A stretch of DNA of 64,000 bases. It comes from Hoplostethus atlanticus (taxonomy: Eukaryota; Chordata; Actinopteri; Trachichthyiformes; Trachichthyidae). Both the position numbers and the translations under genes were made by a program. Numbering within the stretch: position 1 is the first letter of the stretch; every line of letters begins with the position of its first letter. The stretch is taken from NCBI GenBank assembly GCA_034670405.1, contig JAXDDX010000035.1, positions 2,303,001-2,367,000 of the forward strand. The letters are read 5' to 3'. Of the stretch, positions 1-64,000 are shown one piece after another. The notes under the pieces were generated by a model. The model had not been told where the DNA came from. It searched no databases and was given only the letters and a program-made list of their open reading frames with translations.

Positions 1-128
1 CGAGGGAGAGACACCTGAGGATAATGCTCATCACTCCACTTGGTCCTCTCGTCACTGGAGCATCCTAATGCTCTGAGCGTCCCTCGCGCTTGTCATCGTG
101 TCACTAAGTTTTGTCTGCTTGATTAAAG
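1..128 (+). other. possible non-coding 5' exon (end only)
   Basis: The sequence up to 128 ends in AAAG followed by GTGAGT, a perfect consensus 5' splice site at 129. The stretch is more CpG-rich than the DNA after it. It could be the 3' part of a first, untranslated exon of the upstream nav1 transcript whose coding exon begins at 11523. Nothing else supports it: no TATA box, no conserved peptide, and the left edge is outside the window. A chance donor is quite possible. Confidence 0.2.
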
Positions 129-1700
129 GTGAGTCTGTTCCCTTTTTACTGTTGACTGTGAAGGATGAGTGGATGAATGCTATAAAGTATATTATGGCTG
201 CTGTGCCTCTAATAACCATGATACAGAATTATTTCCACTTTGTTTTATCTAAAACTAAAAGTCCCATTCTGACCAGTCAACCAAACCAAACCAAATATGA
301 AAAGACATTCTGTGGATTGTGTAATTGCCAGCATTTAATGCAAATCAGAATATACAGAGGATTTCGCAATGTGTGTGCAAGCTGCACAAGTTGTATTTTG
401 ATTAAGCTGGTCTGTTCTATTCTCCTGCATGACCATGTCCAAAAAAGGGTTCAGATACTGTAAATGACTGTGTTTCTACTTGCAACTGTAAGTGTATTAG
501 CGTGTGTATAGTGTATAGTGTTGTTACAATTGTTGAGCATGTGTGAATAAGAGCATAAAGCAGCCTACACACAACTCCAAATGGGATGACTTTACTTCAG
601 ACACAATACCTTATAATGCAGTATGTCATGGTTGATGGTCATGTTGCTGTCATGTGTAAGACTCCAGACAGAGAGAGGCCCAAGGGAAACAGAACAGTCT
701 GGCTGGACGAATTCCTGTAGTTGTGATCCTGTGCTGGACATCTATTGTACTGCCTGGGACAGGGAGTCATGAGCCCAGTATTGTCTGGGACCTGCTGCTG
801 ACTCATACCAGTATGGTCTACAGGCCGCTGCTGCATCAGCCGCAAACTTAACACTAGTCATGTACTTAGTTTACACTGATATTAACCAGACATGTGCTAT
901 GGTCATTCATGCCTTGCTGTTTGATGTGCTCATCAAAGATGTTATTCCGATGCTGGCAGCACTTTGAAATGTGATGCTTCAGTGGCGTGGTTTCTTTTTG
1001 GATATTTTTCTTTTAGATAAAAGTATTTCATATAGAAAAACAAAGTCACACATGCACGCAGCCACACACACACACACTCATGCACATGCATACACACAAT
1101 ACAGTAATTTAATACTACATAGGGAGTCCAGCCATAGAATGCATAGCCTTGGGAATACCACTAATGGTGGGTGATGTCATTGCCAGTGAAACAGATCTAT
1201 CACACACACAACTCCCTGCACTTTTGAACTTCAAAAATAATTTCAATGTCATGTCTGATTATGGGATGAGTGGACAGAAATAGCGACCTGTGGTAAAACA
1301 ACATCTATTACTGCAGCGAAAAATGCTGCTTAAGGCATAATGTTAACTCCTCTCAAGAGCAGTGTGCAATGTCCAAGGCACTTTCTGAACAGCTACATAA
1401 AACAGATGCTTTGCAACTTAGTTTTCATCAACCTTTCAAGGAAGAAGCACTGCAAGCATTGTGGTCATGACATGGTATTGCAGTGAAATTGCACAGTAAA
1501 TCATAGCTAAATGTTTAATTGCACATCATCGTCATCAAAAGCAATGTTGTCATTATAATAAGAATTAAAGCATTGCAACACATAGCAACGCACCATGATG
1601 TCTAAATGATTGGATGTAAATACTGTATAGCATCATGGGGGATTTTTTTCTTCTTCTTTTGAATGCCACGTCTCAGTGTTTCTGTGTTTGTCTTGAATCA

Positions 1701-1748
<48 letters not shown>

Positions 1749-2127
1749 AACCACAGTGGATACTCTGGTTTGGAATGTCTAGTCCACAGACATGCTCCAG
1801 TGGTAGCCATGTTCCACCTTGGCTAACCCAAAATGACATGTGTGCTGGTCTTGGAAAACCTAATACGTATTTTATGTGCTCTGTACAACGCCGCCGTAGA
1901 CTACTGAATGTTCAGGATAGACTCTTGTCAGAAATCAGACAGGAAATGCGGATGCGAGGTGACGATGAATATGTTTTCATATACGGTTCTTCTCAGGTCT
2001 TGCTGTGCAGAGAGGCTGGAGTGTCTGCCAGTGGCTAGACTGACAAGCATGAACACTCCTTGGTGAGAAATGTCAAGGGTGACCTTTACACCATGGTTTC
2101 TGGTCCAGTTGTCTGATGGAAGAAGAT
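129..2127. other. 5' flank or intron, no gene seen
   Basis: AT-rich DNA with a (CA)n tract near 1063-1080 and a (TG)20 tract at 1705-1744. Open frames here are short (up to 121 codons), lack family resemblance, and partly consist of translated dinucleotide repeat. I see no exon I can support. Confidence 0.6.
1705..1744. repeat. (TG)n microsatellite
   Basis: About 20 uninterrupted TG units. Confidence 0.95.
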
Positions 2128-2515
2128 TATGTAATACTCTAGTCAAGTTAAAAGTCCATCATTAAAATTTCTACTTCAGTGAAAGTATTTAATTATTTCA
2201 CATAAAATGTACAAGTATTAGTAAGTATAAAAAGTAAAAGCAGACATTCAATATACAGTAATATCCTTGTATTTCAGTGCTATGAAAGTGCTCAATGCAG
2301 TGCTGAGGTTTTGCTTGATATATTAATTGATATATTAGGCTGCTAAAGGAAGGTTCATTAAGGCTTGTCATTAAAAATAAAGTAAGTAAATTACATTTTT
2401 TATTTTTGCCTTGAAATGTAATACAATAAAAATATATCATTCCTTTAAGTTGAAATACAAGGTGAAGTACCTCAAAAGCAGAGTTAAGTGCAGTTCTTGA
2501 GTAAGAATTCTTAGT
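2128..2515. repeat. decayed copy of teleost ACTTGAGTAA-type repeat
   Basis: The left part reads CTAGTCAAGTTAAAAGTCC and the right part AAGTACCTCAAAAGCAGAG followed by GTTCTTGAGTAAG. This pattern of CAAGT/TTGAGTAA ends around an AT-rich interior with AAGTACCT blocks is recurrent in teleost genomes and is usually assigned to non-autonomous DNA elements. The family and exact ends are my inference; I did not find a clean target duplication. Confidence 0.45.
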
Positions 2516-2965
2516 GACTTTTGTTGCATGAACATTTGTCAGCTGATGAGTGACAGGTTGGCACCACTGACCCGCCCTGTAGAACTGATGTGTCAGTGCA
2601 GCTTGCCCTTACAGTGAACAGATGCTGACTTGAACCAGACATTGATGGAAGAAGTCAGGATGCCCTCGGTGATAACCCTGTATAGCTGGACTAGAAAAGA
2701 TTGGTTGATATTGAATCTTTTCAGAAAATATATATCTGCTATTGAGTTTCCTTGTTGATGGTGTGTTGGTGATGGTGGTGCCCAGAGATGGTTCATGGTG
2801 GGCTTTTTTGTTTCCTCGCCCTTTTCGTGCATGGTGCGTTATTTTCATTTTAAGACATCATGCTCAAACTACACCTCGTAGTGCTTTGGAGTAGAGGGTT
2901 TAAGACCAGATCGACTAGGGCTAAAGACACTGTGTGACACTAACCTAAATTTACATTCACTGTTT

Positions 2966-3065
2966 TATATTTGTGCACAGCCAGTTCTCCACTGGACCTC
3001 ATGATGGTGCCAGGTGCGGTTGCTAGGAGATTTGTGGTGCAATTGCAAAGCTTCTATAATATGTA
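2966..3065. repeat. dispersed repeat, copy A
   Basis: About 100 bp resembling 49231-49328. Shared blocks include TCTCCACTGGACCTC (copy A) against TCTCCAATGGACCTC (copy B), GTTGCTAGGAGATTTGT against GTTGTTAGGAGATTTGT, and GCAAAG followed by CTCTATAA-like sequence. I do not recognise the family. Confidence 0.6.
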
Positions 3066-3337
3066 ATTCTAATCGCTGTTAGTGGTGAGACAACTAACGT
3101 AGTGTCATCTTTCGACCCGGGCCTTGGAAGGAATAGATCATGAAGCAGGCATTGGTACAGAGAGAAGATCAGTGGAGACACCCTGTGGGATTCGAGTGCT
3201 TGCTGAGCGAGGGTGTGTCAGATGAGAGCCCAGCTGGACGCTGTCTCCAGCTGGACTCTGTCTCGGAGAATTACTGACAGAAAGGGTTAACATTTAACAG
3301 TTTTCTGAGGAGAGGCTCAGGTGTTAAAGACCTAGCT

Positions 3338-3534
3338 CAGTGATATGCAACCTTGTGCCTTCGAGAGTCATGTGTATGCAGGTTTTCACTCCAACCAAAT
3401 ACTACAGCAGTTGATTTCACCGATTAGTCTCTCCGTTTCTAGTTGAAGGTGTGTTCATCAGTGAAATCAGCTGTAGTGTTTGGTCGGAATCTGCATACAC
3501 ATGGCTCTCGATGGCACTTGGTTGCAGACCTCTG
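3338..3534. mobile_element. hAT-type MITE, palindromic, with perfect 8-bp target duplication
   Basis: A 197-bp non-coding element starts CAGTGATATGCAACC and ends with the approximate reverse complement, GGTTGCAGACCTCTG. Internally, TGCATACACATGGCTCTCGA mirrors TCGAGAGTCATGTGTATGCA, so it could fold into a long hairpin. ACCTAGCT stands on both sides (3330-3337 and 3535-3542), an exact 8-bp target duplication typical of the hAT superfamily. It has no coding capacity. A related copy lies at 39007-39211. Confidence 0.85.
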
Positions 3535-3986
3535 ACCTAGCTCAACTCTACAAATAGGATCCTGGTATACAGTACTATTTGCCAGGTTTTTCCAGGTGCT
3601 GGAGAACATAGAAGAGCCCTGTGCTTACTCTATCACCCACCAAACTGTTGGCCCTGGGGACAAACTGAGGTATGAAAAGACCAGGTGCTCTATGGATCAT
3701 ATAAGCATTGACGTCAGTGCAACAGGTCTGCAGTCATTAAAAGAGGGGATATTGTCATTCTTGGGGTAAGGATGATGTTTACCACTCACAGGATCTGATG
3801 TAACTTTCTCTTGTGCTGTCAAACTAGGTTGAGTGCCCTTGTAGCAACATGGCTTTGATGTTATCAATCGTATTACTTACTGTCACTGTTTGAAAAACGC
3901 AGTATGAATAATGGATGTTTTTTTACATGCACATACTCTTAGTAAGGGCATGATTCATTTCCACAACAATATGAAACTCTACTGTG
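3535..3986. other. non-coding stretch between two hAT elements
   Basis: No open frame with family resemblance and no splice-bounded exon. It separates two independent hAT insertions. Confidence 0.6.
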
Positions 3987-3994
3987 CTCTAGTC

Positions 3995-4973
3995 CAGTGT
4001 TTCCCTACCGGTGGTATGCGTGGGCGGTCCCCAGGGGGTACGTGGAAAGATGTAGAAACAAAAAGTGAGCAAAATTGGGAAAGTATTACAGAATAAGCAT
4101 TTTTTATTTTCTAAATTGTCTAGCTGTTCTAATCCCTAATGTGGTTGTAATTATGTGTATATATATATATAAAAAAAAAAAACATGCATTCAGTCAATTG
4201 TTTTATTTATTGGTATTCGGCGTCGCTCAGTTTCCTACCAGCCTCAGCCAATTGTTGCACGCCTCGCGAGTGAGAGCCCTGAGTGAGAGCGGCCAACGAT
4301 GGGGCGGCTCACCTGCTAGCTAGCTAAAGGCTAAAGGTTAGTTAAAGCTATGGGTAAATGGCTAAAACGACCTGCTGCCAGTGCAAACTGAAGCGGCAGT
4401 GCAGTTTACCAACTCGGACGATCCTGCAGAAAAAAAAGTCCAAACATCGCCAATTCCATGAAGACTATACTCTTTATGGGTTCACCTGCACTTCCACGGA
4501 CGCCCTCAGCCTGGACTGAAGATGAGGCTGTCCGAAAAAACTCTGACACAATTCTGGTGTGACGTGGAGAAGGAATACCCTCATTTAGGGAAATATGCTG
4601 AATGAGCTGTTGCCATTTGGATCTACGCACTGGTGTGAAGTGACACTCTCAGACTTAACACAAATCAAGACAAAGCACAGGGACAGACTCAATGTGGAGG
4701 ACCCTCTGATTACAGCTGCAGGAACACTATCCCCCAGAGGGACAAAACTTATCAATGGGAAACAGTGTCGAGTGTCTCAGTAATGACAGGTACATTTAAT
4801 TGGTGAGTCTCTTCATTTTTATACACATAGTATATAATGAAAGCTGTATCTTTATGATAAAACGAATGACATGTAAATGTATAAAAACATAATTTAGTTA
4901 AATATGATGCCTGCACTGCATTTTAGGGTACTTGAGACAGGCCTGGTGTGCTTTAGGGGTACAGTAGTCAAAG
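3995..4973 (+). mobile_element. deleted hAT transposon (ZBED-like), 979 bp
   Basis: The left end CAGTGTTTCCCTACC is hAT-like, and CTCTAGTC flanks both sides (3987-3994 and 4974-4981). With the preceding G the match is 9 bp. Inside are two remnants of one transposase: near 4410-4500 frames reading HEDYTLYGFTCT, as in the N-terminal region of ZBED/SCAND3-like hAT proteins, and near 4560-4783 the C-terminal dimerisation region (LNELLPFGST, IKTKHRDRLNVEDPL, ending SRGT-type KLINGKQ and a stop). The middle, including most of the catalytic core, is missing, so this is a non-autonomous internal-deletion derivative. The right terminal repeat is diverged. Confidence 0.8.
4595..4783 (+). pseudogene. 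hAT transposase C-terminal remnant
   Basis: A 62-codon open stretch starting LNELLPFGSTHWCEVTLSDL, then IKTKHRDRLNVEDPLI and KLINGKQCRVSQ. It matches the hAT family C-terminal dimerisation segment that follows the last catalytic residue in ZBED5/SCAND3-like proteins, where LC-E, LT-IK and RNRLNVED are hallmark residues. It is a fragment of the element at 3995-4973 and cannot encode a full transposase. Confidence 0.8.
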
Positions 4974-5027
4974 CTCTAGTCAATATTGATATTGTTAGTT
5001 TGGCTGAACTTTATTTAGTCTAAATTC

Positions 5028-5228
5028 AGTGTACAATGAATGGTCAAAATAATGGAAACCGCTAACAATATTTGAATATCAGTAGTAAGGAGTAGAGCCA
5101 TGCTTTGTCTTCAGAACAGCTGCAGTCCTTCTTGGATTACTATTACAAGTCCCAAGAACTGTGTGAAGTGGGATACATTACATTACAGTCATTTAGCAGA
5201 CGATTTTATCCAAAGCGACTTACAATAC
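5028..5228. repeat. teleost dispersed repeat plus SINE/LINE-tail-like segment
   Basis: The first part (5035-5150) contains AATGGTCAAAATAATGGAAA and GAACAGCTGCAGTCCTTCTT, matching in style a high-copy fish repeat with AATGGCCAAAATAAAGGAAA and CAGAACAGCTTCAATGC blocks. The second part (about 5174-5228) contains CAGTCATTTAGCAGACGATT and ATCCAAAGCGACTTACAATA, a tail found in very many teleost retroposed repeats. Family names are from memory and not checked. Confidence 0.65.
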
Positions 5229-7315
5229 TGGACCGTTCTTCAAGAAGGAAAGCGTCCAGTTCTATGAGGGATGAAGGAGGAAGAACTTGTGACCTATTTG
5301 CCAATGCAGTTTGTCCATGTTGTCATGATTTTTAAGACCGTTCCACTTGCCAGATTAAATAAAATTCTTGTGACAGATGCACCTGCAGTTTGGATCCTGA
5401 CTACTTGGCCTCTTTGGAACTCGAGTAGTTTCCCCCTATGTTGTTCCCATGTTGTTTTGAATCAAAGTGGTGCTTGTCAGACCTCTTATAAAGCTGACAC
5501 ATACTGCTAATTGGCATTTAACCTAATATGACTTGCCTGTGTAGCTGCCGTACTTTGGGTACATACTCCTACTTTTTGAATAAGATATAGTTAAAGGGTA
5601 AAGAATAGCAAAGTGTGCACATTTTAACCTATTGAAGTCTTTCCTTGAAAGCCTCAAGGATGAAAGTGAAAAGGCATGTTTTGTTGGTTATGCATGAGCT
5701 GACTACTACAGATCCTATTATTTTAGGTGCTGTTGCTGCATAGTTTGAAGGAGCTTTATAATGTGTCTTTCGAGTGCACTTTTTCTCTTCTACCTGTTCT
5801 AATGACCTACTTCGCAGTCCACATGAAGGTTGATAGTCCATCACAGACAACCGCCCACACTTTGAAACATCAGAGCTGTGGATGTGCTGTGCTGCCAGCC
5901 TCCCTATTGCTGCACAAGCCACAGAGTTCACTTCAGAGAACTGTGTCAGTTGCATAACAGCAGCATGACTGCAGAGGTTCAGGTTGTTTTTCATGCCAAG
6001 GGATTTTACAATACAACATGCTTCTCGTGGCATGGTTCCTCTCCTGCTGAGGCTTTGCCCACTTTTATTTTAGTTTAAAAAAAAAAAAAATCATTGTTCT
6101 GTAAATCCACTTTAAGTATAAATGGATCATTTTAAGCAAAATTAATCCAAAGCACTGCTATAGGCTTTGTGTTCTTGTGTAATCCGTTAGAAGAAAATCA
6201 GGTCAGGGCACGAGCGATTCACACACTGGGATAGTTGGGAGTGTATTACCTAGAAAAACAAAAATCCTCACAATAATGGTACTGTTTTTGACGTATCTGA
6301 ATAGCTGACAAATGCCATTTATATATCAATGTAACTAATGACACTGAAAAATAATGTTGTTGAGACACTTAATATGACTTTCTCCTGTCACACAGAGCCA
6401 ATTCAAATAGTATCTACCTATCACCTGTAGTTCACTGTGTCTTAAAGGTAATTTGAGAGAGGGCACCTTTTTCACTGTGGCTGAACAAGAGTTAATTGAG
6501 AAAATTGCAAATATATTAAATGCATAATTAGGCTATTTCTAATTACATCTATAGCCCTTATTGCACAAGTGGATTTACCTATATGAGGTATTTAACTCTT
6601 TCCACTGGAAATGATTCAGCATGGCAGGACTGAGGACATGATTTGTCTTGCCTGTAATGAGCCCACAGCCCACATGACTTCTTTTGATTTCCATTCTCAG
6701 AGCCACTGACTGGCCCAAAAATGACATGGGGACGAATCAAAATCAAATATAGACTGATAAATAATTCCTTCTGGCTCAAACTGGCATCTTTCAAACACCA
6801 AAGCATCTTGGTGATCTCTCAATGCAATACAAGCTTGTCTAATTATATGGTGCCTTGATAGTAACAAGCTAGACTAAGTTTAAGCTTGCTTCAGTGAACA
6901 GAAAATCCTGACCTTATGTCAAATTGGCAACAAATGTATCCAGCTATCTCAGTTATACACGTACAAGGAACAGGGGCACAACTGCTCGTGGTCACCCAGA
7001 ATTGACATCACTGGGTGACAGTGATGGTCATGGTATTGCTGCCCACCAATAAAGTGACTTAAAGTGATTAATAAGGGATAGATCCCTCTAATGGGCCAAC
7101 AGATTAACTCACCCGCCAAAACTTCCATTCTTATCTTGCAAGCCACAAAAAGTATAGTAGGTTTTAATGGAAAATATACACATATATACTTATATTTAAT
7201 GGTTTTAAGGTAATCCTTAACTAATTGGTGTTGTAATTTCCATGCTAGAGTCTAGATATCATCTGTTTTCAAATGGACTACTTAAAAAGCAGCACAACAT
7301 AAGCAAACCGCATAG

Positions 7316-7316
<1 letters not shown>

Positions 7317-7352
<36 letters not shown>
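7317..7352. repeat. (CA)n microsatellite
   Basis: About 18 CA units. Confidence 0.95.
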
Positions 7353-7357
<5 letters not shown>

Positions 7358-8472
7358 GGGGAGTGCTGCAGAGTGCTGTAATTTTGTTAGTATGTATGAC
7401 GGATGTAGAGGGGAGCCTGACTGTTATCGATGAGGGAGAGACATTTCAATTAGGAAATATCTGCTCTGAGACACAGCACCCAGCCTGAGCCAGTCCGGGA
7501 CCAGGGGAAACACAGGGATTGACAGTGACACACTTTAGCCTGACCATGTGTCACGTTTTGACTACTGCCATACCGGCAGATGACTGAGAATATGTAACAA
7601 GATTATAGTAATCTGATTACAAAAAAGGCAGCTGTGAAACAGCTATAGTGAAACAGTAAATAGATTAGAGTTACTTTTGAATTAATAGCTTGGATTATGT
7701 AGAAACATTTTTGAAAAAAGGCCCGGTGAGACACTAACCTGATTTTTCACATCTTGCAATTATGATAATACATGATGACAATAACACTTTTCTATTTACA
7801 CTCTTTAAATTGCATACACAAATTCTCTGGGTTTGGGTGGCCAAGTAATCCAAAAGTGACTGAAAGTAACAAGGCTATGATCCACATTTTGTGTTCTGGT
7901 GGATGATGCCACTGATTACAACTTTAAATTGATTAACTTTGTGAGTAACCTTCCCTACCCTGCCAACTACAAATTCATTTCTCTATGGGGTTGTCATAAA
8001 GTATGATACTCTTACCTCGGAGGTTTCTGATATTTCATTTAAAGTTTTCCTTTGGTTGCCATTACTTTAAAGATCTTCTGTGCAATGATGATTATTGGCA
8101 TGTTTTGATGAGAAAACATATACTAGATTGATCTAATGCTTTGTCTATAAATCTTCATGGCAATTAACTGAATCAATTGAAACCACAACTTTCATACATC
8201 CTATGAAAATGACAAAAACAGTATAGACAAACAAAATAGACTGCACCATTCCATCCATCTTGTGATCCAAGCATCCCCAATAGTTGAGATTTTACTGTCT
8301 GTAATCGGTGATGCCTCTCTCTCTTTGCTGGAGGGGAAAATGGAGGACAAAGCACAGCTTTTAGCTGTCACAAACCATGGAGAAACGCAGTCTGGACTGG
8401 TGTCTCCTAACAGTATGCCTTAGGCCAAATGTAAGAAGAGCCATGCTTTACTTCTGTCCACTTGTATGTACA

Positions 8473-8474
<2 letters not shown>

Positions 8475-8504
<30 letters not shown>
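8475..8504. repeat. (TG)n microsatellite
   Basis: About 15 TG units. Confidence 0.9.
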
Positions 8505-8507
<3 letters not shown>

Positions 8508-9419
8508 ATGTATGTATCTTTGTAATGGGTGTGAGGTCACCTGAGCCCTGTCTCTGTCTAAGTGCCTACAGTCTCTTCTAAATTCCTCTCTAACAAAGCT
8601 AGGACACAGGAATCTGGGACTTGGTGCTAAATATAAAAATGAGATCAGGGCTCTTATAAAACTAGATAATATAACAGTGTTGAGAGAACTGAATTATGTA
8701 GATAATGATGCACGGGTTCATCCCTCTTATCTTGTGGTTATTCAGTTAGACTGGCAGAAAAATTGGAGCATGAGGAGACTGAGACGCTATCTGTGCTGCA
8801 GCAGTGATACATTCAACTGTGAAATAACTGAATGAAGAGCCATTCCAAAATGAGACAACCACCATAACATGAGTCATTGGTTGCCAAACTTCAGACACTT
8901 CTACAGATTGGATCATCTATATTTTTGAGTTATTGACTGATTAACTGCATGCATTGATTTTTTTTTCAAAAAATGGATATAGCATTGAAATGGCGTCTTC
9001 AAATTCTATGGCATTGCTCGCATAGTTGTTGCTGTGCTATGAGTTTGGAGACTGCAGAAGAGTAAGCTGATCCTGGGCAGACATGTTATTGGTCAGTACA
9101 AGTATCTTTAGTATAGCCCGCTGGCTGATTATAGGTTTGGAGGACTGAGGTAGTTAGCTTCATTTAGCTGTCGGCTGTAGGGCTTGATGGTGGCATGTTG
9201 AAAGGAGCTCAAAGTCACATTCAGACATAACCCCCAGGGACAGCTAGGAATTATGTCACCAGAGAAAGATCCAAATATGAGTCACTAATAAGTGTTCATA
9301 ACAAGTGAATGTGTGTGTGTAGTGTGTGTGGTGTATATTTGAGTGAGCTTATGGAAGTCAGAAAGAAAGAGCGAATGGGTCTGTAGGACAACGAGAAAAC
9401 ATCTAGAGATTCAGTTAGA

Positions 9420-9656
9420 ATCAGTCCTCGCTCAGCTTCCTGATTGGCTTGTTTTCATCCAGCGTTCCTTTACCCCCACTCTCTTAAAAAACAGCACGTG
9501 GGTCTTAAATTGCATTACAGTAAGTCTGCATCATACTGTAAGTGTAGCTCATCTGTGTGGAGAGCAATTGATCTGGACTGGTCTGCAGCGAAATGTACTG
9601 TAGCTTCAAGTCCTCTGTGCTTGAGTTCGACTAATCCTGACGATGTATTCATTCAG
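9420..9656 (+). other. candidate 5' exon with perfect donor
   Basis: ATTCAG followed by GTAAGT at 9657 is an ideal 5' splice site. A frame open from an ATG at 9444 reaches the donor in phase 0 (ending ...DDVFIQ). The next supported exon, at 11523, is open in phase 0 from its first base (ISFQRFSLT before its first Met). The two could therefore be joined, or this may be an untranslated exon. The peptide resembles nothing I know and the left boundary is not defined. Confidence 0.25.
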
Positions 9657-11522
9657 GTAAGTCAAAACCTCCTCATTGATTTAACCTTTTTATGTTTATA
9701 TTCATACATAACATTTTACATATATAACATACATTTTGCATGGAAAATGTTCTTCATTATTTATCCCCTCTCCATTTTAATCTGAGGTTCTTGTAAAATG
9801 CATGATGTGTTTTTCTGCTCAGTTATGTGATTCTGTTTGTGTGTATTTGAAAGTGTGCACATGTGTGTGTGTGTGTGGGTGTGTGTGGGTGTCTGTAGTT
9901 CTGGTAAACAGATAAACAGAGAAACACAGAGAGGGAGAGAGAGATGGAGTTGTGTTTATCCAGCAACATCTGTCATGCATGTCAGGTTGTTTTAAGGCAG
10001 TGGCCTGTTAAACCTAACACTGATTTATAAATGGGGCATGTGGAACAGAGTCATGTTTTAGGGAGGGATTAGGGGCATACAAGAAAACACATTTTATTAT
10101 TTTATATTGTTTATAAGTTAGCAGCACAGAACATTTAAAACTGTGTAATTGGGATATTATAAAAGAAAAGTTCTATTCTAAAAAACTATATATCCATTCA
10201 GGGAAGAGACATAAAAAAGGTATTACCCACTATTCTTTTAAACTAATTTGTTTGTGCTATATATAATTGTATATATTTAGACTTAAAATAGTGGTGACCT
10301 CATTGTTTAACTTAAACTCTTAGGGTATAGCACTGTACTACTCTGTCCTAAATACTAGTAATCTGGTCAACATGCACTGCTGTTAGTATTAGATGACCAG
10401 AGGAGAGGATGGGGGTTGATGGAGCAATCCCCACCGTTACACCCAAACAGGAGCGGTGCTGTCTGGGTGGCTGTGGGGCCAGACGGTGTTGGCATGGCCT
10501 GAAAGGAGCGGTGGCCCTGCTGCATGTGCCAAGCGGTGTCAGGCTGCCCCTGGCTTTCACAGCATGTTTCACACTCGAGGTTGAGAACAGAGGACCAGGA
10601 ATACATTAGACAAATCTGTTGCATCATATGGCGTGTCTCTGGATGCAGTTTTACCGAGAAGCTTTGAGCCTTTTTATAATCATCACGATTTTTGTCTTAT
10701 CTCAAATGCCACCGATATTATCGATTTGATTTAAATCATCTAATTGATTTAAATCTGTTGCTCCTTACAGACTTGTTGCTGCCAAACAGGGGATTGATTT
10801 CTCTTAATCCTTATTTAACCTGGCAAGACAACATTCATATTTACAGACGTTACTGAGCAGTCACTGAGCAGCTACACTGGAGCAGTTGGGGATCCAATGC
10901 CTGGCTCATGGGTGCCCTATGAAGAGTTCATTTTCCCACCAGTTCTGGTGACTTTCCGGCCACAAACCGGCTTCTCAGACCTTTAGGCTACTGCTGTCCC
11001 CGTTCTTTGATCTCGCCATTGATGTCGTGGTTATGCCCTCAAACCATCTCTCCTTTCCCGCTCACTTACATCCACTTTACTCAGTAGGTTTGTGGTTAGA
11101 AACCCTTTCTCTGTGAGCCAGACACCCTGGAATGCACAGCTGTTTTGCAGTATTACACAGTATAAATTTTACACTGAAGCTCAAGATCCATCATATACAG
11201 CAAGGATACGTGTCCACAGTCTCCTATTTGTATTTTTTATTGCCTAATAATTGTGATTTGTAACTATCTTTTTCCATTAACTAGAATGTAGTTCTACACA
11301 ATACTACAGTAAATATTCACTTCAACATATACTGTAGCTGTGGTTTTGTTGCTAGGTTGATCTATAATGAATTATACTGTATAATCATGATAATTTTATA
11401 TTATATACTGTGAAGCTACATGTCACTACAGTGCTATGATGTTGGTATTGGACATTTAGAGTACAAATAATGTGTCTTTCAAACATTTGCACCGTATATG
11501 ATTTTCCTACTTTCCTTTCCAG
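9657..11522. other. probable intron upstream of the alternative nav1 exon
   Basis: AT-rich, with short TG tracts near 9858-9890. A GC-richer island at about 10400-10600 holds overlapping open frames on both strands, none recognised. A run of GATTTGATTTAAAT-type sequence lies near 10720-10755. It ends in the polypyrimidine tract and AG at 11521-11522. Confidence 0.5.
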
Positions 11523-12313
11523 ATCTCATTCCAGCGCTTCTCCCTGACCATGAGCGGTGGAGTGAATATCAAGACAACGTCTCAGACCCTGAATGCCACA
11601 GGTGTCAGCTCTCGTCTACCTTTGCCTCGAGGCACGACGTCCCTCTCCAAGATGGATCCCAAACAACAACACGGTGGCGTCCTCAATCCCACGGCGCAGT
11701 TTCAGCACGCCACCAAAAGACGGCCTTCCTGTTCTTCATCGCCGGTTTCCTCCGTTCCTAATGAGCTGCTGAGAGGCACGGCGCTCAAGAACCACCTGCT
11801 GCAGCAAAGGGCTGGTCTCTATTCTCCGAGAACGCCGGCGGCTACAGAGCGAACCAATGGAACATGCTCGGCATACAGCAGCCCTCAAGTACCCAAGAGG
11901 GAAGCCCCACGCTCCAAGGACACACTGGACCTCCGCACCTGCACACTGACCCATAAGGCTTTGCGAGACTTCCAAATAAGGCGAAATACAAACAAGAACT
12001 GGACCTTTGGAAAATATCGTCACAGGAGTGTGGACAATGCACATGAGGAGGACGCCATTTGCAAGCTCTCAAATGATGCCCAGTTAGGCCACGATAGAGG
12101 CCGGCTCTCTCATATAGGTGGAAATGGGAATGTGATATCTGGGATTCCTTCGACTGGAATAGGGAGCATCCAAAAACAGAGAGGGAACATCTGCAACCAG
12201 GAAGTGGGGGCTTCTGAAGGAGGAAAATCTAGTTATCAGACATCCATTGTGCCACACAGAGGGAGTGAGCCGGGCAGAGTGAACATGGCCACTGTTGCTC
12301 CCTTCAGGTTCAG
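11523..12313 (+). CDS. nav1: nav1 alternative N-terminal exon A
   Basis: A long open exon with a polypyrimidine tract and AG before 11523 and a CAG-GTGAGG donor after 12313. Translation can start at 11550, where GACC precedes the ATG, giving 254 complete codons. The frame is also open back to the acceptor, so this Met could be internal. The peptide is basic and Ser/Thr-rich. It ends in ATVAPF (residues 247-252), the hexapeptide I recall in NAV2 and NAV3 shortly before their LRQNLEETMSSLRG block. It also has SRLP (21-24) and SGIP (197-200), which fit the EB-binding SxIP/SxLP pattern. The last two bases (AG) join the next exon as Arg. I infer an alternative nav1 start used instead of exon 1; a separate upstream gene is the other option. 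Confidence 0.7.
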
Positions 12314-12523
12314 GTGAGGGCAGTGTTTCTCCTTTTAAGATGGGGAAGATAAGCTGCTTCAGCTTGAATGTGATACTTCACCCAGAAGTGTTTCATCTTA
12401 TTAATACTCATCTATGTGTAAAAATGATTGGCCATTCTCAGTAAAACTCAATCAAAATGCCGTCTGGTTTTTGTTTGTTTTTATGTCCATTAATTAATGT
12501 TTGATCATGTTTGTCGTTTGTAG

Positions 12524-12612
12524 GTTTCAAGTCCAGGAGGACACCGATGCCTCCCTAGATGATCTGAGTGACTGTTCCTCTGACTCCATGGAGGTGTGCT
12601 GCGATGATCTGG
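12524..12612 (+). CDS. nav1: nav1 alternative N-terminal exon B
   Basis: An 89-nt exon between a TTTGTAG acceptor and a CTGG-GTGAGT donor. It reads FQVQEDTDASLDDLSDCSSD then SMEVCCDDL, an acidic Ser/Asp-rich segment. Its donor phase (one base, G) equals that of canonical exon 1. Joining to the exon at 24312 gives DDL-DPESQRKRT in frame. NAV2 and NAV3 have an acidic GEDPE stretch at this same junction, which supports an alternative nav1 N-terminus of about 284 residues and an isoform of about 1917 residues. Confidence 0.7.
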
Positions 12613-15199
12613 GTGAGTCACACTGAATCTCCTCCCATTGATAATACTGGCCCCATTCATCTCAAGACAGTCACACCTAATGCTGTAAGTCAATTAAGAA
12701 TCCAACCAACAGTAACTCAGTAGTGAAACAGTGAAGATATGAAGAGTTAATTTCCAATATGCTATATCCAGCACTATTCTGAGCTATCATTTTGGAACCA
12801 AATGTTTCACACAGCCCTGATTGTTCAACCAATTGGTTATGAAAAAACTCACTATTTTCCATATGAATTATTTTGCATTCTCTGTGACACCCAGATTTTA
12901 ATGAAGCTGAATGTTGAGGTTGGACTCCGTTCAGCGTGGCAGTTGTTTGCGCCTGTGCCGCTTGCCAACTCACAACAAAAGCTTCATTACATCTACCACC
13001 TGTTATATACATCAGGGTTTCCTCAAGCAGTTTGTCAAAACTGTATTTCACTGCTGCTGCACTATTTCTCCATGCACATGTGGGAAAACACGGCTTCCTG
13101 GCAGTCAACACCACTCTCAAATCACACAGCACTGTCAACGCAGCACTCTTTCTTAAATGTTTTTGCATCTCTGGTGTGCCTTTGTCAGGAAATTTATGTC
13201 ACTGCGTAGAACATTAAAATAAAAGTTGAAATTCCCGACTGAGGGTTTGACTCTGTGCAGATCGGATACCTGTAAGCTTCACTTAAGGCATTCACAGGTC
13301 TGTTGATCTGCAACAAAGCTGTAGCTTAATATGCAAAGCTGCTTGTTCTAACTATTTGGGCAGTATAATATTAAGAATATATAAGCTATATGTAAAATAT
13401 ACTACAAACCAAGTTCCTACATGTCTCACAAATTACTATGTGGCAGTTTGGTAATTTTAAGTAACTTACAATATGTTGTTAAATGAAAGAATACACCACA
13501 GTAGACACAACACAGGATCTCAATCACTTAAGTCCAATTAAAGCAACAGACAGAATGAATTGACTTTGTTGCTAAGTAAGCAGGCACTAATTATTTAAGT
13601 TGACTCAGTACATTACTGTGGTTGCAGTGGCCACAAAACATGCTCAGCTTTGTCTGTTGTGAGTTCACATCACGAGGTTGGTAGATAGATCTTTCCAGAG
13701 CTCTAACAAAATAACGTAGCTATTGCTAGAAACAAGTCAAAAGAAAATAGATACTCGTTTTATCAGTGGTTTTGTCATAATTTCTTTCACAAAACAAACA
13801 ATTTTTTTATAGCAGGCCAGTGTCCAATGAGCTAAAAGAAAGAGAAAGAAAAGGAAAATATAGCATGTAGAAATTAAGTTGAAATGTAAGGAAGTTGAAG
13901 TAATAATAGACATTATGATCAATAATTTAAAGAACTACCCTGCTATTTTTCTACTCAGCTGTTTTTCTATATAAGGCATCTCTCACAATGTGGGCAAAGC
14001 ATTTCTGTATTGGCTCTAACTAAAATTAAGTAAAAAAAACAGCCATGTTTGCATTTGTAACATTTGTAATTGAAATCAATATCCAATCTGTCACAATTAG
14101 TTTATTATTAGCTCTTACAACCAATGAATCACTTGTAGTGTCAGTGGTATTGTATTCAAACCCTAAATTAACAGGCTGAAATTTAACATGCTACATAAGT
14201 TATTTTGATGAGCATGTCTGGTGTCTTTATTGTTACAGATCTGCCAACATGCACAAATTAAAAATGACCTCGTAAAACTGCATTGGGCTATTATAAAACC
14301 CTCTAACTGGGTTCTTCATTATCTTAATGACTCTGAGGGGCTAGAGCCACCAGCCGACCTCCTCAGGGAGAGACGAGCACAGACACTGAGTGGTCCTCCG
14401 CTCAGGGTGGACAGATGCAGCGCTGAGAGATGGAGTGGTTTGATGTGAAGATCGTTTTTCACCTCCTGTCTGGGAGTTCAACTTGTCCCCACAGGACAGA
14501 CCTATGGGACGCTTAAAATCTGTTTTTGGCCATAAAGTATAGGGATTTGTCATTGCAGGCTGTCATCTGGTTTCAACTAGAAGTCAGTTGGAAGATGACA
14601 TGCAGGATTTTTAATGCCGATGAAACGCTGAACCATTCCATAGAAACATCTGCAGAAACAAAAGACGTGGGAAAACTCAGTAGTGATCTTTGGTGGAATA
14701 TCTTACTTTAAGAAGACTAATGTTTCAGTTGCAGAGAGAAATCACTGTTGCAGGATTAACACCAGACAGAGAATTAATCACCTTGGCGAAAGTCAAAACC
14801 TGAACAAATGGTTTTTCATTTACCGTCATTTTCTACAGGTTTCCAGCAGCTTGAGTTCGACAGGAATAGACTAATACTCAGCATATGGAGAGGGTTTGGG
14901 GGAAAAGCATCATTACCATTCAGCCTTTTACAATATCCTGCACCCTCAGGCTGCTCACATTCCAGCCAGCACAATGATTTCATTACAGTTCAGAAGACTT
15001 TTTTTATTTAGGGGCTTGGTATAGTATTAATGAACACCACACACAAACACATACATGTGCCCTGTCATCACCATCACCTAGGTGGATATAGGTGGTGGGC
15101 CATCCTGTAAAAACTCAGAGTGTAATTTTGTGAATCAACTAATCTTTAGTCATGAACTCAATGTATATGTATGTGTTTGTCAATTTCAACTTAGAATCG

Positions 15200-15227
15200 C
15201 TATCAGCTATCAGCTATCAGCTATCAG
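15200..15227. repeat. (CTATCAG)4 tandem repeat
   Basis: Four exact copies of a 7-bp unit. Confidence 0.9.
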
Positions 15228-17136
15228 CTTCAGAAATATTAAAAATAGGAATTGAAAGACCATCTTACCAAGCATTCACTAAACTGATCATATAAAGTTT
15301 ATTAAGAAACATTGTTAGCTTATTAACAGACTTCCCAGCATGCATTGTATTTGAATTAACTCTCCAAAACATCCTTCCTTCTACTTGTTTGGATAAGGTT
15401 ACAGGATGGAGATTTGCTATGTGGGTATTTCAGGTGAATCATAGGTCAACTTCTGATAACTGTGATCAATTTTAACCAGTTCAATCACATGATACTGCTA
15501 CTGCACAAATGTTACAAATTCAGTTAGACATGGTGAGTCGTATCTACCGCTTGTACTTGCATTAGTACAAAGTGTACTTGTTGCTACATAGTGTAGTAAT
15601 GTCATCACACATGAACAACTGGCACTAAAAATCTGCTCACTAGTGAAGAAGTTAATAACTGGAATGCTGTTGTCAATCAGTGGATTCAACTAATAAACGT
15701 GTGTCAAGATATGCTGGTTCACTCAGGGATTTTTACTACATTAGTTTGACATTTGACATACATTAGTACAACTATTTTGTACTTTTGCCGTTTGTGCAAA
15801 CTGACTTCTCTTTATTTTCCATGTGAAGGGAGAGTGCAGCATTCGGAGGTCTCTCCGGTGTTCTTTCATACATTGCGTCACCATCACGGTTACACCATAG
15901 CAGCTGAGCAGCCCCAGAATGATTACACACATTGTCAAGGGAAATTTACAACACACAGCTGTGTAACTGTCCCGTCATAGCCCTAACACACACACACACA
16001 TAGATGCACAAACACACATGCACACACACTCAGATTTACTTGGATGGCCAGTCGGAGAGTGCGAATCAGACCCAGATGTGTAAGAAACCAAAGGCAGGAT
16101 GCTCCTCCACCCTCCTCTCTCCTGAGAAAGGGTGGCCCTCGCCTGATTCATTAGCACTGTGTTTGGATGTATTGCGGTATTCAGGGCAGTGAGGACATGT
16201 TTTAGCCTCATGGACACGATGGCTAATGAAGCCTGACAGTCCTGATATAAACCAGAGTTCTGAGGTGGAAAAACATGAACTGGACTCTGAGATATTCATT
16301 TTGTTTCTGTCTGACTATAACCTTGATACATAATTACATCGATATTTACCTAAAATTGCAATGCCGGATTTTGTTACCGTACGATTCCTTAGCAAACGGC
16401 CACTCAGATAGAAGTAAGCTATTCAGAGCATGACAGTAGGGTCATCATCAGTGGTTTAACCTCAGCAGGGGAGCCTTGGAACTCGTGATGAGGAGGAACA
16501 AGACATGACATTGTTTCCAGACACTCATCGCCACATCAAACAACCTCACTGGTCCCACAGCCACCCCAGGTGCCCTGAAGCCCATATATATATATGAAGC
16601 CATTAGAGTGTGTTGAAAACGCAGTGGGAGAGTGGGAAAGGACCCTCTGGGCATTGTAACAAACTGGTCAATCATATCCAGTGGATTTGCACCAGTAAAC
16701 TTGGTCTTATTCAGTCATGCTGTGTCCTGAATAAGAGCAACTGTCTATTCAGCCATTCACTTACTAAGAATACAATTCACAAGCATCAATTATTGAATTC
16801 AACACCTTTTTTAAAAGAAAAATGTGCACACACGTGATTACATGTGGACCGTATTACAGTAGCTGATGGAATAGGCCACGGTTTCTTTCCCAGCTCTGGT
16901 TATGTAAAGCCGAGAGTTGGCTGGAGTATCGGATGACATGCAGGTGATAAGAGAGAGACAGACTGGTTTCCATGGAGCATGGCTGCATGCGTGTGTTGCA
17001 AAGCATTCTGGGATACTCCTGAGAGATGGATCTGTAGAATATCTTGCAAGATTAAGTGCACGTTGAAAAAGCAAATACCTTTTCAATCCATCACCACGCA
17101 TTAAGGCTGGATTTTTGGTGTAATGTAAACATTGTG

Positions 17137-17137
<1 letters not shown>

Positions 17138-17180
<43 letters not shown>

Positions 17181-17196
17181 GTTTGTGTGTGTGTGT
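17138..17196. repeat. (TG)n microsatellite, interrupted
   Basis: TG tract with single CG and TT interruptions toward the right. Confidence 0.9.
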
Positions 17197-17819
17197 ACAT
17201 GTGTCTTTCATTTGCTTTTAGATATTTCCAAAGCCTGGTTTTGGGTGTGTTAACTTTAACACTGGCACATCTTGTCTCTTGCCCAGTCTACTGAAGTGAA
17301 GTCACCCATTTGGCTGACATACTTTTAGATTTTGAGGTTTTTGTGACAGGAATATTTAGGAGAAAGGTTCTTCAACGGCAAAGCAAATTAAAGAAAGATA
17401 CTGGACCATCTCAACATTCACATCTGTGGAATGCTATGAAAGATATATCTTGTGTGATCACTGTTATAATATGACAATAATTCAAGTTGTCTGTTTCAGC
17501 TAAAGCAGGATAACACATCTGTTTTGTTTAGCATATGGTTTATCCTGCTGTAAATCTGGAATTGATATGATAAGGAAGCTCAGACAGGATGAGCAGATAA
17601 TCTGGATGTTCCAGTTGTTGCATTGTGTGGGATTTGTACTGATCATACTGATCACTGATCATAATGCAGTAACCGGTCCATTCTGTCTATGGAGCATAAT
17701 CATGACATCACATTGTTTCAGTATCACTAAAATCAAAAATCATGCATCATATTGAATGTAATTGAGCATAGATGATGCCAGAGGTGAGGGAGGGGGAGGG
17801 GAAGAACAAAGGAATCAGA

Positions 17820-18401
17820 GGAGACGGTGTGAAAACGCGGTCTGCTAGAGGAGAATGGTGCCTGGTTTAAACAGCATAGATTATGATTTCTCATCGCTTC
17901 CTTGCAATTCACACACTCTGCTGAGACACGGCAAAGCATCTTTAAATGCAGAAACGAGGAGGGAAGAAGGAGGGGGGGATGGACAGAGGGAGCTAGGAGA
18001 TGAGGGAGGGAGAGGCAGCAGAAAGCAGGAGGAGGAGGGACTGTTGTTGCGTCTGCCGCTGCTGTCATTTTGCTGCTGCGTGGTTCAGCGGCAGGAGGGT
18101 GTGCTGAAGGGAGGAGTGTGGAAAAAACGGAGGAAGGGAGAGCGAGGGGAAAGGGGAGGAAAGGAGAGAAAGAGAGCGCCTGGGCAGCACTGCAACAGCT
18201 GCAGCTGCAGCAGCCTGTCAGGAGGAAAGAGGGTGAGGAGACAGAGGGAAGAAAAGGAGTCTGTCTGTTTAAAAGGCTGCAGGATTGCCTTAGAAGCATT
18301 TGATGTATTTTTATTCATTCTCTTGACACGGAAGAGGGTTTGTCTGAGGAAGCCTATTTTCTCCCTGTTGATGCTTTTCTAAATGGTCTCATGCAGGAGG
18401 C
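17820..18401 (+). promoter_or_regulatory. nav1: nav1 canonical 5'UTR / first-exon leader
   Basis: A strongly purine-rich (G+A) plus strand with GGGAGG and GAGGAAG runs directly precedes the exon 1 ATG. Two readings are possible. In one it is a continuous leader; it then carries an upstream frame of 175 codons (17855-18382) that stops 19 nt before the nav1 ATG. In the other, the TTTTCT-rich stretch and ATGCAG at 18391-18396 act as a 3' splice site, leaving a 5-nt leader (GAGGC) joined to an upstream untranslated exon. The sequence alone does not decide. Confidence 0.5.
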
Positions 18402-19134
18402 ATGCTTGGAAATAACGTGAAAGGCAGAGAAGGAGATTTGAAGATGGAAAGAACGGATAGCACAAAGGCATACGGCCAAGCAGATGGCAAAGGAGTTGGT
18501 ATGGCAGCTAAGAGGGCCAAGTCTGGAGTGCCCCAGAGCACACAGAGGGGTGAGCTTAAGGTCTACCGGGCAGGTAGCTCTGAGGGCAGGCTACTAGTGC
18601 CCTCCAACCTCCGCAAGCAGAGGTCTTTGACAAACCTGGCTGTTCTCACTGATGCTGAGAAGAAGTTGCACCTCTATGAGCCTAAGTGGTGTGATGACAT
18701 GGCTAAGCCTGGAGCTGGGCTGACCAAGGCAGGCAAGCCCAAGACGGCAGGGGGCTGCAGCAGTGCCGGAGGGGGTGCCCTTCTCTCACGTAACCTCTCC
18801 AAATCCGAGCACTCCCTGTTCCAGGGTAAACCCAAGCCCTTCAGCCCTCTGGCTGCTCCCTCTGCCCTGAGCAAGCAGAGCCGCATACCTCGGGGTCCTT
18901 ATGCTGAGGTGAAGCCCCTAAGCAAGGCACCTGAGGATGGGAAGTCAGACGATGAGATCCTCTCCAGCAAGGCAAAGGCCAACGGTAAAAAGCAGGGAGC
19001 TGGAGCTGGAGGGGAGTCAGGTTCCAAAGGCCAGGGAGAGGAAGGGGGGGACAAGCCCTTCCTGAAGGTGGACCCAGAGCTGGTGGTGACGGTGCTGGGG
19101 GACCTGGAGCAGCTGCTCTTCAGTCAGATGCTGG
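18402..19134 (+). CDS. nav1: nav1 exon 1 (residues 1-244)
   Basis: Begins MLGNNVKG, matching the NAV1-specific start (MLGSSVK in mammals), with G at -3 of the ATG. Conserved blocks: LRKQRSLTNLAVLTDAEKKL (70-89), LYEPKW (91-96), NLSKSEHSLFQ (131-141), SRIPRGPYAEVKPLSKAPE (160-178) and FLKVDPELVVTVLGDLEQLL (220-239). SRIP fits the SxIP motif by which EB proteins recruit partners to growing microtubule ends. The first two thirds are basic and disordered-looking. The exon ends one base into a codon (CTGG-GTGAGT), so the next residue is Asp when joined to 24312. Confidence 0.95.
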
Positions 19135-19957
19135 GTGAGTACAGCAGAGCATCCCTATACCTCCCTATACCCTCAGGGCCACTATGTGTAGCCATCATAT
19201 GCTCCAAATCAAATGCCCCGCTCGCACCGTCTCTCACCGCTTCAGAGTCAGCAGCACGCCCCCTTACTACAGCCACCACTAACACCTGCCTGCTGCTGCA
19301 GCCCCCCATTTTCCCTGAATGGAGTTTAGGTAGCTCGCCTGAAATAGTCGACTGAGATAAACTAAATGAATTTGAAGTCACCTGTCCTGTGCTTGTCAAG
19401 CGTGTTCTTCAGAGCTTTTTAGTATTTTGTTGAATGCTACCCTTTGGTATTTCCACATAAAGCAGATTGATATGATAGCACTGTTTCTCAGTGTGTCCCA
19501 TCTATTGTTCTTAATCCCCTAGCGTGTCTTGCTTAGCTGTCTGAGGCATGGAGGCATTGATTGTGTGAAATATGCTTGTTTCCTGTAATATCATTGCTGT
19601 TCGATCGCATGAAAAAACCTCAGGGATTAATACTGGCACACTGATGCATCCTAATGTTCTCATTTGCTGCAACACGTGCTGATGCCCTCAGTGATCCTTC
19701 CCGTACGTATGGTTCCAAAAAACTGGGAATGGGAAATAAGGCATGCCATATTGAATTCATTTTAGGCACACATCAGACGCACATTTAGCCTCCTCCCAGC
19801 CCTATTCATCCGTAGCCATTGACAGATGGTGTTCACCCTGTGTACAACAGGACAGCAAATGGCAGAGAAAATGGCTTTCTTTCTCGAGGTGTATTTTTAG
19901 GTTTATCATTGGGCACAATAACAAGATCTACGGGAAGTATCAGGGTGTTGGGAATAC

Positions 19958-19984
19958 GATGATGATGATGATGATGATGATGAT
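19958..19984. repeat. (GAT)9 microsatellite
   Basis: Nine perfect GAT units. Confidence 0.95.
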
Positions 19985-22754
19985 TCCAAAACATTCTGAA
20001 ATTATATTAAAACAGGTGCACTATGCATCTAATTACACCTTATATTTAAAGCACATTGAGAGGGAGGTATCCGTTGTCAATTTCAATCGTATCTAGTTTC
20101 AAATCCAGTTTTCTTTTTCATCAATTTCAAATTCAGTTTTCTCCTGGGAAGGTTATTTCGGGGCCTTCTTCTCTGCAGGATATTTGAGAGGAACTATTGG
20201 GGATGAGAGTTGTTTGGCAGAGACTCGTCCTTCATTGTTACTGTACATGCACAAAGCTGTAAAAGGGTTAACATTAAGACAGCGTCCTGGTTTCTGACTG
20301 CACCATTTCAAGGAAGGCTGTCCAATCTAAAGCCCCCGGCATCAGAGTGAACCATTCATATACCAGATATCCTAACATTTACAAATCTGGTTCAAAGGTA
20401 ATTTAATGTACCACTCACTGTAGTATGTCTGAGATTAGCAATTTACTGTTCCATTGCTGAATGCAGGCTGCAGTGCATGTCCCCAGCTGCATCTTAATGA
20501 ATACATTTGTGGTGATCTAATCTGTTATCCATGCCTCATTAGTATTAGTTATATTTAGATATATCATTAGTGTATCTGGATGTCCGGTACTCAGTCTTCA
20601 TCATTTAGTCACATTTAAGAAGTGTAAACAACGTGGTTAGCAGCGTGCACATTAGCATCACTGGGTTTTCCTCTACCAAGAACTCTTGTTTCATCATTTA
20701 TCAAAAACTAAAAATAATTGAATTCATTACAAATATTTTTTTAACAGAAGTCCTTCAACAAAGTTAAAGCACTAGTAGTAGTGACAATAATGTATAGAGG
20801 ACCATATTAATTTACTCAATAACAAAACTATTCACACTGTGTATGAGGAGCATACATGTGTTATTGAAATATATGGTGTGACAACAGTTTGAGGAAACCT
20901 TACCGAATGATGAGCGAACAAGATATTTTTCAATTTCATACAAGCATTTCTCAAAGATCTAGGTTTCAACACAGAGAAAAACATTTCATGATAAATGATG
21001 AAAACAGTTCTTGGTAGTGGACTCACCAAAATGTGTAGCGGTTTGTAACAGTGTGCATCATCTACATATTTTCTCCTCAGTGGAATGCATTGACGTCCAT
21101 GTTGATTCCAAATCAATCGTTGTCATTATTTCACAAAAACGGAATTCCACTTAAAAATGAGCTTAATGAATTATTTATTATCATTTTGCATGATAATCCC
21201 CCACAGGCCTTTTAAAAAGAGTGAAGTGCTTTGTTTTCATGAAGGGGAAAACATACAGCAAAACAGCATGTGGATGTGGAAAGACAGGAAGGAAGCATAA
21301 CCCTGCTAATCCATTTCCACTGTTTGACAAGCCTTTCATTGAGAAAATAAATGCAGGTAAATGAATATTTTGTATTCATAACAACAATATCTTGTGAGGG
21401 CTCATTTCTGCATTAGTCTCAGACCCTGACCTCCAGGACATTTTTGGCTCATGTCCTTTACTGTACACAGCACAGCACAATGGACATCCTTATTAAATAG
21501 ATCTATTTATCCAGACTACAGTGCATTCAATGTATGCATAATGCTGAGCACAGACTCTTTTTCTTCAGCATAACTCTCATTATAGCATTGCTGAAAGGAT
21601 GCTTTTATCTTTGAACATAGACGGTCTTTGTTTTACAGTATGACATCAAGGATGGCCATCTTTGTTAATAGCCTCATTTATTAAATTCACCACACAAGTT
21701 TGTGTAACATGGCTGTCATCGACTACTGGGGCATCACATACCACCCCCTCATTACCAGACTAGGCTGAAGATGCACTAAAACCGGGTCAAATAGGATTTT
21801 CACATACTTTTGTTTTAGTCAGTGGACTAAAACATTATTGCACTGTTGCCTACTTTTTTCTGTAGTGTAATGGATAAGAATGAAAACAGAGAAACCCTCA
21901 CAGTACCAATGGGAGAGTTGTAATATAAAACGGGAAATAGAATTCAGTCAATTTGTTTCAGCTGATTGGGAATGTTCCTCTGAGATTGTATTCATATCCG
22001 TGAAGAGAGCTGGGTAGTATGGACAGCGGTACGCCCAAAGCTCTCTCCTGGACAACACAGGGGATGAGTCGACCTCATTTCATCATCAGTAATTGGACGT
22101 GGTCTGTCATGCAAGCTCTTCACAACTGTAGCAATGGCCTGCAGCTATGTAGGATAATAGTGAAATAGGTATATGGAGGAACCGGTGGTCATGGATACTC
22201 CAAGCTGTGGTATAGTAAAAAATAGTGTACTGTATATGTTGGCATCAGGCAACACAGAGTTATTTATCTGTTATTCCATCATCAGCTGATTGACTCTTAA
22301 AGGTGCTACATGGAGCATTTTAAGATGAATAAAATCATTACTGTACATCTAATACTGTATCAATATTAGAGAGCATCCTGTAGTGTCACATCTTTCCCAC
22401 GTCTTTCCCCTTTCAAATCTTCAGTCTCCTTCTCTGTATTGTAGACATCACTGCAATGCAGGGCACCAGAGGACTGTCTGTCACAGCACATATAGCATAT
22501 ATATATCCTCAAAACAGATGTGGTCACATACTTGCTCTGTGTCCAGGATTACTTCCTGTTTGGGTGTATCCCCAGTAATCTCCTTTGTTACAAATTAGTA
22601 GTGTTCTTTTTCACTTAGTGGGGAGAAAGTTATTCATTACAAAGTAAATTAGAGGTATCTCCATATAACTGTATGATTCTAGTGAGGTTATGGGGGGGCG
22701 TGACAAGTGAGTGAGCTTTCATTTCATTTGGTTTTTTCTCTGCTCAGTTAATCC

Positions 22755-22855
22755 TTTTCAGGGTCAGAGGCGGGCTGGAGCCTATCCCAGCATACATTGG
22801 GCCAAAGGCAGAGAGACACCCTGGACAGGTTGCCAGTCCATCACAGGGTTCATAG
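22755..22855. repeat. teleost non-LTR-tail-type repeat, copy 1
   Basis: Contains GGCTGGAGCCTATCCCAGCA, then ACACCCTGGACAGGTTGCCA and GTCCATCACAGGG. This block order (GGAGCCTATCCCAGC, ACACCCTGGACAGGT, CCATC-CAGGG) recurs in teleost genomes, and I associate it with LINE 3' ends; the exact family is not certain. A second, more decayed copy lies at 35873-35963. Confidence 0.7.
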
Positions 22856-24311
22856 CTTTAAGGATTATACAGTCCAAAGGAGGCAGAGAATTTGCCTGAA
22901 GCAGAAGTTGACAATGGAAAAACAATATAACGAAATAGATTTGGCAAAGTTTGGACAACTGTTTTTCATTTACTGTCTTCAATTTTCTACAACCACACTT
23001 TTAAAGGCAAGGGAGCTAAACATTGTTACTGCTTTGACCATAACCCATCAAAGCAGAGAACCGCTTTCCCTGTCCGACTACTGGAGCCTTGTTGAAGGGA
23101 GTGCATCAGGAGTTGTGGACAGGATGATGCACATCTTGGAATGGTGGCCAGATGTTATTGGCTTCTGATGATTAGATCAGTAGTCTTAGGCGGACGTAGC
23201 AGACTTAGGGTGAAAAGTTTCAAAAATGACCTGCATGGATTGATGGTATATTATTTGAATGCAGAAGATTATTTATTGTGTTTTCACCGAGCCCCTCAGC
23301 TTAGTGTCTCTGGGGATCTATGCTAGTGTGGCCAATGCTGATGTATCAGAAGTTGTATAATAAGCTAGCCTTCTGCTTTGTGTGTGTGTGTGTGTGTTTG
23401 TGTGTATATGTTTTAAATGTAGCACTTAAAATTCACACCCTGTCTACTCTGCTGAGTAAGCTCAATGTGCCCTCATGAGAAGGGCATATTACTTGAGATG
23501 TGTTCCCTTGACATCCTTGACTTTCTTCCAGCTATTCTAGTTAATGCAATGAATGTTAATTTCTTTCTCCTGATGGGGTGTTGCCTCCACAGCACAGTGG
23601 AAAACCCCTTTCCTTGTCTAACATACCGCAGGGTTTCTGTCACAGGGAGTTTTCTCTCATTTGTTACAGCAACAAACAAAGCGGCACTCCTAATGACGCT
23701 GTGATATTGATTTGACATGGTCATGACCCACTGGCTGCGAATCGTCTGCAGCAAAGAGCAGGGTCCAAATAAGATGAGCTGTAGCAGATTCATTCTGGTT
23801 ACAGTTCAGCTTGTTGTCAGATTTAACACAACAATTGCAGCTGAATGACTCTGAGGTAATGTTTTACAGAACAGAAAACGGGCTGTGGAAAGAAAAGACA
23901 CTCTCTCTTGGAAGAAATTCTGGTGTGCTGAAAAAGTCAGAATGCATCCCCCTGGTGGGCGATCTGGGTTACAGGCAACCTTTCAATATTTCATGTTCCG
24001 GATGTACCATGTCAGTCCGGAAAAGAGGGGTAGAGCTGGACTCCATAGTGAGGCAGCCCATGGAGTGAAATCTGTCTGCCTAATGATGTGAACATGCCTT
24101 GGATGTGTATTACCAGGGAGACCCCTGGAGGCAAGCAAACATGCAGCTACGCACGTGGACGCACAGATGTGTGTGTGTGTGTGTGTGCTGTGCATGCACT
24201 CTCTTCACACACACATACACGCACACTAAGAAACAAACAGCGTAAGGTCTACGTTTTGCCTTTACAATCTAAATGTTTTCTAACCCATTGTTCTGCATGA
24301 CTGACCCACAG

Positions 24312-24414
24312 ACCCAGAGTCCCAGAGGAAGCGGACCGTGCAGAATGTCCTTGACCTCCGACAGAACCTGGAGGATACAATGTCCAGTCTGCGTGGATCC
24401 CAGCTTAGCCATAG
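24312..24414 (+). CDS. nav1: nav1 exon 2 (residues 245-279)
   Basis: Reads DPESQRKRTVQNVLDLRQNL, then EDTMSSLRGSQLSH. It matches the block conserved in all three NAV proteins (LRQNLEETMSSLRG) and is predicted to form a short coiled coil. Acceptor CCACAG, donor CATAG-GTGAGT; it ends two bases into a Ser codon. Both the canonical exon 1 and the alternative exon at 12524 can splice into it in frame. Confidence 0.95.
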
Positions 24415-25059
24415 GTGAGTGCGATACATCTACACAATATGGTGTGTCTTACACCATTTGTTGATATCACCTCACTCATAAATTGATTGTGTCTGCTTTG
24501 CTCATGGGAACACGTGATAAATCCATGAGCTGAATTCTGTCTTGAGAAATGGAATACACTCGTACTCTCACGTGAACAAGCGGTGGATGGCTAGTTGGAT
24601 CGATACGTAACACAACCATGTGTAAACAATTCTGCGATGGATGCTTGGAGAGTCGCCACCTGGTAAACATCTGGTTTCCATCCGTCTCAAATCACCTGTC
24701 TCTGTTTCATGGTCACGACTTCATATTAGGAATCCCTCTCAGTGTAGGATTAGATTCATAGATTTTAAATTGCAATCTAGGCAATGTACACCAACAAGCA
24801 CAACATAACTAGCCATTGGTTAGAGATTATTACTACTACTGTTATTGGAGACAGTTTTTTCATTTGAACATTAAACATTAAAAATACACTATGAACGAAA
24901 CTTGCAGGTAGAATATTCTGCTTATATCTGCATTACGTCTCCTACCTAAACTATAATAAAGAATCTTATGACCAAGCATTGATTATAGATAGCCATTTAT
25001 TTGTCTGAACATCATGTTCTCCCCAGGTGCTGTAAAAGGCAAGCTATTATTTGAGACCA

Positions 25060-25210
25060 AACATTCTCATTTCATGTATAAAGAATTATGGGCTACATTT
25101 TCATTCCTGTGCACTATGATACAAGACAACAATGCTGGAGTGGCACCAGTCAACCTTTTTGTATTGATGAATTATCCAACAGCAATGGATAAAACTGCTC
25201 ACAGCCATTG
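25060..25210 (+). repeat. direct duplication, copy 1
   Basis: Starts AACATTCTCATTTCATGTAT and ends CACAGCCATTG. It matches 26243-26392 with only a handful of substitutions and one single-base length difference. It carries an open frame that continues beyond the repeat but resembles nothing known. Confidence 0.95.
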
Positions 25211-25363
25211 GCAACAGAAAGTTATAGAAAGTTGTATGGGAAGTAAGGAAGAGGGGAACAGTTAAATAAGCATGTCTATTATTTCAAATTTCTCTGCCCC
25301 TCTCGCCAGCACATCCCTTTCAACTCAAATGATGATATGATCCATAAAATGAATGAGAGAGAG

Positions 25364-25364
<1 letters not shown>

Positions 25365-25398
<34 letters not shown>

Positions 25399-25400
25399 AA
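25365..25400. repeat. (GAAA)9 microsatellite
   Basis: Nine perfect GAAA units preceded by a short GA tract. Confidence 0.95.
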
Positions 25401-26242
25401 CCAACCTCAAAGAGGATATTGAAGTAACTCAGCCGAGAACATTGATTAGGGAGAGAAGTCGTTCTGTATTCATGAACTGCTTCCCCAGCTTTTCGCCTTT
25501 CATTTTGGGTTTCTATTATCTCCATCTGGTGATGATGCACAACGCTGATCAATATCCAATTTCTACTGGGGATGTCTTTGAAATGAACACTGCTACTGTC
25601 CTTAAATAGATCCTCCCTGAGAGGGGAGATTCATTTCCATCACCTGGCCAGTTGACTCAGAAACAGTTTCCTGACACGTCTTACACCAGTTTTTCTCCGT
25701 GACTCTGGGCAGAAAACCACCTTTTCTGTTATCACAACAGCTGGCTGAGAATATATGTATATATTGAGAATGTGTGAACACAGGTACAGTATATTTTTCA
25801 GAGTCATAGAATATAATAGAATCGAATAGATACCATGTTACACAAGGCAATTGGAATTCAAGGCCCATTTAAACTGTTTTAAGTTTGAGAATCATTCTCA
25901 TTCTCAAGTGATCACATTTGGGGAATGTCTCAGAAGTGTTGATGTTTCCCTCCTAATTTCATTCTCAATATATGTAATGAACCTTTTCATTGCTATTAAT
26001 GAAAAACTAGCAGTAATAGACATTGTGCATTGAGACATTGACTTCATAGAAATGGCTGTAGCACCCCAGCATTCCCATATTCCCAGTCAACCACAAGAAT
26101 CAACCCTGTCCGTTACCTCAGCTGTGAAATCTTCCCATTCTTTACTATAAGTTGGCCACAGGATGTTAATGGCTGCTTGAGTGGAACACTTAGATCATCA
26201 TTTTCCTTCAGATATCTCTTCAATTAGCTATTTCAAAAAAGA

Positions 26243-26392
26243 AACATTCTCATTTCATGTATAAAGAATTATGGGTTACATTTTCATTCCTGTGCACTAT
26301 GATAGAAGACGACAATGCTGGAGTGGCACCAGTCAACCTTTTGTATTGATGAATTATCCAACAGCAATGGCTAAAAATACTCACAGCCATTG
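26243..26392 (+). repeat. direct duplication, copy 2
   Basis: Same orientation as 25060-25210, 1.2 kb apart, both within intron 2. Confidence 0.95.
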
Positions 26393-26669
26393 TATTATTT
26401 ATTTGGGTGGGTTGGTGCATCTAGTTATGTAATCAGCAGACGCAGGAAAAGCTCCCAGCCATTGGGAAGGCATTTCTGAACCTGACCCACTTACAGGAGG
26501 AGCTAGGAAAACCTTGATGTAGTCTCTGTACAGGCTCATGCTAACAGGTATATGTATTATCTACTGTCAAAAGTTTTCACTCTGCAGTGTGTTCATGCAA
26601 GGCAAAGCCTTAGCTCAGGAAATTGGCAGCTGGTGGTGGATTGTAAATATATTGCTCAGAGGTAGAGAG

Positions 26670-26670
<1 letters not shown>

Positions 26671-26765
<95 letters not shown>
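26671..26765. repeat. (GATA)n microsatellite, about 95 bp
   Basis: About 23 uninterrupted GATA units, the longest simple tract in the window and probably highly polymorphic. Confidence 0.97.
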
Positions 26766-27312
26766 GCTCTGTTAACAGAGATTATAGTACATCCTTCTCT
26801 TTGTCCTTGGGTTCTGAGATGCTACACTTCTAGCTTGAGTCCCTGAAGACTATAAGACCCAACTGCTGTATGTGGGTCAACAGCGACTGAATGTCACCGT
26901 GGATTTCTTTGAAGGTCTGCTGACAGAGAAAGAAAAATGTTTATCTTTATGTTTATCCCTTTTTTTTCACTCTCACGTACATTTACTGACCACACATTCA
27001 TTTCTCTTTCTCTTTCTATTTCTTTCTACTCTTTTCGCTCATTTATCTAATTCATTACAAAGCTCTTATTGCTTTACCTCATATTTCTTTATCAAACATG
27101 ATCATAGGCACCCAGGAATATTTGTTGCATCAATTACCTGGGTGTTGTTGCCATGAACCTTGAACTACTATTGGTTGCTTGCAATGTTCTTGATCTAGGA
27201 ATTTAAGCCTCTCCTGTTTGCGCACTGATTGTATGTTGTTGTGTACAAGAGTGTGAGCTAAATGTCTAAAATGTGAAATATAAATGTAACACATCTCTCC
27301 CTGTCTCCCCAG

Positions 27313-27672
27313 TTGTATGGACAGCAGCAATGTGGGTTATGACAGTGACGAGACCAATGCTCGCAGCATGTCCAGCCTATCCAACCGCTCTTCACCTCTC
27401 TCCTGGCGCCACGGCCAGTCCAGCCCCCGTCTTCAGGCAGGCGACGCCCCCTCCTCCACAGGCGGTGGATACCAGGGGGGTAAGGTTGGCACCCAGTATA
27501 CGGCTCATACGATGCCAGCGCGCTGCTCCAGCCGCCTCAGCAGCACCTCCCGCATCGAGCTCATCGAGAGACTGGATGTTGACGACACTGACCTCAAGTC
27601 CGGTTACCTGAGTGACAGTGACCTTCTGGGCAAGAGTCTGCCGGATGACGACGACGACAACCTGGCTAATGG
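27313..27672 (+). CDS. nav1: nav1 exon 3 (residues 279-399)
   Basis: Reads SCMDSSNVGYDSDETNARSM, then SSPLSWRHGQSSPRLQAGDA, a block almost invariant across NAV1-3. Later come SSRLSSTSRIELIERLDVDD and SGYLSDSDLLGKSLPDDDDD. It is Ser/Asp-rich, with many potential phosphosites. Acceptor CTCCCCAG, donor ATGG-GTAAGA; the terminal GG is completed to Gly by the next exon's T. Confidence 0.95.
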
Positions 27673-30600
27673 GTAAGAGCAACTCAAGATAAGCACTGGG
27701 TGTTAACCTGTTGTTTCCATGACAACATGACTCAATCAGTCAACGGCAGAGGGCTGCATGCTGCATTGTCCTTTAGGCCTCTACCTTGTGACTATCAAAA
27801 TGTTAGTATTCAGCTATTGAGCAATTAAAAAACTCCCATGGAGGATACAGACACTTTTGTGTTGGACATCTAAGATGTGCACTTGGTACTTGTCAAAGAG
27901 CTTTTATCAGCAGTCTCTCTGTAGAAAGCTTTTTTTTTTTATTCTTGGTCTTTAAGAATTTCTCAAAGCGCCCATGACACTCTCTCTCCCTAGAGGCTGT
28001 TTTTGCTGACTTAGGTGAGATTGCTTTCAGAACGTTTTCACCGGGAGTCACTTTGACGAGTATTTGAATCATCAGGTATATTCTCTCCGCTTCAGTTACA
28101 CAATAAATGCACCTTCACTTGGCTGGTTGTTGTGTGAAATACGTGTTGTGTGGTTCATTTTGAAGATTATGTCAGCAGGTGCAGAAGCAACAAATAGCTG
28201 TGCCTATTTTCAGAAGATACATGTCACAATAGGAATGCAACATCCTCTCGTGTACAATCTCTCTCCCCTTTCTCTTTCGCTCTCATTCTTCTGGTCCTTC
28301 TTTTTTGCTCTCTACTTCACCCTTGCTCTTTTTCCTCTCACTTTGTGTGCCTTCATCTAAATCTTTCTCCCAAGTTGACAGCGAGAGGGAGGGACAGAGA
28401 GAGAGAGGGGAAAGAATCCAGGCCAGTTCTCTGGTGTGATTTGAGCAGCTTTATCACTGTTGCACATGCAGTGGGATTTAGGCTCAGCCTCTGGAGCGCT
28501 CGGTAGGCCTGACAGCCAGGTCACGTTCTTACTACGGAGTGTATTAGGGAGAAGAAAAGATACAAAAAGAGAAGGAGAAGGAGAAATTAGAGCAGTGAGG
28601 AGAACAGGGTGAAATGGAACTGGGTTAACTTTTTAAGCGAATTGTTGTAAGTTAGAGCTGAGGTTTAGGAGAACGGCAAGATGAGATGGCTAGTTGGGGT
28701 GATAAAAAAGGAGAGACATTGTAGTAAAAGAGAAATGGATTAACAAGTTAGATTTTGGCATGGAGAGAGGTGAAAAAGATCAGAGTGCTGATGAGGTTAG
28801 GATTAAACCGGGATTATTTAATATGGGTCCATTCCTAACTGTAACATCCATGCACTCGAAATCCATTTAAATCTTCCCCACATGACGTCCTCTCCCTCTA
28901 TCACTGCATCAACTGCTACGGCGGTGCACATGAATGTGATAGGTGAGCATGGGGCTTCACCTCTATCTAATAATAACACTGGAGGCCCCAGAAATGCTAA
29001 TCTGCTGATATACTGATTTTTCTGAAATGTCTCATCATGCTCAGGGTAGGACCGCCCACGCCGACAGTCCCCAGGCGCTCTTTCAAGGTGACTGTGAGAA
29101 ACCCCCGGGCCCCCTGTGGAGTACCACCTGTCCCCAGGTTATTATTACACCAAGCGGATTCCGTGTGCATCTTGATACCTGTACGCTATTGAAAAAGCCT
29201 TTCCTGTGCCTTGTCATTAGAATAATAATAGGCTGTTAGAGCTGCCAAAAACCACAAACACCAGGAAATACTGGAGGCTATTTGCTGTTTGACCTTGAAT
29301 AGGCTGCATTCCTATACTTGAATGGTAAAACAACGTGGAGAGCCCTCTTGGTTGGCTCGTATTGTCATTGGTTTCAGTGGGAAGCGTCCCTAATTCAGCT
29401 AAATCTCTGACTCCCTTAGGAATAATGGCACGCTAATCCTACCTCATAAATATAGTAGAAACCTATGGTGTAGATAACTCATCCATTTTCCAAAGCAGGA
29501 GCACCAACACGTGCTCTAGTTTTCCTGTGATACTTACAGTACCGTTTCATACATTTGCATTTTACTGTACAGACCTTGTCAGGAACGTTAATACTTTCCA
29601 TTTGAGAGCACGCTGTCACTCTGAAGATAATCCAGAATGGTGACAGCATTGCATGTGTATAGACACACACACACACACACACTCACAGTTCAGCTCATTG
29701 AAAACCATAAGCTACCGTCTCTTGAAAATAGATCAGGCTCCTCCTGCGTATCCATGGAAACCTGCTAGAAATCGACTGTAGGGAGAGGTGCAATTTCTGC
29801 TTCCACTCTCTCTAAACTCCCATTCTCGCATCTTCATATATCTTCAGTGGTCTCAAATGAGCCTTCATATAATGAGGTATATCTGAAGGAGTCCTTGACC
29901 ACTACGGTTGAAACTGGAATGTGAAATTGACTTTGAATTACCACAATAAGACTTGGTCAAGTGTAATGGCACAATAAGATCTCTTGGCTACCAATAATAT
30001 TATTGCAGTTTTGAATGTTTTATGCTTATGTACCTGTAAACTGTAACTAGAGGAACAGCTAATTGCAATGTTGCATCTAAGTGCATGAGGCTGATCCTCC
30101 TGGTGTGGTGCTACTATGGATCAAAATGGAACTGCAGCACGTTTCTGGTGGTATAATGGATATTGATTAACCAATGCCAAACAGCATTGGCTGTATAAGG
30201 CTAAATGTGTACACACTGACAGTAATCACTGCTACTGTGTGTCTGTCTCATCAATAATGTGGTACCACATAAATCCCATTCTCCTCATGAGAGCCATCGT
30301 TCCATCAGAGAGGAATAGTCACTTCACGAGCACCAATACTCCAGGTAGCATAGCATAACAGCATAACAATAAAGTCTGTGTCTAGCTTGTCTGACTTAAA
30401 GGATACTAAAGGATTTTTAGGAGCCTATCATATTGATCATTAATGAAGCCTCCTCCTAAGACATTCAGGTTTTCATACCACTGTTTTTGTTCCTGAGATG
30501 TCGACACCAGCCCTGTTAGCAATTGTTAGCAATGCTTGTTCTAGTGATTGGGGTTTTAGACCATTATGGCACATTTGATCAAACTGTTCTTTATTTACTC

Positions 30601-32778
30601 TCACTATTACTAAAGTTGTGAGACTAATCATAATCATAATGCACAACTGTAATGGTAATATATTGATGATCAGCCAAATCCTCCCTCTTGTTTAGGTCCT
30701 GTTTGTACTTGAAATGTCAGCTGGCATTTAATGACACCAGCTATGATGCAGGAGGCCAGTGGCCACCATGTTGTTGCCACTCTTCCGCTGAGATGGCCTG
30801 ACATTTAGCTCTGACCACCACTAATGAAAGTTGGGTTTATGATGTAGAATCATAACTGTTTCCTGTGGTTTTGTTCTTCACGCCATATATTGGCATGGTA
30901 TAACCATCACTCATACAATATTGTACTATTACAAGCCTTGTAAACAATATTTTAAGAGGTTGGTTTATGAGTAGAGCAGTAATCACATTACATTATGGGT
31001 GTAGGTTTGATTTTTCCATACCTGGTATATAAATCATGACTGGCCTACTATTCAGCACTCGGTGTCATATAAGTGGTGTTCAGTCAATTATGGTTGAGGT
31101 TTTAGGCTCACTCAGCTGCAGTGTAAGCAGTTTGGTTCAGCTAAACCTTTCACGTCCAATACGGTTGTTCACTCGGAAAATAGTTTGTTTTGTAATGCTG
31201 TTATTTGACTGATGGGGTGAAGGCAAGTAATGTTTTAAACAGAACAGGCAAGTAGGTGATTTCCAAGGGAGGCCCACCCAGAAGAACATGATTATTGTAA
31301 TCGACAGATTTATGTGTTATCTTGGCAGATTTTGCTAAACACTAAACAACTTAAAAAATATTTTTGGAACACTCTCTAAGAAAATAAGAAAATAAGCAAA
31401 TGTCTTTCAGCATTTGGTTTGGCTTCAAACAGCTTGGAGGACTAAAGGGAACGGCACTTAGCTACAATAGAGAGCTGCCGATGATTGAGGTGCCTCCTAG
31501 GCATGTCATTATAGCTGGTGCATGTAGATTGGATACTGTGGAGGCAGGCAAGGGGACTGACTCTGGTAGGCAGGCACCCAATGAAACAAAACAGCACCTC
31601 TCTATTTCCGTTGAGTTGTGCTGTATATGGTGACAAGAGTGTTTGGGATGATCATGGTGGTGTCCGGGGCAGTGGACTGAGCCAAGCTGTGTTCTCACAG
31701 CAGCATACAGGCAGGAGGGCAGAGCAGGGAATGGAGGCTGGTGCAGCAGCATCACGCCTCTGATCATGCGGCAACGTGGCTCGGGATGTGCTGCCATGGC
31801 AACCATCCTCCACTGACCCAGTGATGGGTTGCCTTGTGTGTCAGTGTGGTAGCTGCTGAACTAATGTATGTGTGTGTGTAGATCAGGGTTCTGTGTGCAT
31901 GTTTGTGTGTGTGAGAGGGAGACAGAGAGAGAGACAGAGTGATTGGTGTGAAGACAGTATTCTAACCAGTTAATTAGATCGTTGTGTGATTGGTGTTGCG
32001 GGAGAGAGATGTCTGCCTGCAAAGCTTTTGTTTATATTTTCATCTGATTCCCTGTATTGCAAGCATTTACAGTGGCATTGATTGTGGAAAATGGTTTTTA
32101 TTTTAGTCTTCTTTCCAGAATCTGTTATTTCCATCTCAATCAAATGCCCTTCTAGACATTTGCTAATGCATAATTATTTTATTGGTGGCGGCATACAATT
32201 ACATTTAAGTAGAAGATCCAGACAACAGATGCGTTCTTCTCAAGCACTGGATTTCGTTACTATCGTTGCCTACATTTTATTGTAGATAAGTCAATGGCTT
32301 AATGCTCTCCTCTGTCATTTCCATAGTAACCATACTAAAGCTTTGCCCATGCCAGGGAGTGGATCTGCTCAAAACAGCACCACTTGGCATGTATAAAAGT
32401 GAGTGTCTGTAGTGTTGTAAATATTGAAATACTTTTCAGTCTCACTCATGGAAACTATGTGTATCGACCTACACATAATGCATAAGAGAGTTCGCTGCAG
32501 TCATCTGATCCTGGACGTGTGCCTCCGGCGGTCTGCCTTCAATTTCCCTTTCCTGCCTGAGCAGGACCTTTCTGTAGTCACTGACTGCAGTTCCTGACCA
32601 CTGAAGCCTCACCAGTTTTCTGACCCACTTAAACCCATCTGCACAATGATTGGGCCCGGGCCTTTCTGGTAAGGTCCTATAGGCGCTGATTAGTTTAGTA
32701 GGGCTACCGCTTGGGATCAGTCCTTTATGGGCTACGGTTCAGTGAGAAGGGAGGGCTACTCTTGCCACCTGGGAAGAT

Positions 32779-32780
32779 AC

Positions 32781-32811
<31 letters not shown>

Positions 32812-32830
32812 AACACCACACACACACACA
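32779..32830. repeat. (CA)n microsatellite, interrupted
   Basis: CA tract with AAAC and ACCAC interruptions. Confidence 0.9.
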
Positions 32831-35800
32831 TAGTCAGCAGTCAACACATCTGGGGTCAATATGGAGTTCTCATTCCCCACTGAGGGTCAGTGAAAACCCG
32901 GATGTAGAAGTCCACCCCACCACCACCTCCACCTTCACCAGCACCTTCAGCCATGTGAGTAATGGACCATTACAGCGGCCCCCTGGGGAGTGTGAATCAT
33001 CTCTGTATCATGTCAATGATGTATGCTCCCGCTTACGGTGGTCTGCGTGTGGTTGTCTGGGTGTACAATAATCAGCCCCAGGTGGAAAAGATGATACATC
33101 TACTGTTTTGGATCACTTTCTAGTTTTATTAATGTGCTGTACCATGACAAATGAGTCACATGTAGTACCTCTTAATCTCTGCACTTCAATAACCACGTTC
33201 GTTTGAAGCTGATACAGAATTGTCACATTATCTGCTTTAAATCTGGATGATGAGTGGTTGCTTCAGATTAGTTCACATTACCTTGCCTTATTTACTGGTT
33301 TGGGGTCTGTTTCATCTTCATGTTAATACAGTAGCTGTCTTTGCCTGAAACAGGGTATACAGTAAGTTGAGTCTATGGCTGCACATGAGGCACCGTCTGA
33401 GAATATAGCTCTCAGGAAGGAAGTGTGCAATGTATCCTTGAGTAGCTAACTTACTAATGTTTCTATTCTACTCTGAGCGCTTTCTGGTTTCTGCATGCCC
33501 CAAGCTCATCCACTGTATTGTGTGTATGTGAGGGGAAGCTTCCTGTGGAAACTGATGGAGACTGTGTATTAATTTTCCAGTCTAGCAACTGGACAAGTCC
33601 ATGTTCAGGGGCTCTGTGGAGCTGGGGGAATTACAGCCCCTAGATGCAGTCATTGATGCATCTCAGACCCATTTACTGCACTGCTGTGATGCTGCTCTGT
33701 GCTGATGGCAGCACAATCCTATTTACCTAGCCATGCTCAATACTGATCAAAATGACTGGAAGATGTGATTTTCTGGAGCAAGGCATTGCTTGCTTTTTCA
33801 TAGATAGTCCTGTTGATTGAATGATACTTAAATGGGCATAAAGCACTGAACAACATGGTTGCTTCCATGATGCTGTCTTGCTTAAATCATTTCTCACATT
33901 GTACAATTGGATTGATTGAGCAGAGGAATGCAAGCTCCCTCTCAACAACAAATCTATTGAAGTCCTCTGTGTTTCCAAATGCTTTGGCTATTGTGGTGCC
34001 TCCATTAATACACAGCAACAGAATGTGCTAATTGTAGCCATACAGCTTTGGCTCATTGTGCCTCCTGCTGGAAATCTTATGTCATGGCACCATAGACTGG
34101 CATGTTGCAGCTAACAATGCCTGATAGCTTTTGTGACTGGAAGAGTTTTTCTCCTTTTCACCCTGTTATGAAGCCCCATCAATATTTCAGCTTAAAAATC
34201 AGGAGGAGTTTTTGGAGCTGCATAGTTTTGCAGTACTTTTAACTGCGTCAGAGGGAGCTGACATTGATAGATCAAAGGCCACAACAATAAAGGTCAGAAC
34301 ATGAAAATGGCTTCCTGAGAGAGACTGCATGGCATATGACTTTAACCTTTCTACATGGTCATGAATCTGTAGTCAACCAGCTTTGTAAATAACTCAGCCT
34401 CATGGTGGCAACATTTTTCAATGGCTTTCCACCTAAGCAAACATGCAAAGGATGTTTCAGACATAACCCATTTGGTTATCAATGGAGGACAGCCATTACT
34501 ATACAAACCTGACTTCAAGGCTTTTTAGATGACAGCTTGTTTAGCAGCTCTGTGGCCTGGCTGAGATAAACAGGAGATGTGAGAGAGGCACAGTGCTTGT
34601 TTGCACTGTATACAATTTATATCGCTCATCATTCCAGGCAATAGGAGATAAGTGTCCCAAGTTTTTGTTTCGCTATTCTAAAACAGGTGCAGAAAATAAA
34701 ATGTGTACATGTCATATAAGTCTTAAAGTAACCAATGAATATGTAAACAAAATGTGACAAGAGCAACAGGCGCAGAAGTATATTTATTTTTCAGATGAGG
34801 ATCGGAGTAAGATAGAGGCAGACATAACGCCTGTTCATCGTACTCTCTCCCTACTACACAACAGTCCATCAGACTAGTTTTCTTCAGCAATGCCTGTATG
34901 TCTGGTACAGTCTGATAGGAAAACTGTTGCTTAGTTTAATAAAATAAAAAGTAGAACCACAGTCACATTCCATTTCAACTGACTCTGCGTGTTCATGTTA
35001 CAATACGTGACCCAACATGGAAAAACAGGCCCATTGTGGGAGAGCTTTAAAATGGAATATTACATAATAGGGGTCAATAAGGTATTTTGTTTGAATTATT
35101 AATTATTCAATCAAAAAGTGCATTTGATCAACCTTTTCTGCCTTAAAATAGGTATTCTGTAATAGTTTAATTCAAGCCGTTTGGTCACATATAATCGTTT
35201 TCTTGATGTGTTGCTACATTTTGAATGAAAATATTCCAGCTAAACTCAGACTGAACCAATTTGCCCTAAGATGTGGACTGGGTGTGGGACCTCCTTGGCC
35301 CACAGAGTCTTTACCTCCTGGAGCGGTTGGTTTACAGTACTCTGATCTGGTGAGATCATCACCGTGAGACTGTTCCACTACTAATGAGAGAAGGAGTAAG
35401 GTTTTCCAAGGCTCCTCATGCCTCACTGGAGGTCTACGTCTCATCTGAGGATTTGTGGTTGCCTTCTCAGTGATTCAGGCCTTACCTTGGTCTGGATTTT
35501 TCCAGTTAGGCCCCAGAAGGTAATTCATGTGTCGTTGTGAATCAAAAGAACATAGAACACAATTTATTTCTTGGGATATTCATCATGGTATTCACCTCCC
35601 TACTGTAAAGGGAAGTCTAACTCTGGGAAAGGCTGCTTTGGATGGGCTTTTGATATTCATTGTCCTGTCAGAGGTCTGAGGTTTGAAGACTCACAATGAC
35701 TCAAAAAATACTGAAAAACCTAACCTTCAGTTATTTGAGTTTCATTTCACAGCATTTGTGGCATTTAGAGATTGTGCTAATTGTCTCCACTGGAATCAAA

Positions 35801-35872
35801 ATGCAGAGATAGACAAATGGCCTGTGAGACATTAATTTGTTCGTTAATTTTCTTTCCCCCCTTATTCATCTT

Positions 35873-35963
35873 CAGGATCATGGGGTCTGTAACCTATCCC
35901 AGCAAGCATTGGGTGGCAGGGCAGGGAAACACCCTGGACAGGTCCATCACAGGGCCCTGTAAA
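35873..35963. repeat. teleost non-LTR-tail-type repeat, copy 2
   Basis: Contains ACCTATCCCAGCAAGCATTG, AACACCCTGGACAGGTCCAT and CACAGGGCC. Same order as the copy at 22755-22855 but shorter, having lost the bases between CAGGT and CCATCAC. Confidence 0.65.
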
Positions 35964-36524
35964 ACATGCAGTACCTTCATTGATAGTATTTTAAACTTTA
36001 GTATTCAAAGGCTAGGCTTTTATTGTGTCGTGTAACAAAATGGCCATAAGAAAAAAATCTAATGATTTCAGTGTGATTTTGGACTATTGTTTGCCAGCCG
36101 CTCTGCTCAAAAAAGCATTACTCATTCTCTTAATCATATCAAAGGTAATGTCATTACTTCACTTAAAATATGACCTGGGTATTAGTAACGACCTTTCCAT
36201 TACACCTGCGGAATTGGCAGTTGCATCTTCTCTCTTACCTTCAAAAATAGGGATAACTCAATTACTTCTCGTGAATGCTGAGGTAAACCAAATAGATTTG
36301 ACGTCTGATATTCTTGTCACAATTTGGCCGGATAAAGTCAAATTACCGACTGAGAATACTTCCAGGGAAGGTAAACTTTCTGACATTTCTCAGCTAAAGC
36401 TAGCTTAGAGGAGAAACGAAGCGAGGCTGGTGGATCACATTTTGGCTAATTTGACCTCACTGATATTTAGAGCGAATAACGACTTTTCGACGTTGTTTTT
36501 ATGGTAAAACCATCACTGAAACCA

Positions 36525-36600
36525 AAAATAGTAATCCGTTACACTGCCCGTACTGGGAAAGTAACTCGTACTGTAAGGCTCAGTAACGCGTTACCACCCA
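36525..36600. repeat. possible DNA-transposon end fragment (GTAACGCGTTAC)
   Basis: AGTAATCCGTTACACTGCCC followed by CAGTAACGCGTTACC resembles the TAATCCGTTAC / AACGCGTTAC ends common in teleost DNA elements. The extent and family are unclear. Confidence 0.35.
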
Positions 36601-37108
36601 GCAGCTGTTAGCCATCATAGGAAGCAGAATAAGGGGGTCTAGTTTCTCAGTTTGGGGGTGTTGCCGAGCGGCAGACCGGTTTGCTGTGCTCTCTGAATGG
36701 GGCAAAAGGGGCTTCGCTTGCGGAGGATATGACTTTGAATCAACGCATCCCTGAAGATAAAGACTTTATGAGAAAGTTGCTTTTCGTGTAAAATTGTACA
36801 AATGAGCGGTCGCGTTTTAATCGGAAAAGTGCCGCCTCTGCAGTCGACGCCAAGAGCAAAAAGGACGTTACTTTATACACCAAGGTAAATTGTGAGGATG
36901 GTGTTTTACAGTTGTATTGTTGTAGGCATCAGTAAACTACAATAACTTTGGTAACTGTTTTAAAAAGAGGTGTTTTTAAAGTTATGGATTCTGTTTAGAT
37001 ATTCCTACACTATTCCTATAGAGATTATAGTGAGTCTCCGGTACTCAGTAGTGAGGTTATAGTGACCTCGTCGTACTTCATGGTCCTTATCGTACTTAGT
37101 GGTATTTT

Positions 37109-37133
37109 GTATTGTATTGTATTGTATTGTATT
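37109..37133. repeat. (GTATT)5 tandem repeat
   Basis: Five exact 5-bp units. Confidence 0.9.
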
Positions 37134-39006
37134 ATAATCTCCTATTGTATCATTGCATTGTTACTATATAGGGATTTATAGTGTTGATGTCCTATTTTTA
37201 TAGTATCCTTATGAAAAATATTATAGGATTAATGTAGCTGTTTCTCATAAGGGACTGTAGATCCAGTATAATTGTGTGTAGAAAGCGAGTCTATTATTTT
37301 AAGACCACATCAGTGTCTGCATACTGTATTTTGAAGATATGGGGGGCTCCACTTTCATAGATGACATACTCTTTTTACAGATTCCTGTCCATTCACTGTC
37401 AAGGTCCCTAAAATTATGTTTTCTTCGTTATTCATCTAAGAGTTGGAATTAGACCGTACTGTAGCTTCCAGTGTTGACCACAAATGCAGTAGCTAATGAG
37501 TTGTGAGGACTAGAATTTAGAAATACTCATGAAAAAAAGAGAATGGGTGTTGATGCTTGTTTGGCTAATTTTACCATTGGAGGAAAGACATTTTATTCTG
37601 GGAGGACGTTGTGGTACTGCTACCACAGCTATCTGTATAATGGACGATTGCTTCACCACTCAGCCATAGGCATGCACTCCCTTGAGCCATATTCCTGTCT
37701 TTATTGTCCTTTATACAGAAAATAGAGTCTATATCTAATATTCAATGGACCAACTGAATGAGTGTGTCTAAAAACCTTCAAGCTCTAACTCTAAGCCACG
37801 TTTCACTTAACTGTGTCATGTATATTCCAGGCTTCTCTTGGTTTATTTTGCAGTGTGGTCCACCTTCTGTATGCTGCAAATCTTGCCAATGTGGCAATCG
37901 GCACTATTGTATGAGTGATGCTGTTTGGAATGCATTGAAGTGTATTGTAGTGATTGTATATATTGATTGTATATATCCCCACCCTTCTCCACCCCACCAA
38001 CAATCCCCCAGTCTTTCAAACCAAAACATTTTCACAGTGACCAAAATGTAAAAAAAATAGCACAAACGCACAAATCAGACAGAGGTTGGAGTTTTGCCAC
38101 AGAAAACAAAACGTTAATTGCCACCCTATGTATGAAGTATGCACTTGGTTGACTTACTCCCACCTCTCTCCCTGTCTGAATTTCACCTCTGAGAGCAGAC
38201 AGTTTGGCTTGTAATATCAACAGCCCACAGACCCCCTTGGCTCTTCTTGACATCCCTGTGGGGCTATTCATAGCAATGGCTTCACTTAATCATCACTGTA
38301 GCTCTGATAGAGGTGGTATTGTTCAAACATACTAAGCTCATGTGAATATCTGGGGTGGCGGTAAATCATAGAATTATTCAGTAGTTGAGTTTATCATTCA
38401 TGCTATTTGAAACCATTTTTTAAATTCTCCAATCAAACATTTGTTTCTGGTTGTTCCCTTTTCTTTGACTTGGGCAAACATAGGTAGGAATTTGAAGTTA
38501 TGCAACTGTGGCCACAGATCTTCAGTTAAAGGGCTAAAGTGGATTTTATGTATCAGAACCCAATCCACATTCAGAAAGATACTGTGCCAATGCAGCAACT
38601 GGTATGGTAAGCTTACCTCCAGAAATCTTCCCTGCTTTACAACTGTAACTACAACTCAACTACAGCGATGTGATTAAATCCAATTGCCTCTGCTCCTTCA
38701 GAATTTCTACGTGCCATTTTTGTCTCCCTGTATTTTTCTATGCATGTTCCATGCCTCTGCTAATTGCAGGCTATGAACCCACAAAGAGCAATTTCGACTC
38801 AGTAGGGGAAGCAAAAGAAAGGGAAGAGAACTACTCTAGCTCTAGCAATGACTCAGCTTTGAAGCTTCTTATTAATCTACCTTTCCAATATGCCACATTT
38901 TTGTGCGCCAACATAAACTTGATTACTACCTGTGGTTGCCAATACTAATGAAGGGGAACATAATTATATAAATCTGAGTTGGACTTGCATTTTAAGCTCT
39001 CTAGAA

Positions 39007-39211
39007 CAGGGGAGGGCAGTCATGTGTTATGGTGGCCTGAGAGTCTACAGGTTTTCACTCCAAACAAACACTACACCAGGTGATTTCACTGAGTAGCACA
39101 CCTTCAACCAGAGAGGAGGAACTATTCTGTGAAATCACCTGGTGTAGTGTTTGGTTGGAGTGAAAACGTGCTTACTCTCAGCCCTGCATGGCACATGGTT
39201 GCTCACCCCTG
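39007..39211. mobile_element. hAT-type MITE, palindromic
   Basis: Begins CAGGGGAGGGCA and ends CTCACCCCTG. Inside, GGTTTTCACTCCAAACAAAC is mirrored by GTTTGGTTGGAGTGAAAACG, and CACCAGGTGATTTCAC by GTGAAATCACCTGGTG. The 205-bp element could fold almost end to end. It is related to the element at 3338-3534 (both share TTTTCACTCCAA, GATTTCAC and ACACCTTCAA-like blocks). The flanking 8 bp match only at about 5 positions, so this insertion looks older or its target duplication has decayed. Confidence 0.8.
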
Positions 39212-39973
39212 TTGTAGAGATATTACTTTTGAATTCAACAGGGCATAAGGATGTAAAAAAGGATGTATACTCTCTGAATTATTTTGTCCTCTTCTGAACT
39301 GTCGGTTAAATGAGAGGCCACACCTCTAATTCAACTCCACACAGTGATCTGCATTTCATATTTATTCTATGAATGCATTCAGCAATGAGATGGCCAGCTA
39401 TGCGCTGTTGTGAGCAGCTTCCTCACATGAGGAGGCCAATCTGGCAGCATCTGTTTCAGGATAACCCAGGATTTTGGTGGGAAGGGTGGAGGGAAAGGTC
39501 AGGGAGGGTGTAGGAGGCCTGTCATTTCCCTTCGTTCTGCTTCTTAGAGCATGCCAGACGGCTCACTAAACCCTGAGCTGTCAGTCGCCATCCTGCTTAT
39601 GCAGCATGATTTAAGGAGCATGTCCTGTGTAACAGAAGCTTTCACTTAAAGCTCCAATCTATGATTGCAGTACACAGACAGTGAGGGCCTAACTTTGTTT
39701 CTAGACCAATGTTTTTTTAATGGATTTTTTTTTGTCCAGTTCAGTTTGAAATTGACTGACCATTTTGTTGTGACAGCTAAACATGGGTTTCACAAGTACG
39801 TTTAAGTGGTAAAAGGGTTGTTTACCTTTTGTAATGTTTTCATCTAAAAGTGAATGAACATAGGTGAATCCATCCAAAATGTATATCTTTAAAGTCACAA
39901 AGAAAGAGGATCTTGGGATAGGACATAACCCAGGGAGGGACAGTTCAAAAGTTCAAAAAATCTTTGTGCATAA

Positions 39974-40012
39974 TTTTGGGGTGTCCAGTTTTCAGGGGTG
40001 GACACCCCAAAA
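39974..40012. other. perfect 14-bp hairpin
   Basis: TTTTGGGGTGTCCA and TGGACACCCCAAAA pair without mismatch around an 11-nt loop. No coding context; possibly the core of a small decayed MITE. Confidence 0.6.
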
Positions 40013-40466
40013 ATGAACCACCGTGTCACTTTGACAGCTGTGAAATTTGAGGTTTTATGCACACCTACTGGTACACCATGAAGTAACACTAAAAATACTT
40101 GCCAGCAAGTAAAAGTAATGGGATTTTGATATAAATATATGAGAACATGCACCTATTTAACAATAAATACCCCAAAATATATATTTTTTTTTTCATTTCA
40201 TTGTGTTTCATTGTCCACTCCTGTGGCTGAGCTCTGATTTATTACTTGGATGAAAGCAGCTGCATACCATGTTGGCATTACCTGCTTGATTGAGCGTGTC
40301 GTCACCTCCAGAGACAGCTCTCACTGGAGACAGATGGACATATCATAGTTGTTGCCAGCCTTTATTCACTTCAAATACAGAGTCCTCTTACTGTAACTAC
40401 ATTCATATGGTTGAGTCATCGACAACACTGTAAACTAACAAAGTTTTTCATCCGGTCTTGTTTCAG

Positions 40467-40617
40467 TTGGGATGAGAGCAGCTCCATCAGCAGTGGGCTC
40501 AGCGATGGCGATGGTGAAGGCTCGGACAACCTCAGTTCAGAGGAGTTTAATGCCAGCTCCTCCCTTAACTCTCTCCCTACCACACCCCTGGGATCCAGAC
40601 GCAACTCTTCTGTTATG
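40467..40617 (+). CDS. nav1: nav1 exon 4 (residues 399-449)
   Basis: Reads WDESSSISSGLSDGDGEGSD, then NLSSEEFNASSSLNSLP and SRRNSSVM. It matches the NAV WDESSSISSGLSD block. Acidic and Ser-rich; RRNSS is a basophilic-kinase-like site. Acceptor TTTCAG; the donor follows ATG directly (ATG-GTGAGT), phase 0. Confidence 0.95.
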
Positions 40618-41488
40618 GTGAGTTCACAACTGATCTGTAATACAACAAGTGGAAAAGTTGTAAAAGCAGTAATGACGACTGCAGTTTGGTATCTTTATCT
40701 GAACAAAAAATAAATACTGGCCTCTCATGGCGTGTGACTGTGTGATTCACTATGTATTCTGTACACTATGTATGTATTCAGTAACAAAGGTACCAAAACA
40801 CAATGACGCCACAGACCTCAACAGTGTCATTGAAGTGAAAAAAGGATAAACACGATCTGTCATAATGCAAAAATGGAAATTTCATTTGTATTTGTAGCAA
40901 ATTTGTTCTATGTTCACCTTGTGTCTGTAGTGGTCACCACCTTATCCACAGGTGAAATTCGACTACTTTTTGTATTTACTGTGACAATACAGGATTCTCC
41001 CTGAGATGGAATCATTACTGCTACTTGGTGAGCCATCTGTGGCTCTATATTACATTAAAAGGGAGGGTGCCAAGACGCAGCATGCCCAATTTTATCCTCA
41101 GTGCTATCTCCTCAATGCACCACATGATAGTCTGTTACTTACAGAACGGTTCTCTTGAAGCTATGCTCTGCTTTCCTCTATTCATGTTGTGAATGTGTCT
41201 TTTTAATGCATTATATAGGCTAATATATTGATTCTCCTCTGAATGTGTTAAAGCCATAAACACAGGTTTTCCCTTTTTTTTCCTTTTGTTCAGCCTTCCT
41301 CAGTGAATATGTTTTTTCTTGGTACATATCAGCCTATCCCTCATTCCTTCCCACTGGAATGCAGACGCTTAGATGAGACAAAGATTACAGAGAATATCCA
41401 CACAGTCTGTTCCACAGATAACACAGGCCATGTCTGAGACAGCACTGATGGTAAGCCACACTGTGCCTCTTCCTGCCTCTGTCCCCAG
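40618..41488. other. nav1: nav1 intron 4
   Basis: 870 nt, with no exon or recognisable repeat. Confidence 0.85.
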
Positions 41489-41792
41489 CTCCGCACCGAT
41501 GCAGAGAAGCGTTCCCTGGTGGAAAGTGGCCTATCTTGGTACAGTGAGGATGGCAAAGTGAGTCGCAAACTAGATGGTGGCAGCTACGACACAGGGAGCC
41601 TCAAGACGGAGACCCCAAGCAAGTGGAGAAAGAAGCCCCCACTGGCCGTCAGTGAAGATTCAGGGGGTAAAGGAGAACTGAGGAAGCCTCAGAGCCTGGG
41701 TCAGCCAGGGAGTTTCAAGAAGGGACGCAATCCTCCTGTGGGTGTGACCTCCCCCATCACCCACACCTCTCAGAGCATGCTGAGAGTTGCAG
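41489..41792 (+). CDS. nav1: nav1 exon 5 (residues 450-551)
   Basis: Begins LRTDAEKRSLVESGLSWYSE, closely matching vertebrate NAV1 (LRTDSEKRSLAESGLSW). Further on: YDTGSLKTETPSKWRKKPP, LRKPQSLGQPGSFKKGR and PVGVTSPITHTSQSML. Basic, Pro/Ser-rich and probably disordered. Acceptor GTCCCCAG, donor GCAG-GTGAAA, phase 1. Confidence 0.95.
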
Positions 41793-43076
41793 GTGAAATC
41801 TGATAACATATACATACCCTCTATCTGTCTGTTAGTCTCTCTGTCTGCCTATCTCTCACAGTTGTTGTCTGTTATTCTTCTCCTTAAGGAATTGGGTGGA
41901 TTTCTGCAATTGTTAACTTGTTTCAACTAAGGAAGCTAGGCCATTTATTATCTCTTGGTACGTGTAATCCAAATGTAAAACAGAACCTGTTTGTAGAATA
42001 GCTGAGGCGGATATCTGCTTGGTGTCAAAAGAAATGTAGAGGTACACCCGTTGGCTTAAGCCAGGTTTTGATTTGCAGCTCTGCACAGCATACTGGAAAA
42101 AATGCAGCATAAAATAGATTTCATTGAAAAGGTCTGTGTGTAAACCTAAAGCCATGTTTCTTCTATTATCTTAGAGAAAAGCCTGTTATATGTCTTTGTA
42201 GAGACAGTGAGTCTGCCATCTCTAGCAACCAATCATGTTTTGTTTTGATGTCCTTTAATCTCCAACCATACATGCTATAATTAAATAATAGGTGAGTAAG
42301 TGAGTACCAAAATAAAGTTTAATTTCCTGGCTGATGCATTTTTATTACAATGCCGTTAAGTTTCTTTCTTCATTTAAACAAATAGAAGTGATTAAAAGGA
42401 GATCTGATTGTATGTATTTTGGCTGCGATCTGATGGGAAAAACTTTCTTTAAGCTGGTATTGGCATAGTGCCTTTTTTAGGCTTGTTCTAGGTTTACTTG
42501 AGGATGACTGAAGTGGACAACTGAGTTGAGTCTGCTTTTACACTTTTAACTAGAGCTTAACCTTATATGTAACCCTAAGCAAATCAATTAAAACGTAAAC
42601 TATTAGGTTACTCTAGCTCCCTCCATCAATCCCTCAACCTCCATATCTATGCTGAAAATATTCACAGTGATCAGCACAGATCATATTTCAAATGAGTATG
42701 TCACGGACATATATCATATGATATGGATAAAAGAGTTGAATTTTGGATACAGCCCTTTTTAGACGCAGATACGTTCTATCAGAGAGTCATTCTTAGTGAG
42801 TCATTCTGCACGTCATGGGCACATGAAAGGTCTCTAAGTAAATACAGATGTTTCTTGCTTATATGTTGTCTCTGCTCTAATGACTTGAATGATATACATA
42901 ATACTCTTATGTGAGTAAATCTAGTTAGAGAATAATGATGATGCTTGACTGTACTGATTATCCATTCCAATTTTACACATAATGATGTCATCAATCATTT
43001 CACTGGTGGTGTTGTCACTTTATGTTGGCATATATGTTATTGTCAAAGTCCACCATGTCTTTCTTTCTTTGTACAG
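41793..43076. other. nav1: nav1 intron 5
   Basis: 1.3 kb with no supported exon and no clear repeat. The right end is a CTTTCTTTCTTTGTACAG polypyrimidine tract. Confidence 0.85.
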
Positions 43077-43824
43077 CGCTTAAAAGTGAGAAGCCATTGG
43101 ATAAATCCAAGATGTCCGTCAAAACCGCTGGTCTACAACGGTCTCGGTCCGATGCCGGAAGGGATCATCAAGGAGAGCACCGCAAACCCCCATCAGGTTT
43201 AGTTAAGCCCACTGCTGGAGCCTCCTTTGGCTACAAGAAACCACCCCCAGCCACTGGTACTGCCACTGTTATGACAGCAGGGGGCATCACCATCTCCAGT
43301 GGCTTTGCCACTGTGGGTAAAACCCCCAAGTCATCTGGCATCCCTGTGAAGCCTATGGGAGGAGGAGCACCTTCAGGTCGCAAGAACAGCTTTGATGCCA
43401 GTAGTGAGCAAGGCTTCCTGGGCCCCAATGCCCGTAACAGCATTCAGTACCGCAGCCTGCCCCGCCCAGCCAAATCAAGCACGCTCAGTGTGATTGGTCG
43501 CCCTGCATGTCGACCCATCAGCGGTACCATTGATCCCAGTCTGCTGAGCTTGAAACCTATAACCATGGCCTCCACAAGCCCTAGAGTGAAAGATCCCAGT
43601 AGTTGCAGCAGTAAGATGGCTAATCGAACCAGCACAGGCCCTGTGAACCAGACGGACAGGGAGAAGGAGAAGGAGAGAGCCAAGGCCAAAGCTGTGGTTG
43701 CTGACATAGACTGTTGTTCTCTGAAAGGACAAGAGTCCACAGGAGAATCTGCTGTGAAACTGCACGGCCTGCGACGAACCAGTAGCAGCAAATACCCTGA
43801 GCTATCATCACCCACCACACCAAG
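43077..43824 (+). CDS. nav1: nav1 exon 6 (residues 551-800)
   Basis: The longest internal coding exon (748 nt). Conserved blocks: GLQRSRSDAGRDH, SFGYKKPPPATGTATVM, TPKSSGIPVKP (SGIP at 637-640, an SxIP EB-binding pattern), IQYRSLPRPAKSS, IDPSLLSLKP, and VNQTDREKEKERAKAKAVV. This region corresponds to the basic Ser/Pro-rich microtubule-interacting part of NAV proteins. The donor is CAAG-GTTTCA, weaker than most in this gene; the terminal AG makes Arg with the next exon's G. Confidence 0.95.
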
Positions 43825-44165
43825 GTTTCAAACATTTAAATGTTGCTTCTAAATGAACAGAGAAAAAGAAAGAAAAACACTCAAAACACGCACATGCATG
43901 TCTCCTATCAACATTGGTCTCTGGGTGATGAGTTTTAAATTAGACCAATTTTTAATCTACTTATATAAATAAGCTTTTGTAAGACTGCTCAATGCTGTTC
44001 AGCAATTTACAAAAACACAACAGCAACAAAACTTATTCTAGATACTGTATCTTGCACTCATCCCTTATTCATGATTCTTTGAGTTGGTCTGTGCAGCATG
44101 TCTCAGGACTTACCCTTGTTCCTGTACCTTATTTTGACATTCTGTTTCTCATGTCTAATTCATAG
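43825..44165. other. nav1: nav1 intron 6
   Basis: 341 nt; nothing else seen. Confidence 0.9.
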
Positions 44166-44582
44166 GATGCTGAACAGTAAGTCTCTTGGGCGTCCTCCCA
44201 GCTTGGCTCACCTGGACAAGGTCAATTCCAACAGCCTTGACTCCTGTGTGACCATCCAGGATCTCCCGCCCAAAGTCCCCCCATACTCCAAGCTGCAGGA
44301 CCTGGCTGGGTCCCGCACTGCCCCCCGCCTCACCCCCAGCCCTGCCCCTGTCCTTCACATTAATTCCCCTGGGTCGTACACCAATGAGAGCCTGAGCCTG
44401 AGTGCATCACCCCTGCTCTACCCCAAGCTGTCCGGCATGCACCGCAGCATGGAGTCCCTGCCCCTACAGATGAGTGTGCCTTCCAGTGGGAGGTTTATCA
44501 GGGTAGAGACACACGACAAGGAGGAGAGGGGCACAGGAACTTGGGGGGCGGGGAGCAGGACATCCCTCAACCTCCCAGATAG
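44166..44582 (+). CDS. nav1: nav1 exon 7 (residues 800-939)
   Basis: Reads RMLNSKSLGRPPSLAHLDKV, NSNSLDSC, LTPSPAPVLHINS, and LYPKLSGMHRSMESLPLQMS. These match mammalian PPSLANLDKVNSNSLD, FTPSPAPILNINS and MYPKLSGLHRSMESL. Disordered, Pro/Ser-rich. Acceptor TTCATAG. The donor is AG-GTAGTC, and without splicing the frame would stop at once. Confidence 0.95.
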
Positions 44583-44697
44583 GTAGTCTAAAGAATTTTC
44601 TTGTGCACAGGATGCCCACAATACTATTTTTATAACCAATTATTGTGTCGTGTTTGATTATTCTATTTTCATGACGTTTTTCTTCTCTTCTTAATAG

Positions 44698-44739
44698 CTT
44701 ACAAACGGACAGGAACACCTTGCCGAAGAAAGGCTTAGA
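44698..44739 (+). CDS. nav1: nav1 exon 8 (residues 939-953, 42 nt)
   Basis: A 42-nt exon encoding SLQTDRNTLPKKGL. DRNTLPKKGL is identical in all NAV paralogues. Acceptor TTAATAG, donor TTAGA-GTATGT. Its small size and weak donor would let it be missed by frame-based methods; phases on both sides fit. Confidence 0.95.
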
Positions 44740-44841
44740 GTATGTCAAGACTTTGGGATTGTTACTAGAACATGTATTTTAAGTCTTACATTGTGACGGA
44801 TCTTCATGGTTTGAAATTTAATATTCCCTCTTTTGTCTCAG

Positions 44842-44999
44842 TCGCTATGGTTCTAGCCTGTCAGAGAGTGAAGGCAAACAGGGAAGGCGCCACTCCCACA
44901 CCATAGTCTGTATGACAGAGAGTGATAGCCCCCCTCAGCTGCCTTCTCCCACCCGCACACTCCACCCCTCCTCTGCCAAGGCTCCTCTCACCAACGTGG
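44842..44999 (+). CDS. nav1: nav1 exon 9 (residues 953-1006)
   Basis: Reads DRYGSSLSESEGKQGRRHSH, then TIVCMTESDSPPQLPSPTRT. It matches mammalian RRHSHTIGGLPESDDQSELPSPP. Acceptor GTCTCAG, donor GTGG-GTGAGT, phase 1. Too short for a simple frame search. Confidence 0.93.
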
Positions 45000-45557
45000 G
45001 TGAGTCTGCTTATTCCACCGACTGCCAAGTTCTAAATTCATTCCCTGTATGAGCTATGAAACTAATGAGACTTCAAATCCTTGATAAACCAGATTAATGA
45101 GAACGGGCATATTCACATTTAGACACCTCGTAGTCACTACAGTGAAGGAGAATGTACAATTAGCTTTCTGCAGTTAGGTAATACCATGTTGACACAGTTT
45201 GTCAATAATAGATCCAATCATATCTGAAGTGGTATACAATTTTTATAGTATCAGATTTGACTTTTTGAAATATGATGATCCCTCATTGGCTGCAAATCTG
45301 AAATATGCTGGAGATAGAGGCAATGAGGGGTCAAGTCAGGCTATATTTATCAGTTGGACTGTTGTGGAACCTTAGTGTCTTCTTACACTGAGTCATCAGA
45401 ATAAGGTGCCCTACCTAGAGAGAGTGTGTGGGTGTGGGTGTCGGGTTTGTGTGTGTGTGTTTGCATGTGTGCGTGAATGCTCCTCTACAGCTCTTTATCC
45501 TGATATTATATCCATGCCATTATATCCATTATATCCTGAACCTTTCTCTCCTCATAG
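45000..45557. other. nav1: nav1 intron 9
   Basis: 558 nt with a GTGTGTG-rich tract near 45422-45470; no exon. Confidence 0.9.
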
Positions 45558-45731
45558 TTGCCCCAATTTCGAGTGGCACCCCCAGGATAACTCGATCAAA
45601 CAGCATAGGCCCCCCCAACGACTCAGCCTACGATCTCTATGGGTCCTCACCTCCCGGCAGCAGTATGTCCCTGGCTGACCGGCCCAAAAGCATGATGCGA
45701 TCTGGGTCTTTCCGTGAACCCGGGGATGATG
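45558..45731 (+). CDS. nav1: nav1 exon 10 (residues 1006-1064)
   Basis: Reads APISSGTPRITRSNSIGPPN, AYDLYG, MSLADRPKSMMRSGSFREPG. It matches TPRITRSNSIP, FELYSGS and SLAERPKGMIRSGSFRDP in mammalian NAV1. RSNS and RSGS are conserved phosphosite-like motifs. Acceptor CTCATAG, donor GATG-GTGAGC. Confidence 0.95.
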
Positions 45732-46178
45732 GTGAGCCTGCTCAGCAAACCCTGATGGTCTGAGATAAAACAAAGCGATCTGCTTATACTGCACGCAATC
45801 TGTCAAGCCAGATGTCAGAAAGGCTTGTTTTCTTGAACGGGGAAATGAGAGTCTGGGTGCCTCCATTTTAGATTAGAAATGAGTTATATTATGACTTAAT
45901 GAGCTGACCTAGTTTTCTTTTTAGTTTGGTTTGAGGTATTTCTTTGTCTTAAGTGTTGTCAGCAGTAATATATGATGGTACAGCATGGTCATCTTTTCCT
46001 CTAGCTACCTAATTTACACAGTACTGTAGTTATGTACTGATGACATATGGTATGGCAGAAATTGCTGGAAAAGATAAAATGTTGGTTAACAGCATTTTTG
46101 AAGTATAAACATGGTGACTTCAAATATTAAGTCAATATGTTTTTACAATCCTCTCTTTCTCCATCTCTCTTTTTTAAG
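45732..46178. other. nav1: nav1 intron 10
   Basis: 447 nt, AT-rich; nothing else seen. Confidence 0.9.
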
Positions 46179-46231
46179 TGCATGGCTCTGTACTCTCTTT
46201 GGCATCTAATGCTTCATCAAACTATTCCTCG
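46179..46231 (+). CDS. nav1: nav1 exon 11 (residues 1064-1081)
   Basis: A 53-nt exon reading VHGSVLSLASNASSNYSS, matching mammalian VHGSVLSLASSASSTYSS. A CT-rich tract and TTTTTAAG precede it; the donor is TCG-GTGAGT, phase 0. Confidence 0.95.
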
Positions 46232-46944
46232 GTGAGTAGACACAGTCATTTCATGTGAAATTATTGGATTTGTCATTTCTGTTGTTGTTACTGTTGCTGG
46301 AGTTTGGTGCTTTGCCTCAGGGCATGCTGTTTTCTTCAAAATAAAAAAATATTTATGATCTAAATTTCCTTGAGTTCCCCATAGAGGAAAATAGAGTATA
46401 ATAATTTTTAAATTCTCTTGTTATTGCTGAGCTTTCACTGTGCCAATTCAGGGAAATCAGATTAATTATTTGAGTGATTTTCAGTTGTCATCTTCGGTGC
46501 AGCTGAAACACACAGCAAGAATCCCCCAAAAATGCAGTTTGCATCATTTGGCCATCACAGCTTTTTGGGGCCTCGGTTTTTGATTATAAACTGTAGTGTT
46601 TCGTATGATTTCTTTCACCTCTGAGGTTTTTGTATGCAGACGAAGCTTACACGTACAGTATCTATTTGTGTTTACCTTTATTTTAGCAGGATAATTTACG
46701 TTACATTTCCTCATCTTTTGAATTAATTCTTACAAACCTCTATATGACTTTGTATCCAATGTAAGGGGTATTGGAAACTGCCTTTGGACTGCTATCCAAT
46801 ACACAAACCAACCTTATATTACATTAGAAGACTTGAAGGATGACTTACCCTGTCTAGCTAGTTCTCTTAACTGCCCCTAAAGTTAATGCTATACGCTATT
46901 CCTCTCTATTGTTTGTTTATTTGCCTCCACCATGCTTTCGTTAG
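46232..46944. other. nav1: nav1 intron 11
   Basis: 713 nt; no exon or repeat recognised. Confidence 0.85.
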
Positions 46945-46968
46945 ACTGAGGAGAGGATGCAAGGGGAG
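46945..46968 (+). CDS. nav1: nav1 exon 12, 24-nt microexon (residues 1082-1089)
   Basis: Eight codons, TEERMQGE, matching mammalian AEERMQSE just before the central coiled coil. Acceptor TTCGTTAG, donor GGGGAG-GTAAGG, phase 0 on both sides, so skipping would keep the frame. Confidence 0.9.
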
Positions 46969-47658
46969 GTAAGGCTAACATGCTTTACTCTTCAACTCAG
47001 CCCTTGCCTTTCCTCTACACCATCTCTTATTTCCTATTCAAACTGCTCCATTCATCCAATCGTGTATTCAGTGTTCAGTGAAGTCTGACCATGGACCTTC
47101 ATCTCAGTTTACAACTGGTTTTAATTACCTTTTATCTCTAATATCCTCTGTCATTTGGCACCACCTGCTTCCATTCCATTTGTTTTCACACCTCGTAAAA
47201 TTCTCAATACCTGAAAGAAATTCTGGAAAATCCACTCTTCTTTCCATGTAAATATCCAACATGTTTCAGCTATACGCCCCTTTTGAGGTGTAATGACAGC
47301 AATAGTTCAACAGGACTCAATACATTAAATATTTAACATCTCGAACTATCACTATCATCTGATGCGCGTACAGCCAAGCATGTTGGTGAGATGATAAACA
47401 GTTTCTATTGGTTTTGAAAGAAGAGTGTATAATTTAACTTAAGCTTTATGGATAAATCATTTTCATATATTTTGAATGTGCATTCTCTCTGAGAGTTTAC
47501 CTAACGAAAACTTCTTAATGCAAACATATTCCATCACTGCATTATCATGATCAAAGCCTGCATTAACATCCTCATAATTCTGTGAACATTGCATTGCATT
47601 GGCTAAGGTGTACCACATTGGCCGTGTTGCTTCTTCTTACTTTGCAATCCTTTCACAG
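46969..47658. other. nav1: nav1 intron 12
   Basis: 690 nt; no exon or repeat recognised. Confidence 0.85.
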
Positions 47659-47736
47659 CAAATCCGCAAGTTGAGACGAGAGCTGGAGTCCTCCCAGGAA
47701 AAGGTTTCCAACTTGACCACCCAGCTCTCTGCTAAT
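47659..47736 (+). CDS. nav1: nav1 exon 13 (residues 1090-1115)
   Basis: Reads QIRKLRRELESSQEKVSNLT, then TQLSAN. It is nearly identical to mammalian NAV1 and has a clear heptad pattern (I, L, L, V, L), the start of the central coiled coil. Acceptor TTTCACAG, donor AAT-GTATGT, phase 0. Confidence 0.97.
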
Positions 47737-48787
47737 GTATGTATGCTGATGAATGCTTGTCTTTTGTCTCTCTACCTACCGTATGTCTTTAAGGTATTTT
47801 ATGATTGGAAAGCCTCTCGGACCTACTTTTGTGTTTTAACTTGTGATTGATAGTGCTAGACATGTCTGTCAGTGAAAGTTGCGCAATTTATCTTACATTT
47901 TGAAAGTGGGAACAATTCCCTCTTTGGCCTCTCTTTTAGTAAGCTAATTTCTTGATGTCTCTGTTGGAATAATGACAGATCTTCTGAGTGAGTGCGAATC
48001 CATCCAAAAAAATTAAATTAAACAGTCCCTGGGTAACAGACATTATTACAGAAATCCATTATTAGTAATTGAGTTTTCAATAGACAAATGAAGCAGTAGG
48101 TGTATCAGACAGCTAGCCTGCCTTCTGGAAATAGTGATAGTGTGAATAGATTTACTACTTTAAAACATTAACACACCAGTATTAGAATCATCTAAGCAAT
48201 CCTCACTGGCCAAAGAAAACAAGTATCACAGTAATACTTGGCATTGGCTGCCAATGCTTTCCTCTGGCTTCAGCCCTAAACCCCGGGAGTGAAGACAACC
48301 AGTCACAATACTTAGGAGGGATTTATCTCCCCATCAACCACAGGGGGCTTAGAGCATCCATGCCATTTTTTCAATGCTCTCGCTGTCCACTATCCGCTAT
48401 TGCTATACTCCTCCAGCTCTGTAATCCCCTAATAGACATGCATGTAATCTTAACCTGTAATACTCTTTTTTTTCTTTCTTTTTTCACCCTTCCTGCTTCA
48501 CCTGAGGAATTTCCTGTCCTTGCTTACTCAGTCTCACCCTACAGCTCCTAAATGCTCGATGCACGATACTACTTAACCGATAACCATTTTGCCAAATTGT
48601 TAACTCTTACGCAAAAATCATGATATCGTTTACCCTTTGCTTATATGTGATGTGACAATTTGCCAGTCATGTTCACTTGAATCTTGTTGCAATCACACTT
48701 AACAACAAATCCTGGTTCAATAGACGACCAATATGAATCACTTTGTGATGCCAATTTTCAACTATCAACTAGCCCGGGTGTGTTGAA

Positions 48788-48791
<4 letters not shown>

Positions 48792-48826
<35 letters not shown>
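48792..48826. repeat. (TG)n microsatellite
   Basis: About 17 TG units. Confidence 0.95.
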
Positions 48827-48833
<7 letters not shown>

Positions 48834-49230
48834 TATATGCTTGTATGAGGAGTGCGATCCCAGGCCTAACACCACTGTCCCTCTCTCCTACACTGTTGGC
48901 TGTATTGACTGCTGGACTCGCTGCTGCCCCCTGCCTGCCTTCCGCTGACCCACACCATTGGATGCTGGGTATAGCAGCTAGGCCAGGTTTGTTGGACTGT
49001 TGCTTCCAGAACCCTCTCCGTCGCTGTCGCATGATTCTGAGCGGACCTCAGGCTGATGAGTTGCTGTCAGAGATCCCTGTTTGGTTTGCTGTGTGGCACA
49101 GCCTGGCCTCAATACCTACCTTGAAGCATGTTGACCGTTCCCATTAGATCCGTAGGCCAAGAATATACTGTGCATCCTAACCTTTAACACCCACACCACA
49201 AAAATCCCAGCCCGGTTGATATATTTAATC

Positions 49231-49328
49231 ATTATTTGTCACAGCAAATTCTCCAATGGACCTCCATGTTGGCGCCAGCTGTGGTTGTTAGGAGATTTGT
49301 AACGCAACTGCAAAGCCTCTATAAATTC
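49231..49328. repeat. dispersed repeat, copy B
   Basis: Diverged copy of 2966-3065 in the same orientation. Shared core: ATTTGT-CACAGC, TTCTCCA-TGGACCT, GTTAGGAGATTTGT, CAACTGCAAAGCCTCTATAA-like. Confidence 0.6.
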
Positions 49329-49674
49329 AACATTGATAACAAAAACACTTTGTCAATCCATTGTCAACCACAAGAGTGAGACATCCTAGTCTAAAGGTCA
49401 AACATGCTACACCTGGTTGAAGAGGTTCGTGCCCCAGCGCCACACCATGGTCATCCCTCACACTCATTACACTAACCCCTTTTTTCATCTTTGACATCCT
49501 CCACAGCTGTCCATTACTCCATCCCCTCCCTCTTCTCCCAGCAGATGGAGAAAGCCATTTGCTTGATGTGCCGTGAGCCTGTAAGACTGCAGACCTTTTT
49601 GATGCAGCCAGTGACTCATATCTGTCTGCTCTGTGCACCCCCCCCGCCCCCCCCCCCCCTGTATTTCTCTAAAG

Positions 49675-49758
49675 GCAAATCTGGTAGCAGCATTTGAACA
49701 GAGTCTGGCGTTGATGACAGCACGCCTGCAGACCCTGTCTGTCTCCTCAGAACAGAAG
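49675..49758 (+). CDS. nav1: nav1 exon 14 (residues 1116-1143)
   Basis: Reads ANLVAAFEQSLALMTARLQT, then LSVSSEQK. LVAAFEQSL is invariant in NAV proteins; the segment continues the coiled coil. The acceptor is TCTCTAAAG after a C-rich tract; the donor is AAG-GTATAT, phase 0. Confidence 0.95.
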
Positions 49759-50264
49759 GTATATCCTACATCACATTTGTTTTATTTGGCATTACTTATT
49801 TGAGTTAAAATCAAGAAATAAATAATCACATAACACTTAAAGGAGTAAGCTTATTCTTTTGTATTGTGTTGTACGTTTATTCCACTTTAACTATTGAAAA
49901 TTAGGTTTGAATCTCAGCTTAAAGAGTCCACATACTCAGCAAATATCTTCCCAAGAACAAATACACAACAACACAATCAGCTCATACCCTGCTCACCATT
50001 CAACTGCTTTATCTTGGATCCTGTTAGCAAAATAGAAACTAACAGGTGACACAGTTGTTGTCACCTGTGGGTCAAAGTTTCATATGGTGGTGGTGTCCAT
50101 GTTGTCATCAGCCACTCAACACAACCTGTCAGCCTAGTTGAAAGCATACAGACAGTCCTTGGTTCAGACGGCTCTGGGTTCAGTTACCAGTCTGTCAGCT
50201 ACTACAGTGTCTGAGCCATAGATACTGTAGTTTAATGTATGTGGATTGCTGTTTCTCTCAACAG
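49759..50264. other. nav1: nav1 intron 14
   Basis: 506 nt; nothing recognised. Confidence 0.9.
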
Positions 50265-50376
50265 GACTCTGAGCTGGGTGAGCTGAAGGATACCATCGAG
50301 ATTCTGAAAGTCAAAAATACAGAGGCCCAGGAAATCATACAGGGGGCTCTCAGTAATCCTGACATCGCACCTGCAG
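50265..50376 (+). CDS. nav1: nav1 exon 15 (residues 1144-1181)
   Basis: Reads DSELGELKDTIEILKVKNTE, then AQEIIQGALSNPD. It matches mammalian DTELLDLRETIDFLKKKNSEAQ. End of the central coiled coil. Acceptor CAACAG, donor GCAG-GTAGGG, phase 1. Confidence 0.96.
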
Positions 50377-50590
50377 GTAGGGGTCATACTTGTGATCAGG
50401 TCCAGTCGTTTACACCACAACACAATCAATAAGTTAGATGAATAATTAGGATTGTGCCTATTAACGAAAGTATGTGGAATAAAATATATCTTAATTTGGC
50501 TTCAGCACCCATGCTCAATTGTGTTTACGAGAATTTCCCTGTATTCAGCCCTTTCTTGTTTTTTTTTGTTTTCTTTGGGGGTTTTTTCAG

Positions 50591-50712
50591 AACTGCAGAT
50601 CAAGCGTCAGAACTCCTCAGAGAGCATCTCCAGCCTCAACAGCATCACCAGCCATTCAAGTATGGGCAGTCTCAAGGAGCAGGAGGCCAAGAAGAAGAAG
50701 AAGAAGAGCTGG
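50591..50712 (+). CDS. nav1: nav1 exon 16 (residues 1181-1221)
   Basis: Reads ELQIKRQNSSESISSLNSIT, SHSSMGSLKEQEAK, then six Lys and SW. SESISSLNSITSHSS is conserved across NAVs, and the Lys run precedes the variable microexon site. Acceptor TTTTTTCAG, donor TGG-GTGAGG, phase 0. Confidence 0.96.
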
Positions 50713-51627
50713 GTGAGGACAGACAGAGGCAGGATGTGAGGGCAGAGCGCTGTTTGGTGCAGGGCTGTAGTACCTGAGTCTAATCTCGGTCTTGAGTCTG
50801 TTCTCAAGACCACTCTCTGATGTCATGATGTCAGTCTTGTGCTTATTTTAACTCAGGCTTGGCTTTGTGTCGGTCACTATTGGATCTTGACTTGACTTTT
50901 TCCCTGCATATCTAAAACAATTTGAAGATATGTTTTTCTCCACCTGGTCCAACTTTGTTTGTTTTCTGCCCAGCACTACAAACAATTTAAGGAATCACAC
51001 TCCTCAAACTTGTATCGATTAGTCAATATCCTGTGCATTGATTAGTTGGATGTTGAAGGGTGTGGTGCAGAGTTCCTGCAGGTAGATTGAAGAAACTCCC
51101 TAATCAATATTTTTACATTTGGTGAGAAATGTACACAGTTTATTGCCTATTTTGGTCTCAATCTTGAATACGACTCGATTTGCTCTGTGCTCGGTCTTGA
51201 CTTGTAGTCTGGTCTCGACCCCCTTTGGACCTGGTCTCAATTCAAACTCCACTGGATCTAGTCTTTATGGAACTCACTGTATTGCCCAGCCCACACATAT
51301 GATACCCCAAGCAGGTTAAAGCAAACTATAATAATTATTTGCAGATACTAGATGCAGATACTACAGATACCATGAGCTAGGTCTTGTGGGTATGTCTGAA
51401 AGAAAAATGAAAGGACCTGTAGCATAACTAGATTGGCAGTAGACTCTACTGTCAATTCTTGGTATGCTGTCTTCAATTGCTCTGAAAAAAATAGAAGCTA
51501 GTCAACCACTCTCCTTGTTTGTGCTCCTGCATGTGTGTGTCATTTTCTCCCTATTCTCTTCCAAATCTGCTATTAAGTATGACTCTGATCTCTCTCTCAT
51601 GCTTCCCTGCTATTTACTGTATTTCAG
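50713..51627. other. nav1: nav1 intron 16
   Basis: 915 nt. TTGAGTCTGTTCTCAAGACC and GGTCTCGACC-type stretches near 50780-50880 and 51150-51245 look like decayed GGTCTTGA-rich repeat. No exon. Confidence 0.8.
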
Positions 51628-51636
51628 GTCTTTGAG
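51628..51636 (+). CDS. nav1: nav1 exon 17, 9-nt microexon (residues 1222-1224)
   Basis: GTCTTTGAG (Val-Phe-Glu) lies between ATTTCAG and GTGAGT, both good splice sites. Mammalian NAV1 has VYE at exactly this place (KSW-VYE-LRSSF), whereas NAV3 reads straight through (NW-LRSSF). Phase 0 on both sides makes it a frame-neutral cassette. Three codons is within the size range of neuron-regulated microexons, so its inclusion is probably regulated. Confidence 0.85.
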
Positions 51637-52365
51637 GTGAGTGTTGTTATAGTATAAAGAATCCTTGATCCTTTAATCCCTAATCCCCCTTTTCATATTT
51701 GACCCACTCCTCCCTGGCCTGCATTCACTTTGAGTCATACTTGTGAAACATGGAAAATCTGTGTCTGTCATATAAGTCGTACTAAACTTGATTCACCAAC
51801 TAGCAATGTACCAATATTTGATTATATTACATATAGTAATATAATATAAGTAAGTAATAATATAAGTAAGTATAAGTAATATAAGTATGATTATGAAAGC
51901 ATGACTTCATATAGATAATATACATGCCATAAAATTGGTGAATGAAGTATTTTTGTTTATTTACTTATTAGAATTGTATCCTTGTTTCTGAAAATATTAC
52001 TCATTTCTGGTGTCCCTGTCATCACAATCACGTAACATTAACCTATTTTGTATAAGATTTTTTTATAGGTATAGGACTATACTTACAATAGCTACATTGC
52101 AAATTATTCTTAGTGTTTGTGTAGATCACCAGATGGGCGTGGCTTGCCAAATAGGGCAATATAATGTGTATGAGAAGGTTCACAAGAAATTATTTTTTAC
52201 ACTTTATTGTGGTTGACAACTACGTAGCAAACTCCACTCATCTGATACAAGCAGCTTAACACAAATGCTGAGAATTATTTATAAATACAATTTGACCCAG
52301 GCCTAGTGTTCAGATCTACTGCTTACAATGTGCTTATTTCAGTCTCCTATTTCCTTTCTGAACAG
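51637..52365. other. nav1: nav1 intron 17
   Basis: 729 nt, AT-rich with ATAAGTAA tandem-like sequence near 51838-51890 and a TTTGACCCAGGCCT repeat fragment at 52290-52303. Confidence 0.85.
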
Positions 52366-52544
52366 CTACGCAGCTCCTTCAACAAGGCCTTTAGTAAGAA
52401 GGGCTCCAAGCCATCAGCATCGTACGCTGACATTGAGGAGATAGCCACCCCAGAATCCTCGGCACCCTCCTCCCCCAAAGTCCACCATGATGGGGATAAC
52501 CCTCCCTTATCAATAAAGTCCTCTGCCTCTGCATCATCATCTGG
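52366..52544 (+). CDS. nav1: nav1 exon 18 (residues 1225-1284)
   Basis: Reads LRSSFNKAFSKKGSKPSASY, then ADIEEIATPESSAPSSPK. It matches LRSSFNKAFSIKKGPKSASSYSDIEEIATPDSSAPSSPK in mammals. Acceptor GAACAG, donor TCTGG-GTAAGA, phase 2. Confidence 0.96.
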
Positions 52545-53399
52545 GTAAGACTGTTTGTGCACAGACATACAGTACCGGTCAAAAACACCCCCATTTTTCC
52601 AGTTTTTATTGAAATTTAAGCAATTCAAGTCCAGTGAATAACCTGAAATGGTACAAAGGTAAGCGGTAAACTGCTAGAGGTTAAAAAAAAAGTTTAGGTC
52701 AGCAAAACTGAAAAATAATGTAAATTTCAAAGCTAAGGTGTCAGTGAGTACAATTTCCTACACCATCAAAAGGCACTTGGAAACTAGAGGCTGGAAGTGA
52801 CAGGAAGAGGTCTGGCATACCCAAAGCCACAACAGAATCAGAAGACAAGCTTCTGAGAGTCAACAGCTTGCGTGATAGGCGGCTCACAGGACAACAGCTT
52901 CAAGCTCAACACTGGTCGAAGTAAGCAAGTCTCAGTTTCAACTGTGAAGAGAAGACTTCGAGCTGCAGGTTTGACAGGTCGAATGGCATTAAGAAAGCCA
53001 TTGCTAAGATGGCAAAATAAGAAAAAGAGGCTTGCCTGGGCCATGAAGCACCGCCAGTGGACTACTGAAGACTGGAAGAAGGTCTTATGGACCGATGAAT
53101 CAAAATTGGAAAAATGGGGGTGTTCTAAAACTTTTGACCGGTAGTATAGTTGATAATTTTAACTTAGAGTACAGTATGTCACAACAGCAAACAATTCAAA
53201 ATGCATTATAACATGTATTAAATTTGTGCATATGCTATCTATAAATATATTGTATTATACATTCACCTGAATTAGTTAGGTCCATCGTGATCCTTACTTT
53301 AACACATACAAATGATGTTACTGACTGTCAATCTGTTGTTCGTGATGATGTTAGAATTAATGAACTTGTGAACTGAATTAGTGAACTGAACATCTCCAG
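52545..53399. other. nav1: nav1 intron 18, occupied by a Tc1 remnant
   Basis: 855 nt, of which 577 are a deleted Tc1-type transposon in the sense orientation. The rest is AT-rich, with no exon. Confidence 0.9.
52570..53146 (+). mobile_element. deleted Tc1/mariner-type transposon, 577 bp
   Basis: Left end CAGTACCGGTCAAAAACACC, right end CTAAAACTTTTGACCGGTAG. These are inverted repeats (CCGGTCAAAA...CACCCCCATTTTTCC), and TA stands on each side (52568-52569 and 53147-53148), the Tc1 target duplication. Inside, 52872-53144 reads a transposase piece: VSVSTVKRRLRAAGLTGR (second helix-turn-helix), LLRWQNKKKRLAWAM, and WTDESKLE with the first catalytic Asp. The frame then runs into the right repeat, so the rest of the DDE domain is deleted. 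It is non-autonomous. Confidence 0.93.
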
Positions 53400-53556
53400 C
53401 CTCTGTGAACAAGATGATGAGACGGATGAAACGGAGGCATCAGACCTGCGCTCAGAACTCTGGGAGAAGGAACGGAAACTTACAGACATCCGTCTGGAGG
53501 CATTGAACTCTGCCCATCAGCTGGAGCAGCTGCAGGAGGCCATGTCCAGCATGCAG
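53400..53556 (+). CDS. nav1: nav1 exon 19 (residues 1284-1336)
   Basis: Reads LCEQDDETDETEASDLRSEL, then WEKERKLTDIRLEALNSAHQ and LEQLQEAMSSMQ. LRSELWEKE-KLTDIRLEALNSAHQL is nearly identical to mammalian NAV1; a second coiled coil starts here. The acidic start is shorter than the mammalian exon. Acceptor ATCTCCAG, donor ATGCAG-GTATGT, phase 0. Confidence 0.96.
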
Positions 53557-53863
53557 GTATGTGTGACATGTTCTCTTCATTGGTTTTACTTTCTAAATAT
53601 GAAAGAAATGTGCAAGAAGTTGTTCAAGTGGTATGTGTGTTTGAGAATCTTTGCAATAATTACTTGGATTTCTTCAGAAATGATGAGCAACACATCTGCT
53701 ATTGTTATCAATGTGTGATGAAATAATTAATTAATAATAAGCATTAGCCTCTCAGCACACACTCACAGGCAGTTCACCCCACTAGCACTGTAATAATATT
53801 GTGGAACTGGAATTGAAGTATGATTTCTGAGCGGTACAGTAAAATCAGTGCTTTTGTCTGTAG
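53557..53863. other. nav1: nav1 intron 19
   Basis: 307 nt; nothing else seen. Confidence 0.9.
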
Positions 53864-54062
53864 AGGACAGTGGAGAGTCTCAAGGCTGAGAATGACCACC
53901 TGAAGATAGGTGGTCCTTCCCCCTCCCCCTCCCCCGGCCCCTCCAGCTCCGTCTCCCAGTCCTCAGGTCTCACCAACCTGGGGGGCTCGTCGCCACGGCA
54001 ATCAGTAGCCATGCATATGCCCAAAAGCTACAGCAGGGGGCTGAGTGAGGGGACCAACTCAG
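53864..54062 (+). CDS. nav1: nav1 exon 20 (residues 1337-1403)
   Basis: Reads RTVESLKAENDHLKIGGPSP, then a Pro/Ser repeat (SPSPGPSSS), LGGSSPRQSV and SYSRGLSEG. It ends the coiled coil (LKAENDRLK in mammals) and starts a flexible linker to the AAA+ part. Acceptor GTCTGTAG, donor TCAG-GTAATG, phase 1. Confidence 0.95.
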
Positions 54063-54583
54063 GTAATGCACATTTGTATCCCTGACCTAGGAACTGAAAC
54101 ATAATGAGCCTCGTAATGGCTTCACCAGAGTGGTGGTGGACTTTACATTTGCATCAAATAGTATTTGCAAAAAAAGAACAATACATTGAATTATTTGCAA
54201 ACGCTATTTGACCCAGGTCTTGGTGGACATACTGCACATATTGAAATCCAAGTTTTGCATGGGGACGTGAATATATAACGGGACTGGACTTTATAGGAAG
54301 GCTTCATTAGTGCTTCATTAGTGTATTAAACATTGTATCTTTCATTGATTCACATTGCACTTATGAACATAATTATGAATATACTGTAAATGTATGTAAT
54401 GTAGAAATGTATCCACTTTATACAGGTTCACTTTACTCTATTGACAACATGCTTACATATAACTCATGTCATAGTAGTAGTTATTTTAATAGAAAAGCAT
54501 TTCCTCTAGAGCTATTGCTTTAAGCTTACTACACCTGCTGCCACACATGCCTTATGTTTTTTCCTGTCCTCTCTTGCTCTCAG
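54063..54583. other. nav1: nav1 intron 20
   Basis: 521 nt. It contains a small inverted-repeat element at about 54155-54220. Confidence 0.85.
54155..54220. repeat. small inverted-repeat element ending TTTGACCCAGGTCT
   Basis: CAAATAGTATTTGCAAA and TTTGCAAACGCTATTTG are inverted at 15 of 17 positions. The right arm continues TTTGACCCAGGTCT, a sequence also seen in diverged form at 52290-52303 and, reversed, at 21782-21795. It looks like a common teleost MITE; the family is not certain. Confidence 0.6.
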
Positions 54584-54684
54584 CAGAGGTCTTCTCTGCA
54601 GATTCTGTCAGCCTTTCCTCACAGAGAGATGACCACCGTGTTAGGGTGGTGGTTTGTGTTGCCGATTTACATGTCTTCAAAGAC
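54584..54684 (+). CDS. nav1: nav1 exon 21 (residues 1403-1436)
   Basis: Reads AEVFSADSVSLSSQRDDHRV, then RVVVCVADLHVFKD. It matches the EVTLRVVVRMP region of mammalian NAV1, the entry to the AAA+ module. The acceptor is a tandem CAGCAG (54581-54586): use of the first AG adds Ala, while use of the second starts the exon at 54587. Both stay in frame. Donor GAC-GTAAGT, phase 0. Confidence 0.93.
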
Positions 54685-54780
54685 GTAAGTATTTTGTGTG
54701 CCATGGTTTCATGCACCGTCTTTAGACCTATAAACATGATTGTAAATCTCTTTCACCTATTTGCTCTTTGCATTCAACAG

Positions 54781-54876
54781 GAGGTTAAACAAAAGGACTT
54801 CTTCCTTGGCACTGTCAGGGTGAATGGCAGGATGGATTGGCCCATGCTGGATTCAGCTGTCAGCCAGGCATTTAAG
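54781..54876 (+). CDS. nav1: nav1 exon 22 (residues 1437-1468)
   Basis: Reads EVKQKDFFLGTVRVNGRMDW, then PMLDSAVSQAFK. It matches LKQQEFFLGCSKVSGKVDWKMLDEAVFQVFK. 96 nt, acceptor CAACAG, donor AAG-GTGAGA, phase 0 on both sides. Confidence 0.96.
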
Positions 54877-55392
54877 GTGAGACAGACTCCTCAGACAACT
54901 TGGTCACTTGGTGTCCTGCCCAAGAACAGGATGTACACTTTGCATCAAGCATGTTCAAACTTAATTTAGCTGTCACATTAAATTTAGCATGTTCTTACAT
55001 CAAAGAGTTCAACGACTAAATAAATTTGGAAACCAAGTAGTTGCAAAAGTGGTGTTGGTGTTGTGTGAACTAATTTACTGTAAAAGGTTGTCAGGTTGAT
55101 TAACAAGGTTGTTGATGGATTTCTGGCTCAATTCCCAGTACTCAAAGTCCTTCTGAGCAAGGGCACCTAAGACCCATGTATGTGAACTTGCACCAAGGAC
55201 AAGTAGTGGAAACTAGCTATCATTAAGTGAAAATAATGTGAAGGGGAAGTTGTTAGCTATTCCGTATTTCTGGTTGTATGTTTCCCTTGTCTGTATAAAA
55301 TAAAACATACATATGCACACATGAATTAACATGTAGCCAGTTTCACCACATAACAGACTATCATCTCTAACATTCTCTCCTTCGTATTCCAG
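54877..55392. other. nav1: nav1 intron 22, with a SINE-like segment
   Basis: 516 nt. Around 55110-55200, GGCTCAATTCCCAGTACTCA and CTTCTGAGCAAGGGCACCTA recall the tRNA-derived head and GAGCAAGGCACCTAA block of teleost SINEs; strongly decayed, with ends unclear. Confidence 0.6.
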
Positions 55393-55561
55393 GTGTACAT
55401 AGCCAAGGTCGACCCCACCTCCAGCCTGGGCTTGTCTACTGACTCCATCTACAGTTATAGCATGGGCCACATTAAGAGGGTGCTGGGAGGGGAGGCTCCT
55501 GAGAGCCAGCCTTCTTGCTGCATGTCCAGAGGCCCCAGTGCCATCACTGTGGCCCTGAAAG
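55393..55561 (+). CDS. nav1: nav1 exon 23 (residues 1469-1525)
   Basis: Reads VYIAKVDPTSSLGLSTDSIY, then SYSMGHIKRVLGGEAPES and SAITVALK. It matches DYISKMDPASTLGLSTESIHGYSISHVKRVL. Acceptor TTCCAG. The donor is AAAG-GTCTGT, with poor +3 to +5 bases; the next exon's GG completes Gly, and homology (LKGLKEKCVDS) fixes this junction. Confidence 0.93.
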
Positions 55562-57532
55562 GTCTGTGGAAAACTATATTAGTAACTATAAAGTATATTA
55601 CTGTACAATGATTCTATATTAAAGATTGAAGATTGACTTTGTAGTCCACAGATGTGGAAATTTCTTTTTCAGGCCAACAACACTAACATTTAGAAAGTTT
55701 ATTCATGAACAAACAATAAAACTCATCAGATTAAATTTAATTAATTGACGTCAGCGTTATCATACAATGGCTGTTTTTAGATACAAATTATGCCATTGAG
55801 AGACTATAGAAAGCATTGATGTAGTGCTTACACACAGGCTCAAAGAAATTAATTGGTACAAAATAAATACAGAAAACTTTTACTTGTCAAATTTAGGTTA
55901 ATGAGACTTATTTTAGCACTGGAACGTCCCCTTTCTGCAAACACTTTATAGAGCATGTTATGGTTGGAGACAGTCCAGCTTCCATTTTCAATGCCAGCTC
56001 TTAATTTTAGAAAAAACAAATCTTTTGTATCCACTCTGTATCCACACAGACTTCTGGAATTCTAGTAATGATTTATCACCAGAACTCCACTGTCAACCAG
56101 AGCTTTTGCATTAGCTATCATGTGCAATATTTATTTGAGGTCCTTAATGGTCTAATGGTTTAGTCTAGTCTCCACTGGGTGCAAATCCTCATGTCTGTCT
56201 GCGTATCAGAGCAACTGCATTTGTGCCTGTCTGTCTTTCTGTCTCTTGAGCTTCAAGGCACTATGCTTAAGACTATGCTTAAAACTTGTGTAAGTTCAAC
56301 ATGCTCTTATGTTTATTGGACATTAACTCAGGTTGCAGCATGCCAATTCGACTGAAATTTAGTCCTGCAGAACTGATTTTCTCAACATGTTAATATGTGC
56401 TCTTATGGAAATGTCTGTAAAACTGTGTTGCAATTTCATTTGGTCAGATGATGCATACAGCCTTTGCATTTTCACTACCGATGCAGACGTATAAACTTTG
56501 CCTTTGATGTAATGTTCGATTTTCTCTGTTACTTTTCAATTAAGTAAGAAAAAAATGCCTGCAAAGGTTTTGTTAACATAAAACAGCTTTTTACTAATAC
56601 TTTGGGTATATTTATGCAACACTCAGCTTCATGTTCATCAAAGTGTCTTCCTTGGTATGAAGAGTAGGTTTTGCCTAAATGATGATTTAACAGTTTCTTG
56701 TTAAAGCACATATTGAAAATCTTTTGGCCCAAAGGTGAAATGTGTGGGAAATTGTTTTTCTCAAAATAAACCAAGTTAGTCTTTAATGTGTTAAGTTATT
56801 GCAAAACGACAAAGAAAACATGCTTATTTATTAAAAACATTTCCAAAAGCTAGGTGTCCCCAGTGTATGTGTGCTATCTATATTCCCAGAACAGGGGTGT
56901 TTGGTTCCAGGGTAGCACACATGTAGACCCCATTAGTGACTCTAAACCAGAGCTATGATCAGTCAGTAGGAAGAGAGTGAAGTGCTTGGTTGGTAGACAA
57001 CCCCTCTCCCCCTTTGCATGGAGGAATGCAAGGAGCCAGTGCTGGGAGAGTAGGGGCAGTGAAGACATGGTTCTAGGTAACATGATCTCGGTGCAGCCTG
57101 GTGTCAAGCAGGGCCCAGCTGGTCAACCAGCCTCAGAGACACAGACCCTGTATATGTAAAGGGGGAATGGGGGTAATGACACATTAGACTGCTGCAGGCT
57201 GGTAGGGGGTGCACAGACTCCCTACGCCTGATGCAAAGCTATTTTCAGAGCCGTCTGTTGGAAGTTGTTTATGAAGGACATGCGAGGTGATGTAAAGCCG
57301 TTTCCAGAAGATATTCTCACCCAAGGCCTTCCCTGTTTGAGATGTATATGGTTTATATTATATAATAGACCTAAACAGTGTTGTTACACATTACTTGTTC
57401 CATGTGTGAATGTCTTGAATATTGGGTATCAAACCACTCTACATCACCAAGACAAATTAATGCTCAGTGATACTAATATGAACTTCATTGTTTATTACAA
57501 CACAATGTCTCACCGGCCTTCTCTTTCTCTAG
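55562..57532. other. nav1: nav1 intron 23
   Basis: 2.0 kb, AT-rich; no supported exon. Frames at 56874-57159 on both strands are unrecognised. The open frame from 57265 is only the intron read into exon 24. Confidence 0.85.
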
Positions 57533-57768
57533 GGTTGAAGGAGAAGTGTGTGGACAGCCTGGTATTTGAGACCCTCATTCCCAAGCCCATGATGCAACAC
57601 TACATCAGCCTGCTCCTCAAGCACCGACGTCTCATCCTGTCTGGGCCGAGCGGCACGGGTAAGACCTACCTCACTTCCCGCTTGGCTGAGTACCTGGTGG
57701 ACCGCAGTGCTCGCGAGGTCACAGATGGCATCGTGGTCACTTTCAACATGCACCGCCAGTCATGCAAG
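57533..57768 (+). CDS. nav1: nav1 exon 24, AAA+ Walker A (residues 1525-1603)
   Basis: Reads GLKEKCVDSLVFETLIPKPM, HYISLLLKHRRLILS, then GPSGTGKTYLT. GPSGTGKT (1562-1569) is the Walker A loop that binds the ATP phosphates. It continues RLAEYLVDRSAREVTDGIV and FNMHRQSCK. Very close to mammalian NAV1. Acceptor TCTCTAG, donor AAG-GTGAGG, phase 0. Confidence 0.97.
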
Positions 57769-57917
57769 GTGAGGGAGATTGATTTCCCATAAGAGAGTGA
57801 GATCTGTACAACAGTATGGATTATTTGAATGTTGTTAGCTTCCCTTCATCATCATCTCGTTCTCTGATTCGCTGTCTTACTCCCTCTGTCTCTCTCTCTC
57901 TCCCTTTCTCTCATCAG

Positions 57918-58072
57918 GATCTACAGCTCTATCTTTCCAACTTGGCCAATCAAATTGATCGGGAAACCAGCACATCAGAAATACAATTAGTAGTTATCCT
58001 GGATGATATTAATGATCCTGCTTCCATCAGTGAACTTGTCAATGGCGCACTCACCTGCAAATATCACAAATG
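57918..58072 (+). CDS. nav1: nav1 exon 25, AAA+ Walker B (residues 1604-1655)
   Basis: Reads DLQLYLSNLANQIDRETSTS, then LVVILDDI and SISELVNGALTCKYHK. The hydrophobic strand ending in D1632-D1633 is the Walker B site; NAV1 has DD where most AAA+ enzymes have DE, as in mammals. Acceptor ATCAG, donor AATG-GTGAGA, phase 2. Confidence 0.97.
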
Positions 58073-58192
58073 GTGAGATCCATGCACCCTGATCTAAATC
58101 TAAAATGTCACCTTTTTAAAATGGCTGTGAGGGTATTTATGTGTTTATTGTTTTATATAACCTGAACCTTGTTATATTTCTCCTTGTTTTAG

Positions 58193-58264
58193 TCCTTACA
58201 TCATTGGAACAAGCAATCAACCAGTGAAGATGATTGCTAACCATGGCCTGCATCTGAGCTTTAG
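58193..58264 (+). CDS. nav1: nav1 exon 26 (residues 1655-1679)
   Basis: A 72-nt exon reading CPYIIGTSNQPVKMIANHGL, then HLSF. The GTSNQ stretch is in the sensor-1 position (GTTNQ in mammals), where Asn contacts the ATP gamma-phosphate in AAA+ folds. Acceptor GTTTTAG, donor TTTAG-GTGAGA. Confidence 0.96.
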
Positions 58265-59236
58265 GTGAGAGATTGTCAGTTTAAGAACCAGTTATGGGAC
58301 AATTTCCCTCTCCTGCAATATTGTATTGTGTTATGGATATGGATCTCTCTTGCTTAATCTTTGATTCAGTATAACGTTTTATACATAGTTAGCGATTCAA
58401 TACAGGAAAGGTATCTTTTAGCAGGTCAATGAATTGATACAATTGCACTCATTTTTGGTTTGATCTGATATGATATATGATTCGATACAATTTGTTTTGA
58501 TTGTCATGGTTGGGACTCGTGGTGATCAACAAAAAATAAATCATGTCAACATACAAATAAATCAATTAATATTATTCGGCCATGAATCAGAAACTTTTGA
58601 CCAAAATTCACACATAATGTACCTTGGTTTGATGTTTTTCGGGAGCTAGAGAATAAATGGTCTCAACTCTCAATTGTACATTCTTCAGCAATAGGAAGAT
58701 TTGACCTACTGCTAAACATATGGAAATCTTTTATTTTACCCCACCAAAAAAGAAACAGTTTGACATTGCAGTGTTTGGCTTACTGTGAAATATAAACTCA
58801 AATATATCACTCACACAGTGGATGTGTGTTCTAAGAGTATGTCGTGAGTAACCAAAGTCTACAGAAAGCTTCAATTATGCCATTTGACAGCTTCAAACAA
58901 GTTTGAATACATGAACACTGTTTTGATCTGCTAAGTGGTTCCATGGATTATTCCCACATCACAATGCAGCATAAAGTAAACCTACATTCACAAAGGGAGG
59001 GAGGCTAATGTTTTTCATGGTCTGCCCAGGCTCCCAAATTCCAGTGAGGTTATTATTGTTATATCTTTATGTATCTAACATTGATGGCAAGCCCAAGGGT
59101 CTGGGAACATGAGAATAATAGCCAGCTTGGATACTCCTAAAATGCTGGATGTGGCCAAGTAGCTAGCCTGCTGGTGTACCCCCTTATTAGTTTGTATTTT
59201 GATATGACTCTGTGTATGTCCTTTCCCACATCCTAG
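58265..59236. other. nav1: nav1 intron 26
   Basis: 972 nt. The stretch at 58370-58505 is rich in GATTCAATAC/GATACAATTTG-type sequence, a pattern seen in decayed teleost repeats; no exon. Confidence 0.8.
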
Positions 59237-59433
59237 GATGGTGACCTTCTCCAACAATGTGGAGCCAGCCAATGGCTTCCTGGTCCGCTACTTGCACAGG
59301 AAGCTCATGGAGGCAGAGGATGAGAAGAGCTTGACCAATGAGGACCTGATCAGGGTGCTAGATTGGGTGCCCAAACTGTGGTATCACTTGCACACCTTCC
59401 TGGAGAAGCACAGCACATCAGACTTCCTCATTG
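59237..59433 (+). CDS. nav1: nav1 exon 27 (residues 1679-1745)
   Basis: Reads MVTFSNNVEPANGFLVRYLH, RKLMEAEDEKSLTNEDLIRV, LDWVPKLWYHLHTFLEKHST. Near-identical to mammalian NAV1; the RYLRRKL helix lies in the AAA+ lid region. Acceptor TCCTAG, donor ATTG-GTATGA, phase 1. Confidence 0.97.
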
Positions 59434-59523
59434 GTATGAGGAAGTTTATTTGTATGACAGATGTGCATTTTTTCTCGTTGTGTGTCCTCATTGTTCCTCA
59501 TTCTCCTCCCACTGTCTTCTTAG

Positions 59524-59642
59524 GTCCTTGCTTTTTCCTCTCCTGTCCGGTCACAGTAGATGAGTTTCAATCCTGGTTCATTGATCTTTGGAACCATTCC
59601 ATTATCCCATATCTTCAAGAGGGGGCCAAGGATGGCATCAAG
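59524..59642 (+). CDS. nav1: nav1 exon 28 (residues 1745-1784)
   Basis: Reads GPCFFLSCPVTVDEFQSWFI, then DLWNHSIIPYLQEGAKDGIK. It matches GPCFFLSCPIGIEDFRTWFIDLWNNSIIPYLQEGAKDGIK. Acceptor TTCTTAG, donor AAG-GTCAGA. The intron before it is only 90 nt. Confidence 0.97.
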
Positions 59643-59843
59643 GTCAGAAACAACCTCACCAGGAAATAGTCTTTGTTTTACCATTTGTCAGCTTAACACT
59701 GAAACAGCTTTAGATCATCCTTTCCAGATGGCTTTACATCTTGCTCTGTTTACTCCTCAGGAAGAGCAAGTGGTTTTCCTATCACTAGAAATGTTTTGCT
59801 GTAATTTTGTTGCCAATTATTATGGTATGTTGTGACACTGCAG

Positions 59844-60041
59844 GTCCACGGGCAGAAGGCAGTATGGGAGGACCCAGTGGAGTGGGTGAGGGGCACCCTG
59901 CCTTGGCCGTCTGCCCAGCAGGACCAGGCCAAGCTGTTCCACCTGCCCCCCCCTAGCATAGGCTCTGGTAGCCCTGGGCAGCCCAGTGAAGAGAGGCCTC
60001 ACAAGGAGACACCACCCAGCTCCATGGAGTCTGATCCTCTG
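59844..60041 (+). CDS. nav1: nav1 exon 29 (residues 1785-1850)
   Basis: Reads VHGQKAVWEDPVEWVRGTLP, WPSAQQDQAKLFHLPPPS, and TPPSSMESDPL. It matches WEDPVEWVRDTLPWPSAQQDQSKLYHLPPP. Acceptor CTGCAG, donor CTG-GTGAGA, phase 0. Confidence 0.97.
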
Positions 60042-60171
60042 GTGAGAGACATGGTGTCATGATCTGCTATATTCTTATATGAATGTCACAGTGTTATCAG
60101 TGTTCTATAAGTCTAACTCAATATGGATATTTTGGGATTGCTGACAACTCTTTCTTCTTTGTCTGTTGTAG

Positions 60172-60255
60172 ATGGCAATGCTTTTGAAACTTCAAGAGGC
60201 TGCCAATTATATCGAGTCTCCCGACAAAGAGGACCCCAGTCTGCCTAAACTTTGA
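60172..60255 (+). CDS. nav1: nav1 exon 30, C-terminus and stop (residues 1851-1877)
   Basis: Reads MAMLLKLQEAANYIESPDKE, then DPSLPKL and TGA. LLKLQEAANYIESPD is the conserved NAV1 C-terminal tail. Acceptor TTGTAG. Confidence 0.97.
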   Translation: MAMLLKLQEAANYIESPDKEDPSLPKL

Positions 60256-60725
60256 ACACAAAGCTTAGACTTAGAAAAAAGACTTAGCACTTCAAACGTA
60301 ACTTTTATTTTCTGTCTGCTGTAAGTGTACAGTGTACATTCAGGAACAAGTTAACCCTCAGAAATGGTTTTAGGGTGATTTAAACAGTCATTCCCCACCC
60401 AAGGGCTTGAATTGCTCTTGTGATTGCTCATTCCAAAACGTTCATTCCAATTCACTTCTAAGTATTTCCAAATAATTGTTCACACTTACTGAATGAAAAT
60501 CTATATTCTATTACTTTTCTATTGTTTGACTGGAGAACATTCACCACTGTTCAAATGGAATCCCTTTACCCACCACTCTTGCCCTCAGTACTATAAGATT
60601 GGTGCTAATAGATCACTCCATGTATTCTTAGTCTTTGCCTCAGCCCTTTGACTTAATCAGGTGATTCATGCAACAGCACATACAGTAGATCCTGTCCATA
60701 TCCATGGGATATGGTGTGCTTGTCA

Positions 60726-60731
60726 AATAAA
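60726..60731 (+). terminator. nav1: AATAAA polyadenylation signal, proximal candidate
   Basis: AATAAA 471 nt after the stop; a TTATTGTGGCTCTTTTGG stretch follows. It could give a short 3'UTR. Confidence 0.4.
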
Positions 60732-61328
60732 GTTAGTCTCAATTATTGTGGCTCTTTTGGAAAAGAGTATGACAGCATTAAAGATGCTTAATGTTTTTTT
60801 GATACATATCTACTGTATGAAGGCCATTTGTCGGTTGAAGGCCCAATCACATACATATGCAATCCTGAACACAACTGGGAACTGGACAAATTTGTCTGAA
60901 TCTCAGCAAACAAATATACTGCCTTAAAACAGACTTAAGACTTCAGTGTCACCTCAACTTCAGCAGAGTATTGGTGCTTTCATCAGGATCATCACAGCTG
61001 TGTTACAGTCAGGAACTAATACATTCTTCTACTCTTTCCATTATTTATTTCAATCAGTCATACATTTTTCCAATATGAGATTTATGAAACATTGTAGGAA
61101 TAATTGCCATGGCAAGTATTTATATATTCATATATTGATGAATGACAACCTTCCTTTTTTTCTCATGCATTTGGTTCATAAGCCACAAAATTAAAATTGC
61201 TGTCATACTCTTTTGCATAAAACTAAACTATCTATTTGTGATGTGAATTCATCACTTTGTTGCTGACATCGTACTATAAGTTTTCCAATTTGATTAAACT
61301 TCTTTTAGTTTTATCACCTGCTTTATCA

Positions 61329-61334
61329 AATAAA
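61329..61334 (+). terminator. nav1: AATAAA polyadenylation signal, candidate
   Basis: AATAAA followed by AGTCTCACC; no strong GT-rich element close by. Confidence 0.3.
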
Positions 61335-61982
61335 GTCTCACCACTATTGACAGATATATCAGGTATTAGATACTTATTACACAGGTATGACAGTATAGCA
61401 CCCTCCGATGAAAATGCATTTGAGCAAATGCTATTTGAGATTTTTTTTTCTATAACCTTTATTTTGAAAATAGTACAATAGTTTCAAATCTATCCCCCAG
61501 CATTCAAAGTAGTTATTGTATATTTTCTGTACATATAATCAGGCTACATTGCAGTTATTTTATCTACACTAGTTGCATGGTGCAAATATCTAATATGCTG
61601 AACCAAATACTGTACCTAAACTTTAATCTTGCATATTGACTGTCAAGTTAGTGACAATTCAACTGCTTATATGAATGTATAGGTTTTACTTATAAACACA
61701 CAACCATAAAACAATATCAATCATATAGTAGGTGCTTTTGAAAGAAGCCTTATCACAAAACTACACTGAAAAACTGTATCATCCATAACTGACATTTGTA
61801 ACACTAGGTGAGTATAGTGATTTTAAACCTACCAAACCCCATTTCATTTGCCAGTGTCCAGTGCACGTCACAGTCATCAAATTTGAAATCACTCATGCAT
61901 ATATCAACATGTAGGTACTTATGGTGCTCTTCCCCTTTTAATTGACTGAGTTTAACAATGTCACAAACTCTGTTTAGTGTTG

Positions 61983-61988
61983 AATAAA
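61983..61988 (+). terminator. nav1: AATAAA polyadenylation signal, candidate
   Basis: AATAAA with AGAGTTTTGTGTAC about 45 nt downstream. Confidence 0.35.
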
Positions 61989-63831
61989 GATCATTTAGAT
62001 GTTCAGGATAGGCTAGAAAGAGTTTTGTGTACTAGAACTGTCAAGCAGTAGAGAAAGGGTTACTTGAAATAGGTCTAAAAGATCATTTCTGATAACTTTT
62101 AAGAAGTGTAATTGTTAAAGACATACAGTGGAGTCACGTGAGACATTGTATGATGTCGTACAGTATTCATATTTGAAAACTGGAGGGTTAGGTTTAGACT
62201 GTCTAGAAAATATTTGCTCAAAAGCAACAATCAATGACAAAAGATTAAAATACTCATTAAGGTACTTTGTGTACATTCTTGTAAAGCCAGTCGAAATGGG
62301 TTAAATGTAGATGAAAGAGGAAGTGGGCCTATGGTGTGTGCTAGTGTTGTCAAAATAATTAATCTGTCCTTCTCAAACTGTCATTGTTTAGGTGCTCACA
62401 CTTACGACACCAGGTCCTCACACTTACCTTCATCCAAGCTTGTGTACATAAATCCTGTTAATGAATGTAAGGCCACTTTTGTGTGATGATTACCAGAAAG
62501 CTGTAAAGAAATTATTTGCTGAGAAAAGGACAACCAACCTAAGTTTAAAAATTAGATTCTGTCTTGGCTTCTTGTTGCTTTATTTCACATTTTGCATAAA
62601 GTTAATAACTGTCAACCAACTTAAAGCCAGTTAGCAGCTCTGATTGGTCAGCTGTAAGCAAAAAATGAATGGCATTCTCCCTAAGAAAAGATGCCAAATG
62701 ACCAAATGAGTCACTGGCATCATGCCAGTTGAGAAGTATTTGAATTATTGTAAATACTTAAGCTATCAGACAGTATGCCCCACCCCACCCTCATCTGTGT
62801 ATGCAGGTAACAAAAGCCATCAACTCAGGCTTCTCATCTCATTCACTGGTTGTTGTGCCTGTTGCTCTGTAGTAGCTGTGATGTGTGTGTACTCAGTAGT
62901 GTTATCAGGACTATGCAGCAACTTCTACTGGTGTTGGCAATGTCTGGACTTCGCGAGCAAATGCAGTGCGTTTTCATCAGCTCTGTCTTTGAGTTTTTAG
63001 GTTGGACCAAATTGCATTGCAGGACAAAAGTGAAAGCTTCTTGTAGCAAGCACTACTGAGCCTTAATGAGAGGACTGTTTGGTTGCATTGAGACAGGGTT
63101 CTTGGGGGTAGGTAAAGAGGTTAAGCCCATTGGATGCTCTTTAATGTGTTTTGTCCTTATGGATGGCAACATGGGTAGGTGTAGCAAGTGGACTTACATT
63201 GCAGTAAATGGTCAAATGACAGATGAAAGCAATTTTATTATCATGAAATTCCTTCATGAAAAAATAACATGATTTAAAATCTAATTGTGTCCCTGAAATA
63301 GTTGCCAAGAATAAGCACTTCAGTTTGCAAAGCTGAATTTGAATATAATTAAATCAGATCTCGTAGGCCAATACAGGTTGCTGAATAGTCATATTTTTGC
63401 AAAGCTTGTTGTTGACTAAAGTAAGGTTTTAAAAAAAATTAATGCGGTATCTAATGTCACTGACATGCAAATGTGATGGGTTTCTAAGTGTTGTAAATGC
63501 ATGTAAACTTGCTGTGTGATGAGAAAATGTTAACATTAATGTATTGTTTAGGGAATCATTCTAGATAATGTTTTCCTTTTTAATACTCAAATATTTGATA
63601 TTTCTTTTTTTTCTAAAGAATCCTTTGTAAAGCTTAATTTCTCTATTTTGTACAGGACATCATAATTGTAAAGATTGTAAATAGGTCGGCATTCTGGACG
63701 CGGCAACAATCATTGATGAGAAAAAGAATAATTCCTTCAGAGATCAGTATATTTCTTCAGAGTTGGGTCCAGTACACAGATATGGCATGCTTCTGAAGAC
63801 ATTCATCCACCTATCACTGTTTGTTGGAGTC

Positions 63832-63837
63832 AATAAA
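63832..63837 (+). terminator. nav1: AATAAA polyadenylation signal, likely distal end of nav1
   Basis: CAATAAAAAACATG followed about 20 nt later by GGTTGCTTGTGGTGTGTC, a strong GT-rich downstream element. This is the best-formed cleavage site in the window; cleavage would fall near 63850-63858. Confidence 0.7.
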
Positions 63838-63855
63838 AAACATGTTATTATATTT

Positions 63856-64000
63856 ATTCGGTTGCTTGTGGTGTGTCAACAAAAAATAACTAGTAATCCT
63901 GTGATACATTTTAGCAGGATACAGCATCAGTCCCTATAGGAATAATATAGGGGTATTATAGTGATAGCATAGGAAATAAAAACTATAAAGTAGTACAATA
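63856..64000. other. downstream flank
   Basis: Short AT-rich flank. CCTATAGGAATAATATAGGG near 63935-63955 resembles sequence around 37160-37235 (TATAGGGATTTATAGTG) and may be one end of a TATAGG-type repeat. Confidence 0.5.

Follow-up and report, generated by a model that had tools for sequence, protein, structure and literature searches.

Does the fish nerve-guidance gene nav1 have a single 5' end at its canonical exon 1, or does it keep a second, distal one that descends from the N-terminal region of the Navigator genes? The question is raised by a stretch of 64,000 nt (C35:2303001-2367000, in a genome of 632.8 Mb), hereafter the window, in which two open exons, A and B, lie upstream of canonical exon 1. 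The gene is named nav1 after human NAV1, of which we take it to be the counterpart. The name is backed by the match of its exon 2 to exon 2 of contigs C149, C9 and C144, which carry Nav-type CH exons.

We propose that nav1 has in exons A and B functional alternative 5' exons that code for protein and would represent the remainder of an ancestral N-terminal region after loss of its CH exons (probability of about 0.82). The evidence comprises the exon structure and splice phases, the conservation of both exons in a second nav1 copy, a junction as in nav2 and nav3, and the lack of any Nav-type CH match on the nav1 contigs. Judged from sequence, nav1 probably makes an overlooked second protein form and retains more of its original 5' end than the usual account allows.

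Exons A and B and their reading frame

The following features of the window are considered, with a slash marking exon borders here and below:

9480..9656, forward strand: candidate noncoding first exon of the putative distal start; its start is arbitrary and its 3' end alone is defined, by donor CAG/GTAAGT at 9656
11523..12313, forward strand: exon A, 791 nt, start Met at 11550; acceptor TTTCCTTTCCAG/A, donor CAG/GTGAGG, phase 2
11610..11621, forward strand: SRLP, a [ST]-x-[IL]-P motif and candidate EB-binding site
12288..12305, forward strand: ATVAPF, common to the second nav1 copy (nav1b) and to the nav2-like, nav3-like and C144 paralogs, at the same exon end
12524..12612, forward strand: exon B, 89 nt, acidic; donor TGG/GTGAGT, phase 1
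18402..19134, forward strand: coding part of canonical exon 1 (proximal start); donor phase 1, acceptor-like CAG ending at 18396, homologue in nav3
24312..24414, forward strand: exon 2 (DPESQRKRTVQN...), which would be used by both starts

Exons A, B and 2 are open together in one of the three forward frames, with the junction ...EVCCDDL-DPESQRKRTVQNV, and canonical exon 1 joined to the same acceptor reads ...LLFSQML-DPESQRKR. Both exon B and exon 1 end in phase 1, and either can join exon 2 at 24312 in frame. The alternative segment counts 284 residues from the Met at 11550, and exon 1 counts 244. The preliminary description of two upstream exons that form an open segment of this length with the donor phase of exon 1 is thus confirmed by translation in frame to 24312. 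Its ATVAPF and acidic stretch ahead of the DPE block are likewise present, the former at 12288-12305 and the latter as exon B.

The rank of each splice site was taken among all AG or GT sites in the window; the underlying frequency tables are approximate, so that the ranks alone are meaningful. Exon A has an acceptor in the top 0.07% and a donor in the top 0.08%, and exon B follows with 2.7% and 0.9%, compared with an acceptor in the top 11.4% for exon 2. The length of the open reading frame was discarded as evidence of coding, being too weak: the longest stop-to-stop frame here spans 271 codons, below the maximum of 339 (mean 159) in 100 first-order Markov windows of 64 kb. Domain searches added little. 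Pfam (E up to 1) returned no family for exon A and two matches for canonical exon 1, both below cut-off, and the single match of exon A among PDB sequences has an E of 0.74.

Conservation in a second nav1 copy

Another nav1 copy is present in the same genome (nav1b, contig C27; the copy in the window is nav1a), with exons A and B ahead of its own exon 1. Its exons are listed here, with order and strand as in nav1a:

C27:787811-788751: exon A of nav1b
C27:789672-789763: exon B of nav1b
C27:799048: Met of exon 1 of nav1b
about C27:814219: exon 3 of nav1b

The nav1b exons encode MSGGVNVK..., RINMATVAPFRYR and RLQIQDSDVSVEDLSDCSSGSIEVCCDDL, in the same phases as in nav1a. Exon 2 of nav1b was not found on C27, where the interval is partly N. 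The match between the two A exons begins at the Met (MSGGVN[I/V]K), though the query started 9 residues earlier. It is the match of this second copy that lifts the coding signal above chance, with a local score of 260, whereas 500 shuffles averaged 42 and reached at most 71. Exon B scores 106 between the copies; its splice sites in nav1b are mediocre (acceptor top 23%, donor top 2.7%), and a strong acceptor precedes exon A in nav1a and nav1b alike. Among the conserved parts of the two copies are the blocks LLRxxALxNxLLQQ and AYSSP...DTLDL.

Identical residues are specified by 111 of the 258 aligned codons of the alternative segment (dN 0.56, dS 2.21), by 79 of 140 in its better-conserved part (dN 0.35, dS 1.84) and by 139 of 241 in canonical exon 1 (dN 0.40, dS 1.46), and the corresponding dN/dS ratios are rough, as dS approaches saturation and the codons were aligned with the protein as guide. 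Within these limits, the comparison shows constraint of a similar order on the alternative segment and on exon 1, and no more than that.

It is very probable that nav1 includes exons A and B as coding sequence. The least probable of the alternatives we weighed is that they constitute a separate small gene with a 3' end of its own. Although they lie 6-12 kb ahead of exons 1 and 2 and possibly have their own first exon, the phase-1 donor is in frame with exon 2, the junction is as in nav2 and nav3, and the two exons occupy the same place and order beside nav1b.

One block within exon A, ELLRGTALKNHLLQQRAGL (window 11757-11826), is kept in nav1b as DLLRDAALRNQLLQQVGAL and perhaps forms a short helix.

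Navigator paralogs: junction, CH domain and proximal exon

The preliminary description placed ATVAPF and GEDPE in NAV2 and NAV3, and both are present in the nav2-like (C9) and nav3-like (C149) genes of the same genome. In C9, an exon ending ...HPNTATVAPFMYR with a phase-2 donor is followed by a small exon ending ...PSIEDLS with a phase-1 donor, and then by GEDPETRRLRTVKN. C149 carries HPNTATVAPFMYR and GEDPETRRMRTVKN, and C144, the third CH-bearing nav paralog, carries HPNTATVAPFIYR and LIEVRRLRT. The phase-2 donor position ends the ATVAPF exon in nav1a, nav1b, C9, C149 and C144, and the block after the junction reads GEDPET in C9 and C149, LDPES in nav1a and LIEVRR in C144. A small exon that ends in phase 1 after the ATVAPF exon is seen in C9; C144 has a candidate only, ending SLDDLTG, and exon B of nav3 was not identified in the stretch of C149 that was read. 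The locus C144:744612-751705 is of interest by itself as a CH-bearing nav paralog with ATVAPFIYR and a diverged junction, with LIEVRR in place of GEDPE.

Since ATVAPF stands at the exon end in the same phase as in the paralogs, the splice point that closes nav1 exon A is homologous to theirs. The proposed NAV2/3-type junction holds in this respect, for the end of exon A and for the splice phases, but not as homology beyond the last 11 residues. These align strongly with nav2 and nav3 (11 columns, P 0.00023); the next matches comprise 45 columns around SGIP (P 0.021) and 21 columns (P 0.3). Full-length homology between exon A and the ATVAPF exon of nav2 and nav3 was rejected, as no clear alignment was obtained beyond the ATVAPF end. 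Exon B resembles nav2 exon B weakly, with scores of 22 and 26 (versus 106 between the nav1 copies). No further relics of the nav2, nav3 or C144 ATVAPF exon were detected near nav1 at E 0.05 in 264 kb of C35 and 43 kb of C27, using the last 260 residues (173 for C144) with the low-complexity filter on, a search that missed the known ATVAPF ends and is thus insensitive to short relics.

The CH domain of NAV2 gave 14 matches in the whole genome at E ≤ 0.01, distributed over C9 (4), C149 (3), C144 (2) and five other contigs (1 each, 28-36% identity). No Nav-type CH exon was found on C35 or C27 in this search, in which 25 candidates were scored and a very divergent exon could escape. In the window and the 200 kb upstream of it, the best E was 5.4 with the CH query and 1.6 with a longer NAV2 N-terminus. 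The idea that nav1 keeps an 'ancestral NAV-type start' is not supported by these results: Nav-type CH exons were found at three other nav loci and on neither nav1 contig. On this evidence, nav1 would keep no more of the ancestral N-terminal region than its downstream part, with a Met of its own.

The same failure to find CH exons at nav1 might suggest that A and B are a dead relic of ancestral NAV exons of which expression was lost. This is very improbable, given that the open frames, the Met, the protein and the splice sites are conserved in both nav1 copies. According to a 2023 review (PMC9877351), NAV1 has no CH domain, probably through secondary loss of its 5' end. Going by sequence comparison, this loss looks partial in nav1, as both copies of the gene have kept, under constraint, exons that lie at the ancestral junction.

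Canonical exon 1, described beforehand as NAV1-specific, turned out to have a homologue in the nav3-like gene. Between the ATVAPF and GEDPET exons, C149:829094-828404 (minus strand) contains an open exon, MKRGAEFSVYQGG...LRIKQRSLTNLTLLSDGEQ...LSQSEHSL...LDKEVILTMLGDLEQVL, with a phase-1 donor (C/GTAAGT) that is in frame with the GEDPET exon. It is matched by nav1 exon 1 with a tblastn E of 6.2e-12 and a local score of 174, where 500 shuffles reached 74 at most. Pfam (E up to 1) returned no family for this nav3 exon. Exon 1 of nav1 has no significant match between the ATVAPF exon and exon 2 of C9 or C144, an interval covered in full. In C9, the intron ahead of exon 2 measures about 85 bp. The nav3 homologue predicts a short nav3 form without CH domain.

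A different splicing pattern would join A and B to exon 1 and then to exon 2, giving a longer protein that contains both segments. Exon 1 would then be internal and symmetric (phase 1-1), with its Met as a second start. In nav1a and nav1b alike, the exon 1 Met is indeed preceded at 5 nt by an acceptor-like CAG/GAGG[C/G] (window 18397-18401; the 5 bases before C27:799048), in the phase of the exon B donor; compared with AG scores from the window, the nav1b site is a good acceptor (top 0.72%). However, the nav1a site is weak (top 5.9%), the phase fit is expected by chance in one third of cases, a proximal start with a noncoding exon could use the site equally well, and no pyrimidine-rich acceptor stands at the corresponding place of the nav3 homologue. 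We therefore regard this pattern as unlikely, though far less so than the dead relic. Exon 1 may also have a role as an internal exon of symmetric phase, or may be preceded by a noncoding exon of its own.

The simplest history is one in which the distal and the proximal start region are both older than the split of nav1 and nav3. We lean, with some reserve, towards a vertebrate Navigator ancestor that had a distal CH/ATVAPF start and a proximal one ('NAV1 exon 1') before the DPE exon. Of these, nav3 would keep both sequences and nav2 would have lost the proximal one, while nav1 would have lost the distal CH side only, the rest becoming a CH-less alternative N-terminus; the proximal exon of nav1 may also be internal and symmetric. 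With two ancestral starts and loss of the CH side only, NAV1 would not simply have lost its 5' end.

The putative distal transcript and known Navigator starts

Most likely, nav1 has a CH-less distal alternative start, the use of which we infer, beside a proximal start with sequence shared with nav3. After loss of the CH exons, nav1 would retain the exon with ATVAPF at its end and the small one that precedes the DPE block. A distal promoter is predicted near 9.5 kb, from which a noncoding first exon would be spliced to exon A (Met 11550), exon B and exon 2 (24312), skipping the proximal exon 1. The strong exon A acceptor together with an upstream donor suggests such a noncoding first exon. The donor at 9656 is the only AG/GT[AG]AG within 3 kb upstream of exon A and ranks in the top 0.03% of GT sites. 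In each nav1 copy there is only one donor of this type in the 3 kb before exon A, at a distance of 1.9 kb in nav1a and of 0.6 kb in nav1b. An open reading frame at 9444-9785, in the frame that runs into exon A, contains no Met. The putative first exons of nav1a and nav1b show no convincing similarity, and a comparison of the regions upstream of exon A for a conserved promoter in the two copies gave nothing convincing.

The predicted product is a Nav1 protein with a different, probably disordered N-terminus of 284 instead of 244 residues and an otherwise unchanged sequence. This N-terminus would have no CH domain and would contain its own SxIP-type motif. In the 2023 review, EB binding is associated with [ST]-x-[IL]-P in a disordered region, with a basic and no acidic neighbour (PMC9877351). 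SRLP in nav1a and SGIP in nav1b, both in the alternative segment, have a basic and no acidic neighbour and agree with the sequence part of this definition; SRIP in exon 1 is also a candidate EB-binding motif. With candidate SxIP motifs in both N-termini, both starts are predicted to give plus-end-binding forms.

No description of exons A and B was found in the Navigator literature searched, as far as its accessible text goes, and automated gene models may already list them. A mouse Nav1 knockout was aimed at exon 1, which is stated to be present in all 7 known mRNA isoforms, and Nav1 protein is reported to be absent from the knockout brain (PMC10584906). Wherever such a distal start exists, an isoform that skips exon 1 would escape exon-1 knockouts.

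The predicted distal form is like the N-terminal region of NAV2 and NAV3 (CH Navigators; UNC-53, Sickie) in having ATVAPF[M/I]YR at a phase-2 exon end, and the order of exons A, B and 2 is that of the nav2-like gene, namely an ATVAPF exon, a small phase-1 exon and a GEDPE exon. Unlike NAV2 and NAV3, nav1 has no detected CH exons, and its exon A is mostly unalignable and has its own Met. With canonical vertebrate NAV1, which starts at exon 1 and lacks a CH domain, the distal form would share the body from exon 2 onwards and a [ST]-x-[IL]-P motif in the N-terminus, whereas exon 1 would be skipped and its 244 residues replaced by 284 others. For Nav2, an alternative start upstream of exon 13 has been proposed to yield a shorter protein (PMC2843687). 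This proposed short form resembles the nav1 case in that one Navigator gene would have at least two 5' starts. Any homology of that start to the proximal exon of nav1 or nav3 is putative, and in the nav2-like C9 no NAV1-type exon matched between the ATVAPF exon and exon 2.
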